Source: Pseudomonadota bacterium
GTDB taxonomy: Bacteria; Pseudomonadota; Alphaproteobacteria; Acetobacterales; Acetobacteraceae
DNA length: 45,244 nucleotides
Assembly: GCA_019352115.1 (NCBI GenBank)
Contig: JABBNW010000008.1
Span: forward strand, 1-45,244
Direction of reading: 5' to 3'
Under the pieces are notes generated by a model. That model did not search any database, was not told where the DNA came from, and saw only the letters and a list, made by a program, of their open reading frames with translations. Shown here piece after piece: positions 1 through 45,244 of this stretch. Position 1 is the first letter of the stretch. The number at the start of each line of letters is the position of its first letter. Position numbers and translations under genes: made by a program.

Positions 1-50
1 CTCCCTTGGTAAGGGAGAGGTCGAGAGTTCAATCCCCTCCAGCAGCACCA
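1..50 (+). tRNA. tRNA-Thr(GGT), 3' part only
   Basis: The anticodon stem CTCCC/GGGAG (1-5, 13-17) encloses the 7-base loop TTGGTAA with anticodon GGT at 8-10. The T arm follows (23-39, one A-C mismatch), then the acceptor strand CAGCAGC (40-46), discriminator A47 and an encoded CCA (48-50). The 5' half lies upstream of the window. The other copy of this sequence, at 45166, is not preceded by a tRNA 5' half. This left copy is therefore the one that completes the host gene after phage integration. Confidence 0.88.
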
Positions 51-51
51 C
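1..51 (+). repeat. attL core (51-bp direct repeat, tRNA-Thr 3' end)
   Basis: Bases 1-51 are identical to 45166-45216; identity stops at the next base (t versus g). Repeats of a tRNA 3' end flanking a phage genome with a tyrosine integrase beside one copy are the classic signature of site-specific integration that rebuilds the tRNA. The true repeat may extend left of the window, so 51 bp is a minimum. Confidence 0.93.
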
Positions 52-196
52 TTAACTCTCTGAAATCGCACGCGAACGACGAAACACCCAGGCCCCGTTT
101 CGTTCACGGCCAGCCGCCGGAAACCGCCCAAATCCGCCCGGCACCTGTGCCAAATCCGTGCCATCGGTTGCCGCTCCGTTCGCACCCCAGAAACGA
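52..196. other. non-coding stretch between attL and the late terminator
   Basis: I see no convincing gene here. It contains an inverted repeat ACGAAAC/GTTTCGT (79-85 and 97-103) and a 9-bp direct repeat CCAAATCCG (128-136 and 150-158, 22 bp apart). Spaced repeats near an att core are compatible with arm-type binding sites for the integrase or excisionase, but that role is inferred from position only. Confidence 0.45.
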
Positions 197-229
197 CAAA
201 AGCGGCCCAGGGATCGCTCCCTGGGCCGC
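197..229 (-). terminator. rho-independent terminator at the end of the late operon
   Basis: On the minus strand a perfect 12-bp stem (202-213 paired with 218-229, core GCGGCCCAGGGA) closes a 4-base loop and is followed by TTTTG. It lies 27 bp past the stop codon of the last late gene and just before attL. It would stop late transcription from running into the host tRNA. Confidence 0.9.
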
Positions 230-255
230 CATCGTCACGTCAGAACACCGCTCGC

Positions 256-693
256 CTACGTCCCGACCTCCCGCAGCAGCGGGCTCATCAGCAGGTCCCG
301 CGGCGTCACCCGGTCCATCTGGGCCGAGCACAGCAGCGGGCACCCTGCCACTTCGAACGCGCGGGCCACCAGCTCGGAACAGAACCACTTCCCGGGCCGA
401 TGCCAGTCCCGCCGCCAGGCCATGCCGTAGATCGCGCTCCAGTCGTAGGGATCCCCGACCTGGCGGCGCGCCCAGGCGACGGCATCCTCGGCCACGCCCG
501 AGGGGCATTTGACCGCGAACCGCCGCACGACGCCGCCGGCGACCTTCGGGTGGTTCGCCACACCCAGCGCCGGCGTCGCATCCAGGATCGTCCCGTCATC
601 GAGCACGAACCCGGCATGCGCCGCCCATGACCAGGTGTACCAGCGGATCAGGGCGCCCGTGACGCCCTCCCCGCTGGTGATCACCACCTGCAT
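256..693 (-). CDS. YiiX/NlpC-P60-like permuted papain-fold hydrolase
   Basis: 145 aa. The pattern fits the circularly permuted NlpC/P60 (YiiX/YaeF-like) fold: a His in SWAAHAGFVL near residue 27 comes first, and the candidate nucleophile Cys lies late, in the motif WFCSELVARAF around residues 103-113. Such proteins are predicted amidases or peptidases acting on cell-wall peptides or lipids. It is the last gene of the late operon, downstream of endolysin, holin-like and lipoprotein genes, so a role in lysis or envelope remodelling is plausible. There is no signal peptide. The ATG at 693 starts 6 bp after the previous stop. The family call rests on the His and Cys motifs; the exact substrate cannot be read from sequence. 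Confidence 0.7.
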   Translation of the reverse strand: MQVVITSGEGVTGALIRWYTWSWAAHAGFVLDDGTILDATPALGVANHPKVAGGVVRRFAVKCPSGVAEDAVAWARRQVGDPYDWSAIYGMAWRRDWHRPGKWFCSELVARAFEVAGCPLLCSAQMDRVTPRDLLMSPLLREVGT

Positions 694-699
694 CGGCCG

Positions 700-1002
700 C
701 TACTTCGCCGGCGCGGCTGCCGGCGCGGCGGCCGTCGGCGGCGGCGGCGGCGTCGCGGCGGCCACCACCGCCGGCGTCCCGCCGATCTGCGCGCACGCCG
801 CCACCACGGCGGGATGCACCAGCAGCGTATCGGCGGTGGCGGCCGTGGCGCCGGCGGTCCCGAGACTCGCCACGGTGGACGCGGCCAGCGGCTGCACCAC
901 CCCATCCACCGAGCAGCCCACCCGCAGGGCCGCCGTCTTCTGTGCCGGCGAACAGCCGGCGAGCAGGCACACGGCCACAGCCGCGAGCAAGAGCTTGCGC
1001 AT
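700..1002 (-). CDS. small proline-rich lipoprotein, candidate outer-membrane spanin subunit
   Basis: 100 aa. The N-terminus is a lipoprotein signal: basic MRKLLL, a hydrophobic core, then lipobox LLAGC with Cys near residue 17. The C-terminus is rich in Pro and Ala (PPPPP). A short proline-rich lipoprotein inside a lysis cassette is the profile of an Rz1-type o-spanin, although it is longer than typical Rz1 proteins. The partner could be the membrane-anchored coiled-coil protein at 2017-2310. The ATG at 1002 is preferred over an in-frame TTG one codon upstream because GGAG lies 8 bases before it. Confidence 0.6.
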   Translation of the reverse strand: MRKLLLAAVAVCLLAGCSPAQKTAALRVGCSVDGVVQPLAASTVASLGTAGATAATADTLLVHPAVVAACAQIGGTPAVVAAATPPPPPTAAAPAAAPAK

Positions 1003-1062
1003 CAAGGTATCTCCAGCAGGATCAGGAAAGCGCCGGCGAACGTCCGCCCCGGCGCGAGCGGA

Positions 1063-1485
1063 TCAGGCGGCGGCGGCCACCGGCGCCGCAGGCTTCACCG
1101 CCGCCGGCGCCGTCACGCCCACGGTCGGGTCGGCCGCCAGCAGGCCACCCAGGCGGGCGGAGACCATGGCGCTCACGTGCTCGGGCGTGAGGTTCAGCGC
1201 CCGCAGCGCCGGCGCCACGCTGGCGAGCATGTGGTTCGCCCCGACGGCGATCGCCGCGTTGCGCACCGGGACGTCGGCATAGGACGCCCCATTCGCCACC
1301 AGGAAGCCGTAGGCGGCCTTCGCGCCGGCATCGGCCGCACCGGTCACCACAGCCACCTGGTGCGCCGTCAGGCGCAGCCCGATCGCCCGCCGCGCGAGCA
1401 CCAGGCCGTAGGGAATCGCCGCCGTGAAAGCGGCAAGCGCCAGCGGCGCCAGCGCGGTGACCGCGGGCGCGAGGTCGATCTGCAT
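1063..1485 (-). CDS. holin-like membrane protein
   Basis: 140 aa. It starts with a short polar segment and one strong hydrophobic segment around residues 8-30 (ending IPYGLVLA), followed by a mostly helical, Ala-rich soluble region and an Ala/Pro tail. This layout, next to the endolysin gene, resembles LL-H-type phage holins with one N-terminal membrane helix. GGAG sits 8 bases before the ATG. No family motif is decisive, so the holin call rests on topology and location. Other possibilities are an antiholin or another membrane accessory of lysis. Confidence 0.5.
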   Translation of the reverse strand: MQIDLAPAVTALAPLALAAFTAAIPYGLVLARRAIGLRLTAHQVAVVTGAADAGAKAAYGFLVANGASYADVPVRNAAIAVGANHMLASVAPALRALNLTPEHVSAMVSARLGGLLAADPTVGVTAPAAVKPAAPVAAAA

Positions 1486-1501
1486 CGTGTGTCTCCAGGT
1501 G

Positions 1502-2020
1502 CTAAGCGACCGCCTTGGCGGTCATGGTCATGAGCCGGCGCATCCAGCCGAGCCCGAAATGTGCCATGTCGCCGGCGGCGTAGCGGACCGCCCGGCGGGC
1601 CGCGATTTCCACCACGACGGGCGACGGGCCGCGGGCAAAGCGGGCGGCCGCGGCGATCGTCACCGGCCCCACGACGCCGTCCGCCACAACGCCCAGCGCC
1701 AGCTGCAGGATCCGCGCGGCGATGCCGGGCCCTTGGTTGACCGCGCAGTCGAACGCGATCAGCGCGACCGGCCACGGCAGCGCATCGCCCGCGATCACGT
1801 CCCAGTACCTCGGCCGATACAGCGCCGCCGCGACCGAGATCGTCAGTGCGGCAATGTCGAGGGTCGGATACGCCGCCGCGCTGATCCCGTATTTCGTGCC
1901 GCGCAGCTCGCCCGCGCCGACCGCCCCGCCGGTCCAGTTGCCGGGATCGGCGGCGTCCCGCGTGTAGCCGCCCTCGACGACCACGACGGCCGCGAACGCG
2001 CGGGCGAAGGCCGGCGTCAT
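1502..2020 (-). CDS. glycoside hydrolase family 108-type endolysin
   Basis: 172 aa. The N-terminus carries the family signature: Glu in VVEGGYTRDAADPGNWTGG (residues about 15-33) followed by TKYGIS, with the E-G-G-Y Glu as predicted catalytic acid. Downstream, FDCAVNQGPGIAARILQ and a PG-binding-like GVVADGVVGP segment match N-acetylmuramidases of this family (zliS type). It cleaves peptidoglycan at the end of the lytic cycle. No signal peptide is present, so release should depend on the neighbouring holin. The ATG at 2020 overlaps the TGA of the preceding gene (ATGA), and no independent ribosome-binding site is visible. Confidence 0.88.
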   Translation of the reverse strand: MTPAFARAFAAVVVVEGGYTRDAADPGNWTGGAVGAGELRGTKYGISAAAYPTLDIAALTISVAAALYRPRYWDVIAGDALPWPVALIAFDCAVNQGPGIAARILQLALGVVADGVVGPVTIAAAARFARGPSPVVVEIAARRAVRYAAGDMAHFGLGWMRRLMTMTAKAVA

Positions 2021-2310
2021 GGCCGCGCACCCGGCAGCCGGGCGATCGCCTGGTCGAGCCGGATCGAAATGCGCGAGAGCTGCCCGCTGATCACGGCCAT
2101 GTTCGCGGAATTCTCGTTCGACACGCCCTGGATCTGCTGTTCCAGCGCGGAATCGCGCGCGCGCCGCACGGCGGTTTCCTGGTTGACGCGCCCCTCCAGC
2201 CGCAACCCCCAGACGAGGCCCATCACGATGACGCTCATTGCTGTCAACAGGTGGCCGGCGGTGACAACCCCATCCCAGCGCAGCTTGAAGGTCGAAGGCG
2301 CGTCGGTCAT
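2017..2310 (-). CDS. membrane-anchored coiled-coil protein, candidate inner-membrane spanin
   Basis: 97 aa. A transmembrane helix lies at about residues 16-36 (LLTAMSVIVMGLVWGL), followed by a charged heptad-like helix (VNQETAVRRARDSALEQQI) to the C-terminus. One N-terminal membrane segment plus a periplasmic coiled coil is the layout of Rz-type i-spanins, and a proline-rich lipoprotein is encoded two genes downstream. AAGGGG lies 7 bases before the ATG. The reading frame is open far upstream into the fibre gene, but the ribosome-binding site and change in composition mark 2310 as the start. It could alternatively be a holin-like accessory. Confidence 0.5.
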   Translation of the reverse strand: MTDAPSTFKLRWDGVVTAGHLLTAMSVIVMGLVWGLRLEGRVNQETAVRRARDSALEQQIQGVSNENSANMAVISGQLSRISIRLDQAIARLPGARP

Positions 2311-2324
2311 TGCGGTCCCCTTGA

Positions 2325-3882
2325 CTAGAAGCCGAGGTCGAGGCCGACCGGCCCGACGTAGAGCGTTTCTGTGGCAACGATTTCGCGCCCCGCGCCGGTC
2401 ACCCCGGTGGACGTGATCAGGTAGGCGGTCGCCGGCGATCCGCCCTCGACCCACGCCAGCGGCAGCGGGCCGGTCAGGATGGCGGTGCCGATCACCAGGT
2501 CGGCCGGGTCCGCGACGATCGCGACCGCGGCCAAGGTCTCGCCCGGCAGCAGGGCGCCGTCGGCAAAGACCGCGGCGCCGAAAGCCAGATCGATCCGGTC
2601 GTCCGGCGCCTTCGGCGGCCACGGCCCGGCGAACAGCCCGAGCGGTGGCGGCGCGGCGCCTCCGAGAGTTGCCCCGCCGCCGGCAATCCATGCAGCGAAT
2701 GCCGCGACGCGAGCAGCGAACGAGCGGGATATAGTCGCGCCCGCTGCCAGTCTGGCGGCGACGGCTGCGCGGACCAGACGCTGCACCGATGCGACATTGT
2801 CCAGCGCACCGATGGCAAGGATGGACGCCGCGGCACCACCGGCACGAGCGACGGCCGCTACGGATTGCGCGGCGGCGACGCCCGCGACAATGGCAGCCCC
2901 TTGCCGGTTCCCCCTTCCTGCGGCGCCCCCTACCAGACCGTCCGCGCTGGAACTGACCGGGCGCCGCCTGGCGCTTGCTATTGCCGCGGGTTTCCCGATC
3001 GCCGTGACGCTCGTTGCTGCTGTGCGCGCCGCGTTTGCTGCCGCTTGCCGCGCCGCCCAGCCGCGCCCGAGCGAAGAACGCCGCCGCCGCGTTGTGGGAC
3101 GTCCCCCCGCTGCTAACCGGGAACCAAAGCCGCGGGGTCGCGTCCTCCAGCATCCCGAACGGCTCGGCGGCGTATTGAGCGGCTTGACTTGCATTCCAGG
3201 CGGAGCCCGCAAGCAACCCATTGAGCAACACCGAGTCCGTCGAGCGCGATGGGTTTGCAGTATCCCCTCCGAATGTAATTTCAGGGGGACCGTTATACAG
3301 AGGGGCGCCCCCACTCCAGCCGCCCGTGCCTATGAGAACGCCATCAAGATAGATGTCGATATTGCCGCCGACCGCAAACGAGGCAACGACCGTATGTAGA
3401 CCGGAAGACGGCCAAACAGTCCCAGATGGGAAATAGTTAAACGTGCCTCCGCCATTGTAGTAGAATATGATGTAATTGCTGGCACTCTGCGGCCCGATCT
3501 GCCAACACACATAGGGTAGGCTATTGGAGGCATTATAATCGTTGCCCCAATAGGGGGTACTAGATGATGGGGCGGCAAACTGCTGAAACAGGCACGCCAA
3601 TGTGCCGCCTACAGTCAACTGCCAAGCAGCCGGAAACGCAGTAGACGTAGCTGATCCTGCCGTAGCATTAGTGTTCAGACCGGGGCCTGCCTGCGACCCC
3701 CCTATCTGCGCACCGCTTCCGGGCAAAAGCGTTGGGCCGATACCGGCGATATCCCGGAAACCGTGCGGTGAGCCGGGGACGTAAAGCCCGATGGGCGCCA
3801 GCGGACTCCCGCGATTGAGCCGCACCGGCCGCGTCGGCACCATACGCGGATCAAGCCGTCTCCCACCAAATGCGTAGGGCAT
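2325..3882 (-). CDS. LamG-like tail fibre/receptor protein with adaptor-like C-terminus, split by a frameshift
   Basis: The first about 255 residues (from ATG 3882) form a LamG/concanavalin-like beta sandwich; HTVVASFAVGGNIDIYLDG is the typical strand pattern. They end in EPFGMLEDATPRLWFPVS. After about 3106 the coding signal moves to the frame one base further on. That frame runs through an Ala-rich low-complexity region to a C-terminal domain (PWPPKAPDDRIDLAF to the end at 2325) that resembles the fibre-tail adaptor encoded at 5559-5927. A run of six G (minus strand, 3101-3106) lies at the switch. The LamG part is visibly lower in G+C than its flanks. Possible explanations are programmed frameshifting, phase variation, a real mutation or a base-calling error. 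Confidence 0.6.
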
Positions 3883-3888
3883 CTGGGG

Positions 3889-4368
3889 TCAGCCCGCATC
3901 CGCGCCGGAGAACTGGATCGTCCAGACCGCCGTCGTGGGGATCGTGAACGACGAATTATTGAACACCGCAATCGCCAAATATGGCGAAGCCGGAACGAGC
4001 AGATCGCCGAGCGTGATCCATTCCGTTGCAGTATATACACCGCTCGCCGCGATGGGGATTTGCCCATAGCGACCGCCGTTATATGGGAACAACTGGCTGT
4101 TCGCCACACGCGCGGTTTCGATCGGTCCAGTTGCAGTGCTTGCCTTGAGTAGCGTGATACCAATCCACCCGCCTGCGCTGGTAGCGGTCTCAGGGGTGCC
4201 TAACGTCAGAATAATAGCTGCGTCAGGTGGCAGCGCCGAGCTTCCCGTCAGCACCGGGTTGGCGAAGATGTTCGACGTGACAGGTGCCGCGCCGCTGGTG
4301 ATGCCGGCGGACAGACCCGTGATGGTCGGGCCAGCCTGCCACGGACTGCGGCCATAGAGAGTTGCCAT
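3889..4368 (-). CDS. hypothetical virion/tail-fibre accessory protein
   Basis: 159 aa, no family recognised. It begins MATLYGRSPWQAG and is rich in Thr, Ser, Ala and small hydrophobics, with alternating beta-like stretches and few charged residues, as in phage fibre shaft or head domains. It lies between tail-fibre genes and starts 3 bp after the previous stop. The DNA is less G+C-rich than the baseplate genes upstream and similar to the LamG segment that follows it, suggesting a shared, more recently acquired receptor-binding block. Confidence 0.6.
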   Translation of the reverse strand: MATLYGRSPWQAGPTITGLSAGITSGAAPVTSNIFANPVLTGSSALPPDAAIILTLGTPETATSAGGWIGITLLKASTATGPIETARVANSQLFPYNGGRYGQIPIAASGVYTATEWITLGDLLVPASPYLAIAVFNNSSFTIPTTAVWTIQFSGADAG

Positions 4369-4371
4369 GTC

Positions 4372-4863
4372 TTATGCCACCGGAACGGTTGAAGGAATAA
4401 AGCCGGCCGCCTGCGCGCCTTGCAGGTCGTAAAGCTGCACGCCAGCCAGCGGGGTCGTAGTCACCGAGGTCAGCGCGTTGATCGCGGCCACCGTGGCAGA
4501 GGACAGATCACCGCTCGCTTCCAGAGTGCTCAAGCCTGCCTGAAAGGCGTCCCAATGCGTGGTGTTGGTCGGGTCCACCATGTCGGTATCCTGCATCGAC
4601 ACTGCGTTTTTCGCTGCCAGAATCGCAGCGTCAACCGAGGTGGTGGGCGGCAACGCCGGGGTCTGGTCCGATCGCGCCAGGACGCGCCCCCAATCCCCTG
4701 TGGTGGACGTGCGAGCAATCAATTTCACCGAATGCCACGACACCGGCTGATTGGTCAGCGTGACCACGTAGGCTTGCACCTGCGCCAGTCCAGCATTGAG
4801 ACTCGCTGGCGTCGGAGATATCTCGGACCAGGCGGTGCCGATCTGCGCGGGTGTCCAGCCCAT
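4372..4863 (-). CDS. hypothetical tail-fibre region protein
   Basis: 163 aa, no recognised family. It opens with MGWTPAQIGTAWSEI and contains a mostly helical central part, including TSVDAAILAAKNAVSMQDTD. No signal peptide or membrane segment is visible. It lies in a compact run of small fibre-associated genes (4 bp from its upstream neighbour, 3 bp from its downstream one). Such genes in Rhodospirillales prophages usually encode virion or fibre-assembly proteins, which is an inference from context. Confidence 0.6.
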   Translation of the reverse strand: MGWTPAQIGTAWSEISPTPASLNAGLAQVQAYVVTLTNQPVSWHSVKLIARTSTTGDWGRVLARSDQTPALPPTTSVDAAILAAKNAVSMQDTDMVDPTNTTHWDAFQAGLSTLEASGDLSSATVAAINALTSVTTTPLAGVQLYDLQGAQAAGFIPSTVPVA

Positions 4864-4867
4864 CGCC

Positions 4868-5533
4868 TTATCCCACCGTCAGATTGATCGCGCCGGCTGC
4901 CCAAGTGATCGAATCGGTGTTGTTCAGCTGGAAGCTCTGCGGCGCCTGTAGCCACGACGCGAGCACGGTCGCCCCCGTCCCGGCCCCGCTGGTGGTGGTT
5001 GCCAGCGGAGCGGCAGGGATCGCGGAGACCGAGCCGTGCGCGCTGGCGTGCCACGTGACCGGGACGCCAGCCACGCCGTTGACCGTCGCGACGGAATCCA
5101 CGGTCAGCACCGCGCCGCCCCCGCCGGTCAGGGTGATCGTGTCGTTGGCCGCATAGCCGGAGCCGGGATTGGCGAACTGCGCCGCCGCGAGGAAGAAGGT
5201 CGCGCCCCCCTGCGACAGCTCGGAATACGCCCACAGGTTGCCCGCGGAGGCGGCGTCGCCAATCCCGAGATAAGTGGCCGCCGGCCACGTGCCGCCGGCG
5301 GTCATGCTCGGCGCGTTCGTGTTGCTGATGATGTTGCTCGCGAACGCCAGCGTGGCGGACACGCGCCCATAGCCGGCGGCGGCGCCTGAGGTGAACTCGT
5401 TGGCGATCGCCGTGCCGGAATCGCCCGGGAAGCCGGCATGAAGGCTCAGATACCATGCCGTCGGGCGCGTCAGGGCTGCGGCGGTGAATGCATATTGCAA
5501 GGCCTGCCCTCGGGCATATTGCGTAAGCGGCAT
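4868..5533 (-). CDS. tail fibre protein of the short 'phage tail fiber' type
   Basis: 221 aa. The N-terminal pattern (MPLTQYARGQALQYAFTAA, then WYLSLHAGFPGDSGT and YGRV) matches the widespread small fibre family that starts with a short helix and continues with Y-x-x-L-H-x-x-P-x-x-x-G. A Gly/Thr-rich insertion, including the segment GSGYAANDTITLTGGGG, lengthens it beyond the usual 120-150 aa. It probably forms part of the receptor-binding apparatus. No independent ribosome-binding site stands out; it lies 25 bp downstream of the adaptor gene. Confidence 0.62.
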   Translation of the reverse strand: MPLTQYARGQALQYAFTAAALTRPTAWYLSLHAGFPGDSGTAIANEFTSGAAAGYGRVSATLAFASNIISNTNAPSMTAGGTWPAATYLGIGDAASAGNLWAYSELSQGGATFFLAAAQFANPGSGYAANDTITLTGGGGAVLTVDSVATVNGVAGVPVTWHASAHGSVSAIPAAPLATTTSGAGTGATVLASWLQAPQSFQLNNTDSITWAAGAINLTVG

Positions 5534-5558
5534 GGTGGTAGCCTCCGGGTTTCAGGTT

Positions 5559-5927
5559 CTACAGCGCGCGCAGACGCACGATGCGGTGGATCCGCCGCGT
5601 GCTTTGCGTGGTGATCGTGATGTCGATCGTGTTGTCCGTGCCCGACACGCCGCCCGCCAGCCACACGATCAGCCGGCCGCCGAGCACCGCGCTGGCCGGC
5701 ATCGTCACCCCGCTCGGGGTCACCGCCGTGGTCGCGATCGCGTCGCCCGGCGCGAGCAGGGCGGAGACGTCGAGCGTGTAATCCAGCACCGCCGCCGCCG
5801 GCTTGTCCGGCCAGCGCAGCGGCAGCACCGTGGGCAGCCGCCCGATCGGCGCGCCGCCGGCATAGTCCCACAGCCGGATCGTGCGCGCGGGCGACGGCGT
5901 CCAGCTGGCGGGCGGGAAGCTGCTCAC
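5559..5927 (-). CDS. fibre-tail adaptor-like protein
   Basis: 122 aa. The central part reads LRWPDKPAAAVLDYTLDVSA, then LLAPGDAIATTAV, then LIVWLAGGVSGTDNTIDITI. This is the family of small beta proteins that link fibres to the tail in many phages. The same domain pattern recurs at the C-terminus of the LamG fibre (2325 end). The GTG at 5927 overlaps the TGA of a 13-codon ORF (GTGA), and no Shine-Dalgarno sequence precedes it. A start further upstream at 5996 would add an unlikely Arg/Pro-rich leader. It is the first minus-strand gene after the oppositely oriented acetyltransferase. Confidence 0.6.
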   Translation of the reverse strand: MSSFPPASWTPSPARTIRLWDYAGGAPIGRLPTVLPLRWPDKPAAAVLDYTLDVSALLAPGDAIATTAVTPSGVTMPASAVLGGRLIVWLAGGVSGTDNTIDITITTQSTRRIHRIVRLRAL

Positions 5928-5965
5928 GCGGTGCGGCCGTGATGGACGCGGGAGAGGTATGTCAT
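5924..5965 (-). CDS. 13-codon micro-ORF coupled to the adaptor gene
   Basis: The ORF encodes MTYLSRVHHGRTA. AGGA lies 7 bases before its ATG, and its TGA overlaps the GTG start of the adaptor gene as GTGA. The adaptor has no ribosome-binding site of its own, so this peptide's translation may deliver ribosomes to it. It is too short for a family assignment, and the function of the peptide itself, if any, is unknown. Confidence 0.35.
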   Translation of the reverse strand: MTYLSRVHHGRTA

Positions 5966-6014
5966 CGCGGCATCCTGGGCTACGATCGCGGCCCATATGA
6001 GCCGAGGAAGAAGC

Positions 6015-6881
6015 ATGTTTGGACGTAGGCGTCGTGAACCCGAGCCGGCAGCGCCGCCCGTCGAGGAACCGCCGGCGTGCGTCGCACCGGAAGCGCCCCC
6101 GGCTCCGCCAGCGCCCGATCCGCTCGCCGAAGCTCGCGCTGCCGGCTTCCTTGGTTATTCCGGCTTCGGGACCATCTACGGAGAGCTGACCGCCGAGCTA
6201 CCGTTCAACCACTGCGACGCGCAGGTGTTCGGGACCGTCAACGTCGGGGCTTTCACATATTGCAACTATGGCGGCGAGATCAGGGACGCGACGATCGGAC
6301 GGTATTGCTCGATTGGGCAGCGGGTCATCATCAATCCTAGCGGTCACCCAACCGGCGGCCTCTCCACTCACCCGTTCGTCGTGCCTTATGGCGCCGCCGC
6401 ATCCGGCATGGGTGACGTGGAGGCATTCCGCGCCATCGTGGCCGATGTGGCCGACGTCGGGCACGCCCAACGAGTCACGATCGGGCCGGATGTCTGGATC
6501 GGCGCCAGCGCCGCCATAATGCCCGGCATCACGATCGGAACAGGCGCCATCATCGGGGCGGCGGCGGTCGTGACGCACGATGTGGCACCCTATTCGGTCG
6601 TAGTCGGCGCGCCCGCGCGGCACCTGCGGTTCCGGCTGCGGGACGGACTGTTGGAGCGCGTGCTGGCGTCGGAATGGTGGCTGTGGGACTTGCGCGGCAT
6701 TCCAGGGCATCGGGACTATCGAGACCCCGCTGCATTCCTAGAGCGGTTCCTGGCCGCGCGGGATAGCGGGTTGCTGGAGCGGTTGCGGCCGGCGGTAGTG
6801 ACCGTCAGGGACCGGACACTTCATGGAATCGTCGCGGACGGCGAAGGCAACGTTCCGGACCCGGTCAGCATGATCATCTGA
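6015..6881 (+). CDS. left-handed beta-helix O-acetyltransferase (CatB/XAT-like), probable lysogenic-conversion gene
   Basis: 288 aa. Hexapeptide repeats run through about residues 60-200 (IRDATIGRYCSIG, then VTIGPDVWIGASAAIMPGIT and GTGAIIGAAAVVTHDV), ending in the conserved YSVVVGAPAR. This is the xenobiotic/sugar acetyltransferase fold, which transfers acetyl from acetyl-CoA. A basic, Pro-rich N-terminus precedes it. GAGGAAG lies just before ATG 6015, which is preferred over the ATG at 5997. The gene is the only plus-strand gene inside the minus-strand tail operon. Its last 61 bp overlap the 3' end of the DUF4376 gene tail to tail. Acetylation of host surface polysaccharide, changing phage sensitivity, is the likely role by analogy with serotype-converting phages. 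Confidence 0.8.
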   Translation: MFGRRRREPEPAAPPVEEPPACVAPEAPPAPPAPDPLAEARAAGFLGYSGFGTIYGELTAELPFNHCDAQVFGTVNVGAFTYCNYGGEIRDATIGRYCSIGQRVIINPSGHPTGGLSTHPFVVPYGAAASGMGDVEAFRAIVADVADVGHAQRVTIGPDVWIGASAAIMPGITIGTGAIIGAAAVVTHDVAPYSVVVGAPARHLRFRLRDGLLERVLASEWWLWDLRGIPGHRDYRDPAAFLERFLAARDSGLLERLRPAVVTVRDRTLHGIVADGEGNVPDPVSMII

Positions 6882-7348
6882 CAATCCGCCACGAAATCGA
6901 AGGCCGCTGTGTAGAAGGCGCCAAACTCAGCCGTGGTCGCAAAAGTGTGCGGCTGGCCTGCCGCGTCCAGCCAAACGAGAGTGCCGGACGTGCCGGGGAA
7001 TTTCCCGTTGGCGTTGATGAACCCCATCATGTGGGCGGCGTTCTGTTGCGCCGCCGCGCCAGTGCTGTACGTGCCGTTCAACGCGGGCGTCCCGCTGCTG
7101 GTGATTGCGATGCCGCCAGTGATCAGGGCGGCTGCCTGCTGGGCAAGCGTGGGGGCCGGGGGAGACGGCGGCGCAGTGAACCCGCCATCGCTATAGGACC
7201 ACCCTACGGCAGGTGCCGGCGACACCCCGGTGATGTCCACTACGGTGATCTGCGCCGCATTCCACTGCGGCATGTCGGCCGCGCCGAAAATCCAGTGCAC
7301 CAGGCCGTTGACGATCTGGGCGTAGGTATGCCCCGCTGTCGCTTGCAT
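6821..7348 (-). CDS. DUF4376-containing tail protein
   Basis: 175 aa. The N-terminus (GHTYAQIVNGLVHWIFGAAD) resembles the small tail-fibre assembly/tail proteins that precede DUF4376. The C-terminal half contains TLVWLDAAGQPHTFATTAEF and FYTAAFDFV, the W-D-x-x-G-x-x-x-x-F-x-x-x-x-x-F pattern of DUF4376. It follows the Gly-rich fibre directly: the fibre's TAA is one base from this ATG. Its C-terminal 20 codons lie opposite the 3' end of the acetyltransferase gene. A role in fibre structure or assembly is inferred. Confidence 0.65.
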   Translation of the reverse strand: MQATAGHTYAQIVNGLVHWIFGAADMPQWNAAQITVVDITGVSPAPAVGWSYSDGGFTAPPSPPAPTLAQQAAALITGGIAITSSGTPALNGTYSTGAAAQQNAAHMMGFINANGKFPGTSGTLVWLDAAGQPHTFATTAEFGAFYTAAFDFVADCQMIMLTGSGTLPSPSATIP

Positions 7349-7349
7349 T

Positions 7350-8480
7350 TTACCACTCCACCAGAAGCATCGGCGGCCCGCCGGGCGAGCCCGCCGCCGC
7401 CGCCGGCCCGTTCGTTCCCAGGCCACCGTCGCCGCCGGCCCCGTAGGAGCCGAAAGCGGATGGGCCGCCGCGGCCGCCAGGCATTGTCGTGGCCGAGGTA
7501 ATATCAACGCCGGCGCCCTGGCCACCGGCGACGCTGCCCGTTCCCACCGATGCGCCGCCGCCGCCCGGATTGCTTGAGCCGGAATTGCCTCCGCCGCGGC
7601 CGCCGCTGAGCGTCAGCGCACCGCCGAATGATAACGCACCGCCATTACCGCCCGTACCGCTTGATACCCCGCCGGACGTGCTTCCAGCGCCGCCTGTCCC
7701 CGCCGCGCCCATCGAGACCGGGAATGTCTGGCCCGGCGTGACAACAAGTGATGATCGGAAAACCGATTCTCCGGACGATCCCCCGCCGCCCGCGTTAACA
7801 ATCGAGCTGGCGGAATATGCGCCCCCGCCGCCGGCGCCTGAAGCGGTGCCCGATAGCCAGAGAAGCGTGATCCCGCTCGGCACCGTGAACGTGCTTGCGG
7901 AAAGGAACAACTGCGACCCACGCGCCAGCGGCGGCATCTCCAGCCAGTGCAACGCGCCATCCCCGAGCAACTCGACCGGCGCACCTTGGAAAAGCGCTGG
8001 CGCTGCGATCGCGCCCCAGGCGATGGAGAGGAACGTATCGCTGCCATTTGCCACGAACGTGACGGTGTTCCCGGTCGCATCCGTCCGGACGAAGGTCATT
8101 CCGAACGGCACCCCGTTCGCGCTCGCGACCGCCGGCAGATCGATCGCGATCGACCCCGCCGTCGCGTTCACCAGCACCAGCCCGGCATTGTCCGCGGTCA
8201 ACGTCGTGGTGCCGGCGGCCGAAACGGTGGTGATGTTCGCACCCGCCAGGCGCTTCACCGCCGCCAGCGCCTGGGTGAACGTGCCCGGCGCCAGCGTGAT
8301 CCCCGGGCCTTCGACCAGGTTCGCCACCTCGGCGATCAGCGCGTTGTTCACGTCGGGATCGATGCCGGTCGGCGTCACGCCGGCGCCGGGCGGCGCGTTG
8401 TTGATCCAGCCCGGCGTGCCGGTCGGCGCCGCCGGCGCCGGCAGGCTCGCGACCTGGGTTCCATTCGCAATGAGTTGCAT
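7350..8480 (-). CDS. tail fibre with glycine-rich C-terminal receptor-binding domain
   Basis: 376 aa. The N-terminal 75 residues are a fibre attachment region (NGTQVASLPAPAAPTGTPGW). A domain at about 90-185 (AGLVLVNATAGSIAIDLP, then GMTFVRTDATGNTVTFV) recurs in the tail-terminator protein at 18637-19464. From about residue 215 to the end, the sequence is dominated by Gly/Ser/Ala blocks (for example SGAGGGGAYS and GGGNSGSSNPGGGGASVG), suggesting polyglycine-II-type adhesin packing as described for phage S16 gp38. This makes it a prime candidate for host recognition, with an immune-evasive, recombinogenic tip. It ends in PMLLVEW. Confidence 0.75.
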   Translation of the reverse strand: MQLIANGTQVASLPAPAAPTGTPGWINNAPPGAGVTPTGIDPDVNNALIAEVANLVEGPGITLAPGTFTQALAAVKRLAGANITTVSAAGTTTLTADNAGLVLVNATAGSIAIDLPAVASANGVPFGMTFVRTDATGNTVTFVANGSDTFLSIAWGAIAAPALFQGAPVELLGDGALHWLEMPPLARGSQLFLSASTFTVPSGITLLWLSGTASGAGGGGAYSASSIVNAGGGGSSGESVFRSSLVVTPGQTFPVSMGAAGTGGAGSTSGGVSSGTGGNGGALSFGGALTLSGGRGGGNSGSSNPGGGGASVGTGSVAGGQGAGVDITSATTMPGGRGGPSAFGSYGAGGDGGLGTNGPAAAAGSPGGPPMLLVEW

Positions 8481-8486
8481 CGGCCC

Positions 8487-9092
8487 CTACCCGTATTTGA
8501 ACCACAGGACGCCATAACCCGGCGCGATCGCGCGCAGGCGGCATTCCAGTGTCGTGTCATCGATCGACCAGAACGCATCGCCGTAGACGGACTCGCCATA
8601 TTTCGCGAAATCCACCGTGATCGTCGGCGCGTTCACCTGCCACGCGAAGCGCCACGCCGGCGACAGATAGGACGCTCCGCCATAGGTCGCGACGCCATAG
8701 ACCGGCGGCGTCCAGGTGGTGATCGTGATCGTGTAGCCGAGCGCCGCCGCGACGCTGATGTAATAGGCCGCGCTCTGCCCTCCGATCCCGGCGATCTTCG
8801 CCATCAGTGCGGCATGGCGCAGGGTCAACGGCGGGTTCGCCGGCGTGCACGGATCGGGCAGGCCGTAGTCTGTTTCCCAGTCGGGCAGCAGCTGCACCGC
8901 CTGCGCGGGGTCGCTTTCCACGTCCAGCAGCAGCACCATCTGCACATGCAACTGGTAGAACGTGTCACCGATTGCGCCGGCGAGCGCGGCGAGCGTGGAT
9001 GTCAGCCGCCGCGGCCACGCCCGCCCGCCCGGGAACAGCCGCTGCACCCCGGCCTGGAACCCGGCCTGGGTGTATTGCGAAAACGGCGTCAT
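8487..9092 (-). CDS. Mu gp48-like baseplate protein (YmfQ/DUF2313)
   Basis: 201 aa. The N-terminus (FQAGVQRLFPGGRAWPR) and the segment QAVQLLPDWETDYGLPDP are signatures of the DUF2313/YmfQ family, which lies immediately after the J-like protein in Mu-type baseplates. It caps the baseplate wedge next to the fibre genes. The start overlaps the end of the J-like gene by one base (TGATG). Length is normal for the family. Confidence 0.85.
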   Translation of the reverse strand: MTPFSQYTQAGFQAGVQRLFPGGRAWPRRLTSTLAALAGAIGDTFYQLHVQMVLLLDVESDPAQAVQLLPDWETDYGLPDPCTPANPPLTLRHAALMAKIAGIGGQSAAYYISVAAALGYTITITTWTPPVYGVATYGGASYLSPAWRFAWQVNAPTITVDFAKYGESVYGDAFWSIDDTTLECRLRAIAPGYGVLWFKYG

Positions 9093-10231
9093 CAGAATGT
9101 GATCGTCGGCGGGGCCGGCAGGTGGCCAGTCGCGAACACCACGTCCGCGGTGGGCGCCGTGAGGTCGTAGGACAGCACGCTGCCGGCGGCCTCGATTGCC
9201 GCTTCGATCTGACTGAGATACAGCTTGCCGGGCGTTTGCAGCGGAAACAGCGCGCCGGGCGGCAGCGGCACGGTGACCGCATCGCCCACCGCGGCGCCAC
9301 CAGGCGGCACGGTGGCGATCAGGTCATTGAGCTGCGCCGTGATGGCGGCCTGCAAGGCGGCGGTGGTGATGCCGCCGGTGCCGACCAGATTGAGGATCGT
9401 GATCGCCAGCGCATCGGCCACCGGCGCGAACGCCTGCGAATCACCGATGACGGGTTTCACGCCGGCGATATAGGTCTGCACCGCGTCCAGATCGGCCGTC
9501 AGGGGGATGTTGTTCGCCCGCGTATCGATCGTGAATGCCACGTCACAGGTGCCGATGCCGCGATTGAGCGGGAACACCCAGGCCCGGGTCGGCACGCCGG
9601 ACGCCTTCGCCCAGGCCAGGAAATCCGTCGCCGCGCCGCCCTGCGGCGGCTGGCCGAGCCGGGCCAGCCCGCGGACGCGATAGGCCGCATCCGTCTCCGC
9701 ATCCGTCCCGCCGGTGATGCCGGCGCTGCCGACGATCGCGGTGGGCGCGACGCCGGCGATCGCGGTGACCAGGGTCAACGGCGCGCCTGGCGCCAGGTTG
9801 CCGAGCGAACCCGCCGTGGTCGCCACCACCGGCAGCGACACGGTGCCGCCGCTGCCGATCGTGCCGGCCGCCGTCACGGTGTAGCTCATGCCGCCGTTCG
9901 ACGTTTGCAGCGGCGTGCCGAGGTCGATCGGCGTGTTCTGCGGCCCGGAGAAGGTCACGCCGGGCCCGGCGGCGACGGTGGCCTGGATGCGCGGCAGATT
10001 GACCTCGGCCAGGCGGCGGTCGAGGTACGGCGCCTCCGCGCTCGCGACGAAGAACTGGCGCGCCACCCAGCCGAGCGCGCGGTAGCCGGCGAACGCCACC
10101 GCCGCCACCGCGTTGGCGACGATCGGCAGCACGGCGCGCGGCAGGAAGGTGTCCGCACCCTGGATGCGCGCCTGGAAATTCGCCAGGGTCTGCGCGCGCA
10201 GATCCGCGAGGCTGGGCGTGCTCCAGGGCAT
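9092..10231 (-). CDS. baseplate J-like wedge protein (Mu gp47 type)
   Basis: 379 aa. It begins MPWSTPSLADLRAQTLANFQ, the usual opening of the J family. It continues with a membrane-like helical segment around residues 40-65 and the conserved ITGGTDAETDAAYRVRGLAR near the middle. It forms the baseplate wedge together with the gp46 and gp48 homologues that flank it. The ATG at 10231 overlaps the upstream TGA as TGATG, so I prefer it over an in-frame GTG a few codons upstream. Confidence 0.93.
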   Translation of the reverse strand: MPWSTPSLADLRAQTLANFQARIQGADTFLPRAVLPIVANAVAAVAFAGYRALGWVARQFFVASAEAPYLDRRLAEVNLPRIQATVAAGPGVTFSGPQNTPIDLGTPLQTSNGGMSYTVTAAGTIGSGGTVSLPVVATTAGSLGNLAPGAPLTLVTAIAGVAPTAIVGSAGITGGTDAETDAAYRVRGLARLGQPPQGGAATDFLAWAKASGVPTRAWVFPLNRGIGTCDVAFTIDTRANNIPLTADLDAVQTYIAGVKPVIGDSQAFAPVADALAITILNLVGTGGITTAALQAAITAQLNDLIATVPPGGAAVGDAVTVPLPPGALFPLQTPGKLYLSQIEAAIEAAGSVLSYDLTAPTADVVFATGHLPAPPTITF

Positions 10232-11214
10232 CAGGTGTTCTGCCAAGCGGCGGTGAACTGGCCGCTGCTACCGGCCTGCCAATAGTCGATCACGAGCTGC
10301 AGCCAGCCGCGCTGCGGGGATGTCGCGGTGGCGACCGTCTTGTCCACCACCCCGGACGTGACCAGCGGGGCGAGCGCGGCCTGCGCGTAGGACTCGGCGC
10401 GCGCGAAGGTCTCGGCGTTCAGCACCGCGCGGCCGAGCAGCCAGAGCTTCGACCCCGTGATGTCGGGCGGCTGGCCGTTCTGCGCGGCGGCGTCGATCGG
10501 CATGTCGCCCCAATAGCCGCGCGGGTCCGTGGTGCCGTCCGGGATCACGTCGCCGGGGTCGGCCGGGGCGTCGGTGAACAGGCAGATGATGATGGCGGTA
10601 TCCAAGCCGGCGTCCATCAGCAGGTCGGAGCCCGGCAGCTCCGTCAACGGCAGGCTCAGCGGGCCGACGCCCGGGTTCGCAGACCCGGGCTGGTAGGGGT
10701 TCGCGGTGGGGCCGAACTCGGCCTGGGGGGCGGCATAGTAGAGGACGGCGCCGATTGGCGCTTGCCCAATCACGATTACGATCGCGTTCACCCCTTGGGT
10801 GTCCGTGCTTGTGAGCCTCTGCCATCTCCCGGTTTGCGCCATATCAGCAGTGCCGCTGGGCGCTTCGGAAATTCCGGCCAACACGCAACCAGCCAATGTG
10901 ATCAGAGACCCGTCCGGTATCCAGACATAAACGCTTCCCGTGTAAAGGGATGCAGGCGTCGAGGTGAAATAGAAAGCCCCCAGGATTGTCAGGTCCGGCG
11001 TGGCGCTGGTCACTTTCCAGACCACCGCGCCAGGAACCGGCGGGGGGATATCGGTCGATGCTATGGCTGGCCAGTCGGTGTTATTTTGGGGTGGCACGGT
11101 ATCGCTATCCGCGATCAGGTTCACCGCCGGCACCGGCGCGGCCGGGACCGGACCGGACAGGGCGATATCCGCCTCCCCCAGCGCGTTGTCCCAAACCAGC
11201 GCGATATCGAGCAT
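10231..11214 (-). CDS. Mu gp46-like baseplate protein with an inserted carbohydrate-binding-like domain
   Basis: 327 aa, about twice the family length. The gp46 (DUF1788/W-like) sequence is interrupted. Residues 1-21 (MLDIALVWDNALGEADIALS) and residues from about 198 on (LLMDAGLDTAIIICLFTDAP, then PRGYWGD, then AESYAQAALAPLV) are the normal gp46 halves. Residues about 30-180 look like a beta jelly-roll module: FTSTPASLYTGSVYVW, GRWQRLTSTDTQG and the ending LYYAAPQAEFGPTANPYQPG resemble phage-borne CBM-like domains. The insert (about 10674-11127) is lower in G+C (roughly 60 percent by eye) than its flanks. The ATG at 11214 lies 2 bp after the upstream stop. Confidence 0.85.
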   Translation of the reverse strand: MLDIALVWDNALGEADIALSGPVPAAPVPAVNLIADSDTVPPQNNTDWPAIASTDIPPPVPGAVVWKVTSATPDLTILGAFYFTSTPASLYTGSVYVWIPDGSLITLAGCVLAGISEAPSGTADMAQTGRWQRLTSTDTQGVNAIVIVIGQAPIGAVLYYAAPQAEFGPTANPYQPGSANPGVGPLSLPLTELPGSDLLMDAGLDTAIIICLFTDAPADPGDVIPDGTTDPRGYWGDMPIDAAAQNGQPPDITGSKLWLLGRAVLNAETFARAESYAQAALAPLVTSGVVDKTVATATSPQRGWLQLVIDYWQAGSSGQFTAAWQNT

Positions 11215-11216
11215 GA

Positions 11217-11783
11217 TCAGGTTTCCTGCTGGGTGGGGACGGCGGTGGTGGCCGTGCCGCTGCCGGTCTGGACGTTCGGCACCGGGTGCGTGTGGATGTC
11301 GTAGACCGCGCGCGCGCCGGCCATCGTTTCGGTCTGGGCGTTGCAGTTGTCGGTGATATCGCCGGACACGCGCAGCGCGCCTTTGATGTAGATCGTGCCG
11401 TCGTTTTCCAGGATCACCTGCGCGCCGCTGGCATCCTGGAACGTCAGCTTGCCGTCGTTCGTGAAGTGGAAGAACGCACCCGATGCGTGCATTGCGCCGA
11501 ACTCGCCCGCCGCGCAGGGCTGGCTTTGCCCGAGCACGTCGCCGCCGAGCGCCACCACGTGGTCCCGCGAGCCGAGCACCTGGATCAGCACCAGGTCGGC
11601 GCCGGCGGGCAGGTTCGCGAACCAGCCGAACGGGTGCAGCACCTCGACGCTCTGCTTCGTCTCGCCGGCGAGGCCGGTGACCTGCGCGATCGTGCGCCCG
11701 GCGATCGCGGCGGTCGCGATCTTGCCGCGGGTGACCAGCGCGCGCAGGGATGCGGCGAGGCGTTCGGTGACGTCCTCCAGCAT
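11217..11783 (-). CDS. Mu gp45-like baseplate central spike
   Basis: 188 aa. It has an N-terminal OB-fold region (residues about 25-85, with SVEVLHPFGWFANLPAGADL), then a beta-helical stem (GKLTFQDASGAQVILENDG) and an apical motif HTH at residues 164-166 (YDIHTHPVPN). In Mu and P2 spikes the HxH pair binds an iron ion at the membrane-piercing tip, so a metal-capped tip is expected here. The start overlaps the upstream hub gene's TGA (TGATG). Length matches the family. Confidence 0.9.
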   Translation of the reverse strand: MLEDVTERLAASLRALVTRGKIATAAIAGRTIAQVTGLAGETKQSVEVLHPFGWFANLPAGADLVLIQVLGSRDHVVALGGDVLGQSQPCAAGEFGAMHASGAFFHFTNDGKLTFQDASGAQVILENDGTIYIKGALRVSGDITDNCNAQTETMAGARAVYDIHTHPVPNVQTGSGTATTAVPTQQET

Positions 11784-12892
11784 CAGGCGATGCCGCCGGC
11801 GCCGGAATAGTTCACGCCGCTGCCGCCGCCCTTTTTCCCGTGGCGGGTGCCCTTCTTTTTGTGCAGCCGGACCTCGCCGGGGTCGGGCGTGTAGCCCTCG
11901 ATCGGGCCGACCGTGAGCGTCGTGGTCGATCCTTCGTTGTCCGACAGCCCGTATTCGACCTGCGCGGCCAGCAGGTCCTGATCGATGCCCAGCCAGTCCG
12001 ACGTGACGGCCACGATCTGGTTCGGCTGCCACAAGGTGCCGTCCGGCTGGCGCCAGCCGGGGACGGTGATAGTCGCCTTCGTCGCCTGGCCGGCGGCGTA
12101 GGCGCACATCCAGTTGACCCGCTGCTGCATCTGCGCCTGCGTCATCTGCGTTTCGCCCATCGCCACGTGCGGGCGGAAGCGCGGCACCAGGCTGTCCGTG
12201 GCGGAGGCCTGCTGTTGGGTCTGCACCGTCGTCGCCCCGGGCGTGAGGCCGTGCTGGCCCATCACGGTGTAGATGCTGAAGCGGCGCCGGCCGGACAGGG
12301 TCGCGCTGGCGTGCTGGATGTTCTGCCCCTGCACCAGCCGCCCGGCGGCCTGGGTGCTGCCGGCGGTGGTGAGCACCAAGCGCCCCTGCGCGTCGTCCGT
12401 GAGCAGCACGCCGGCCATGCGGCCGAGGCGTTCCAGGAAGGCGAACCCCGTCTCCGCCCGCTCCATCGTGGCGTCGGCCACGACGGCGGAGGCGCCGGGC
12501 GCCTGCACCACGACGTCGATCCCGAACAGGGCGGCGACGGCGCGGCAGATGGCGGCATAGCTGTAGCCGGCGAACTGGCCGCCGGCGATCGCGGGCTTGC
12601 AGTCCACCAGGTCGGCCGTCTTGCTGCGACCGGTGATGCGGACGGCGTGCTGGTCCGGTCCGAAGGCGGGGTTGTAGGCGTCGACGTAGCCGGTCAGCAG
12701 CAGGTCGGCGCCCAGCCACAGGGTGACCGGGGCGAAGGGCAGGATGCGCCAGAGCAGATCCTGGTTGGCCCAGCGTTCGGTGACCGCGATATCGAAGTCC
12801 GCGACGCACCGATCGATGCCGCGGGTGACGCGGACCGAGGTCCAGCCGTCGTAGCGGCGGCCGGCGATCACGAGGGTGAGGCGGTCGGTCAC
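11783..12892 (-). CDS. Mu gp44-like baseplate hub (gpP family)
   Basis: 369 aa. It begins TDRLTLVIAGRRYDGWTSVRVTR, followed by DFDIAVTERWANQDLLWRI, both conserved in Mu gp44-like hub proteins. TVPGWRQPDGTLWQPNQIV is the conserved C-terminal repeat-like region. The C-terminus is basic and Gly-rich (KKKGTRHGKKGGGSG), unlike most homologues. The GTG at 12892 overlaps the TGA of the DUF6527 gene as GTGA. It forms the ring on which the gp45 spike sits. Confidence 0.9.
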   Translation of the reverse strand: MTDRLTLVIAGRRYDGWTSVRVTRGIDRCVADFDIAVTERWANQDLLWRILPFAPVTLWLGADLLLTGYVDAYNPAFGPDQHAVRITGRSKTADLVDCKPAIAGGQFAGYSYAAICRAVAALFGIDVVVQAPGASAVVADATMERAETGFAFLERLGRMAGVLLTDDAQGRLVLTTAGSTQAAGRLVQGQNIQHASATLSGRRRFSIYTVMGQHGLTPGATTVQTQQQASATDSLVPRFRPHVAMGETQMTQAQMQQRVNWMCAYAAGQATKATITVPGWRQPDGTLWQPNQIVAVTSDWLGIDQDLLAAQVEYGLSDNEGSTTTLTVGPIEGYTPDPGEVRLHKKKGTRHGKKGGGSGVNYSGAGGIA

Positions 12893-13275
12893 GTTTGAGC
12901 GGTCCGCAACGCGGGAAGATCAGGCAGGGGCACCTTCTGCCCCGCCAGCGCATGCGTGCAGTCGCCCAGGAACTCAATCACGCCGGCGCGGACGAACGAA
13001 TGGCACCGGAAGCACACGAACGGGGCCTTGCGCCCGAACCGTGCTTCATACGTGCACCAGCAATCCTTACCCTGCTGTCCACTGCAATAATGGCCGCTCG
13101 TAATGAGAACGGATGGCGTGAAGGTCGGCGCATCGACATTGCGATCCCAGCCCCATATGGCATTCGGACCCGCGACACTGACTTGGTGCTCTTCGTCGCA
13201 GCCGGGGCACCAGAACCCGACGCGGGTTTCCGTGCCGCGTTCCGCCGATCGCAACTTGGCGCTCAGCAGCCCCAT
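12889..13275 (-). CDS. DUF6527 family protein, Cys-rich, probably zinc-binding
   Basis: 128 aa. Conserved features include GFWCPGCDEEHQV (residues about 20-32), APTFTPSVL, CFRCHSFVRAGVIEFLGDCTH and AGQKVPLPD, a combination typical of DUF6527. CxxC pairs near residues 23/26 and in the C-terminal CFRCH suggest a zinc site. The gene is inserted between the gp43 and gp44 homologues, an unusual place for a non-structural protein. A strong GGAGGGAG site lies before the ATG. The role is unknown. The family also appears outside tail modules, so it may be cargo rather than a tail part. Confidence 0.7.
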   Translation of the reverse strand: MGLLSAKLRSAERGTETRVGFWCPGCDEEHQVSVAGPNAIWGWDRNVDAPTFTPSVLITSGHYCSGQQGKDCWCTYEARFGRKAPFVCFRCHSFVRAGVIEFLGDCTHALAGQKVPLPDLPALRTAQT

Positions 13276-13288
13276 CGCTCCCTCCCTC

Positions 13289-14539
13289 TCACGCCGACAG
13301 CGCCACGCCGGCCGTCGGCATGAACAGCGGGTGCGGCACGTCGTTCAGTTGCTCCAGCTCGCCGGCGCGGCTCGGGTCCAGATACAGGCGCTGGGCCAGC
13401 ACCAGGCTCGGTAGTGGCTCGCCGGTGGCGTACGTGGTCAGGTTCGCCAACGCCTGGGCCCTGGCGATCATGTCGTTCATCGCCGTCGTCGTGATCGCGC
13501 CCCAGGCGCGCCAGAGATCGTCGGCGCCGGCGTCGGCCGCGGCCTCGGCCTGGGCATCCAGCAGGCCCAGCAGCTGCGCACGGGCGGCGTCGGCCGCGTC
13601 CGCATAGGGCCAGTCGATCGACGCATAGACCTGCGCCAGGGCCGCCACGGCGTTGCCCTGCACCAGCGCCGCCACGCCGGCCTGCTGCACCGCCTGGGCG
13701 GTCGCCTGCGGGCCCACGCCGCCGACCGGCGGCAACGTGGCGCCCCATGTCGCGAGCCCGGCCAGGCCGCCCGAGGGATCAGCCGGGGCCGCGATCAGGA
13801 ACGGGCTGCCGGCCACCGGATCGTCCGGCGCCGGCGTCACGGTCTGCGCGGCGATCGCCGCCGTCGCCATGCCCTGGCAGGCCGCCTGGACGGCCGTCGC
13901 CGTGGCGGCGCTGTCGGTCGGCGCCGCGGTCACGGCCGCGATCAGCGCGCCGAGCGTGCCGACGGTCGCGAACGGCAGCGCCGACATCGCCGCCGCGGCA
14001 CTGCCCAGCAGCGCGAGCGGGCTGACCGCGGCGAGCTGGATCGCCTGATAGGCGGCCGAGACCAGCGGCAGCAGCGACGCCACGCCGCCAAGCAGGGCCG
14101 AGGCGGTGTCCTGGGTCCACAACGGGCTGGGCTGGCCGCCGGCGCGGACGAACTGGATCTCGATCGCGCAGTAGCCGAGCTCGGTCGATTCCTCGCTGAA
14201 TTCGACCTGGCCGGCAGCGCACAGGATCTCGCCCATGGTCGGGTGGACCAGGACGGCGGGGGTCGCATAGTCCTCGACCGCCGACAGCAGGGCGTCGCGC
14301 TGTTCCTGGTAGGTGGGGCCGATGACGTAGCAGGACAGGCGGAAGATGCGGGCTGCGCGGCCCATATCCTCCGGCCAGGGATCGTCCCGCTGCGCGTATT
14401 CGTGGGTCACCAGGCGCCGGCCGCCGCGACCGCCGAGTTGGTGGAAGTAGAAGCCGACGCCGCGGAAGCTGCCGGGGCGCAGGGTGAAGCCGAGCGCGGT
14501 TTCGAGCGCGGCGAGACTGATCCCGAGGGCGCCGGACAT
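13289..14539 (-). CDS. Mu gp43-like DNA-circularisation/tail protein
   Basis: 416 aa. The N-terminal domain (FTLRPGSFRGVGFYFHQLGG, then RRLVTHEYAQRDDPWPEDMG, then YQEQRDALLSAVE) is the DNA-circularisation N-terminal family found just after the tape measure in Mu-like tails. The middle is Ala-rich and low-complexity. The C-terminus holds PLPSLVLAQRLYLDPSRAGEL, a LysM-like end motif (Y-x-D-x-x-R-x-x-E-L). The ATG at 14539 is 5 bp from the tape-measure stop; an in-frame upstream extension is Arg-rich and out of character. Confidence 0.85.
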   Translation of the reverse strand: MSGALGISLAALETALGFTLRPGSFRGVGFYFHQLGGRGGRRLVTHEYAQRDDPWPEDMGRAARIFRLSCYVIGPTYQEQRDALLSAVEDYATPAVLVHPTMGEILCAAGQVEFSEESTELGYCAIEIQFVRAGGQPSPLWTQDTASALLGGVASLLPLVSAAYQAIQLAAVSPLALLGSAAAAMSALPFATVGTLGALIAAVTAAPTDSAATATAVQAACQGMATAAIAAQTVTPAPDDPVAGSPFLIAAPADPSGGLAGLATWGATLPPVGGVGPQATAQAVQQAGVAALVQGNAVAALAQVYASIDWPYADAADAARAQLLGLLDAQAEAAADAGADDLWRAWGAITTTAMNDMIARAQALANLTTYATGEPLPSLVLAQRLYLDPSRAGELEQLNDVPHPLFMPTAGVALSA

Positions 14540-14544
14540 GCGGG

Positions 14545-16311
14545 CTAGAACCCGAACGCCGGGGCGGCGTAGCCCACGTTCACGCGCGGCGCCGCGGCGG
14601 CGCCCTGCGCGGTGCTGGTGGCGCGCATGCCGGGCGGGGCGTTCTTGAACGTGACCGTGGTCTCGACCCGCCCGTGCACCGTCGCCGGGGCGGCGCCGCG
14701 AGACGCGCCGGCGCGGCCGGTCTGATACGGGCCCGGCGCCAGCGGCCCGCGGCCGGGACGGCCCGGCATGCCGGGCGCACCCGGCGCGCCGCGCAACTGC
14801 GCCGCGGCGAGGCCGCCGGACAGATCGGGTGCGGCACCCGAACCGGCGCCGGCGATCTTGTGCACGATCGCGGTCTCGGCGCGGCCGAGCCAACTGGTCT
14901 GCACCCAGTGCACGGCGCCGCGGATGCGGGCGATGATCGGGGCGATGCGCGCCCAGACCGCATCGACGACGCCCTTGATCTGCGCGACCTCGATTGTCCA
15001 CCCCGCCTTGATGTCCGCCCAGAAACGCAGCAGCGGCGGCTTGATCTTCGCCCAGTGGCTGTAGATTTCGTAGGCGACGGCGGCGATCGCGACGCCGGCC
15101 AGGATGATCGGGTTCGCCGCCATCGCGACGGTGATGCCGATCATCACCTTCCGCAGCGCGCCGAAGATCTCAATCGCCGAACCGACCGCGCCAAGCAGCG
15201 GGCTGCCCATCGCCAGCGCCAGCGCGCCCACCACCACCTTGATGCCGCCGAGCGCGGAGACGGCGCTGCGGATCGTTCCGATCCAGCTTTCCGTCTCGGC
15301 CACCACCTGGTGCATGTTCAGCTTGCCGATCCAGCCGGCGAGGCCGGCCACCGCGTCCTGGATCCCGCTCGTGATCCATTCCCGGTTCGCTGCAACCCAG
15401 CGGGTGGACAGATCGATGATCGGGCGCAGGATCGGCGCGAGCTTCGTGCCGATTTCCATCGTGAAGCCGTCCACCGCGGTCGTGAGCTGCACCCAGGAAC
15501 TGTGGAAGGCTTCCAGCTGCTCGGCAGCGGGGCCGGTCGGGACGTAGCCGATCTTGGCATAGGCGGCCGAGTAGGCTTCCAGGCCCGCCTTCCCCTTCAT
15601 CAGGATCGGCAGCAGCATCGCGCCCGCCCGCCCGCCGAACAGGGTCTGCGCCATCAGCGCGCGCATGGTCGCGCTTTTCGTGTGTTCGAACGCGTCGGCG
15701 AGCTGAGGCAGCACCTGCGAGGCACTGAGCGCCTGGCCGTGCGAATCCTTGAGCGCGATGCCGAGATGATGGAACAGCTCGGCGGCCTTCTTGTTGCTGC
15801 CGGCGAGCGCGCCGCCCATGATCTTCGACAGGTTGAACAGGCTCGACCGGAGCTGCTCGACCGGCACGTCGTTTTCCTTCGCCGCGAGCGACAGGGCGGA
15901 GAAGGTCTGCACCGAGACCCCCGCCTGCTTGGCGGTCGCGGCCAGGGCGCTGAACGCCTCGGCCGCGTGGTTGGTCATTTCGAACAGACCGACCAGGCTG
16001 CCGGCGGCGCCGAGGCCGGCGAAGGCCGGGATCAGCTCGCTGAACTTCGATCCGAACTCGCCGATGCTCGCCGTCAGGTTGCCGAAATGACCGCGCAGCA
16101 GGCGCACATCGGCGGAGAGCGCATGGAACGATCGGGCGTGCGCGTGGGCTTCCTGCTCGCCCTTCTTGTGCAGCTTGGCTTCGGTGGTGCCGGCCTTCTC
16201 TTCCTCGCCGACCAGCGCCTTCACGACTTCCATGATGCCGCGCACGGGGGCGCTGACCTTGTCGACCGCCTGGATGATCGCCTGGAAGACGGTTGTCGCG
16301 TCGTCGGCCAT
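14545..16311 (-). CDS. tail tape measure protein
   Basis: 588 aa. It is largely helical, with hydrophobic segments at about residues 100-120 and 345-410 (for example ILAGVAIAAVAYEIYSHW) and a Gly/Pro-rich C-terminus (GAPGAPGMPGRPGRGPLAPG). It lies directly after the frameshifted tail chaperone and before gp43, the standard tape-measure slot. It sets tail length and is ejected with the DNA. It is short for the family, implying a short contractile tail. The ATG at 16311 lies 3 bp past the TAG of the frameshifted chaperone product. Confidence 0.92.
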   Translation of the reverse strand: MADDATTVFQAIIQAVDKVSAPVRGIMEVVKALVGEEEKAGTTEAKLHKKGEQEAHAHARSFHALSADVRLLRGHFGNLTASIGEFGSKFSELIPAFAGLGAAGSLVGLFEMTNHAAEAFSALAATAKQAGVSVQTFSALSLAAKENDVPVEQLRSSLFNLSKIMGGALAGSNKKAAELFHHLGIALKDSHGQALSASQVLPQLADAFEHTKSATMRALMAQTLFGGRAGAMLLPILMKGKAGLEAYSAAYAKIGYVPTGPAAEQLEAFHSSWVQLTTAVDGFTMEIGTKLAPILRPIIDLSTRWVAANREWITSGIQDAVAGLAGWIGKLNMHQVVAETESWIGTIRSAVSALGGIKVVVGALALAMGSPLLGAVGSAIEIFGALRKVMIGITVAMAANPIILAGVAIAAVAYEIYSHWAKIKPPLLRFWADIKAGWTIEVAQIKGVVDAVWARIAPIIARIRGAVHWVQTSWLGRAETAIVHKIAGAGSGAAPDLSGGLAAAQLRGAPGAPGMPGRPGRGPLAPGPYQTGRAGASRGAAPATVHGRVETTVTFKNAPPGMRATSTAQGAAAAPRVNVGYAAPAFGF

Positions 16312-16314
16312 CGT

Positions 16315-16709
16315 CTACCCCTGCGCCCGCTTCGCCTCGGCGGCGTCGAGGCGGATCATATGGTCCCACCAGACCTGAAATGCCGACATCGTCAGACGGA
16401 GGATGCCGGGGTTGTTCCACCAGCGGGCACACTCGAAGTATGCGTCGAGGAGCCCGCCGGCTGAGAAGGGTCCAGGAACTCGTCCATCACCTTCGTGAGG
16501 GGCAGCGCATCGAACATCGGCAGTTTGAGCACCGTTCCCTGCGGCACGTTGTCGGCGATCCGATCGGCCAGCTTAAGGCCCCACCCAACAGGGTCCTCCA
16601 TCGGGATCGGCAGACCGATCAGATCCTCGCCGGTCGGCTCGCGGAATGTAATCTTCGTGATTGTCTGGTCGATTACCTTGATCGGCCGCTTCAGGATGTA
16701 TTCCGCCAT
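16315..16709 (-). CDS. tail assembly chaperone with -1 frameshift extension (Mu gp41/gp42-like)
   Basis: The unshifted protein (16709 to the TGA at 16392) has 105 aa: AEYILKRPIKVIDQTITKIT, then FREPTGEDLIGLPIP, as in gp41-type chaperones. The -1 frame stays open beyond that stop to the TAG at 16315. It encodes a plausible second domain, LLDAYFECARWWNNPGILRL followed by TMSAFQVWWDHMI, giving about 131 aa in total. Candidate slip sites are CCCTTCT (minus strand 16470-16464) and GGGCTCC (16455-16449); neither is a perfect X XXY YYZ heptamer. A chaperone pair made by frameshifting immediately before the tape measure is a general feature of long-tailed phages. The start overlaps the tube gene's TGA (TGATG). 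Confidence 0.82.
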
Positions 16710-17080
16710 CACGTGATCTCCTGCATCGGGATACTGCCGGAGAATTTCAGTCCTCCGATCTCGCCCGTATCCACCTTGATGTCCGGGTCGTCGACCTGGA
16801 ACGCGTTGTTCAGCAGATACGACTTTCCGTTGTTCGCTCGGATCTGCAAGGTCGCACCGTTGATCCGTTTCAGCGCGGCGACGCTGACCGCCGGGCCATC
16901 GAGCGCGGTTATGGTGACCTCCGGCGCCACATTCTCGACCGTGTAATCGACCGAGCCGCCGCTGGAGACGACGGGCTTGCGCACCAGGCCGCCTTCCTTC
17001 ACCGAGATGTCGGCCTTCACCTCGTAGTAGGCGCCGCCGAGATAGAAGCTCGCGGCGCCGCCGCGGTTGATGCCCGCCAT
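16709..17080 (-). CDS. tail tube protein (Mu-like)
   Basis: 123 aa. It begins INRGGAASFYLGGAYYEVKA and contains APEVTITALDGPAVSVAALK and QVDDPDIKVDTGEIGGLKFSG, the conserved beta-rich pattern of Mu-type phage tail tube proteins, with normal length. It lies between the sheath and the chaperone, as in Mu. AAGGGG precedes the ATG by 9 bases. It polymerises into the inner tube around the tape measure. Confidence 0.88.
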   Translation of the reverse strand: MAGINRGGAASFYLGGAYYEVKADISVKEGGLVRKPVVSSGGSVDYTVENVAPEVTITALDGPAVSVAALKRINGATLQIRANNGKSYLLNNAFQVDDPDIKVDTGEIGGLKFSGSIPMQEIT

Positions 17081-17093
17081 GGTGTGTGACCCC

Positions 17094-18614
17094 TTACGCC
17101 GCGGCCGCCAGGGCCGCCATGTGGAACTGGTTCAGTAGCGCAAAGACCCGCAACCCGCTGACGTAATACGGGTCATAGAGCACATCGAGCCGGCTGTTGT
17201 CGTTCGCGTTGCGCTGCACGATCAGGCCCGCGGTGAACGCCGCGATGTTGTCCACCCAGCCGGCATCCACCATCGTGCCGTATTGCGTGACCAGCAGCCC
17301 CTTGGCGATGCTCGGCGTCACCACGGTCGGCACGCCGCCGGTCGGCGTGACCGGGACGCGCGCCCCGTCGTCGGCCAGCAGCGCGCGCGGGATCTGCTGG
17401 GTGATCGCGTTCTTCAGCGCGCCGACCACGGCCATGTTCAGATACATGTCCTCCGTATCCAGGTAGGACTGATCCGGCTGGCCGTAGCTGTTGACCTGAT
17501 AGGTGGTGACCGCCCGCACGATCTGCTCGACCCCGCCGGGGCCGCGGGCGGACACGGCGATGCCGGACGTCAGCAGGCTCTGCTGTTCGCTGAACGTCCA
17601 GTCGGAGGCCGCCGGTGCCGGCAGGCAACCCAGCAGCACCAGCGTCTGCCAGGGCTGGTTCGGCTGGATGTCCGCGCTGACCGAGCCCTTCGCCATCAGC
17701 GCCACGTCGCGCAGCCAGGGCGGCGTGGGGCTCGCCTGGTTGCTGGCGAGCACGGTCAGGTGCTGATCGTTCAGCCCCGCGCCATAGGTCAGCAGGTTCC
17801 CCACCGTGTCGGCGTGGCCGCTGAAAATATGCCCGTAGAGCTGCTGCGCATCGGACCAGCGGCCCGACGCATCCGACATCATCGCGCCGGTGAAGCCGAG
17901 CGACGTGTCGTCGCTGTACGGCGAGCCGATATATTTGAACGGCTGCACACCCAACATCGTGGCGATGGTAGCGAGGCTCGGGTCCGTCGCACCGCCGGCG
18001 AAGGGCGTGATGGCGATCGTCAGGCCGGCGGGCACCGTCTGGCCGCCCTCGGCGCCAAGATAATTCAGCATGATCGGCAGCGCGTTGCCGAGCGTGCCCT
18101 TGTTCGCCGCCGTCAACGTCACCGTGCCGGTTGCCGCGGCGGCCGTCGCAGGGAGGAAGGTGGACGCGGTGCACGCGGCGGCGATGTTTGTGGCGACCAC
18201 AGTCGCGGAGTCGCCGGTGGCGACGCCGACCTGGACCAGCGTGTCGCCGACATACAGGGGCACCGTGCCGTTGGCCGTCGCGGTGCCGGTGACGGCGACC
18301 GTCGCCGTCGCCGCCGCGCTACTGGCGGCGTCGGCGAGCGGGAGCGCCCATACCTCGCTGACCGGATCGTTCAATTTGTAACGCGCGATGCGCGCGGCAA
18401 GCTGGGATCGCGGGCCGAACACGCTCTGCGCCTGCGCGGTCGAGGCCACATAGGTCGGCACCGCCGGCACCGTGGCGGTGGCCTGGCCGATGATCAGGCG
18501 CCGGTTGACGCCCTGCGCGACGCCGGCGGCGACGTTGCTGAACTCGACATGGAACAGCGGCACCCGGGTATTCGGCGCGATGTTGCTGAAAGGAATCAGG
18601 GAGGTGCCGGACAT
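17094..18614 (-). CDS. contractile tail sheath protein
   Basis: 506 aa. It opens with SNIAPNTRVPLFHVEFSN and RRLIIGQAT, typical of Mu gpL-like sheaths. The C-terminal domain has NMAVVGALKNAITQQIPRAL and LYDPYYVSGLRVFALLNQFH, conserved strands and helix of the sheath handshake region. AAGGAA lies 6 bases before the ATG. It proves a myovirus-type contractile tail on a lambda-type head. Residues about 95-215 are Ala/Thr-rich and correspond to the variable, surface-exposed sheath insertion domain. Confidence 0.93.
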   Translation of the reverse strand: MSGTSLIPFSNIAPNTRVPLFHVEFSNVAAGVAQGVNRRLIIGQATATVPAVPTYVASTAQAQSVFGPRSQLAARIARYKLNDPVSEVWALPLADAASSAAATATVAVTGTATANGTVPLYVGDTLVQVGVATGDSATVVATNIAAACTASTFLPATAAAATGTVTLTAANKGTLGNALPIMLNYLGAEGGQTVPAGLTIAITPFAGGATDPSLATIATMLGVQPFKYIGSPYSDDTSLGFTGAMMSDASGRWSDAQQLYGHIFSGHADTVGNLLTYGAGLNDQHLTVLASNQASPTPPWLRDVALMAKGSVSADIQPNQPWQTLVLLGCLPAPAASDWTFSEQQSLLTSGIAVSARGPGGVEQIVRAVTTYQVNSYGQPDQSYLDTEDMYLNMAVVGALKNAITQQIPRALLADDGARVPVTPTGGVPTVVTPSIAKGLLVTQYGTMVDAGWVDNIAAFTAGLIVQRNANDNSRLDVLYDPYYVSGLRVFALLNQFHMAALAAAA

Positions 18615-18636
18615 GGCGGTTCCTTGGCCGAGGGGT

Positions 18637-19464
18637 TCAGACGGCGAGCGTGACGGATGCCGCGATCGCCTGCGTTCCCGCCGGCGGATCGGTAGTCAGC
18701 GTGATCAGCGCCAGCGGTTGCGTGATCCGCGGGCGATAGATTTCGGTCCAGGCGAGCGTGAATTTCAGGCGCCCGTCGCCGACCACCTGGTCCTGCTCGC
18801 CCTTGAATGTGCGCGTGGTCAGCACCGCCTTGACCTGCGCGGTCAGGCCGATCCACACCGGATCGCCCAGCAGGCAATCGCGCACCTGGATCAACAGCAG
18901 ATCGAGCGCCGCCTTCGCGTCCGCGATCCGCGCGCGCGCCACCAGCGCGTGCACCACCAGGTGCAGGGTCACGTCGAACGCCGGCGCGGTGCCGCCGGTG
19001 CCGACGCTTTCGGCGTCGACGTCGGCCTGGATGTTCAGCCGCGGCATGTCGGCCGCGGCCACAGGGTCCACCCGTTCGGATTCGATGGCGGTCCCGGCGA
19101 GGGTGCCGAAGGCCAGCAGGGCGGCGACCGTCGCCTCCCGCACGATCACTTCCAGCGCGGACTCGCCGAGTTGCCACACGCCGGGGCCGGCTGGCAGCAG
19201 GGCGATCGCGTCGCCGGGCGCCAACGCCACCGCGGGGGCGAGCGGGCCTGCCGGCGTGACGCTGTCCGTGCCGGCCGGGGCCAGGGTGACGACGTTCGCG
19301 CTCGCGTCGCGGCGCACGAAATAGAGCGGGCCGGCGCCGAGCACGGGCGGCACGGTCGCGGCGATCGGGCCGGCGGTCGCGTCGACCAGCACCAGGCCCG
19401 TCGTGCCGGCAGGGATCGCCTGCGGCTGGGAGGCCGCGGGGGCGAGCAACGTCCACCAGGTCAT
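18637..19464 (-). CDS. tail terminator-like protein with fused fibre-type N-terminal domain
   Basis: 275 aa. Two parts are visible. Residues about 15-105 (TTGLVLVDATAGPIAATVPP, then LYFVRRDASANVVTLAPAGT, then GVWQLGE) match the domain at residues 90-185 of the Gly-rich tail fibre (7350-8480). Residues about 105-275 (ALEVIVREATVAALLAFGTL, then RIADAKAALDLLLIQVRDCL, then KFTLAWTEIYRP) look like a tail terminator/completion protein. It sits between the head-tail joining gene and the sheath, the expected terminator position. The start overlaps the upstream TGA as ATGA. Such a fusion is unusual for a terminator. Confidence 0.65.
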   Translation of the reverse strand: MTWWTLLAPAASQPQAIPAGTTGLVLVDATAGPIAATVPPVLGAGPLYFVRRDASANVVTLAPAGTDSVTPAGPLAPAVALAPGDAIALLPAGPGVWQLGESALEVIVREATVAALLAFGTLAGTAIESERVDPVAAADMPRLNIQADVDAESVGTGGTAPAFDVTLHLVVHALVARARIADAKAALDLLLIQVRDCLLGDPVWIGLTAQVKAVLTTRTFKGEQDQVVGDGRLKFTLAWTEIYRPRITQPLALITLTTDPPAGTQAIAASVTLAV

Positions 19465-19820
19465 GCGGTCGGCACCGCCGGAGCGAGCGGAATCGCGGCC
19501 TGCGCGTCGGATGCGAGGCGGAGATAGAGGCGCACGTCGCCGTCCGTGTCCGGCTCGGCCGGCTCGGCGAGGGCATAGAGGCGCCCGCGGATGCGGAACA
19601 GTTCGTTCTGCCCCGGCAGGCCCGGCAGGGTGGACAGGCGGACATTGAGGACGGTGCGGGTGGTGATGACCTCCAGCCCGTCCTGGAACTTCTGGTCGCG
19701 CCAGCAGTCGTCGAAGATGCCGGAGACGGTCACCGGCGGACCAGCTGCCGGGAGATAGGTCACCTGCTCGCCGAACGCGGCCTGAGCAGCGGCGAGCGTG
19801 GTGGCGTCGAAGTCGATCAT
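19461..19820 (-). CDS. head-tail joining/connector protein
   Basis: 119 aa. It begins IDFDATTLAAAQAAFGEQVT and contains SGIFDDCWRD and LRIRG-like FRIRGRLYALAEPAEPDTDG, the beta-barrel pattern of gpFII/HK97 gp9-like neck proteins (F-G-x-x-V-x-Y, then G-x-F-x-x, then Y-x-V/A). It lies between the capsid and tail modules. The ATG overlaps the TGA of the preceding gene, and its own TGA overlaps the next ATG. It probably connects portal and tail terminator. Confidence 0.65.
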   Translation of the reverse strand: MIDFDATTLAAAQAAFGEQVTYLPAAGPPVTVSGIFDDCWRDQKFQDGLEVITTRTVLNVRLSTLPGLPGQNELFRIRGRLYALAEPAEPDTDGDVRLYLRLASDAQAAIPLAPAVPTA

Positions 19821-20095
19821 GCGGGATCGCCGGGCGCGGCGACGGGGCGCACGATCAGGCGGCCGTCGCCGCGGTACCAGGATGCGAACCTGTAGCCGGC
19901 GCCGGCCAGCGCCTGGCGCACCGACGCGCGGTGCTCGCGGGTGTAGCCGTCCATGTGCAGGCCCTGCAGGTGGGCGACGTCGTGGTCGAGGCCGTGGGCG
20001 GCGATCAGCACAGAGGCGATCCAGGGATCGCGCCAGGCCGTGCCTTCGGCGAAGACGAACGCGCGGCTGATCACCGGCTTGATGATCGTGTGCAT
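19817..20095 (-). CDS. hypothetical neck-region protein
   Basis: 92 aa, not recognised. It contains several His residues in IAAHGLDHDVAHLQGLHMDG and ends SWYRGDGRLIVRPVAAPGDP. The position between the capsid cluster and the FII-like joining protein suggests a connector or completion role. Its TGA overlaps the next ATG, so it is part of the coupled neck operon. No signal peptide or membrane segment is present. Confidence 0.6.
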   Translation of the reverse strand: MHTIIKPVISRAFVFAEGTAWRDPWIASVLIAAHGLDHDVAHLQGLHMDGYTREHRASVRQALAGAGYRFASWYRGDGRLIVRPVAAPGDPA

Positions 20096-20113
20096 CGCGC
20101 GCGCTCCGGGTGG

Positions 20114-20380
20114 CTACGCGCGCGGGTCGAGCGCGGGGTCGTGCGGCGGGGGCGTTGGCTCGGCTTGCGGGGGCGCGGCGGCTTCGGCGTCCGCCTTGGC
20201 CTTTGCGGCGCGGGCGGCGATCGCGGCTGCCTCCGTCAGGACGTGGCCGGAGGCGGCGAGGGTGGTGGCGTGGTCGGCGGGGAGCTCGACCACGTCGCCG
20301 GCGCGGAAGGGGTGCGCGCCCGGGCCGCGATAGACGATGCGGCCGGGCTGCACTTCCACGCGGGTGGTGGGGATGGCCAT
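20114..20380 (-). CDS. hypothetical small protein downstream of the major capsid gene
   Basis: 88 aa. The N-terminal half is compact (RVEVQPGRIVYRGPGAHPFR, then AGDVVELPADHATTLAASGH). The second half is an Ala/Lys-rich helix with a Pro-rich tail. Small proteins of this shape follow the capsid gene in many lambda-like head modules and are often annotated as head-tail or FI-like accessory proteins. It begins 4 bp after the capsid stop without a clear ribosome-binding site, so translation probably depends on the capsid gene. Confidence 0.6.
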   Translation of the reverse strand: MAIPTTRVEVQPGRIVYRGPGAHPFRAGDVVELPADHATTLAASGHVLTEAAAIAARAAKAKADAEAAAPPQAEPTPPPHDPALDPRA

Positions 20381-20384
20381 GGGA

Positions 20385-21422
20385 TCAGGCTTGCGCGCGC
20401 AGCAGCACTTCCGGCCGCTTGCAGATGTGCAGCGGATAGCTGTCGAGCTCGAAGCGCACGAAGGAATTGCGCTCCTTATCGACGATCGGGCGCAGGTAGC
20501 GGGGCTTGCCGCGCTTGTTCACGAATTCGAAGCTGTCATGCGGGGCATAGGCGACGGAGAAGATATCGCGCGCGCCCTTGGGGAAGAACTGCGCCGTGTT
20601 CGACGGCACGGCCACCGTGGTGGCATCATCCGAGCCGCGGTAGTTGAACCAGTTGATGCCGCCGAACTTCATCGCCTCGAAGGCATTGCCCTTCCGCAGC
20701 TCGGCCGCCGCGGCCCAGTTGTAGAAGGTCTGCCGCACATCGATGTGGTTCGTCAGGCCGTCCCAGAATTCGTCCCCGCACAGGGCATAGACCTCGGTCG
20801 ACGCCGTGAAGGCGCCTTGCGCGGCGCGCGCCATGGTCCGGACGATGCTGTTGCAGAGCGGGCGCAGGACGCCCCCCGTCGGCGACGCGCCAGCGCCAGC
20901 GCTGAGATTGAAAGCGATCAGCGACGGCTGGCTGATTCCGAACTCGGCGAACCAGTTGTTGATCGTGGCGCCGGTGGCATCGAGCAGGATCCCCTGGATC
21001 GCCCCGAGGCGATGGTATTCCAGGGTGTACTCGAGGTCGCTCAGAATGCCAGTCGGGCCGCTGACCCGCTCGGCAACGAGCGTCGCGAGCGATTCCAGCT
21101 CCGCTTCCTGACCCATGGCGCGCACGCTGTTCAGCTCGGCCGCCTGGATTGTGGCCGAGGCGGGCAACCGGGGGGCCTTGAAGTAGCGCGCGGTGCGCAG
21201 CGGCTGGAAGCGCTCGGCGTACGGTGCGCCGCGGGCGGCACGGGGGATCAAGGTCAGCTGCCCCTGCTTTTCCTCGACCATCAGATCCTGAGTCGTGATG
21301 GGATACGGGGTGAATAGGTTCAGTTCCCCGATGCCGATCGGCAGGTAGGGAACCTTGTTCACCGCCTCGGTCATTTCGATGGCGGTGAACGGGGACTGGT
21401 GGAAGACGTCCAGCGTGATCAT
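20385..21422 (-). CDS. major capsid protein, lambda gpE family
   Basis: 345 aa, the usual length. It begins ITLDVFHQSPFTAIEMTEAV, and has PYLPIGIGELNLFTPYPITT, LNSVRAMGQEAELES and a C-terminus RNSFVRFELDSYPLHICKRP, all typical of the gpE family. GGAGAG lies 5-6 bases before the ATG, and a strong hairpin lies just upstream (21439-21455). It follows decoration protein D, as in lambda. It assembles the icosahedral shell of HK97 fold. Confidence 0.94.
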   Translation of the reverse strand: MITLDVFHQSPFTAIEMTEAVNKVPYLPIGIGELNLFTPYPITTQDLMVEEKQGQLTLIPRAARGAPYAERFQPLRTARYFKAPRLPASATIQAAELNSVRAMGQEAELESLATLVAERVSGPTGILSDLEYTLEYHRLGAIQGILLDATGATINNWFAEFGISQPSLIAFNLSAGAGASPTGGVLRPLCNSIVRTMARAAQGAFTASTEVYALCGDEFWDGLTNHIDVRQTFYNWAAAAELRKGNAFEAMKFGGINWFNYRGSDDATTVAVPSNTAQFFPKGARDIFSVAYAPHDSFEFVNKRGKPRYLRPIVDKERNSFVRFELDSYPLHICKRPEVLLRAQA

Positions 21423-21438
21423 AAAAACTCTCCGGTGC

Positions 21439-21455
21439 CGGGCGCCTGGCGCCCG
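21439..21455 (-). other. hairpin immediately upstream of the major capsid gene
   Basis: The 8-bp inverted repeat CGGGCGCC/GGCGCCCG with a one-base centre lies between the D stop codon and the capsid ribosome-binding site. No T run follows directly; the TTTTT at 21427-21423 lies between the GGAGAG and the ATG. It is therefore more likely an mRNA-stabilising or processing element than a terminator. A similar but bulged hairpin precedes the D gene at about 22147-22171. Confidence 0.5.
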
Positions 21456-21498
21456 ATGATGCCGAGCGCTGCGGTCAGCGTCCGATGATGCCGAGCGC
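21453..21498. repeat. 17-bp direct repeat across the D stop codon
   Basis: CCGATGATGCCGAGCGC occurs at 21453-21469 and 21482-21498, with a 29-bp period. The second copy encodes the last codons of the decoration protein (LGIIGR region), and the first lies just past its stop. It looks like a small tandem duplication of the gene end. Confidence 0.7.
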
Positions 21499-22125
21499 GG
21501 CGAGTTCGCTGAGCGCGATGGTCTGCAGCGCAGCTGACCCGGGATCGACGCTGGCCGCGACCGCCGGGTCCCAGACCAGGTGCGCGATGGTGACCTCGGC
21601 GGAGCCGATGATCAGCGCGATCTGCACGGTCGCGCCGGGATCCACCCAGACTTCATCCCAGAGCACGGCATTCGCCGGCGCGGCACCCGTATAGGTGCTG
21701 GCGCCGACGGCGGCGGGGACGTTCACCACGATGGTGTCCCCGACCGCCCAGGCCGTGCCGCCCGCGCTGATCGAGATGCCGATCTGGTTCGCATAGGCGG
21801 TGCCGACGGTCAGGTTCGGCAGGATGTCGCCGTTCGGAGCGGTGACCTCGAAGACCGTGGAAGACGTCGCCTCCAGCAGGTAATCGCCCGGCATGGCGTT
21901 CACGAGCGCGGTCGGCGTGCCGATCGTGCCGTTGCCGACATCATCGGCGCCCTTCGTCGCCGTGGGAGTGCCCAGCCCGAGCGACATGACGGTGCCCGCC
22001 TGGTAGCGGACGGCGGTGCCGCCGCTGTTGGTGATGGTCGAGGTGCCGCGGCTGCGATGGCCGTTCGCCTCGGAAATGAGGAAGCCGCCGGTGTGGCGGC
22101 CCTCATAGAGGATGGGCGAGGTCAT
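21475..22125 (-). CDS. head decoration protein, lambda gpD family, extended
   Basis: 216 aa, about twice the lambda gpD length. The N-terminal 55 residues (EGRHTGGFLISEANGHRSRG, then VRYQAGTVMSLG) and the C-terminal part (LWDEVWVDPGATVQIALIIG, then VTIAHLVWDP) are gpD-like. Between them, at about 55-135, sits the GNGTIGTPTALVNAMPGDYL / VGDTIVVNV domain, a beta module often inserted in decoration proteins. It binds the capsid surface as trimers and stabilises the shell. AAGGGAA lies 8 bases before the ATG. Confidence 0.88.
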   Translation of the reverse strand: MTSPILYEGRHTGGFLISEANGHRSRGTSTITNSGGTAVRYQAGTVMSLGLGTPTATKGADDVGNGTIGTPTALVNAMPGDYLLEATSSTVFEVTAPNGDILPNLTVGTAYANQIGISISAGGTAWAVGDTIVVNVPAAVGASTYTGAAPANAVLWDEVWVDPGATVQIALIIGSAEVTIAHLVWDPAVAASVDPGSAALQTIALSELAALGIIGR

Positions 22126-22199
22126 TCAACGAATTCCCTTCATGGCCCGGCGCCGAGGCGCCCGGGGTAGGGTTTGTGACGGGTCCGGCGGCGCGGGGG

Positions 22200-22943
22200 T
22201 CAGATGTCGTTGCGGGCCCGGATGAGGGCCGACGCCAGCCGGTCCACACCCCGCGGGGCACGACGTTCGCCGCCGCCGGTGCCGATCGGGGGCACCTGAT
22301 GGCCGGCCATGCGTGCCGACAGCGACGTCTGGCCACCGCCGTTGCCGATAGCCGCCTTCAGCGCCGCGATCGCCTGGCCGCGTGTCATGGTCGTGTTGAA
22401 CGCGAAATGCGCGGCGAGCTGGACGTTCGCTGCCGCGTGCGGGCTGGCGAAGATCGCCTTGCAGCGGCCGCGTTCGTGCGCACGGGCGGCGCGGGACCGG
22501 CGACCACGGGTGCCGCGGGCACGCATTTCCTGGCCGTCCGACTCGTCATCGCCTTCGTCGTCGCCTTCGTCGCCGTCGTCGGCATCATCGCCGTCGCCGG
22601 CGTCGCCACCCTCGTCGTCGCCGTCGGGATCCTCGACGCGGCCGTCGTCGCCGTCCTCGTTGCCCTCGTCGGGCTCCTGACTGCGGGCGCGACGGCGCCT
22701 GGCCCGGCGGGAGTTCGGCGGCGCGGGCGGCGGCGCCTCGTCTTCATCCGGCGGCGCGGCGGGATCGCCCTCGCCGCCGCTGGTCGCCTCGTTTTCGTTG
22801 CCAACTTCCTGCGGATCGCCGTCCGCATTGTCCTCGGCGCGGCGGGTCGGGGTGCGGGCACGGCGGCGCGCGGCGGCGGCGCCGAAACCCGGGAGGTGGG
22901 CGAACGTCGCCGTCCGCATCAGCGCGGATCGAAGTCCGGGCAT
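22200..22943 (-). CDS. scaffolding-like protein with very acidic linker
   Basis: 247 aa. A basic N-terminus (residues 1-35, rich in Arg) precedes a striking Asp/Glu/Gly tract at about 90-140 (DEGGDAGDGDDADDGDEGDD). The C-terminal part, RCKAIFASPHAAANVQLAAH followed by RGQAIAALKAA, matches the C-terminal helix-turn-helix of S49 protease/scaffold proteins of Rhodospirillales prophages. It lies directly after the S49 protease gene, as the lambda Nu3 scaffold does relative to C. AAGGAA lies 6 bases before ATG 22943. Scaffold function is inferred from position and charge pattern. Confidence 0.7.
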   Translation of the reverse strand: MPGLRSALMRTATFAHLPGFGAAAARRRARTPTRRAEDNADGDPQEVGNENEATSGGEGDPAAPPDEDEAPPPAPPNSRRARRRRARSQEPDEGNEDGDDGRVEDPDGDDEGGDAGDGDDADDGDEGDDEGDDESDGQEMRARGTRGRRSRAARAHERGRCKAIFASPHAAANVQLAAHFAFNTTMTRGQAIAALKAAIGNGGGQTSLSARMAGHQVPPIGTGGGERRAPRGVDRLASALIRARNDI

Positions 22944-22956
22944 GTTCAGTTCCTTG

Positions 22957-23829
22957 CTAGAGAGACGAAACGAAGGCGTGCAGCGCCGCATCCGGCGCCA
23001 TCACGACGTCGGCGAGGCCAGCCTTGACCGCCGCCGCGCCCATGAAGGTGCCGGCCTCGGTCGCTTTCACCGCGGCGGCCTGCATCTTGCGATTGCGGGC
23101 CACGGTGTTGACGAACAGGGTGCCGCTCGCATCGATGTCGGCCTGGATGCTGGCGGCGGCTTCCTTCGCGAGCGGCGCGAATTCGTTGCCGTCGGTCTTT
23201 TTCGCGCCGAACTGCAGCAGCGTCACGGCGATACCGGCATCGGTCAGCGCCTGGCTGAAATCGACGTGCATCCACACCACGCCGATACTGCCGGCCACGC
23301 CGGTGCGCGGGATGGTGACACGACGGGCGGCGCTCGCGATCGCGTATGCGGCCGAGGCCGCGCATTCATTCAGCGCGGCCCAAACGGGCTTACGCGCGTC
23401 GACGGCGCGGATCGTGTCGACCAGGTCGAATAAGCCGGCGCACTCGCCGCCAGGGCTGTCGATGTCGAGCATGATGCCCTTGACCTTGGGGTCTTCCAGG
23501 GCTTGCAGGACGTTCAGCCGGATACCGTCGTAGCCGGTCATTCCGCTGTAGGGCCGCAGGGTGCCGTTCTTGTGCACAAGGGTGCCGTCGACCTGCACCA
23601 CGGCGACGCCGGCGACGATGTCGTAGCCGCGCCGCGGCTCGCGGCCTTCATCCTCGCCGCCCATGAACATCATCGGCGCGGCGAGGGCGACCTGCTGGCC
23701 GTTCGGGCGCATCAGGTGCGTGATGCCGAAGCGCTCGCCCAGCGCGGCCATCACGATCTCCGCCTTGTCGGGCATGATCGCGAGCGGCGTGTTGAACAGC
23801 CGGGTGGCGAGACGGGGGAGGTTGTTCAC
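22957..23829 (-). CDS. S49 family head maturation protease (lambda gpC type)
   Basis: 290 aa. Conserved features include the strand DSPGGE (residues 124-129), the nucleophile Ser159 in CAASAAYAIASAA and the catalytic Lys210 or Lys211 in FGAKKTDGNEFAPL. This Ser/Lys dyad is that of SppA-like S49 peptidases used for capsid maturation. The GTG at 23829 overlaps the portal gene's TGA (GTGA). Unlike lambda C, the scaffold is encoded by a separate downstream gene rather than nested in frame. Confidence 0.92.
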   Translation of the reverse strand: MNNLPRLATRLFNTPLAIMPDKAEIVMAALGERFGITHLMRPNGQQVALAAPMMFMGGEDEGREPRRGYDIVAGVAVVQVDGTLVHKNGTLRPYSGMTGYDGIRLNVLQALEDPKVKGIMLDIDSPGGECAGLFDLVDTIRAVDARKPVWAALNECAASAAYAIASAARRVTIPRTGVAGSIGVVWMHVDFSQALTDAGIAVTLLQFGAKKTDGNEFAPLAKEAAASIQADIDASGTLFVNTVARNRKMQAAAVKATEAGTFMGAAAVKAGLADVVMAPDAALHAFVSSL

Positions 23830-25481
23830 TCGGGCCGCTCCGTCTTCGATGCCAGCGGCCCGCTGCCCCCGGCCCAGTCGGGCATCGGCAGCCCGCGCTT
23901 CTTCATCGCATCGATCTCCCGCGCGCGCTGGTCCAGGTTTTCCTCCCAGTCCATGCCCTGCTCGGCGCATTCCTGCTCCAGCGTCGAGAACCCAGCATCC
24001 AGCCCCAGCACGGCGCCCGCCCGTTCCTTCAGCGGGTCCACCCAGCCGCGGCCGGGGCCGATCCAGCGGCTACGGCTGTAGGCGGTGCGATACTCGGCGA
24101 AGGGCGCGGCGTTCGCCGGCATCACGTCCTGCAGCCTGGTCTCCACTGCCTCTTCCAGCCAGCCGGCATAGATCGGCGTGGGAAAGCCGGCGGTGAAGTC
24201 ACCGCGCCGGCGGGACATGGTCTTCCACATCTCGATCAGCGCGGCGCGGGCGCTGCTATAGTTCGTCTTCGAATAGTCGAGCGAGATCTGCTCGGCGGAG
24301 TTGCCCGTTGCGGCGGCGATGTTGCGCAGCACGGCGTGCTCGAAGGCCTCGAAGTTCGAATGCGGGCGCGAGGCGTTGACGGTCTCGATCTTCTCACCGG
24401 GGAACAGCTCGGGGATGCGCGCACCGCCGGCGGTGATCGGGTTGCCCTTGTGCCACTGCGACCGCAGGCCTTCGTAGAACCGCAGTCTGTCTTCCTCGCC
24501 ACCCGCATCCAGCGCGTTGCGCATGTCCTCGGGGTCGTACGGCGAGCTGATGAAGAAGCTGAAGATCGTCTGCAGCAGCGCAGCCTGGACCTCCGCGCGG
24601 TCATAATTCGCCAGCATCTTGAAGCGCGCCATCACCGGGGCGAACACCGTGATGCCGTTGTTCTGGTCGGCCCGCAGCCGGTCGAAATCATGCACCACGA
24701 CCGGACGTCCCCAGGGGGTCTGGCGGACCACCCGGTCCCATTCCATCGATTCGACCGCGAGATACCAGTCGTAAGGCTCGGCCCGCCGGATATGGTAGGC
24801 GATCGGCCGGCCGCCGCGATCGACCTCGACCCCGCCGCGGATCGATGCAGTGTCCACGGCCTCGTACGGGTTGCAGAGACGATCGGGGTCGATCATCTGC
24901 AACGCCGTGGCGTAGCGGGCGGCGCCGACGCCGACGTTGCCCGGTTCCCACAGCAGCACACCCAGCGCGGCGCCGTCGATCAGCTTGTGACGTAGCGCCA
25001 GGTGCATCATCTGGGCGAAGGTCTGCACGCCGGTGCCGTCGCACCAGCGGTTCACGTCCTCGGCCCACATGCGCCATTCGGCTTCGGCCGCGGTGCGGAA
25101 CTCGTTGGCCCAGGTTTCGTCGTAGGCCTTGTCGAAACGGCTCAGCGCGCGCCAGTCGGGCTTGGCGGACAGGCGGAACTGGGCGCCGACGACGTTGTCG
25201 AGCGTGCGATCGATGCCGCCGGCGGCCCAGCCGTCGTTGCGCACCAGGTCGCGCGAGCGCGCGACCATGCGATCGCGGAACGTGTCGAGCTCGCCGTCGG
25301 GCGAACGGATCCACGGCAGCCAGCCGCCCATCTCTTGGCCGAACGGATTGGCGGCCTCATACGGGAAGGCTGCGCCTTCCGCGCCGGGCGATAGCGACGC
25401 CTGCATGCCGCGCCGGCCGGGCGAGGCGCGCAGGGGGGTGCTGCCGTCCGGACCGACCAGGGCGGGGATCGAGGCGCTCAC
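23826..25481 (-). CDS. portal protein, lambda gpB family
   Basis: 551 aa. Typical elements are RSRDLVRNDGWAAGGIDRTL (residues about 75-95), NVVGAQFRLSAKPDW, WCDGTGVQTFAQMMHLALRH and ISLDYSKTNYSSARAALIEM (about 415-435), all conserved in lambda-type portals. It forms the dodecameric DNA gate. The GTG at 25481 overlaps the TGA of a 31-codon ORF (GTGA), and no independent ribosome-binding site is visible. An internal ATG 25 codons in is an alternative start. Confidence 0.93.
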   Translation of the reverse strand: MSASIPALVGPDGSTPLRASPGRRGMQASLSPGAEGAAFPYEAANPFGQEMGGWLPWIRSPDGELDTFRDRMVARSRDLVRNDGWAAGGIDRTLDNVVGAQFRLSAKPDWRALSRFDKAYDETWANEFRTAAEAEWRMWAEDVNRWCDGTGVQTFAQMMHLALRHKLIDGAALGVLLWEPGNVGVGAARYATALQMIDPDRLCNPYEAVDTASIRGGVEVDRGGRPIAYHIRRAEPYDWYLAVESMEWDRVVRQTPWGRPVVVHDFDRLRADQNNGITVFAPVMARFKMLANYDRAEVQAALLQTIFSFFISSPYDPEDMRNALDAGGEEDRLRFYEGLRSQWHKGNPITAGGARIPELFPGEKIETVNASRPHSNFEAFEHAVLRNIAAATGNSAEQISLDYSKTNYSSARAALIEMWKTMSRRRGDFTAGFPTPIYAGWLEEAVETRLQDVMPANAAPFAEYRTAYSRSRWIGPGRGWVDPLKERAGAVLGLDAGFSTLEQECAEQGMDWEENLDQRAREIDAMKKRGLPMPDWAGGSGPLASKTERPE

Positions 25482-25573
25482 CGGCTGCCGTTCCAGGCCA
25501 CCCGCAGCGCACGCACGGGCCCGAGCAGCCGGCGCCAGCCGCGATAGGACCGCCAGAATCGGCCGATGCTCAT
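25478..25573 (-). CDS. 31-aa basic peptide between gpW and portal
   Basis: The ORF encodes MSIGRFWRSYRGWRRLLGPV plus 11 residues; it is rich in Arg and Trp. Its ATG directly follows the gpW TAG, and its TGA overlaps the portal GTG as GTGA. GAGGG lies 11 bases upstream. The portal lacks its own ribosome-binding site, so this cistron may couple its translation. The length and amphipathic composition are compatible with a real small protein, but no family can be named. Confidence 0.5.
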   Translation of the reverse strand: MSIGRFWRSYRGWRRLLGPVRALRVAWNGSR

Positions 25574-25870
25574 CTAGAACTGCACCCTCGCCGCGCGTCG
25601 CGGCCTTGTGTTTCCGAGCGCCGTCTGGAGCTGGCGGATATGGGCGTAGAGGGCAGACCCCTGCGCCTTCGAATAGGTCACTGACCGGTTGCCGCTGCCG
25701 TTGGCATAGGTCACCGTCTGCGCCATGGCGCCTGTCATCAGCGCCTGGTAGGCGCCCTGCGCCTGGGTCAGCCATTGCTGCAGAGTCGCCTGCGGCACGC
25801 CGATCATCCAGTCCGCGATCTTGGGCGCGACGGCACCCGCCACCGTGTAGAGATAGCTCGATCCGGACAT
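25574..25870 (-). CDS. gpW-like head-tail joining protein
   Basis: 98 aa. The C-terminal VTYSKAQGSALYAHIRQLQT matches the gpW signature (beta hairpin followed by a helix with A-L-x-x-x-I-x-x-L). An N-terminal Tyr/Ala-rich extension makes it longer than lambda gpW (68 aa). AGGA lies 7 bases before ATG 25870, which follows the terminase TAG closely. The protein plugs the portal after DNA packaging. Confidence 0.82.
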   Translation of the reverse strand: MSGSSYLYTVAGAVAPKIADWMIGVPQATLQQWLTQAQGAYQALMTGAMAQTVTYANGSGNRSVTYSKAQGSALYAHIRQLQTALGNTRPRRAARVQF

Positions 25871-25877
25871 TGCGATC

Positions 25878-27980
25878 CTAGCGGCCGAAGAGTGCCTTGA
25901 ACCGCGCACCATCGATCGCCGGCTGCCCCGGAACGATCGGGGCAGCCGGGCCGCTGTCGGCGCGGGCTGCGGTATTCATCGTCGCGGTGCCCACGGACAC
26001 CGCGGAATTCCGGTCCCATTCCGCCGCCCAGACCGGCGCGCGGTTCCAGTCGATCCGTGCCAGCCCGTGCAGGTGCGCCACCACGTGGCAGCCCACCATC
26101 AGGTCCAGCGCCTCGTTGCGTGGCGTGATCTTCTCCCACGCCCCGTTCGGCTTCCGCGCCTCGGCGACGAGCTGTTCGAAGAATACGTGCGGCGGCGCTG
26201 CCGACAGCAGCCCCGCCGGGAAATGCACGTAGCCCGGCCCCGGCTCGGCCCGGGCGAGCTGCCCGGCGAGATCGTCTTTGAACTGGTTCGCCCCGAACTG
26301 CGCCAGCGGCACCGCGCCCGCCGCCCGTGCCGCGCGATCCTTCCGCGCGCTGTCCGGGCGCCGCACCTGAAGCCGCACAGCCCCCGCGGAGCCCACGCCC
26401 TTGGTCGGCACAAGGTTCCAGGCCTCGCGCCCGTCCGCGATGCCCAGCAGCCGCGCCTTGCGGCGCTGGAAGGCCCGCCGCCATGCGTCATAGGCCTGCT
26501 GGGTCACCCCAGGCGCGCCGCCGGTGTCGAAGCCTGAGGCCCGGGGTCGCATCACCCGGCCCGACCCGTCTGCAAGCGGGTAGGCGAGGTCGAGCAGCCA
26601 CGCCAGCATCGCGTCCCAATCCTCGGAACTAGACGCCGGGTCGGCCGGCCGGCGGACCATATCGACGATCCAGGACTCGCCGCCGAGACCCCAGCCGCGC
26701 ACGAGGCCCTCGAAGCGGTTCACCTGCACGTCGATGAACACGGTCAGGAATCGCACGCCCGCCGGCACATGGCCCAGTTTCAGCACCGGATCAGCTCGCC
26801 CGGCCAGCGTTTCCGCCGAAACGCTGCCCACCTGGCGCGCCGCCCGCGGCGGGATGCCAAACCGCTTGGTCATCACGTCCCGGGCGGTCGTTTCGCCCGT
26901 CAGTTCGTCGTTCCGCTCCGCTTCGACCAGGCCGCGGGCCAAGGCCCCAATGCCGCCGATGATGAACGGCGACATCACGCCGACAATCCAGAAGCCGGCG
27001 ATATCGCGATGCAGCAGATCGCCGGTGATACTGCCGTCTTCCTCGACCACCTGGCCGAGGCCGGCCCAGCGGCCGTCGATGTTCATCGCCCGGCGATACT
27101 TGTCCTCGATCGGGTGGCCGCAGAGCGGGCAGATCAGCCGCGCGGCGTCCTGGATCTCATCGAGCGGCGCGTCTTCCGGGTAGTGCAGCACCATCACCCG
27201 TTCGGCGGTCGGGTTCGGCGAGCTGAACCCGTTGCACTGCGGGCACGGCCACCACCAGGTGCGGCGATCGGACCGAGCGTAGAGCCGCATGATCCCGCGG
27301 TTCCAGCGCTGCGGGTTCAACCCCTCGGCCTGGTCGGGATGCGACAGCGCCAGCAGCATCGACGCCAGGCCGAAGGTAGCACGGCGGAAATCGGCCAGGT
27401 CGTAGACGTCGCCGTCGGTCAGCGCGCAGGCGTCGATTTCGTCGACCACGATCCGGCCGGCCGATTTGTTGACCAGGTTGTTGTAGACGACAGGCAGGAA
27501 CTCGACCCACATCTCCCGGAAGCGCTTGAAGGCGAGGCTGTCGTCGCGCGAGAGCGAGCCGAGCTTGCCGCGCAGCACCTCGTGCAGCTCGATCATCGGT
27601 TCGATCACGCGCTTGACGTAGGAGTCGGTCGTGTCCTTCGTCGGCTCATACCAGAGCATGTCTGCCGGATCGACGGCGGCGTTGCGAAGAAACCAGTTCT
27701 CCGCGATCGCCGTTTTCCCGCACCGGCCCGGGCCAGGGACAGCCACCGTCAGGTGATCGCGCGAGTCGAGCGCATCCATCGGGCCGACCAGATAGGGCGC
27801 TTCGTCGTGCGACCAGCGGCCGACGTAGCCTCCGCCCCGGTTGTCCAGCCAACGGTAGCGGGCGGCATAGTCGGCGACGCTGATCTGATCGATCGGCAGG
27901 TAGGACGGCAGCGTCTCCCGGAGGATGGCGCCGATGTCGGCGAACGGCGCCGGATCAAACCGCGTGTTGCTGATCAACAC
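25878..27980 (-). CDS. terminase large subunit, lambda gpA family
   Basis: 700 aa. Walker A is at residues 81-90 (VPGPGRCGKT) and Walker B at 176-181 (RIVVDE). A zinc-finger-like insert has Cys246, Cys249, Cys284 and Cys287 (CPQC, CPLC). The nuclease-domain Asp417 lies in FLTVFIDVQ. This is the packaging motor and cos-type nuclease of lambda-like phages. The GTG at 27980 overlaps the small subunit's end by 26 bp and is preceded by GGAGGAG about 9 bases away. A gpA/Nu1 pair implies cos-site packaging. Confidence 0.95.
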   Translation of the reverse strand: MLISNTRFDPAPFADIGAILRETLPSYLPIDQISVADYAARYRWLDNRGGGYVGRWSHDEAPYLVGPMDALDSRDHLTVAVPGPGRCGKTAIAENWFLRNAAVDPADMLWYEPTKDTTDSYVKRVIEPMIELHEVLRGKLGSLSRDDSLAFKRFREMWVEFLPVVYNNLVNKSAGRIVVDEIDACALTDGDVYDLADFRRATFGLASMLLALSHPDQAEGLNPQRWNRGIMRLYARSDRRTWWWPCPQCNGFSSPNPTAERVMVLHYPEDAPLDEIQDAARLICPLCGHPIEDKYRRAMNIDGRWAGLGQVVEEDGSITGDLLHRDIAGFWIVGVMSPFIIGGIGALARGLVEAERNDELTGETTARDVMTKRFGIPPRAARQVGSVSAETLAGRADPVLKLGHVPAGVRFLTVFIDVQVNRFEGLVRGWGLGGESWIVDMVRRPADPASSSEDWDAMLAWLLDLAYPLADGSGRVMRPRASGFDTGGAPGVTQQAYDAWRRAFQRRKARLLGIADGREAWNLVPTKGVGSAGAVRLQVRRPDSARKDRAARAAGAVPLAQFGANQFKDDLAGQLARAEPGPGYVHFPAGLLSAAPPHVFFEQLVAEARKPNGAWEKITPRNEALDLMVGCHVVAHLHGLARIDWNRAPVWAAEWDRNSAVSVGTATMNTAARADSGPAAPIVPGQPAIDGARFKALFGR

Positions 27981-28542
27981 GCTCGCTCTCCTCCGCTACC
28001 GGGCCGAACAGGGACGCCAGGCCGGCGACGGACGCCCGCTGTTGCTCGCCCCAGCGGCGTTCCATTTCGCGGATGTAGGGATCGGGCCAACGCTGTTCGC
28101 GGCCGACCTGGCGGATGAAGGCCTGCCCATCGCGGGACAGGCGGGCGAAGACGGTGCGGAAGGCATCGCGCACGCTGGCCGCCGGGACCAGCGCGCCGGC
28201 GGCGACGGCTTCCTCGCGCTGGATGCGGCGGAGGCGCCATGCGTCAAGCTCTTCCTTCGGCGACGTGGCCTTCGGCGGGGCCTCGACGCCCGGGATGTCG
28301 ATCGACAGGCGCAGCTGGGCGAGCTGCTCGTCTTTTTCCTCGCGGGAGGCCGCCTGGGCTTCCTGCTGGGCGCGGAGGAAGGCGGAGACCGCGCTGGCGT
28401 CGAACGCATAGTCGCGGCCGTTCGTGCCACGCTCCAGGACGGGAAAGTCGGGGCCGTATTTCAGTATCCAGCGCGTGAGGGTCGGCAGCGACACCCGGAG
28501 GATGTGCGCCAGCTCGGCCTTGTTCACCGTCATGCCAGACAT
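27955..28542 (-). CDS. terminase small subunit, Nu1 family
   Basis: 195 aa. The N-terminal winged helix-turn-helix (VNKAELAHILRVSLPTLTRW, then YAFDASAVSAFLRAQ) is that of Nu1/MerR-like terminase small subunits, which recognise cos DNA. A charged helical middle and a C-terminal gpA-contact region follow. I chose ATG 28542 because it overlaps the stop of a 34-codon ORF as TGATG; ATG 28533 is the alternative. No Shine-Dalgarno sequence is visible. Confidence 0.88.
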   Translation of the reverse strand: MSGMTVNKAELAHILRVSLPTLTRWILKYGPDFPVLERGTNGRDYAFDASAVSAFLRAQQEAQAASREEKDEQLAQLRLSIDIPGVEAPPKATSPKEELDAWRLRRIQREEAVAAGALVPAASVRDAFRTVFARLSRDGQAFIRQVGREQRWPDPYIREMERRWGEQQRASVAGLASLFGPVAEESERVDQQHAV

Positions 28543-28646
28543 CACAAACGACAACAGAACCCGTTGATTGGAATGAACAAAGTGTGCCCCCGACCGGGGC
28601 GCGAAATGCCCGCGGTTGCGGGGTAGGCCAGGAAGGACCCGGTCAT
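28542..28646 (-). CDS. 34-codon micro-ORF bridging two genes
   Basis: The ORF encodes MTGSFLAYPATAGISRPGRG plus 14 residues. Its ATG overlaps the TGA of the upstream gene (ATGA), and its TGA overlaps the Nu1 ATG (TGATG). It fills what would otherwise be an unexplained gap of about 100 bp upstream of a gene without a ribosome-binding site. The coupling at both ends is the argument for translation; the peptide has no recognisable domain. Confidence 0.42.
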   Translation of the reverse strand: MTGSFLAYPATAGISRPGRGHTLFIPINGFCCRL

Positions 28647-29377
28647 TTTGCGGTCGCGATCGCTTCGTGAAGGCGGCGGACGAACGCCTCGGTCCACCGC
28701 GGCGACACGGCGCCGCCGACCTGCTTGTGGTAGCCGAGGCGTGCCTGGTAGTGCGTTTCCGATCCGAAGCTGATCAGCTTCGCGATCCGATGCCCAGGCA
28801 GCCTTTGGTAGAAGCCGCCGGCGAGCTTGCCCGACCTGCCGCCATCCTTGCCGACGTAGAAGCTGCCGCGATCACGCGACGCGACCGCCTTGATCGCCTT
28901 GCGCCGCTTCGCCTTGTCGGCATGGCGAGCGGAGGTTTCGACGCCGGCCTGCGACGATATCTGCCGCTTGATCCTTGCGATCGCGCCGGCGGGGATGTTG
29001 CCGTGCGAGTCGAGCAGCAGACCACGGCCGGGCAGGACGATCGCCTGCGCGCCCGTCTTGCGCGTGTTGTCGGCGGGGGTGCGGGCGCCGCCGGTTTCCT
29101 CGCGCAGCAGGTATCGGGCCTGGATCGGCCGGAGGGTGACGATCGCGGCCAGGCGATCCTTCTGGGCAGACAGCTCCCGCGGCGCGACGACGGCGTGGCG
29201 GGTGAAACCGGTCGGGTTGCTGAAAATCTCCGGCATCGCCCGGTTCACGTCGACAGTCGCCGCCCGCGCGCAGTCGTTCAGCGCGCGGGCGGCAGCAAAC
29301 GGCACCTGTTCGCTGGCCAACGTCGCCAGCGCGCGTTCCATGCGGGTCAGGTCGGAACGGATCGAAACTGCGATCAC
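28643..29377 (-). CDS. conserved phage virion-associated protein of unknown function
   Basis: 244 aa. The pattern QVPFAAARALNDCARAATVD, NPTGFTRHAVVAPRELSAQK, YLLREETGG, then a basic SHGNIPAGAIARIKRQISSQ and an aromatic FYVGK segment is shared by a prophage family I know only as hypothetical or minor virion proteins. It is first in the late operon, right after a terminator and just before the terminase genes. The GTG at 29377 is preceded by an unusual eight-G Shine-Dalgarno-like tract. An interaction with the head or neck is inferred. Confidence 0.65.
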   Translation of the reverse strand: MIAVSIRSDLTRMERALATLASEQVPFAAARALNDCARAATVDVNRAMPEIFSNPTGFTRHAVVAPRELSAQKDRLAAIVTLRPIQARYLLREETGGARTPADNTRKTGAQAIVLPGRGLLLDSHGNIPAGAIARIKRQISSQAGVETSARHADKAKRRKAIKAVASRDRGSFYVGKDGGRSGKLAGGFYQRLPGHRIAKLISFGSETHYQARLGYHKQVGGAVSPRWTEAFVRRLHEAIATAK

Positions 29378-29396
29378 ACGACACCCCCCCCTCGTG

Positions 29397-29429
29397 AAAA
29401 ACCCGCCGCGGCAGGGTTGCCGGGCGGGT
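29397..29429 (-). terminator. rho-independent terminator between early and late genes
   Basis: On the minus strand, ACCCGCC (29429-29423 side) pairs with GGCGGGT (29407-29401), extended by an inner 5-bp CGGCA/TGCCG stem around a 4-base loop with one bulged G. TTTTT follows. It lies about 55 bp after the DUF6362 stop and upstream of the first late gene. It probably ends early transcription and would need antitermination or a new promoter for late genes. Confidence 0.85.
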
Positions 29430-29483
29430 GCACACGATTCGCGACACGATAGCGATGTGACTACGTGAATTTGGACATCTTGG

Positions 29484-29861
29484 TCAAGCGGGAAAAATAA
29501 ACCCGCGCTGGTGCAGTGCCGTCACGATCAGGTCGATGCCGTCGGCATGCCAGCGCTGGACCGCCCGGTGGTCCGCCCCCATCGCTCGGCCGAGCTTGCG
29601 CCAGGGGAAGACGTGGCGCTCGGTCAAGGGATGCACCAGGGCGCGCATGCCGACGATGCGGCGCAGGACGTAGCGTTCCTGCGGGATGAAACGCAGCCAC
29701 GCCCACGCTTCATCCATCCGGGTGATGCGTTCGGCCGGCGGCACGGGCGCTCGGGTCGCGCCGAGCGCGGGCAGATCGATGAAACTGTCGCGGAGCATGT
29801 CCGGCCAGAAACCGCGCGCGGCGGTCGAAAAGCCGGACTGCGGGAGGGCCAGCAGGGTCAT
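29484..29861 (-). CDS. DUF6362 family protein
   Basis: 125 aa. MDEAWAWLRFIPQERYVLRR, then FPWRKLGRAMGADHRAVQRW and HADGIDLIVTALHQ match DUF6362, which has a helix-turn-helix-like C-terminal half (W-R-x-L-G-R-x-M-G-x-D-H-R-A-V-Q-R-W). Such proteins sit just before terminase genes in alphaproteobacterial phages. The location suggests a transcription or packaging regulator, and late-gene activation is an attractive guess. A GGAAGAGG site precedes ATG 29861. The iteron array lies directly upstream and may control it. Confidence 0.72.
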   Translation of the reverse strand: MTLLALPQSGFSTAARGFWPDMLRDSFIDLPALGATRAPVPPAERITRMDEAWAWLRFIPQERYVLRRIVGMRALVHPLTERHVFPWRKLGRAMGADHRAVQRWHADGIDLIVTALHQRGFIFPA

Positions 29862-29909
29862 TCCCGCCTCTTCCAACCGGGAGACCGTGTAAGTGCTTGA
29901 TATTGGCCC

Positions 29910-30142
29910 GCTACAGACCGCTACAGTTGCGCTACAGGTATGTCCACCGCCTAACATCCTCTTATCCCTATCTATTCTCTGTTTCTGTAGCGCTGTAGCA
30001 CTGTAGCGGTCGGTTTTGCCGTCAAAGCGAGGTCACTCCTTTGGCGAGAAACCGCCGGACAGCGCTACAGGCGCTACAGGCATGTTTTCGCTGCCGTTTC
30101 CGGCGTCACAGTTGCGCTACAGTGATGTCACAGACGCTACAG
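29910..30142. repeat. iteron-like array of GCTACAG heptamers, candidate replication origin or operator
   Basis: Ten exact copies of GCTACAG or its complement lie in 233 bp. Plus orientation: 29910, 29920, 29931, 30064, 30073, 30116, 30136. Minus orientation: 29985, 29993, 30001. Early copies are 10-11 bp apart (helical phasing) and the inverted group has an 8-bp period. An AT-richer, pyrimidine-rich stretch lies between the first two groups (about 29940-29984). An 18-bp direct repeat starting CGCTACAGGCATG occurs at 30072 and 30135. Location next to the ATPase/helicase gene favours a phage origin. An operator for DUF6362 is the alternative. Confidence 0.72.
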
Positions 30143-30150
30143 GCATGTTT

Positions 30151-31971
30151 TCACTCACTGTTTTCCTCTTGCGCATCCTCCGGCGGATCGAGATCGGAGC
30201 GGCTGACCCACACCGCACGGCCAGCATGGCCGCCGATGCGCACGTTGCCGGTGCTGAGCCGCGCGGTTTCCAGCCGCCCGAGCTCATAGCGCCAGCGCGC
30301 ACCATCGAACGGCGTGCCGTTGAACTGCGCCGCCAGCTCCGGGTTGGCATTCGAAAACCAGGCACCATCACCGTCCGCCTTGCGGGGCACGGGGCGACCT
30401 TGGCGATCGACCGCCTGATCGGCGCGCACGGGGCGGATGCCGTAGCGTTGCAGCAGCTCGTTTGCGGCGTGCGGGGAGCGCGTTTCCTCGTATTCGCTCG
30501 CGCCCCAGGCGTAGTGCAGCAGGGTGCCGATCGTTTCCTGATCGGTGGAGCGGTACATCTTCACCAGGCTCGCCAGCAGGTGCTGCACACAGCGCAGCGG
30601 GCGGCTTTCGGCGCGCACGTCGACGGAGCGGCGCACCAGGCCGTCCAACGCGCCCACGCCTTCCTTCACGCCGCGATCGTCCGGCACGCCCTCGTGGGTG
30701 AGGATCCACCAGCCGGCGATCAGCGCGCCCGCCTGGTCCATCTCGCGCGGGCCGCAGCCGGCAGCACCAAGGCCTTCGCGGAAGCGCGCCAGCGCCAGGT
30801 GATAGCGTTCGAAGCCGGCGAGCGCGCGGCCCCACAGCGCGCGGCCGTTCGCCTGCGCGAACCGCGCCGCGGCGTCGTGCTGCGCGCGATGATCGACGCC
30901 GGCGTGCGCGCCTTTCAGCTCAATCATCGCGAACCGGCCCAGATGCTGCGGTTCCAGCTCGGGCGGGTTGATCGAGAACATCAGGATCGACCCCGAGACC
31001 TCGATATTGCGCCCGCGACCATCGATCGTGCCGCGCGTGCCTTTCGTGCCTTCATCGCCGCTGGCCGACAGCACCAGGTCGACCAGGCGGCGCGCACCGT
31101 CGCGATCGGCGCGGTCCGATGCCTCATCGATGAGCGCGGGCATCGCCCGGCCGCCGATCGCCTGTTCCAAGCCCGCCTTGGTCGTGTCGTTCGTGAAAAA
31201 ATGCATCGGCAGCACCGCGCGCAGCACTTTCTGCAGGGTACTCTTGCCCGAGCCGGTGTCGCCGGTGACGAAAGCGGCCGGGCGCCAGTTGATCGATGCG
31301 CCGAGGTAGGCGTTGCCGATCAGCCCCATCACCGCGATCGGACCACCAGGCGCGGCATAGTTCCAATAGTCGCGCAGCCGCGCCTGCAGATCGAGGCCGA
31401 CAGCGATCGGGCAGCCTGCCTGCGGCCGGGCTGTCGGTGGCGCGGCGGTCCAGTACTGCGAACCGGTGCGCACGCCGGCATCGTGCCAATCCGCGCCGAG
31501 CAGGACCTTGTCGCCGCAGTGCACGGCGGGCAGACCCTCCGGCCCGGCCCATATGCCGGGCAGGCGCAACACCACATGGTCCCCGAACAGGCCAACGGCG
31601 GCGCAGTCGCGCTGCAAGGCGGCGGCGGCGACGTTGATCGCGAAATCGACGACGATCTTGCCCTTCGATCCGTCGGGCTGATCGACTTCCTTGTATTTCG
31701 GGTGCGCGCGGCGGAGCCAGCTATCGTCACCATGGAACAGCGACAGCAGATCGTGGCGGGAGCCGAGCTGGCGGGCCGACAACTCGCGTTTCTGCCCGCG
31801 CGCATCGAGGAAGTGGAATATCCCGGCCAGATGACCGAGCGGACGCACCGGACAGGCGTCGGGATCGACCGGTTCGGCCGGGACTTGTGGTACGCCACCA
31901 TCGATCACCCGAAACCCCCGATCGGCACCACGAACCGCCTGGCCGATGAGGCGCGCGGGTTCATCGGTCAC
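30151..31971 (-). CDS. phage replication ATPase/helicase
   Basis: 606 aa. Walker A is at residues about 237-245 (GDTGSGKST) and Walker B at about 278-285 (PALIDEAS). The region MGLIGNAYLGASINWRPAAF, preceding Walker A, and MFSINPPELEPQHLGRFAMI, a sensor/Arg-finger-like segment, resemble the superfamily of phage primase-associated ATPases seen in rhizobial and rhodospirillale phages. It is encoded just after the CHC2/Toprim primase in the same coupled operon, so it is the likely replicative helicase. The GTG at 31971 overlaps the preceding TGA (GTGA). The C-terminal 200 residues are uncharacterised. Confidence 0.82.
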   Translation of the reverse strand: MTDEPARLIGQAVRGADRGFRVIDGGVPQVPAEPVDPDACPVRPLGHLAGIFHFLDARGQKRELSARQLGSRHDLLSLFHGDDSWLRRAHPKYKEVDQPDGSKGKIVVDFAINVAAAALQRDCAAVGLFGDHVVLRLPGIWAGPEGLPAVHCGDKVLLGADWHDAGVRTGSQYWTAAPPTARPQAGCPIAVGLDLQARLRDYWNYAAPGGPIAVMGLIGNAYLGASINWRPAAFVTGDTGSGKSTLQKVLRAVLPMHFFTNDTTKAGLEQAIGGRAMPALIDEASDRADRDGARRLVDLVLSASGDEGTKGTRGTIDGRGRNIEVSGSILMFSINPPELEPQHLGRFAMIELKGAHAGVDHRAQHDAAARFAQANGRALWGRALAGFERYHLALARFREGLGAAGCGPREMDQAGALIAGWWILTHEGVPDDRGVKEGVGALDGLVRRSVDVRAESRPLRCVQHLLASLVKMYRSTDQETIGTLLHYAWGASEYEETRSPHAANELLQRYGIRPVRADQAVDRQGRPVPRKADGDGAWFSNANPELAAQFNGTPFDGARWRYELGRLETARLSTGNVRIGGHAGRAVWVSRSDLDPPEDAQEENSE

Positions 31972-32315
31972 CAGAACAGATCCTCATCATCGGACGCGGA
32001 CGAGAGGGCCGGCACGTCGCTGACATAGGCCTTCCGCGGACCACCCTCGCGAGTGACGATCTTTCGGTCGATCGCCTCGATGATCGCCAATCGGTGCACA
32101 GAGCGCGGTGTGCGCATACGTTCCAGGTGGAATTTCTCCACCAGGTCGGACGGAAGCGCGCGCACGTCAAAGTCGGTAGGATGGCTCTCCAGCAAGCGCG
32201 CCTCGACGGTTCGATACCAGAAAATCATATACCCTTCCTCGGGATGCCCATGATTCGGCACCCGATAGACGGTCACGCCGTCTCGGCGGAGGAAATAGCT
32301 CCGTTGGCAACTCAT
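31968..32315 (-). CDS. hypothetical protein between primase and helicase genes
   Basis: 115 aa, not recognised. It has a compact beta-like N-terminus (YFLRRDGVTVYRVPNHGHPE, then MIFWYRTVEARLLE) and an alpha-helical middle with RSVHRLAIIEAIDRKIVTRE, then an acidic tail (SASDDEDLFW). The DNA is less G+C-rich than that of its neighbours. It is coupled at both ends: ATGA with the primase stop and GTGA into the helicase gene. A replication accessory is suggested by location only. The acidic/aromatic C-terminus resembles SSB-type tails in character. Confidence 0.6.
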   Translation of the reverse strand: MSCQRSYFLRRDGVTVYRVPNHGHPEEGYMIFWYRTVEARLLESHPTDFDVRALPSDLVEKFHLERMRTPRSVHRLAIIEAIDRKIVTREGGPRKAYVSDVPALSSASDDEDLFW

Positions 32316-33376
32316 CGAAACGCCCCCAGCACGTCGTTGAAATCCTTCCCCAGCGGGCTGCGCGCCACGCGCACGCTGCGGCCCGCTTCCAGGTGCAGCT
32401 CCACGGCGCGCTGCAACTGCCGCTGCGCCGTGGGCTTGGCATCGTTGTCCGCCGCCAGGATCACGGTGCGGATCTGCGGCGGCAGCGCGACCCGGCCGAG
32501 GTTGCCGAGCGCCACCGCCGCGATCACCCGCAGCTCCGGGCACGCCAGCGCGATCGACAGGCAGGTCTCGATCCCTTCCCCGATCACCACCGTTTCGCCC
32601 TCCGGCGCCTGCCCGATCGCTTTGCGCGACGCCCCGCGCCACAGCGCGATCGCGCCCCCGCCGACGAAACCGAGCGACATCTTCGCCGGTTCGATCGGCG
32701 CCTTCGTCACCCGCCCATCCCGGCATTCCAGCCAGGTGCGATGTGTGCCGAGATATTCACCGTCCGCCGGCCGCGTGATCGCCGCCACGAGCGCGGGAAA
32801 CACGCCGCAGCGCGGGTGCATCAGCCGCGGATGATACCGCAGCGCCCGCGGCTGGCGGCCCAGCAGCGCGAGATCGATCCCCCGCCCAGCCAGATACTCC
32901 GCCGCCGGCGTGCCGCGCAGCACCGGTTCCGCTTCCAGCCACACCCGCTGCGCCGCGCGCCGGCGACCGGCCTCTTCCGCGACATCCTCGGCCGTCGCGG
33001 CCCGCGCCACCGGCGGCTGTGGGGTCGTACGCGCGGGTGCGGCGCGATCGAGGGCTACGCCCGCATCCTGCGCCGCCGCGGCGACGGCCGCCGGGAAATC
33101 CAGCCGTTGCGAGGCCATCAGGTAGCCGAACACGTCGCCATGCGCGCCGCAGCCGAAGCAGTGATAGTGGTCGCGGTAGACGGCGAAGCTCGGCGTGCGT
33201 TCGTCATGGAACGGGCAGCAACCGGTCCAGTCGCGGCCCGAACGCGCTAGCTTGACGTGCCGGCCGATCAGCGCGGGCAACGGCAGGCGCTGGCGGATTT
33301 CACCGAGCAGGGATTCGGGGAATCGCTCCGGCTTGCGGTGGCCGGGCGACGGTGCGGCGACCGGAGCGGCGTGCAT
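32312..33376 (-). CDS. CHC2 zinc-finger/Toprim DNA primase
   Basis: 354 aa. The CHC2 zinc ribbon uses Cys54, His57, Cys73 and Cys76 (CPFHDERTPSF, then YHCFGCGAHGD). The Toprim domain carries Glu267 in GEGIE (266-270) and the DND triplet at 310-312. It makes RNA primers for phage replication, with the ATPase two genes downstream as probable helicase. It is a minimal primase lacking the DnaB-binding domain of DnaG. Its ATG lies 2 bp after the upstream TAG, and its TGA overlaps the next ATG. Confidence 0.92.
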   Translation of the reverse strand: MHAAPVAAPSPGHRKPERFPESLLGEIRQRLPLPALIGRHVKLARSGRDWTGCCPFHDERTPSFAVYRDHYHCFGCGAHGDVFGYLMASQRLDFPAAVAAAAQDAGVALDRAAPARTTPQPPVARAATAEDVAEEAGRRRAAQRVWLEAEPVLRGTPAAEYLAGRGIDLALLGRQPRALRYHPRLMHPRCGVFPALVAAITRPADGEYLGTHRTWLECRDGRVTKAPIEPAKMSLGFVGGGAIALWRGASRKAIGQAPEGETVVIGEGIETCLSIALACPELRVIAAVALGNLGRVALPPQIRTVILAADNDAKPTAQRQLQRAVELHLEAGRSVRVARSPLGKDFNDVLGAFR

Positions 33377-33378
33377 CG

Positions 33379-34215
33379 CTATGCCGACAGACGCGCGTCG
33401 GGCAGCGCGCGCGACGGGCCGCGCCCAGCGATGATACGGAACGGCGGCAGCCCGAATTCCGCGCGGCGCGCGTTCACCGCGGCCAGATCGTCGTCTTCGT
33501 CCGCCACGCCGAGCGTCACGCCGTGCCGCGCGCCCCAGTCCATCGCGGCGCGCCAGTCGGACTCCGCCACGCCCACGCGCGCGGCCTCGGCGCCGAGCTG
33601 CGCGGCGACGGCGGACGGCGCGGCGTCGCGCAGTGCCCGCTGTCGGTGCCACCATACCATGAAGCCCGCGGGACGCTTCGCGCCCAACAGACTGGCACGC
33701 GCAGACAGCGTGTTCGCGTGCGCCGGGATCGGCAGGCCCGGCATGGCCGCCAACTCGGCGCGCACGACCGCTTCCGTGACGAACTGGGTCCAACGCTTGG
33801 CCAGGTGCGCGTCGCGCTTTCCGGTCCAGACGTGCTGCGGCGTTTCCTCCCGCGAAAAAGCCGCCCGCGACCCGTCCGAAGACGCGGCCGCGGGCGCAGG
33901 TGGGGAGGAAACGTCCAAGGCCCGCGAGACGCCGGCGGGCGCGGCCTGCGCCGGCGCGTCGGGCGCCGGCGAAGCTGGGGAACGATCGGCGAGGGCATCA
34001 AGCCGCGCCTGGGTGACCGCAACGTCATCGCGCACCGGCCGCGCGGCGACCGCAACCGCCTCGGCGCAGCCCAGCAGCACGGTGCCGAACCGGTGCAACA
34101 AGGTGCCGAGCGTGCGCAGCGCCGCCGCTTCCTCCGGCGTCAGATCGATCGCCGTGATGGCGCGCAGCACGTCGATCTGCGCCACGATGCCGCCGATCGG
34201 ATCGGGTGCGCTCAT
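33379..34215 (-). CDS. hypothetical replication-operon protein
   Basis: 278 aa. Residues 1-70 are helical (LTPEEAAALRTLGTLLHRFG). A low-complexity Ala/Pro/Ser linker follows at about 80-125. The C-terminal half is basic and folded-looking: WTQFVTEAVVRAELAAMPGL, then GAKRPAGFMVWWHRQRALRD and GLPPFRII. No family is recognised. Coupling between GcrA (ATGA) and the primase suggests a role in replication or regulation. The W-W-H-R-Q-R segment could bind nucleic acid, but this is a guess. Confidence 0.6.
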   Translation of the reverse strand: MSAPDPIGGIVAQIDVLRAITAIDLTPEEAAALRTLGTLLHRFGTVLLGCAEAVAVAARPVRDDVAVTQARLDALADRSPASPAPDAPAQAAPAGVSRALDVSSPPAPAAASSDGSRAAFSREETPQHVWTGKRDAHLAKRWTQFVTEAVVRAELAAMPGLPIPAHANTLSARASLLGAKRPAGFMVWWHRQRALRDAAPSAVAAQLGAEAARVGVAESDWRAAMDWGARHGVTLGVADEDDDLAAVNARRAEFGLPPFRIIAGRGPSRALPDARLSA

Positions 34216-34784
34216 TCGGCGGCTGCCAGGGTCGCGACCACGGTGGACGCGCGCGTCACGTGCCGGGTGAGAAACACCGCCGCATGGACCAGGCAGTAGG
34301 AGCACAAGCGATCGCGCCGCGGCTTGCCGCAATAGACATCCCGCGGATCCATGCCGGGCTTGAACGGCTGCAGCACGGCCTCACACCCGCGTCCGCCGGG
34401 GGCGTAGACGATCAGCGGGGGCGATTCGACCGCGCGCGGCGCGTCCGGCCGCGTCAGGCGGACCTCGGGCGCAGACGCGGGCTGCGGGCGAACCGGCGCC
34501 GCACTCAGCCGCGCGGCGCGCGGCGGCGCGGCCGGCCTGACAGCCCGTGCCGACGCGATCGGCCGTGGGGACGCACGCATGGGGCGCACAACGCCCGCGC
34601 CGCCGATCCCCTCGCGCCGGATCGGCGACGGCCGCGCCGGCAGGTCCAGGCGATGCGCCTTCCCGACGATGGCGCATTTGGAAACACCGAGGCGCCGGCC
34701 GATTTCCGCGGTCGGAAGATCCTCCGTCCAGAGTGCCCGCAGCCGCGCGATGGCAGAATCGTCCCAGTCGAAATTTCCGCTCAC
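34212..34784 (-). CDS. gcrA: phage-encoded GcrA family cell-cycle regulator
   Basis: 190 aa. The N-terminal domain (WDDSAIARLRALWTEDLPTA, then EIGRRLGVSKCAIVGKAHRL) is the GcrA helix-turn-helix; the W-x-x-x-x-x-x-x-L-x-x-L-W start and GKAHRL end are diagnostic. The C-terminus has the usual Cys/His cluster (YCGKPRRDRLCSYCLVHAAV). Host GcrA in alphaproteobacteria recruits sigma-70 RNA polymerase to promoters marked by CcrM methylation. A phage copy could redirect S-phase transcription or drive phage genes. The middle is a long Ala/Pro/Arg linker. The GTG start overlaps the previous TGA (GTGA). Confidence 0.87.
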   Translation of the reverse strand: MSGNFDWDDSAIARLRALWTEDLPTAEIGRRLGVSKCAIVGKAHRLDLPARPSPIRREGIGGAGVVRPMRASPRPIASARAVRPAAPPRAARLSAAPVRPQPASAPEVRLTRPDAPRAVESPPLIVYAPGGRGCEAVLQPFKPGMDPRDVYCGKPRRDRLCSYCLVHAAVFLTRHVTRASTVVATLAAAE

Positions 34785-35317
34785 GGCATGATCCCCCTCG
34801 GTGCGTCCACGGTGCGCAGCACCGCGCCGCTGGCGCACAGCACCACCACCCGTTGCCCGCGATACTGTTTCATGGTGCCCGACCACAGGCGGATGTCGCC
34901 GCGCCGTTGCAACGCCAGGAACGCGGATTGCAGGCCCCGGATGTCCGGCAGCCCGACCGAGCGGCCGAGCGCGCCCATCGGCGGCAGCAGCCAGTCGCCC
35001 AGCGCCGCGATCTTCCGCAGCCGGGCCAGCAGCCGCTCGGGCGCCGCGCCTGAGGCTGCCGCTGAGGCTTCCCCTGGGGCCGCGCCGTCCAGCGCCTGGG
35101 CCGCCACGCCGCCGCCGGCGCGAATGACCGCCGCGAGCGACAACGGCGCACCGCGCGGCGCCAGGAACGCAATGCGCGGGCCTTCCGGCGTTGCCCGGCC
35201 GAGCGTGTAGCCGGTCGCGGTGCGCACCTGGTTGGCGACCTGTTGCGCCGGCGGCGGATGCCCGGTCGGGACGGTGTAGGGTGTGCAGGAGCGCCGCCGC
35301 GGCGCGTCAAACGGCAT
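34781..35317 (-). CDS. hypothetical protein with winged-helix-like C-terminus
   Basis: 178 aa, no named family. The N-terminal part includes YTVPTGHPPPAQQVANQVRT and GPRIAFLAPRGAPLSLAAVI. An Ala/Gly linker follows. The C-terminal 85 residues (RLLARLRKIAALGDWLLPPM, then DIRGLQSAFLALQRRGDIRL) look like a winged helix-turn-helix, with helices followed by an RGDIRLW wing-like turn. It overlaps the 71-aa gene by 11 bp and couples to gcrA by GTGA. Regulatory or replication function is inferred from position. Confidence 0.55.
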   Translation of the reverse strand: MPFDAPRRRSCTPYTVPTGHPPPAQQVANQVRTATGYTLGRATPEGPRIAFLAPRGAPLSLAAVIRAGGGVAAQALDGAAPGEASAAASGAAPERLLARLRKIAALGDWLLPPMGALGRSVGLPDIRGLQSAFLALQRRGDIRLWSGTMKQYRGQRVVVLCASGAVLRTVDAPRGIMP

Positions 35318-35522
35318 GGCGGCGGCGCTCCTGCAGGATGATCTCCAGCTCAATCATCGCGCTGACTGCCGCGACGCGGAGCGTCGGGAGCGGGATGTCC
35401 GACCCACCCTCCGGCATCAATTCGCCGAACGGCGTTCTGAAAGACCTATAGGCGCTGTGCAGCACGGCATTCTTCAAGGCCGGGTGCTTGGCGCACCACA
35501 GAGCGATCTCCGCTGTCTTCAT
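35307..35522 (-). CDS. hypothetical 71-aa protein
   Basis: It encodes KTAEIALWCAKHPALKNAVL, a helical N-terminus, then FGELMPEGGSDIPLPTLRVA and a basic, Gln-rich end. The ATG overlaps the CII-like gene's TGA (ATGA), and the end overlaps the next gene by 11 bp. No family is recognised. The coupling on both sides and consistent codon use support translation. Confidence 0.6.
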   Translation of the reverse strand: MKTAEIALWCAKHPALKNAVLHSAYRSFRTPFGELMPEGGSDIPLPTLRVAAVSAMIELEIILQERRRHAV

Positions 35523-36019
35523 GGCCGCGGCACCCGGCGATCATCCGCCCCCGCGCCGGGGCGCGCGAACAGCAGCATCCGGGTCTCCGTCGCGACCCTT
35601 GCGACCTCGTCCAGCTCGCGGACAAGCGCGTCGCGCTCCGCATCGGTCGGCTCCGCGCGCCCCAGCGCGCTGGCGGCGGTGGCGAACAGCGCCGCCACGT
35701 CGCGGCCGATTTCCGCGAGCTTCACCGACAAATCGCCCGCACCACGCGGCGCCACCGGCACCAGCAGGTAGCCCTGCGCGCGGGCGAGCGCCGCGGTGAC
35801 CAGCGGGGTGCCGCCTACCGTTTCGGCATCCATCACGACGTCGATCGGCGCGAACCGATCGCCGTAAACGTTGCCGTATTGCGATACGAGCGTGAGGTTG
35901 ACCCGCGTGCAGGCTGCGACGGCTTCGACGCCGCCGACGTCCTGCACCAGGCACTTCCAGGCGGTCTTGAGCGCGTTGTAGGCGACAGGCGCATGCGGAC
36001 GCTGCACTGAGAGCCTCAC
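35519..36019 (-). CDS. CII-like phage regulatory protein (CP76 family)
   Basis: 166 aa from GTG 36019. AYNALKTAWKCLVQDVGGVE, then NLTLVSQYGN and FAPIDVVMDAETVGGTPLVT, followed by ARAQGYLLVP, match the CP76/CII-type regulator family that controls the lysis-lysogeny choice or early transcription. It lies second in the early minus-strand operon, which runs from the Cro-like promoter. Two starts are plausible: GTG 36019, which overlaps the TGA of a 25-codon ORF (GTGA), and GTG 36007, which has GAGG 6 bases upstream. The helix-turn-helix lies near the N-terminus. Confidence 0.8.
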   Translation of the reverse strand: MRLSVQRPHAPVAYNALKTAWKCLVQDVGGVEAVAACTRVNLTLVSQYGNVYGDRFAPIDVVMDAETVGGTPLVTAALARAQGYLLVPVAPRGAGDLSVKLAEIGRDVAALFATAASALGRAEPTDAERDALVRELDEVARVATETRMLLFARPGAGADDRRVPRP

Positions 36020-36093
36020 TTTCCCGAGGGGTGGGGGGATTTTACGTGACGGACGGATGGCGACGGCTGAAACGAGCGCGGTGGACGCATCAT
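36016..36093 (-). CDS. 25-codon micro-ORF between the cupin and CII-like genes
   Basis: The ORF encodes MMRPPRSFQPSPSVRHVKSP plus 5 residues, basic and Pro-rich. Its ATG overlaps the cupin gene's TGA (ATGA), and its TGA overlaps GTG 36019 of the CII-like gene (GTGA). The double overlap suggests a relay cistron. The peptide does not look folded. Confidence 0.35.
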   Translation of the reverse strand: MMRPPRSFQPSPSVRHVKSPHPSGK

Positions 36094-36581
36094 TCACACC
36101 CCCGACCGACCGTGTTGCCGCCCGGCGTATCCGCGACGAAATCCTGCCAGCGACGCCAGCCGTTCGGGCAGTGAAAGCCCCAGGCGCGCACCCGCGGGCC
36201 GGTGATGAACAAGGTCCGGACCGGCTGCGGCCGACGATTGCGGGTCAGCAGCTCCACCCGGTGCGCCGCGCGCGGGCCGCGGGCGGTGACCTGGCCCGTG
36301 TCGCGCAGGAAGGCCGGGGCGCCGGCGACGTGTTCGATGTAGCGGCCATCCAGAATGACCGAGAGGCTGGGCCACGGATGATCGTGCAGCGCGCGATCGT
36401 CGTCGCTGCGCAGGAAATGATGGACATACAGGTTGAACAGCGGGTTGCGCGGGATCAGCCACCAGCGGCGCAGATAAGGATCGTCCGCGGTGCCGATGAC
36501 GAAGTCCGGATCGCGGCGCCAGGCGGTGCGGCGCAGCAGGTGGCCGAGCAGCCAGCGGCAGGTGCGGGGCGACAGTTTCAT
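36090..36581 (-). CDS. cupin-fold protein of unknown function
   Basis: 163 aa. LFNLYVHHFLRSDDDRALHD followed by HPWPSLSVILDGRYIEH and AAHRVELL, then RTLFITGPRVRAWGF, gives the two-motif beta-barrel pattern of small cupins. The possible metal ligands are His in HDH and the later His in AAHRVEL. It is the first clearly supported gene of the leftward early operon. CCGGGGGGA lies 8 bases before the ATG. The enzymatic role is unknown, and similar proteins occur in phages without known function. Confidence 0.68.
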   Translation of the reverse strand: MKLSPRTCRWLLGHLLRRTAWRRDPDFVIGTADDPYLRRWWLIPRNPLFNLYVHHFLRSDDDRALHDHPWPSLSVILDGRYIEHVAGAPAFLRDTGQVTARGPRAAHRVELLTRNRRPQPVRTLFITGPRVRAWGFHCPNGWRRWQDFVADTPGGNTVGRGCE

Positions 36582-36603
36582 GGTGCGTTTCCCCCCGGCA
36601 TGG

Positions 36604-36804
36604 TCAGAACGCCGGCAACGGACGGCAGCACAGGGCGGCCGCGGTTTCGTCAACCAGAACAACCGCGGACAGCGAGTATTCACGCCCCGCTACATGCTGC
36701 CGGTCTCCTACACAGCCAGCTTTCCGGAACGCTGCGCAGTGCGGGTCTGGCGCCCGATGACACACCGCACAGCGGGGGGAGGACGCATTGACGGGGGTGT
36801 CCAT
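36604..36804 (-). CDS. possible 66-aa Cys-rich protein
   Basis: The ORF starts MDTPVNASSPRCAVCHRAPD and continues with PHCAAFRKAGCVGDRQ; C-x2-C-H and nearby Cys/His could bind zinc. It ends 22 bp before the cupin start. The ribosome-binding site is weak (GGGGTCGG region). It shares its DNA with the promoter region of the plus-strand cargo genes. Coding status is uncertain; it is listed because its frame is the only protein-like one in this 350-bp stretch. Confidence 0.3.
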   Translation of the reverse strand: MDTPVNASSPRCAVCHRAPDPHCAAFRKAGCVGDRQHVAGREYSLSAVVLVDETAAALCCRPLPAF

Positions 36805-36822
36805 GGTCAGACCGACCCCGGC

Positions 36823-36875
36823 GGGGCAACAATGCCGCGGCCGCACGGACGCGGCCGGAACGGGAGGCGGACATG
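36823..36875 (+). promoter_or_regulatory. leader copy 1 of the cargo cassette
   Basis: GGGCAACAATGCCGC (from 36824), containing the inverted repeat GGCA-ACAA-TGCC, is followed after a variable spacer by GGAACGGGAGGCGG (36857-36870) and an ATG (36873). The same two blocks precede the next plus-strand gene at 37292-37334. The second block contains a strong Shine-Dalgarno sequence. The first could be an operator, a -10-like element (AACAAT) or the base of an RNA hairpin. Confidence 0.7.
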
Positions 36876-36926
36876 AGCGCGCGGGAGAACAGCAAGCACC
36901 CCTGGGCCGGCGCCGGCGGGAAGTAG
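36873..36926 (+). CDS. 17-codon ORF in the cargo leader
   Basis: The ORF encodes MSARENSKHPWAGAGGK. GGGAGGCGG lies just before its ATG, the best ribosome-binding site in this region, and its TAG is 4 bp before the next ATG. It occupies the same position relative to leader copy 1 as the WYL-like gene does to leader copy 2. It may be a leader peptide or the remnant of a larger cargo gene. Confidence 0.45.
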   Translation: MSARENSKHPWAGAGGK

Positions 36927-36930
36927 CAAC

Positions 36931-37242
36931 ATGGCCCGTTCAGTCATGGTGCTGCCCTGGGTCACCCGCGGGCACTACGGGCGGCTGCGGGAGATCGCGA
37001 CCGACGCGGAGATTCTCCCGCAGCGTTACGACCAGTGGCTCAAGCGCGCGGAGGAATTCGAGAACAATGTCCACGGTGGGGGAATCTGGACCCTGCGCGT
37101 GTATTTCGATCCGGAGGACTTCTTCCGCTGGGCAATGGCCCGGGGCGTGCGGCTCGACATACATGCGCGAAAGCGGTTCTGCGAGGAGATCGCCGCGCAG
37201 CGGAACGCTGCAGAGGAGGGAGAAGCCACCGAGGGGACCTGA
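36931..37242 (+). CDS. hypothetical cargo protein
   Basis: 103 aa, no family recognised. It contains RLREIATDAEILPQRYDQWL, KRAEEFENN and YFDPEDFFRWAMARGVRLDI, a helical, charged protein. GGGAAG precedes the ATG. It reads rightward, against the early lytic operon on the other strand. After its stop lies a copy of the 20-bp element that also ends the next cargo gene. It is probably an accessory gene expressed from the prophage. Confidence 0.65.
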   Translation: MARSVMVLPWVTRGHYGRLREIATDAEILPQRYDQWLKRAEEFENNVHGGGIWTLRVYFDPEDFFRWAMARGVRLDIHARKRFCEEIAAQRNAAEEGEATEGT

Positions 37243-37262
37243 CATCAGGCCGCCTCCGCCTG
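37243..37262. repeat. cassette tail copy 1
   Basis: CATCAGGCCGCCTCCGCCTG matches 38280-38299 with one mismatch. At the second location it forms the last codons of the Cro-like gene. Here it is an orphan copy following the first cargo gene. Confidence 0.75.
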
Positions 37263-37291
37263 GGCTGACGCTTTCCGGGACGCCAGCGATC

Positions 37292-37334
37292 GGGCAACAA
37301 TGCCGCCGTCGAATAGGAACGGGAGGCGGCAATG
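37292..37334 (+). promoter_or_regulatory. leader copy 2 of the cargo cassette
   Basis: GGGCAACAATGCCGCC (37292-37307), a shorter spacer, then GGAACGGGAGGCGG (37316-37329) and ATG (37332). The two blocks are almost identical to copy 1, while the spacers differ in sequence and length. This suggests selection or recent copying of the blocks. Confidence 0.7.
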
Positions 37335-38285
37335 CGAACGTTGGGACGGTGGATTGCTCGACTGGCGGGGGCGGCGCTGACGCTGTTCGGGATAATCGGG
37401 GTCATTGTGACCCTGACCGCCGCCCCATCCGACAAGAACGTGCCCCCGCTGTGGTTCGGACTGGCGATCGCGGTCGTCGGCGCGTTGCTGCTCCGAGCCG
37501 GACGCCGCCGGCGGCCTACCGATGCAAGTGCGATCATGGCCACGCCGCAGCTCGCGGCGCCCAGCCCGTGGAGCGATCCCGCTGCACCCGTTGTTGGACC
37601 GCCCGAGGCATCCCTCCCGCCGCCGACGCCCGAACCAGTGGCGCGGGCTGCGGCATTTCGGCCGGGTCCCGACGAGCAGGACCTTACGCTGCCGCTGGAC
37701 CTGCACCTGACCTTGCAGACCACCTCGGCGTGGACCGAATTCGATCAGCCGATCATCCGTGGGATCGCCTTCCCGGACGGCTCCGTGACGGCGACCGCCA
37801 TCCAGGAGGGGCACAACCCGGGAAAGAAGCCATCCCGCACCAAACTGACGCGGGACATGACGATCGACGGGGGCACACAGGGGTACGACCGCTGTTGCGT
37901 CGGGCTGTTGCGGCAGGTGGGCGTGGAGGCGCCCGTGCGCCTGCCGCATCCGATCGCCTACGACACCAGCGGCAAGGCTGGTCGGCCGGTCGGACAAGTC
38001 ACTGCCGAGGCAATCATCGACTATACCGACCGGCACTTCCAACACAGCGAGCGGCGCATCACCATCCTGGGGTTCGAACCGATCGGGCAGCACGGCCATA
38101 CGGACGACGTGATCTTCCATGCCTGGTGCTGGCAGGCGCAGGGCTATCGGACGTTCTTCCTGACGCGGATCAAGTCGATTCTGGATCCCACCACAAAGCA
38201 GCGGCTTCATTCGGTCGAATGGACGTGGGCCAAAGCCGGTATCAAGTTCCCGCCCGGCGAAAAGCTGAGCCTGCGCTGGCATTAG
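37332..38285 (+). CDS. membrane-anchored protein with WYL-like C-terminal domain
   Basis: 317 aa. Two hydrophobic helices (residues about 11-30 and 39-55, with a short loop) are followed by an Arg-rich stop-transfer (RRRR, 58-61) and a Pro/Ala-rich linker (about 70-105). The soluble part has a central region and a segment at about 224-290: AEAIIDYTDRHFQHSERRIT, then HAWCWQAQGYRTFFLTRIKS. This follows the WYL pattern (I-x-Y-x-x-x-x-x-x-x-x-R-x-I, then hydrophobic-A-x-C-x-x-x-x-x-R-x-F-x-x-x-R-I). WYL domains usually sense ligands or nucleic acid in transcription factors. A membrane-tethered, HTH-less version is unusual. Its TAG overlaps the Cro-like gene's stop (convergent). Superinfection exclusion or defence is a plausible but unproven role. 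Confidence 0.68.
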   Translation: MRTLGRWIARLAGAALTLFGIIGVIVTLTAAPSDKNVPPLWFGLAIAVVGALLLRAGRRRRPTDASAIMATPQLAAPSPWSDPAAPVVGPPEASLPPPTPEPVARAAAFRPGPDEQDLTLPLDLHLTLQTTSAWTEFDQPIIRGIAFPDGSVTATAIQEGHNPGKKPSRTKLTRDMTIDGGTQGYDRCCVGLLRQVGVEAPVRLPHPIAYDTSGKAGRPVGQVTAEAIIDYTDRHFQHSERRITILGFEPIGQHGHTDDVIFHAWCWQAQGYRTFFLTRIKSILDPTTKQRLHSVEWTWAKAGIKFPPGEKLSLRWH

Positions 38286-38299
38286 GCCGCCTCCGCCTG
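38280..38299. repeat. cassette tail copy 2 (3' end of the Cro-like gene)
   Basis: CATTAGGCCGCCTCCGCCTG encodes, on the minus strand, the terminal QAEAA and stop of the Cro-like protein, and on the plus strand the stop of the WYL-like gene. It is paired with 37243-37262. Confidence 0.75.
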
Positions 38300-38515
38300 C
38301 TGCGACCGGAGGCCGTAGGAAGAGGTGACGCTCGCGGCCAGATCATTGGCGCTAACTTGGCCGCCGGTCGCGATACGGATGCGCTCGATAACCGCGGGCC
38401 GCGGCATACGCTCACCGTTCAAGTACCGGTGGACGGCTTGCACGCTGACCCCAGCGGCCACCGCGAAGGCGGCGACGGAGACATTGTGCTCAGTGAGGTA
38501 TGCTCGAAGCTGCAT
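38282..38515 (-). CDS. Cro-like helix-turn-helix regulator
   Basis: 77 aa. The HTH is VSVAAFAVAAGVSVQAVHRY (residues about 12-31), followed by LNGERMPRPAVIERIRIATG, typical of small XRE/YdaS-like Cro repressors. It is divergent from the CI-like gene across a 95-bp operator region. A TTGACG box (38553-38548) with TGAACT 17 bp downstream brackets operator 1. The leader before its ATG is very short, so the message may be nearly leaderless. It is the expected first gene of the leftward lytic transcript. Confidence 0.85.
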   Translation of the reverse strand: MQLRAYLTEHNVSVAAFAVAAGVSVQAVHRYLNGERMPRPAVIERIRIATGGQVSANDLAASVTSSYGLRSQQAEAA

Positions 38516-38526
38516 CGTGACGCGAG

Positions 38527-38602
38527 TTCACCAGAATGGTGAATTGCCGTCAAGGGCCATTTTCACCGGATTGGCGCTGGCACCCTTCACCAGACCGGCG
38601 AT
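38527..38602. promoter_or_regulatory. CI/Cro operators O1-O3 with divergent promoters
   Basis: O1 TTCACCAGAATGGTGAA (38527-38543) is a perfect 6-bp-arm palindrome. O2 TTCACCGGATTGGCGCT (38562-38578) and O3 TTCACCAGACCGGCGAT (38586-38602) keep the left arm and part of the right. O1 lies between the -35-like TTGACG and -10-like TGAACT of the Cro-like gene; O3 is close to the CI start (38611). Three graded sites between divergent repressor genes is the lambda-type switch arrangement. Confidence 0.8.
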
Positions 38603-38610
38603 CATGCGGC

Positions 38611-38958
38611 ATGGCCAATCGGATCAGAGAGTTGCGGCTGGCGCGAGGTCTCACGCTTGAGCAGGTGGGCGCCAAAGCCGAAACGTCACCTCAGCAGATC
38701 CAGCGCCTTGAGAAGGGTGAGCGTCGCCTAACAGACGACTGGATGCGTCGTGTCGCGCCGGCCCTAGGAGTTGCACCGGCGACGCTTCTGGCGGACACCC
38801 TCCCAGACGCGGACCGCGTCGCACAGAATATCGAGGAGGTTGTCCTCCTGCGGCTCTGGCGCGTCCTCGACCCGAGCGAGAAGCGCTGGATTGCGGCGCT
38901 CGCCCGCGAAAAGGGGATCGAAACTCTCGTCGACAAGCCGAAGAAACGGCCGGCCTGA
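38611..38958 (+). CDS. CI-like XRE family repressor
   Basis: 115 aa. The HTH (RIRELRLARGLTLEQVGAKA, then TSPQQIQRLEKGERRLTDDW) covers residues about 4-45. A short C-terminal helical region (VVLLRLWRVLDPSEKRWIAA) follows. There is no LexA-type peptidase domain, so induction by RecA cleavage is not expected. The ATG at 38611 lies beside O3, suggesting autoregulation. It probably binds the 17-bp operators both here and at 39010-39062. Confidence 0.85.
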   Translation: MANRIRELRLARGLTLEQVGAKAETSPQQIQRLEKGERRLTDDWMRRVAPALGVAPATLLADTLPDADRVAQNIEEVVLLRLWRVLDPSEKRWIAALAREKGIETLVDKPKKRPA

Positions 38959-39009
38959 CCCCAGGCGCCCCGACGCGGCGCCGCCGCGCGGACGGCCGCT
39001 GGTGAATTC

Positions 39010-39062
39010 TTCTCCAATCTGGTGAAGTCTCCGCTTGACACCGCTATCACCAATATGGTGAA
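39010..39062. promoter_or_regulatory. operators O4-O5 and promoter of the rightward operon
   Basis: O4 TTCTCCAATCTGGTGAA (39010-39026) and O5 ATCACCAATATGGTGAA (39046-39062) match the O1 consensus. A half site CTGGTGAA lies at 38999-39006. TTGACA (39035-39040) followed by 17-18 bp and GTGAAT/TGAATT makes O5 overlap the promoter core, exactly as O1 does for the Cro-like gene. The CI-like repressor should therefore also shut off the rightward genes from 39072 on. Confidence 0.78.
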
Positions 39063-39071
39063 TTGCCTCCG

Positions 39072-39398
39072 ATGAACGGAGGCGATCATGTCGGCTTGTC
39101 ACGTGACGTACGCTCCTACTTCGGCGGGGCTGCATTTCCTCTCTCACGCTTCCGTGAGCGCGCCACCCTACACGTCTGTAACGGGACTGCCACCGGAAAG
39201 TGCGGAGCGCGGAGTCTTACCCGTCCCGAGTGTAGGCGCTGCAACCGGCCTGGAAGGCCGATCCGCTCCGGCCGATCACATCTTTCACTTTCTCATCCAA
39301 CAGCGACGCAAGCCGCCCGCAAGGCCGGATTTATCGCTGAATTTCTGTACAAAAACGACGGAAAAAGAGTTGATCGGTCGGGGCGGTCCGGCCAGTGA
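39072..39398 (+). CDS. possible zinc-ribbon protein; reading frame uncertain
   Basis: 108 aa in this frame. The segment LHVCNGTATGKCGARSLTRP followed by ECRRC has four Cys in a zinc-ribbon-like spacing. Its TGA overlaps the GTG of the next gene (GTGA), the junction style used throughout this genome. Against it, the only good Shine-Dalgarno sequence (GGAGG, just before 39088) serves an ATG in another frame (MSACHVTY), also open here. Base composition is lower in G+C than the flanks, so codon bias does not decide. Confidence 0.42.
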   Translation: MNGGDHVGLSRDVRSYFGGAAFPLSRFRERATLHVCNGTATGKCGARSLTRPECRRCNRPGRPIRSGRSHLSLSHPTATQAARKAGFIAEFLYKNDGKRVDRSGRSGQ

Positions 39399-39607
39399 AG
39401 CGGCCCATGCGCCGACCGCCCCGTCCCCGGCCGTCACGGCCGCCCAGCCGGGCGGAGCTGCTCGCCGCGATGCGCCGGGCCGAGGTCGCGCTGCGCACCC
39501 TCGCCTCCGACCTGGGCCTGCCGGGCTGGGCCCGCTTGCAGATCCTGAAGCTGGCGAATGCGCTGGCGCGGACGATCGCGCGTGCCCAACCCCCGACGCC
39601 ACCCTGA
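39395..39607 (+). CDS. hypothetical small basic protein
   Basis: 70 aa. The N-terminal 18 residues are Arg/Pro-rich (KRPMRRPPRPRPSRP). The rest is an amphipathic helical region (AELLAAMRRAEVALRTLASD, then LQILKLANALARTIA). The GTG at 39395 overlaps the previous TGA; ATG 39407 is an alternative start. The other open frame over the same DNA gives low-complexity sequence, so I prefer this one. Confidence 0.6.
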   Translation: MKRPMRRPPRPRPSRPPSRAELLAAMRRAEVALRTLASDLGLPGWARLQILKLANALARTIARAQPPTPP

Positions 39608-39735
39608 TCGCCGCCCTGGTGCGCTGCGCCGGCACGCTCCGCGCCCACGCTCGGCTTGCCGAGCACGTCTGGAGTCTTGTCGGCAAAGCGCTCCAGGCGG
39701 TCGGCTACGCCGCCGGCAGCGGAGCACCGCAATGA
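39604..39735 (+). CDS. small ORF with uncertain start (CTG 39604 or GTG 39619)
   Basis: 43 codons from CTG 39604: IAALVRCAGTLRAHARLAEH, then VWSLVGKALQAVGYAAGSG. It reads like a short amphipathic protein and ends in TGA overlapping the next ATG (ATGA). The CTG overlaps the previous gene's TGA as CTGA. Without a visible ribosome-binding site this suggests either an unusual CTG start, a start at GTG 39619, or a -1 frameshift from the previous gene near ACCCCCG. Confidence 0.42.
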   Translation: MIAALVRCAGTLRAHARLAEHVWSLVGKALQAVGYAAGSGAPQ

Positions 39736-39935
39736 TCCGCGCCCTCATAGGTCGTATCATCCTGTCCTGCCTCGACGCCGCCGGCGAGCGCGCCCACCGC
39801 GCGATCGTGCACGGGATCGATCTGGACCGCGCCACCGACGCGCAGATCAGCGATTGGTTGCACGGACGCAAGATCGACCTCACGCCCCCAGTCGCCACCC
39901 TGATCCCGTTCCGCAAGCGCACGGGCGTGCCGTGA
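39732..39935 (+). CDS. hypothetical 67-aa protein
   Basis: MIRALIGRIILSCLDAAGER begins a hydrophobic/amphipathic helix. It continues with AIVHGIDLDRATDAQISDWL and ends in a basic PFRKRTGVP. The ATG and TGA both overlap neighbouring genes (ATGA, GTGA). No family is recognised. It is part of a run of tiny coupled genes between the CI region and the ParB-like gene. Confidence 0.6.
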   Translation: MIRALIGRIILSCLDAAGERAHRAIVHGIDLDRATDAQISDWLHGRKIDLTPPVATLIPFRKRTGVP

Positions 39936-40222
39936 TCGCCTGCGCGGCCGCGATCGTCGCATGGCTGATCGCCGGCCTGCTCGCGTCGTGCCTGTTCCGC
40001 ATCATCCCGCCCGAGGACCCCATGGACCCGATCCCCCTGCTGTCGATCTCCGACAGCCTCGCCACCCGTGCCGAGCACGGCCAGCTGCTCACCGCGGTCG
40101 AAATGACCGAGCTGGCCGGCACGCTCCGCGATCTCGCGTTCGCCGGACCGCCCGGCGGACGCCAGAACGTCATCACGCTCCCGCTGCCGAAGGCGTGGCC
40201 TGCGCCGGGTGGCGCGGCATGA
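39932..40222 (+). CDS. hypothetical single-pass membrane protein
   Basis: 96 aa from GTG 39932. A transmembrane helix lies near the N-terminus (IACAAAIVAWLIAGLLASCL, residues about 2-21). The soluble part includes SISDSLATRAEHGQLLTAVE and MTELAGTLRDLAFAGPPGG. The GTG overlaps the previous TGA. If the internal ATG at 40021 were used instead, the membrane helix would be lost. Function is unknown. Confidence 0.55.
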   Translation: MIACAAAIVAWLIAGLLASCLFRIIPPEDPMDPIPLLSISDSLATRAEHGQLLTAVEMTELAGTLRDLAFAGPPGGRQNVITLPLPKAWPAPGGAA

Positions 40223-40716
40223 GCGCCGTTTCAGGCGAGCGCCACTGGGTGCCGGCGGGCCATGTAGACGAAACCTCACCGCCCCCGCGTCCCACGCCGG
40301 ACGACTGGATCGTCCGCCTTGCCGACGACGGCGCCCCTGCGCTCGCCGGCGCCGAGGAAGACGATGAGCCAACGCGACTGTGTGACGGCGAAACGGTTCT
40401 GTTCGCATGGAACGAGCAGCACGGCTATGCGGTGCTGACCTTCGCGGAAGACGGCACCTGGCACGTGGATCGCCCGATGCCGCCCCACCCCGAAGGCGGC
40501 CGCATGTATGTCGCTATGGGCCGCGACTGGGAGACAATGACCGACGCCCTCGACAATTTTGTCCGAGACCTGCGCGGACACGAGGCCGCAACCGGGCCAC
40601 ATCGGTTGTCCTACTTCGCATGGTCCGACGTCGACGTGCCCTTTGTCTTCCACGAGGCCACGAAATCCTTCCGCGGCCCCTTGCCGGTCGCACCCAACCC
40701 GGGAGCGGCCACATGA
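40219..40716 (+). CDS. hypothetical acidic protein
   Basis: 165 aa, acidic, no family recognised. It contains DDWIVRLADDGAPALAGAEE, then AWNEQHGYAVLTFAEDGTWH and MYVAMGRDWETMTDALDNFV. It looks like a compact alpha/beta protein. It is coupled on both sides by ATGA overlaps, immediately upstream of the ParB-like gene, so a role in the same process is possible. Confidence 0.6.
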   Translation: MSAVSGERHWVPAGHVDETSPPPRPTPDDWIVRLADDGAPALAGAEEDDEPTRLCDGETVLFAWNEQHGYAVLTFAEDGTWHVDRPMPPHPEGGRMYVAMGRDWETMTDALDNFVRDLRGHEAATGPHRLSYFAWSDVDVPFVFHEATKSFRGPLPVAPNPGAAT

Positions 40717-42431
40717 GCGGCTCCCGCAACATCCCCATCGACGCCATCACCGACGCCCCGGAAACCAACGTCCGTCGCGTGACCGTCGACCCCGCCGCCG
40801 ACGCGATGCTGACCGAGACGATCCGCGCGCAGGGCGTGCTGCAGCCGATCCTGGTGCGGCCCACCGATGCCGGCGGCTACGTGCTGGCCTTCGGCCGCCG
40901 GCGCCTGCGCTGCGCCCGCGCGGCGGGACTGACCGAGATCCCCGCCATCGTCGTGCAGATGACGGACGCCTGGGCGATCGCCGCCGACGCGGCCGAGAAT
41001 ATGGCACGCGAGCCGCTCCACGTGCTCGACATCTGGCGCGCCGTGGCGCGGCTGCTGGACGAAGGCATGACGTTCGATACCGTCGTCGGCTCCCTCGGCC
41101 TGGCGCCGCGCCAGGCGCGCCAGATGGAACGGCTCGGCCGGCTGCACCCGGACGTGATGGCGCTGATCGAGGAATGCGGGATGCCGGGCGAGCGCCAGCT
41201 TGCCCACATCGCGAACGCCACGCCGAAAGCGCAGGCCGCCGCGCTCAAAGGCCTCGTGCACAAAGACCACGACGACGATCGTCGCTATGTCGAGTGGGGG
41301 CAGGTCGCCGGGAAGCTGGCGGAGACCCGCATCCCGCGCACGCGCGCCCTGTTCGATACGGAAACGTCCGGCATCGCCTGGGATGAAGACCTGTTCGCCG
41401 AGCCCGGCAGCCCCGACCAGTTCACCACCACCGACGTCGCCACCTTCCTGCGCCTGCAACGCGCAACGCTTGAAGCCGACGCAGAGGCGCGGAGGGCGAA
41501 GAAGCACAAGGTGCTGATCGTCGAACCCGACCCAAAGACCGGCTATTTCACCGCGCCGAAGGGCTATCGGGAGGTGTACTACGGCAGCAACCCCGACAAG
41601 CCGAAGCGCACCGAGACCGTCTTCCGCTGCCTCGACGCCAACGGCGGCATCAGCACCCGCATCTGCATCAGCCTCGCCGAGGAAAAGGCGGCCGAGGCCA
41701 AAGCGCGCGAGCGCGACAAGGCCAAGCGCGGCGACGCGTCGGCCGACGCGCCCGAGACCGAGGCCGAACCGGAGGAAGAAGCCGCCGCGCCGGAGAAGCT
41801 GCCGATCACGAAGAAGGGCCTCACGGCGATCGCCACGGCGAAGACGGCAGCACTGCGCGAGCAGCTGCTGGACGGCCTGGCCGACACGTCCATGGCCGAG
41901 ATCGTGCGCCTGCTGTTGCTCGGCCTGTGCGCGAGCAACGTCGTGCTGCACGCCCGCATCGAGCGCGACTGCCGCGAGTGGTTGCACGACGATCTGCCCG
42001 CCCGGCTGTTGCAGCCCGGCGGCACACCCCTTGCGGTGTCGGATGCCGACCTGCGCGGGCTCGCCGGCGCCACGCTCGCGCGGTTGCTGGCGGTGGCGAC
42101 GCCGGACGATGCCGGCAAGAGCTACAGCTTCGCCTCCGGCCCCGCGGCGGAATGGATCGGTGCCGCCGTGCGCGCCGACGACGCGCTGCCACGGTTCGAT
42201 ACGCCGGAGTTCCTGGCGCACGTCCAGGTGGGCGAGCTGAAACGCCTCGCCACGGAAGCCGGGATCAAGGTCGCGGGCACCGGCGCGGCGGTGCGCCAGG
42301 CGCTGGCGGGGAAGCTGCCCGAGTGGCGGCCGGCGGTGTTCGGTGCGCCGGCGCCGGTGGTGGCGGAGGAGGATCGTGGGCGGGTGCGCGGGGCGCACGA
42401 CGATGGTACCGGAATGGAGGATGCGGCGTGA
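40713..42431 (+). CDS. ParB/Spo0J-like nuclease-fold protein
   Basis: 572 aa. The N-terminal ParB domain includes VRRVTVDPAADAMLTETIRA, GVLQPILVRP, the GxRR box in GGYVLAFGRRRLRCARAAGL and ENMAREPL (residues about 20-110). The KorB-like HTH region follows (LDEGMTFDTVVGSLGLAPRQ). After about 230 the protein is long and unusual, with a charged linker (ETEAEPEEEAAAPEK) and a helical C-terminal domain. Phage ParB-like proteins act in plasmid-like partition, replication or regulation. No ParA gene is present, so partition is doubtful. ATGA couples it to the upstream gene. Confidence 0.85.
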   Translation: MSGSRNIPIDAITDAPETNVRRVTVDPAADAMLTETIRAQGVLQPILVRPTDAGGYVLAFGRRRLRCARAAGLTEIPAIVVQMTDAWAIAADAAENMAREPLHVLDIWRAVARLLDEGMTFDTVVGSLGLAPRQARQMERLGRLHPDVMALIEECGMPGERQLAHIANATPKAQAAALKGLVHKDHDDDRRYVEWGQVAGKLAETRIPRTRALFDTETSGIAWDEDLFAEPGSPDQFTTTDVATFLRLQRATLEADAEARRAKKHKVLIVEPDPKTGYFTAPKGYREVYYGSNPDKPKRTETVFRCLDANGGISTRICISLAEEKAAEAKARERDKAKRGDASADAPETEAEPEEEAAAPEKLPITKKGLTAIATAKTAALREQLLDGLADTSMAEIVRLLLLGLCASNVVLHARIERDCREWLHDDLPARLLQPGGTPLAVSDADLRGLAGATLARLLAVATPDDAGKSYSFASGPAAEWIGAAVRADDALPRFDTPEFLAHVQVGELKRLATEAGIKVAGTGAAVRQALAGKLPEWRPAVFGAPAPVVAEEDRGRVRGAHDDGTGMEDAA

Positions 42432-43264
42432 CGACCGAAGTTCGAGACGTAACCGAACTCGCATTGACGTTCCTCTATGCCTGTGAGCATTACGAGGCGC
42501 TGCCCTCGACGTTCGTTGACCCAATGACATTCGACGGGGCAGTCCCGATCGATATGGGACCCGACAACGATCTCCGTTATCTAGTGACCCAGAAATCCGA
42601 AACGCCGCCCGTGTGGCCCATGCGGTTCGTGACCTTCCAGCAGTCGAAGCACGATTGGCCTGACGGATCGATGACATTCCAATCACATCGGAGCATCTCG
42701 CCACGCGAGGGGCGCCTTATCGGAGCCAAGAGCTTCTCCCGTTACATGATTGAGTCCAAGGGGACGGTATTTATGCCGTCTGGGAGAAAAAGATCAGCGA
42801 TCGCGCCATACAGCCTAATCTTTGGCGTGTGGCGCAATGCCCGCTTCCCTGCCGATGGCTCCAACCGCAACCTCGGCGCCGTCAACTCCGCTGATCTGAA
42901 AGAGGATGATCTGCGGATGAGGCTGGCGGTGACAGGGGCCCTCACCCATCGCTACGAGTTCTCCGTTTGGATCGGGCACCATTCCGGCCCGAGGCTTCGC
43001 TTTTTGACCGATCCCGAGGGAGTGCGAGAGATATTTCGCCTTCGCGATATGCTCCCAGGTGCAAGCCGCCGGGCCGCGCTTCGCCACTGGGTGAGATCCC
43101 ACTTCAGGCAAAAGCGAGATACAGACGCCCAGGCGTGGATCAAGCGGCACCTTCGTGGAACAACGGATTTCACCTGGAACGGCTTGCGGTGCCGCATCCA
43201 ACCGCCGGAGTTTCATGAGGACTTGCACCAGGACGCCTCATCGATGGGCGCTCCCCTCACATGA
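42428..43264 (+). CDS. low-GC accessory protein of unknown function
   Basis: 278 aa. It starts GTG 42428, overlapping the ParB TGA (GTGA), and ends ATGA into the next gene. The DNA is visibly less G+C-rich (roughly 55-60 percent by eye) than that of its neighbours, a sign of recent acquisition. The sequence is evenly folded-looking with many aromatics (YLVTQKSETPPVWPMRFVTF, GKSF-like AKSFSRYMIES, SLIFGVWRN, RRAALRHWVRSHFRQKRDTD). No catalytic motif is recognised. An acquired gene precisely fitted into a coupled operon suggests cargo with a phage-relevant function. Confidence 0.62.
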   Translation: MTTEVRDVTELALTFLYACEHYEALPSTFVDPMTFDGAVPIDMGPDNDLRYLVTQKSETPPVWPMRFVTFQQSKHDWPDGSMTFQSHRSISPREGRLIGAKSFSRYMIESKGTVFMPSGRKRSAIAPYSLIFGVWRNARFPADGSNRNLGAVNSADLKEDDLRMRLAVTGALTHRYEFSVWIGHHSGPRLRFLTDPEGVREIFRLRDMLPGASRRAALRHWVRSHFRQKRDTDAQAWIKRHLRGTTDFTWNGLRCRIQPPEFHEDLHQDASSMGAPLT

Positions 43265-43755
43265 CCCAATTCGACCTCTTCGGCGCCCCGCTACCCGCCG
43301 CCACGACGCGCTCCGTCCCGCTGCCGCGCCACGCTATGCCGGCGCCGCCAGCAGCTCCGGCCGCCCCTCGCGTCACGCCGGCCGCCGCGCCGGCCGCCGC
43401 GCCCGTCGACCCGTTCACCGTCCCCACCGCCTGGCAGCACCTGCTGTCCCGGGCCCGCTATCCGGAGCCCGTCATCGTCGTCTCGGGGCTCTACACCGAG
43501 ATGGGGCTGGAGGCGCTGTGCACGCCCGGCGGCCAGCACGTGCTCTGGCGCGACGGCCGCATCACCCAGTCCCCACCGGCCGACTGGCCGCCGCGGCGCC
43601 GATTCCTGACGCCGGACGAAGCCCGCGCGCTGCACCGGACGCACCCGCTGGTCCTGATCGAGTGGCCGATGGCGCAGACCGTGCACCTGCGCATCGCCCG
43701 CCCCGGCGACGTGCCGCTGGCCGAACTGCCGCTGCCGCCGTTTCACGAGCACTGA
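43261..43755 (+). CDS. hypothetical protein with N-terminal beta-clamp-binding-like motif
   Basis: 164 aa. It begins MTQFDLFGAPLP; QFDLF fits the bacterial sliding-clamp-binding consensus Q-x-x-L-F. A flexible Ala/Pro linker (residues about 12-50) separates this from a compact domain (TAWQHLLSRARYPEPVIVVS, then RRRFLTPDEARALHRTHPLV). A short linear motif on a linker could tether the protein to the host replisome or compete with its clients. ATGA couples it to the upstream gene, and the excisionase-like gene follows 3 bp later. Confidence 0.6.
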   Translation: MTQFDLFGAPLPAATTRSVPLPRHAMPAPPAAPAAPRVTPAAAPAAAPVDPFTVPTAWQHLLSRARYPEPVIVVSGLYTEMGLEALCTPGGQHVLWRDGRITQSPPADWPPRRRFLTPDEARALHRTHPLVLIEWPMAQTVHLRIARPGDVPLAELPLPPFHEH

Positions 43756-43758
43756 GCG

Positions 43759-44163
43759 ATGGCAGATCCCGTCCCCGAGCTGCAAACCCTGCCGGAGGTC
43801 CTGGACCGCTTGCGCGGCAAGGTCGGCCGCACCAACCTTCTCGCGCACCTGGAAGCCGTGCCAGTGTTCGCCGGCGGCCCCACCCACGGCCGCCACGGCC
43901 GCCGCTACCTGTTCACCGCCGCCCAGTATGGCCGGCTGATCGAGAGCCTGGCATGCCCCTCCGCATCGTCCGCCGCCCCGGCCGTGCCACGCTCTACGTC
44001 CGTGGCACCGTCCGCGGACAAAGCGTATTTGAGAGCACTGGCACTGAGCGCCCCGACGCCGCGGAAGCCTTCCGGGTCAAGCGCGAGGGGGAGCTGTGGA
44101 ACACCGCAGTCTTCGGCGCCCGCTCCACCGCAACATTCCAGGCCGCGGCTGAGAGCTATCTGA
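43759..44163 (+). CDS. excisionase-like helix-turn-helix protein overlapping the integrase gene
   Basis: 134 aa if read to its first stop. Residues 1-68 look real: LQTLPEVLDRLRGKVGRTNL, then LAHLEAVPVFAGGPTHGRHG and RRYLFTAAQYGRLIESL, a winged-helix AlpA/Xis-like pattern (helix-turn-helix, wing, final helix). The remaining 66 residues are Ser/Pro/Ala-rich and lie opposite-frame over the first 211 bp of the integrase gene. The small basic DNA-binding protein just before int is the usual excisionase position. The long overlap may lower integrase initiation when xis is translated. Confidence 0.65.
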   Translation: MADPVPELQTLPEVLDRLRGKVGRTNLLAHLEAVPVFAGGPTHGRHGRRYLFTAAQYGRLIESLACPSASSAAPAVPRSTSVAPSADKAYLRALALSAPTPRKPSGSSARGSCGTPQSSAPAPPQHSRPRLRAI

Positions 44164-45083
44164 TCGCGGAGCCGCGCACCGCGGGCACGAAGGCGCTGGT
44201 ACACCGGCTGCTGCTGACCCTCGGCCCGCTGCCGCTCGCCCGCGTCGATCAAGAGCAGGTCGACCGGCTGTTTCGCCAGATGTTGCGCCCGAACGCCTCG
44301 CCGGCGACGAAGCTGCGCAACGTGCTCACCCCGCTGCGCGCCATCCTGGAGCATGCCGCCCGCCGCGGCCTGTGCGATCGCCCTGCTTTCGAGGTTCCGC
44401 GCCAGCCGCGCCCCCGCGTGGCGTTCCTGACCCCCGACCAGGCCACCGCCCTGATCGACGCCGCCGCGGCGCACCTGCGCCCGCTGCTCGTGTTCCTGAT
44501 CGGCACCGGCGCGCGCATGAGCGAGGCGCTGGAACTCGACTGGCGCGACGTGGACCTCGCCGCCGCCCGCGTGACCTTCCGCCGCACGAAATCCGGGGTG
44601 GAACGCTGGGCCGACCTGCCGCCGGCCGCGCGCGCTGCCCTGGCAGCCCTGCCAGAGCGCGAGGGGCGGGTTTTCCGGCCCGTTCACGCCGTCCGTCGCC
44701 AGAAAGGCCAGAGCGGCCAGCAGTGGCGCACAGGGGCAGCCTATCGCGATACCGACCGCACCGGCGGCGGCCAGATCAGGACCGCCTGGGCGGCCGCCTG
44801 GCGGCGCGCAGGCCTGCCGGGCACCTGGCACACCTGGACCAGCCGCAAGGGCGTCGCGTGCAAGCGGTTTAAGCCGGCACAGCACCCTCACGACCTCCGC
44901 CACACCGCCGCGACCTGGCACTACGCCGTGCACCGGGATCTGCTGCGGCTCCAGGCGTTCGGAGGATGGGCGGATGTCAGCGAGGTGCAGGTCTATGCGC
45001 ACCTGCTGCCGGAGGCGTATGCGGCCGACGCCGCAGCGTGGCTCGGGCTTTCGTCTACGCCTTCGGCGGCACGTATCGCCTGA
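43953..45083 (+). CDS. int: tyrosine recombinase integrase
   Basis: 376 aa. The N-terminal arm-binding-like region (residues 1-50, VRRPGRATLYVRGTVRGQSV) and SAM-like core-binding domain (about 60-145) precede the catalytic domain. There Arg188 (GTGARMSEALELDW), Lys213, His313 and Arg316 (HPHDLRHTAATW), Trp339 (FGGWADVSE) and nucleophile Tyr348 (VQVYAHLLPE) form the R-K-H-R-H/W-Y set. It is the integrase that recombines the tRNA-Thr att sites; attR lies 82 bp downstream. The ATG at 43953 has no strong ribosome-binding site and lies inside the excisionase-like gene. Confidence 0.95.
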   Translation: MPLRIVRRPGRATLYVRGTVRGQSVFESTGTERPDAAEAFRVKREGELWNTAVFGARSTATFQAAAESYLIAEPRTAGTKALVHRLLLTLGPLPLARVDQEQVDRLFRQMLRPNASPATKLRNVLTPLRAILEHAARRGLCDRPAFEVPRQPRPRVAFLTPDQATALIDAAAAHLRPLLVFLIGTGARMSEALELDWRDVDLAAARVTFRRTKSGVERWADLPPAARAALAALPEREGRVFRPVHAVRRQKGQSGQQWRTGAAYRDTDRTGGGQIRTAWAAAWRRAGLPGTWHTWTSRKGVACKRFKPAQHPHDLRHTAATWHYAVHRDLLRLQAFGGWADVSEVQVYAHLLPEAYAADAAAWLGLSSTPSAARIA

Positions 45084-45165
45084 AACATAAGAGCCATAAG
45101 CGTGCCGTTGGCCGGTCCGGTGCGACTAACGGATTGATAACACTATAGAAAACTGACCGGACCTT
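45084..45165. other. intergenic stretch between int and attR, with inverted repeat
   Basis: An 8-bp inverted repeat GGTCCGGT (45114-45121) and ACCGGACC (45156-45163) flanks an AT-rich centre containing TTGATAACACTATAG. The right arm ends 2 bp before the attR core. It is a candidate integrase or excisionase binding region; the TATAGA could also be a -10 element. No gene is seen. Confidence 0.5.
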
Positions 45166-45216
45166 CTCCCTTGGTAAGGGAGAGGTCGAGAGTTCAATCC
45201 CCTCCAGCAGCACCAC
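45166..45216 (+). repeat. attR core (51-bp direct repeat)
   Basis: Identical to bases 1-51: anticodon stem to CCA of tRNA-Thr(GGT) plus one C. It is not preceded by a tRNA 5' half, so it is the displaced copy created by integration. Bases 45217-45244 beyond it would be host chromosome. Confidence 0.93.
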
Positions 45217-45244
45217 GCCGCGCCGGGCCGCGAGCGCCCCCTTA

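Follow-up and report, generated by a model that had tools for sequence, protein, structure and literature searches.

A putative moron slot with repeated leaders and repeated cro ends between cro and the early operon of an alphaproteobacterial temperate phage

The immunity regions of lambdoid phages hold morons and other accessory loci, such as rexAB, bstA and STMMW_20121 (PMC7067206, PMC8585504), and are characterized by high mosaicism and by a common moron site adjoining the repressor gene (PMC7067206). The bstA locus includes aba, a 63-bp DNA element with CCCGCC end repeats, which gives self-immunity (PMC8585504). In cluster K mycobacteriophages, the short conserved SAS/ESAS sequences are found just before the start codons of different gene families, and about half also have an imperfect inverted repeat upstream (PMC3203893, PMC12699233).

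The locus described here lies in a stretch of 45,244 nucleotides of contig JABBNW010000008.1 (assembly GCA_019352115.1, family Acetobacteraceae), hereafter referred to as the window, which carries a contractile-tailed, temperate phage with sheath, baseplate, portal and primase genes. Between positions 36824 and 38299, two plus-strand genes, encoding proteins of 103 and 317 aa, are each preceded by the same leader and followed by the same tail, and this pair is flanked by cro and the early operon and lies on the opposite strand from that operon. The cargo thus lies on the plus strand, with cro, a cysteine-dioxygenase-like gene, a CII-like gene, a GcrA-like gene and the primase gene on the minus strand, which is the orientation expected of a moron with respect to the lytic genes. 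The locus resembles morons in that these are extra genes beside the repressor or opposite the lytic genes, some of which give phage defence (PMC7067206, PMC8585504); unlike the lambdoid morons, it occupies a slot between cro and the early operon in which both the leader and the cro 3' end are repeated. As with SAS/ESAS, the same element precedes different gene families (two unrelated genes in the window and at least five families for a second leader, 'type B', discussed below). However, the window leader consists of two copies that are confined to one slot and coupled to cro-end tails, and the SAS/ESAS consensus GGGATAGGAGCCC had no match in the window with up to two mismatches allowed. As in the case of aba, a short element stands where a prophage accessory gene begins; no BstA-like protein was found among the window cargo, for which only phrog hits and a weak WYL match were obtained. 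For lambdoid phages and their interlinked ninR genes, the stop/start overlaps with conserved ribosome-binding sites at gene borders were reportedly proposed as gene-exchange sites by Kroger and Hobom in 1982. Both cases involve stop/start junctions, whereas the junction in the window is the end of cro and the genes thought to be exchanged lie on the opposite strand. The original prediction that no described system has this layout was therefore too strong, since morons, SAS/ESAS leaders and boundary-sequence mosaicism had already been described; the combination of repeated cro ends with a junction mapped to the cro end was not met in the limited literature searched.

Each leader is composed of two blocks, GGGCAACAATGCC(GC) and GGAACGGGAGGCGG, which are identical between the copies over 15 and 14 bases, respectively, and are followed by ATG. 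In leader 1, the upstream block GGGCAACAATGCC occupies 36824-36836 (+), with identity to leader 2 running to 36838, and the downstream block GGAACGGGAGGCGG (36857-36870, +) holds the Shine-Dalgarno sequence GGGAGG and ends 2 nt before the ATG at 36873. The corresponding blocks of leader 2 are located at 37292-37304 (+; identity running to 37306) and 37316-37329 (+), the latter 2 nt before the ATG at 37332. The spacers inside the leaders differ in both length (20 nt in leader 1, 11 nt in leader 2) and sequence. The 20-bp tail core, CAT[C/T]AGGCCGCCTCCGCCTG, is present at 37243-37262 and 38280-38299, and the copies extended to 24 nt are 92% identical. Tail 1 (CTGACATCAGGCCGCCTCCGCCTG, 37239-37262) contains the stop codon of the first gene and is a copy of the cro 3' end, and in tail 2 (CTGGCATTAGGCCGCCTCCGCCTG, 38276-38299) the stop of the 317-aa gene overlaps the cro 3' end itself. 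The leader and tail repeats are beyond chance: two exact repeats of at least 14 nt within 600 bp were observed against 0.027 expected from 300 shuffles of the region, and a colinear two-block repeat like that of the leaders was seen a single time in the window, while none of 60 whole-window shuffles contained one. The predicted recurrence of one 20-bp tail after both genes was accordingly confirmed, as was the identity of its second copy with the 3' end of the minus-strand cro-like gene. The claim that the same leader leads directly into the ATG of each gene stands for the two leaders and fails in one detail, as the ATG at 36873 opens a 17-codon ORF and that of the 103-aa gene lies at 36931. 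Upstream of both leaders, at unequal distances, there is another near-repeat, GCTTTCCGG[A/G]ACGC (36719-36732 and 37270-37283). The leader sequence GGAGGCGG (36857-36870, 37316-37329) and the tail sequence CCGCCTCC (37247-37262, 38284-38299) are exact reverse complements over 8 nt, both being Shine-Dalgarno elements read in opposite directions; because these complementary elements face opposite ways, the end of a cargo mRNA could pair with its own leader.

The 17-codon ORF (MSARENSKHPWAGAGGK, 36873-36926, +) ends 4 nt before the first accessory gene, p103, and owing to this spacing it is possibly a leader peptide or a coupled start. The p103 gene (36931-37242, +) encodes 103 aa and belongs to phrog_4753 (E 7e-15). 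Its product is predicted with high confidence to adopt a small alpha/beta fold, which matched no PDB structure at E 0.001 and gave two good matches among viral models, one uncharacterized and the other without a name. The second accessory gene (37332-38285, +) encodes a 317-aa protein of an unrelated family with two N-terminal transmembrane helices (residues 2-29 and 40-58) and a weak WYL-like match at the C-terminus; its structure model is poor except for the two helices. Codon-position GC favours the plus-strand reading of both genes, and the minus-strand ORFs, including one of 345 aa opposite the 317-aa gene, were rejected by the same measure as shadows.

The slot is bordered on the right by a cro-like gene for a helix-turn-helix repressor of 77 aa that ends in QQAEAA (38282-38515, -), followed by a cI-like gene for a helix-turn-helix repressor of 115 aa (38611-38958, +, from the ATG at 38611). 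Operators resembling TTCACC-N4-GGTGAA lie between the two (38527-38602), the one at 38527 being perfect and those at 38562 and 38586 degenerate; they are unrelated to the leaders, which were thereby ruled out as cI/cro operators. Two further operators of this type, with one mismatch each, were noted downstream of the cI-like gene (39010-39062, at 39010 and 39046), and their presence on both sides of that gene suggests another repressed promoter in the direction of 39088. Near the leaders, lambda-type CII sites (TTGC-N6-TTGC) were no more frequent than by chance, the nearest being a minus-strand site at 36615-36628 with one mismatch. On the left, the minus strand carries the CII-like, GcrA-like and primase genes. 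The early operon also includes the cysteine-dioxygenase-like gene (36090-36683, -; phrog_4786, E 1e-55), relatives of which occur in mycobacterial, Gordonia and Caulobacter phages. The gene for a GcrA-like cell-cycle regulator (34212-34886, -) is likewise part of the early region, and GcrA-like genes also adjoin the slot in two of the phages compared below (L028 and L030). No known RNA families were found in the window, and a consensus scan for sigma-70-like promoters found none. The tails were rejected as intrinsic terminators; no terminator is located there, and the tail copies fold no better than shuffles.

When read on the cro strand, the tail comprises the last codons of the gene (GGAGGCGGC-stop, QAEAA-stop), a GGAGG ribosome-binding site and an overlapping T(G/A)ATG. 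It is best read as the end of cro, a junction of an ordinary phage operon type, and not as a neutral tag or a purpose-evolved cassette end. The sequence GGAGGCNGCNTGATGTCA was found in 58 viral contigs of IMG/VR, in many of which the junction closes unrelated genes, and in 4 of 397 genomes of the host family (five sites; none for the reversed control). The similarity between the tail-1 flank and cro was matched in 2 of 500 shuffles with the tail included and in 49 of 500 without it; the whole flank was consequently discarded as a cro relic, similarity beyond the 24-bp tail not being significant. Tail 1 of the phage contig L116 corresponds to the C-terminal 68 aa left over from a 229-aa gene (phrog_20156, E 9e-36), and this truncated remnant shows that at least some tails are scars of displaced lytic-strand genes. 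In another contig, L028, a small lytic-strand ORF of 83 aa that ends in KREAA (11859-12110 in reverse-complement coordinates) faces the second of two p103 homologues, and hence not every tail in L028 is a cro remnant.

The same layout was recognized in other temperate phages, in which the stop of the p103 homologue falls on or just before a cro-type tail; beyond this tail comes cro itself or else another, unlike extra gene with a tail of its own. L070 has the order p103, tail and cro, with no second cargo in between; in L063 the p103 tail is followed by a gene for a 124-aa membrane protein, another tail and cro; and in L116 it is followed by a leader and a gene for a 139-aa membrane protein. 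L028 contains three tails behind three genes and carries two diverged p103 copies in tandem, with a tail after each, and in L140 the cro homologue is followed directly by a same-strand gene. Among the phages with the same layout, to which this comparison applies, the cargo is thus present, absent or replaced: L070 lacks a second gene, L063, L116, L030 and L028 have others, and L140 has none. The cargo of L063 matches the prophage defence family PD-Lambda-6 (E 1e-5). In Burkholderia phage Bcep176, the p103 homologue gp17 is similarly placed, belonging to a plus-strand block (gp15-gp19) adjoining the CII-like gp14. Six p103 homologues were aligned, but their divergence was too great for the alignment to serve in a contig search. 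In L157 and L068, which belong to the same contig, two different genes are preceded by two type-B leaders, and beyond these genes lie a tail and, in the position of cro, an antisense ORF; this is the layout of the window built from other sequences. A strong match to the Rfam RT-15 RNA (182.5 bits) was observed in the L070 phage contig (12988-13170, +).

The exchange of cargo could be followed in beta-proteobacterial phages with the type-B leader, GTTCCCACGCAACGTAGAATCGGAGGCTCCTACACC...TTCTACGTTGGGGGAAC, which was found in 18 IMG/VR contigs. Between L142, L148 and L149 on the one hand and L145 on the other, the leaders are 90-92% identical, the 300 bp upstream 89-94% and leader and flanks taken together 84-94%, and cI is 91% identical where readable (L142, L148, L145), whereas the cargo shows no similarity. 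L149 and L145 are 87% identical at the DNA level up to +48, the base before the ATG, with nothing aligned beyond; the alignment of L142 with L145 likewise breaks off at +48 and begins again within cro, near +1140. The two cargo genes of Achromobacter phage CF418P1 (OQ817832) encode 96 aa (cargo A) and 92 aa (cargo D). The sequence of this phage follows L142 with 96% identity up to +463, and from +457 onwards it follows L145 with 93% identity, which places the meeting point of the parental types inside the tail. The tail is repeated in CF418P1 as an exact 23-bp sequence, the second copy being the cro end, and the unrelated Cro proteins of L149 and CF418P1 share the end LAEGVEHV. The cargo combinations comprise A (L149), A and D (CF418P1), B and D (L145), and A and C (L142), and in all four phages the breakpoints fall at a boundary element. 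These phages show cargo replaced exactly after the leader, units joined at the tail and a tail shared by unrelated cro genes.

The proposal that leader-cargo-tail units are swapped between conserved ends therefore finds good support in the comparison of other phages with other leaders. As regards the window prophage itself, swapping is not demonstrable, since its leader was found nowhere else. This leader is absent, except for unrelated chance matches, from its own genome, 299 genomes of the family and IMG/VR, and a relaxed IMG/VR search returned five hits, none of which was leader-like before an immunity-region gene. Close relatives of the region were not found either, and consequently no crossover can be located in the window prophage. 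Different cargoes enclosed by conserved ends, the observation named as support for the proposal, were seen: the type-B leader and flanks enclose unrelated genes, and the p103 tail is followed by different ones. Rather than p103 and its neighbour always occurring together with no other cargo, p103 has different next genes in different phages.

The repeats may be accounted for in other ways. A single duplication of the leader, p103 and tail, the second gene body having been replaced or having diverged past recognition without recurrent exchange at the repeats, would be in keeping with the duplication of both elements and with the tandem p103 copies of L028. It is nevertheless regarded as quite unlikely, given that the spacers differ in length and sequence though the blocks are identical, the two cargo proteins fall into unrelated families and the second gene varies from case to case in other phages. 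Slightly less probable still is an explanation without any recombination role, in which the tail is a convergent translation junction (GGAGG, EAA codons and a stop/start overlap) and the leader an efficient ribosome-binding site. The wide occurrence of GGAGGCNGCNTGATGTCA at unrelated gene ends is consistent with it, but chance would not be expected to yield two exact 16-mers within 1.1 kb, the leader's upstream block is no ribosome-binding site, and the actual junction of CF418P1 falls at such a tail.

It is conceivable, if tentative, that the leader is chiefly a regulatory dyad in RNA or DNA, either a hairpin hiding the Shine-Dalgarno sequence against read-through or an operator, and that its duplication serves the co-regulation of both genes. 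The analogous leaders, namely type B and those of L063 and L070 (in L070, CGAAAGGACCGGACCATGA is repeated before two genes), fold strongly (z -2.1 to -4.6), the right arm containing the Shine-Dalgarno sequence. In the type-B dyad, four pairs are changed on both sides, a number reached in 3 of 500 shuffles, with 0-1 in slid controls. The upstream blocks of both window leaders also form GGCA-ACAA-TGCC hairpins, with a variable outer stem. The window leaders, however, are no more stably folded than shuffles (z -0.5 to -1.1), and the type-B leaders are likened to them by position. Regulation by a dyad would be compatible with the exchange of units favoured below.

The locus is rather likely to be a moron slot in the immunity region, the units of which are exchanged via the leader and the stop/Shine-Dalgarno/start junction of cro. 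The slot would be bounded by cro and the leftward early operon, its genes opposite the lytic strand and pointing at cro, and each unit would comprise a cargo gene with a start-associated leader before it and a copy of the cro 3' end behind. The leader is presumed to be a Shine-Dalgarno element with a second short conserved block ahead of it, and the cro end an ordinary lytic-strand operon junction, in which C-terminal codons with GGAGG precede a stop overlapping ATG. As the leader and the junction are retained while the gene they enclose is replaced, units from different phages could be joined at these two sites by short-homology recombination, and a unit added beside cro would leave a second copy of the junction, namely tail 1. 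The window prophage presumably shares the history of the other phages, probably by way of phage single-strand annealing or host recombination over short homology, and its cargo would be expressed in the lysogen and have host-protecting roles. Since one related cargo, that of L063, matches PD-Lambda-6, phage exclusion by other cargo genes is a reasonable guess. A more general and rather unlikely extension would be that temperate phages of Proteobacteria have a recombination-driven cassette array beside cro, made of cassettes with a leader, a cargo gene and a cro end each, which grows and shrinks by crossovers at the tails, with the phage-specific leader dyad marking the left border and silencing read-through so that in the lysogen the only start used by a captured gene is its own.

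The slot, with its units joined at the leader and the cro end, provides a concrete anatomy with testable borders of how temperate phages may gain and trade small genes beside their switch. It appears that short boundary sequences enable temperate phages to swap accessory genes; one such gene, carried by a related phage, is similar to a known anti-phage defence, and the leader and cro end may be used as handles to list cargo genes across prophages.
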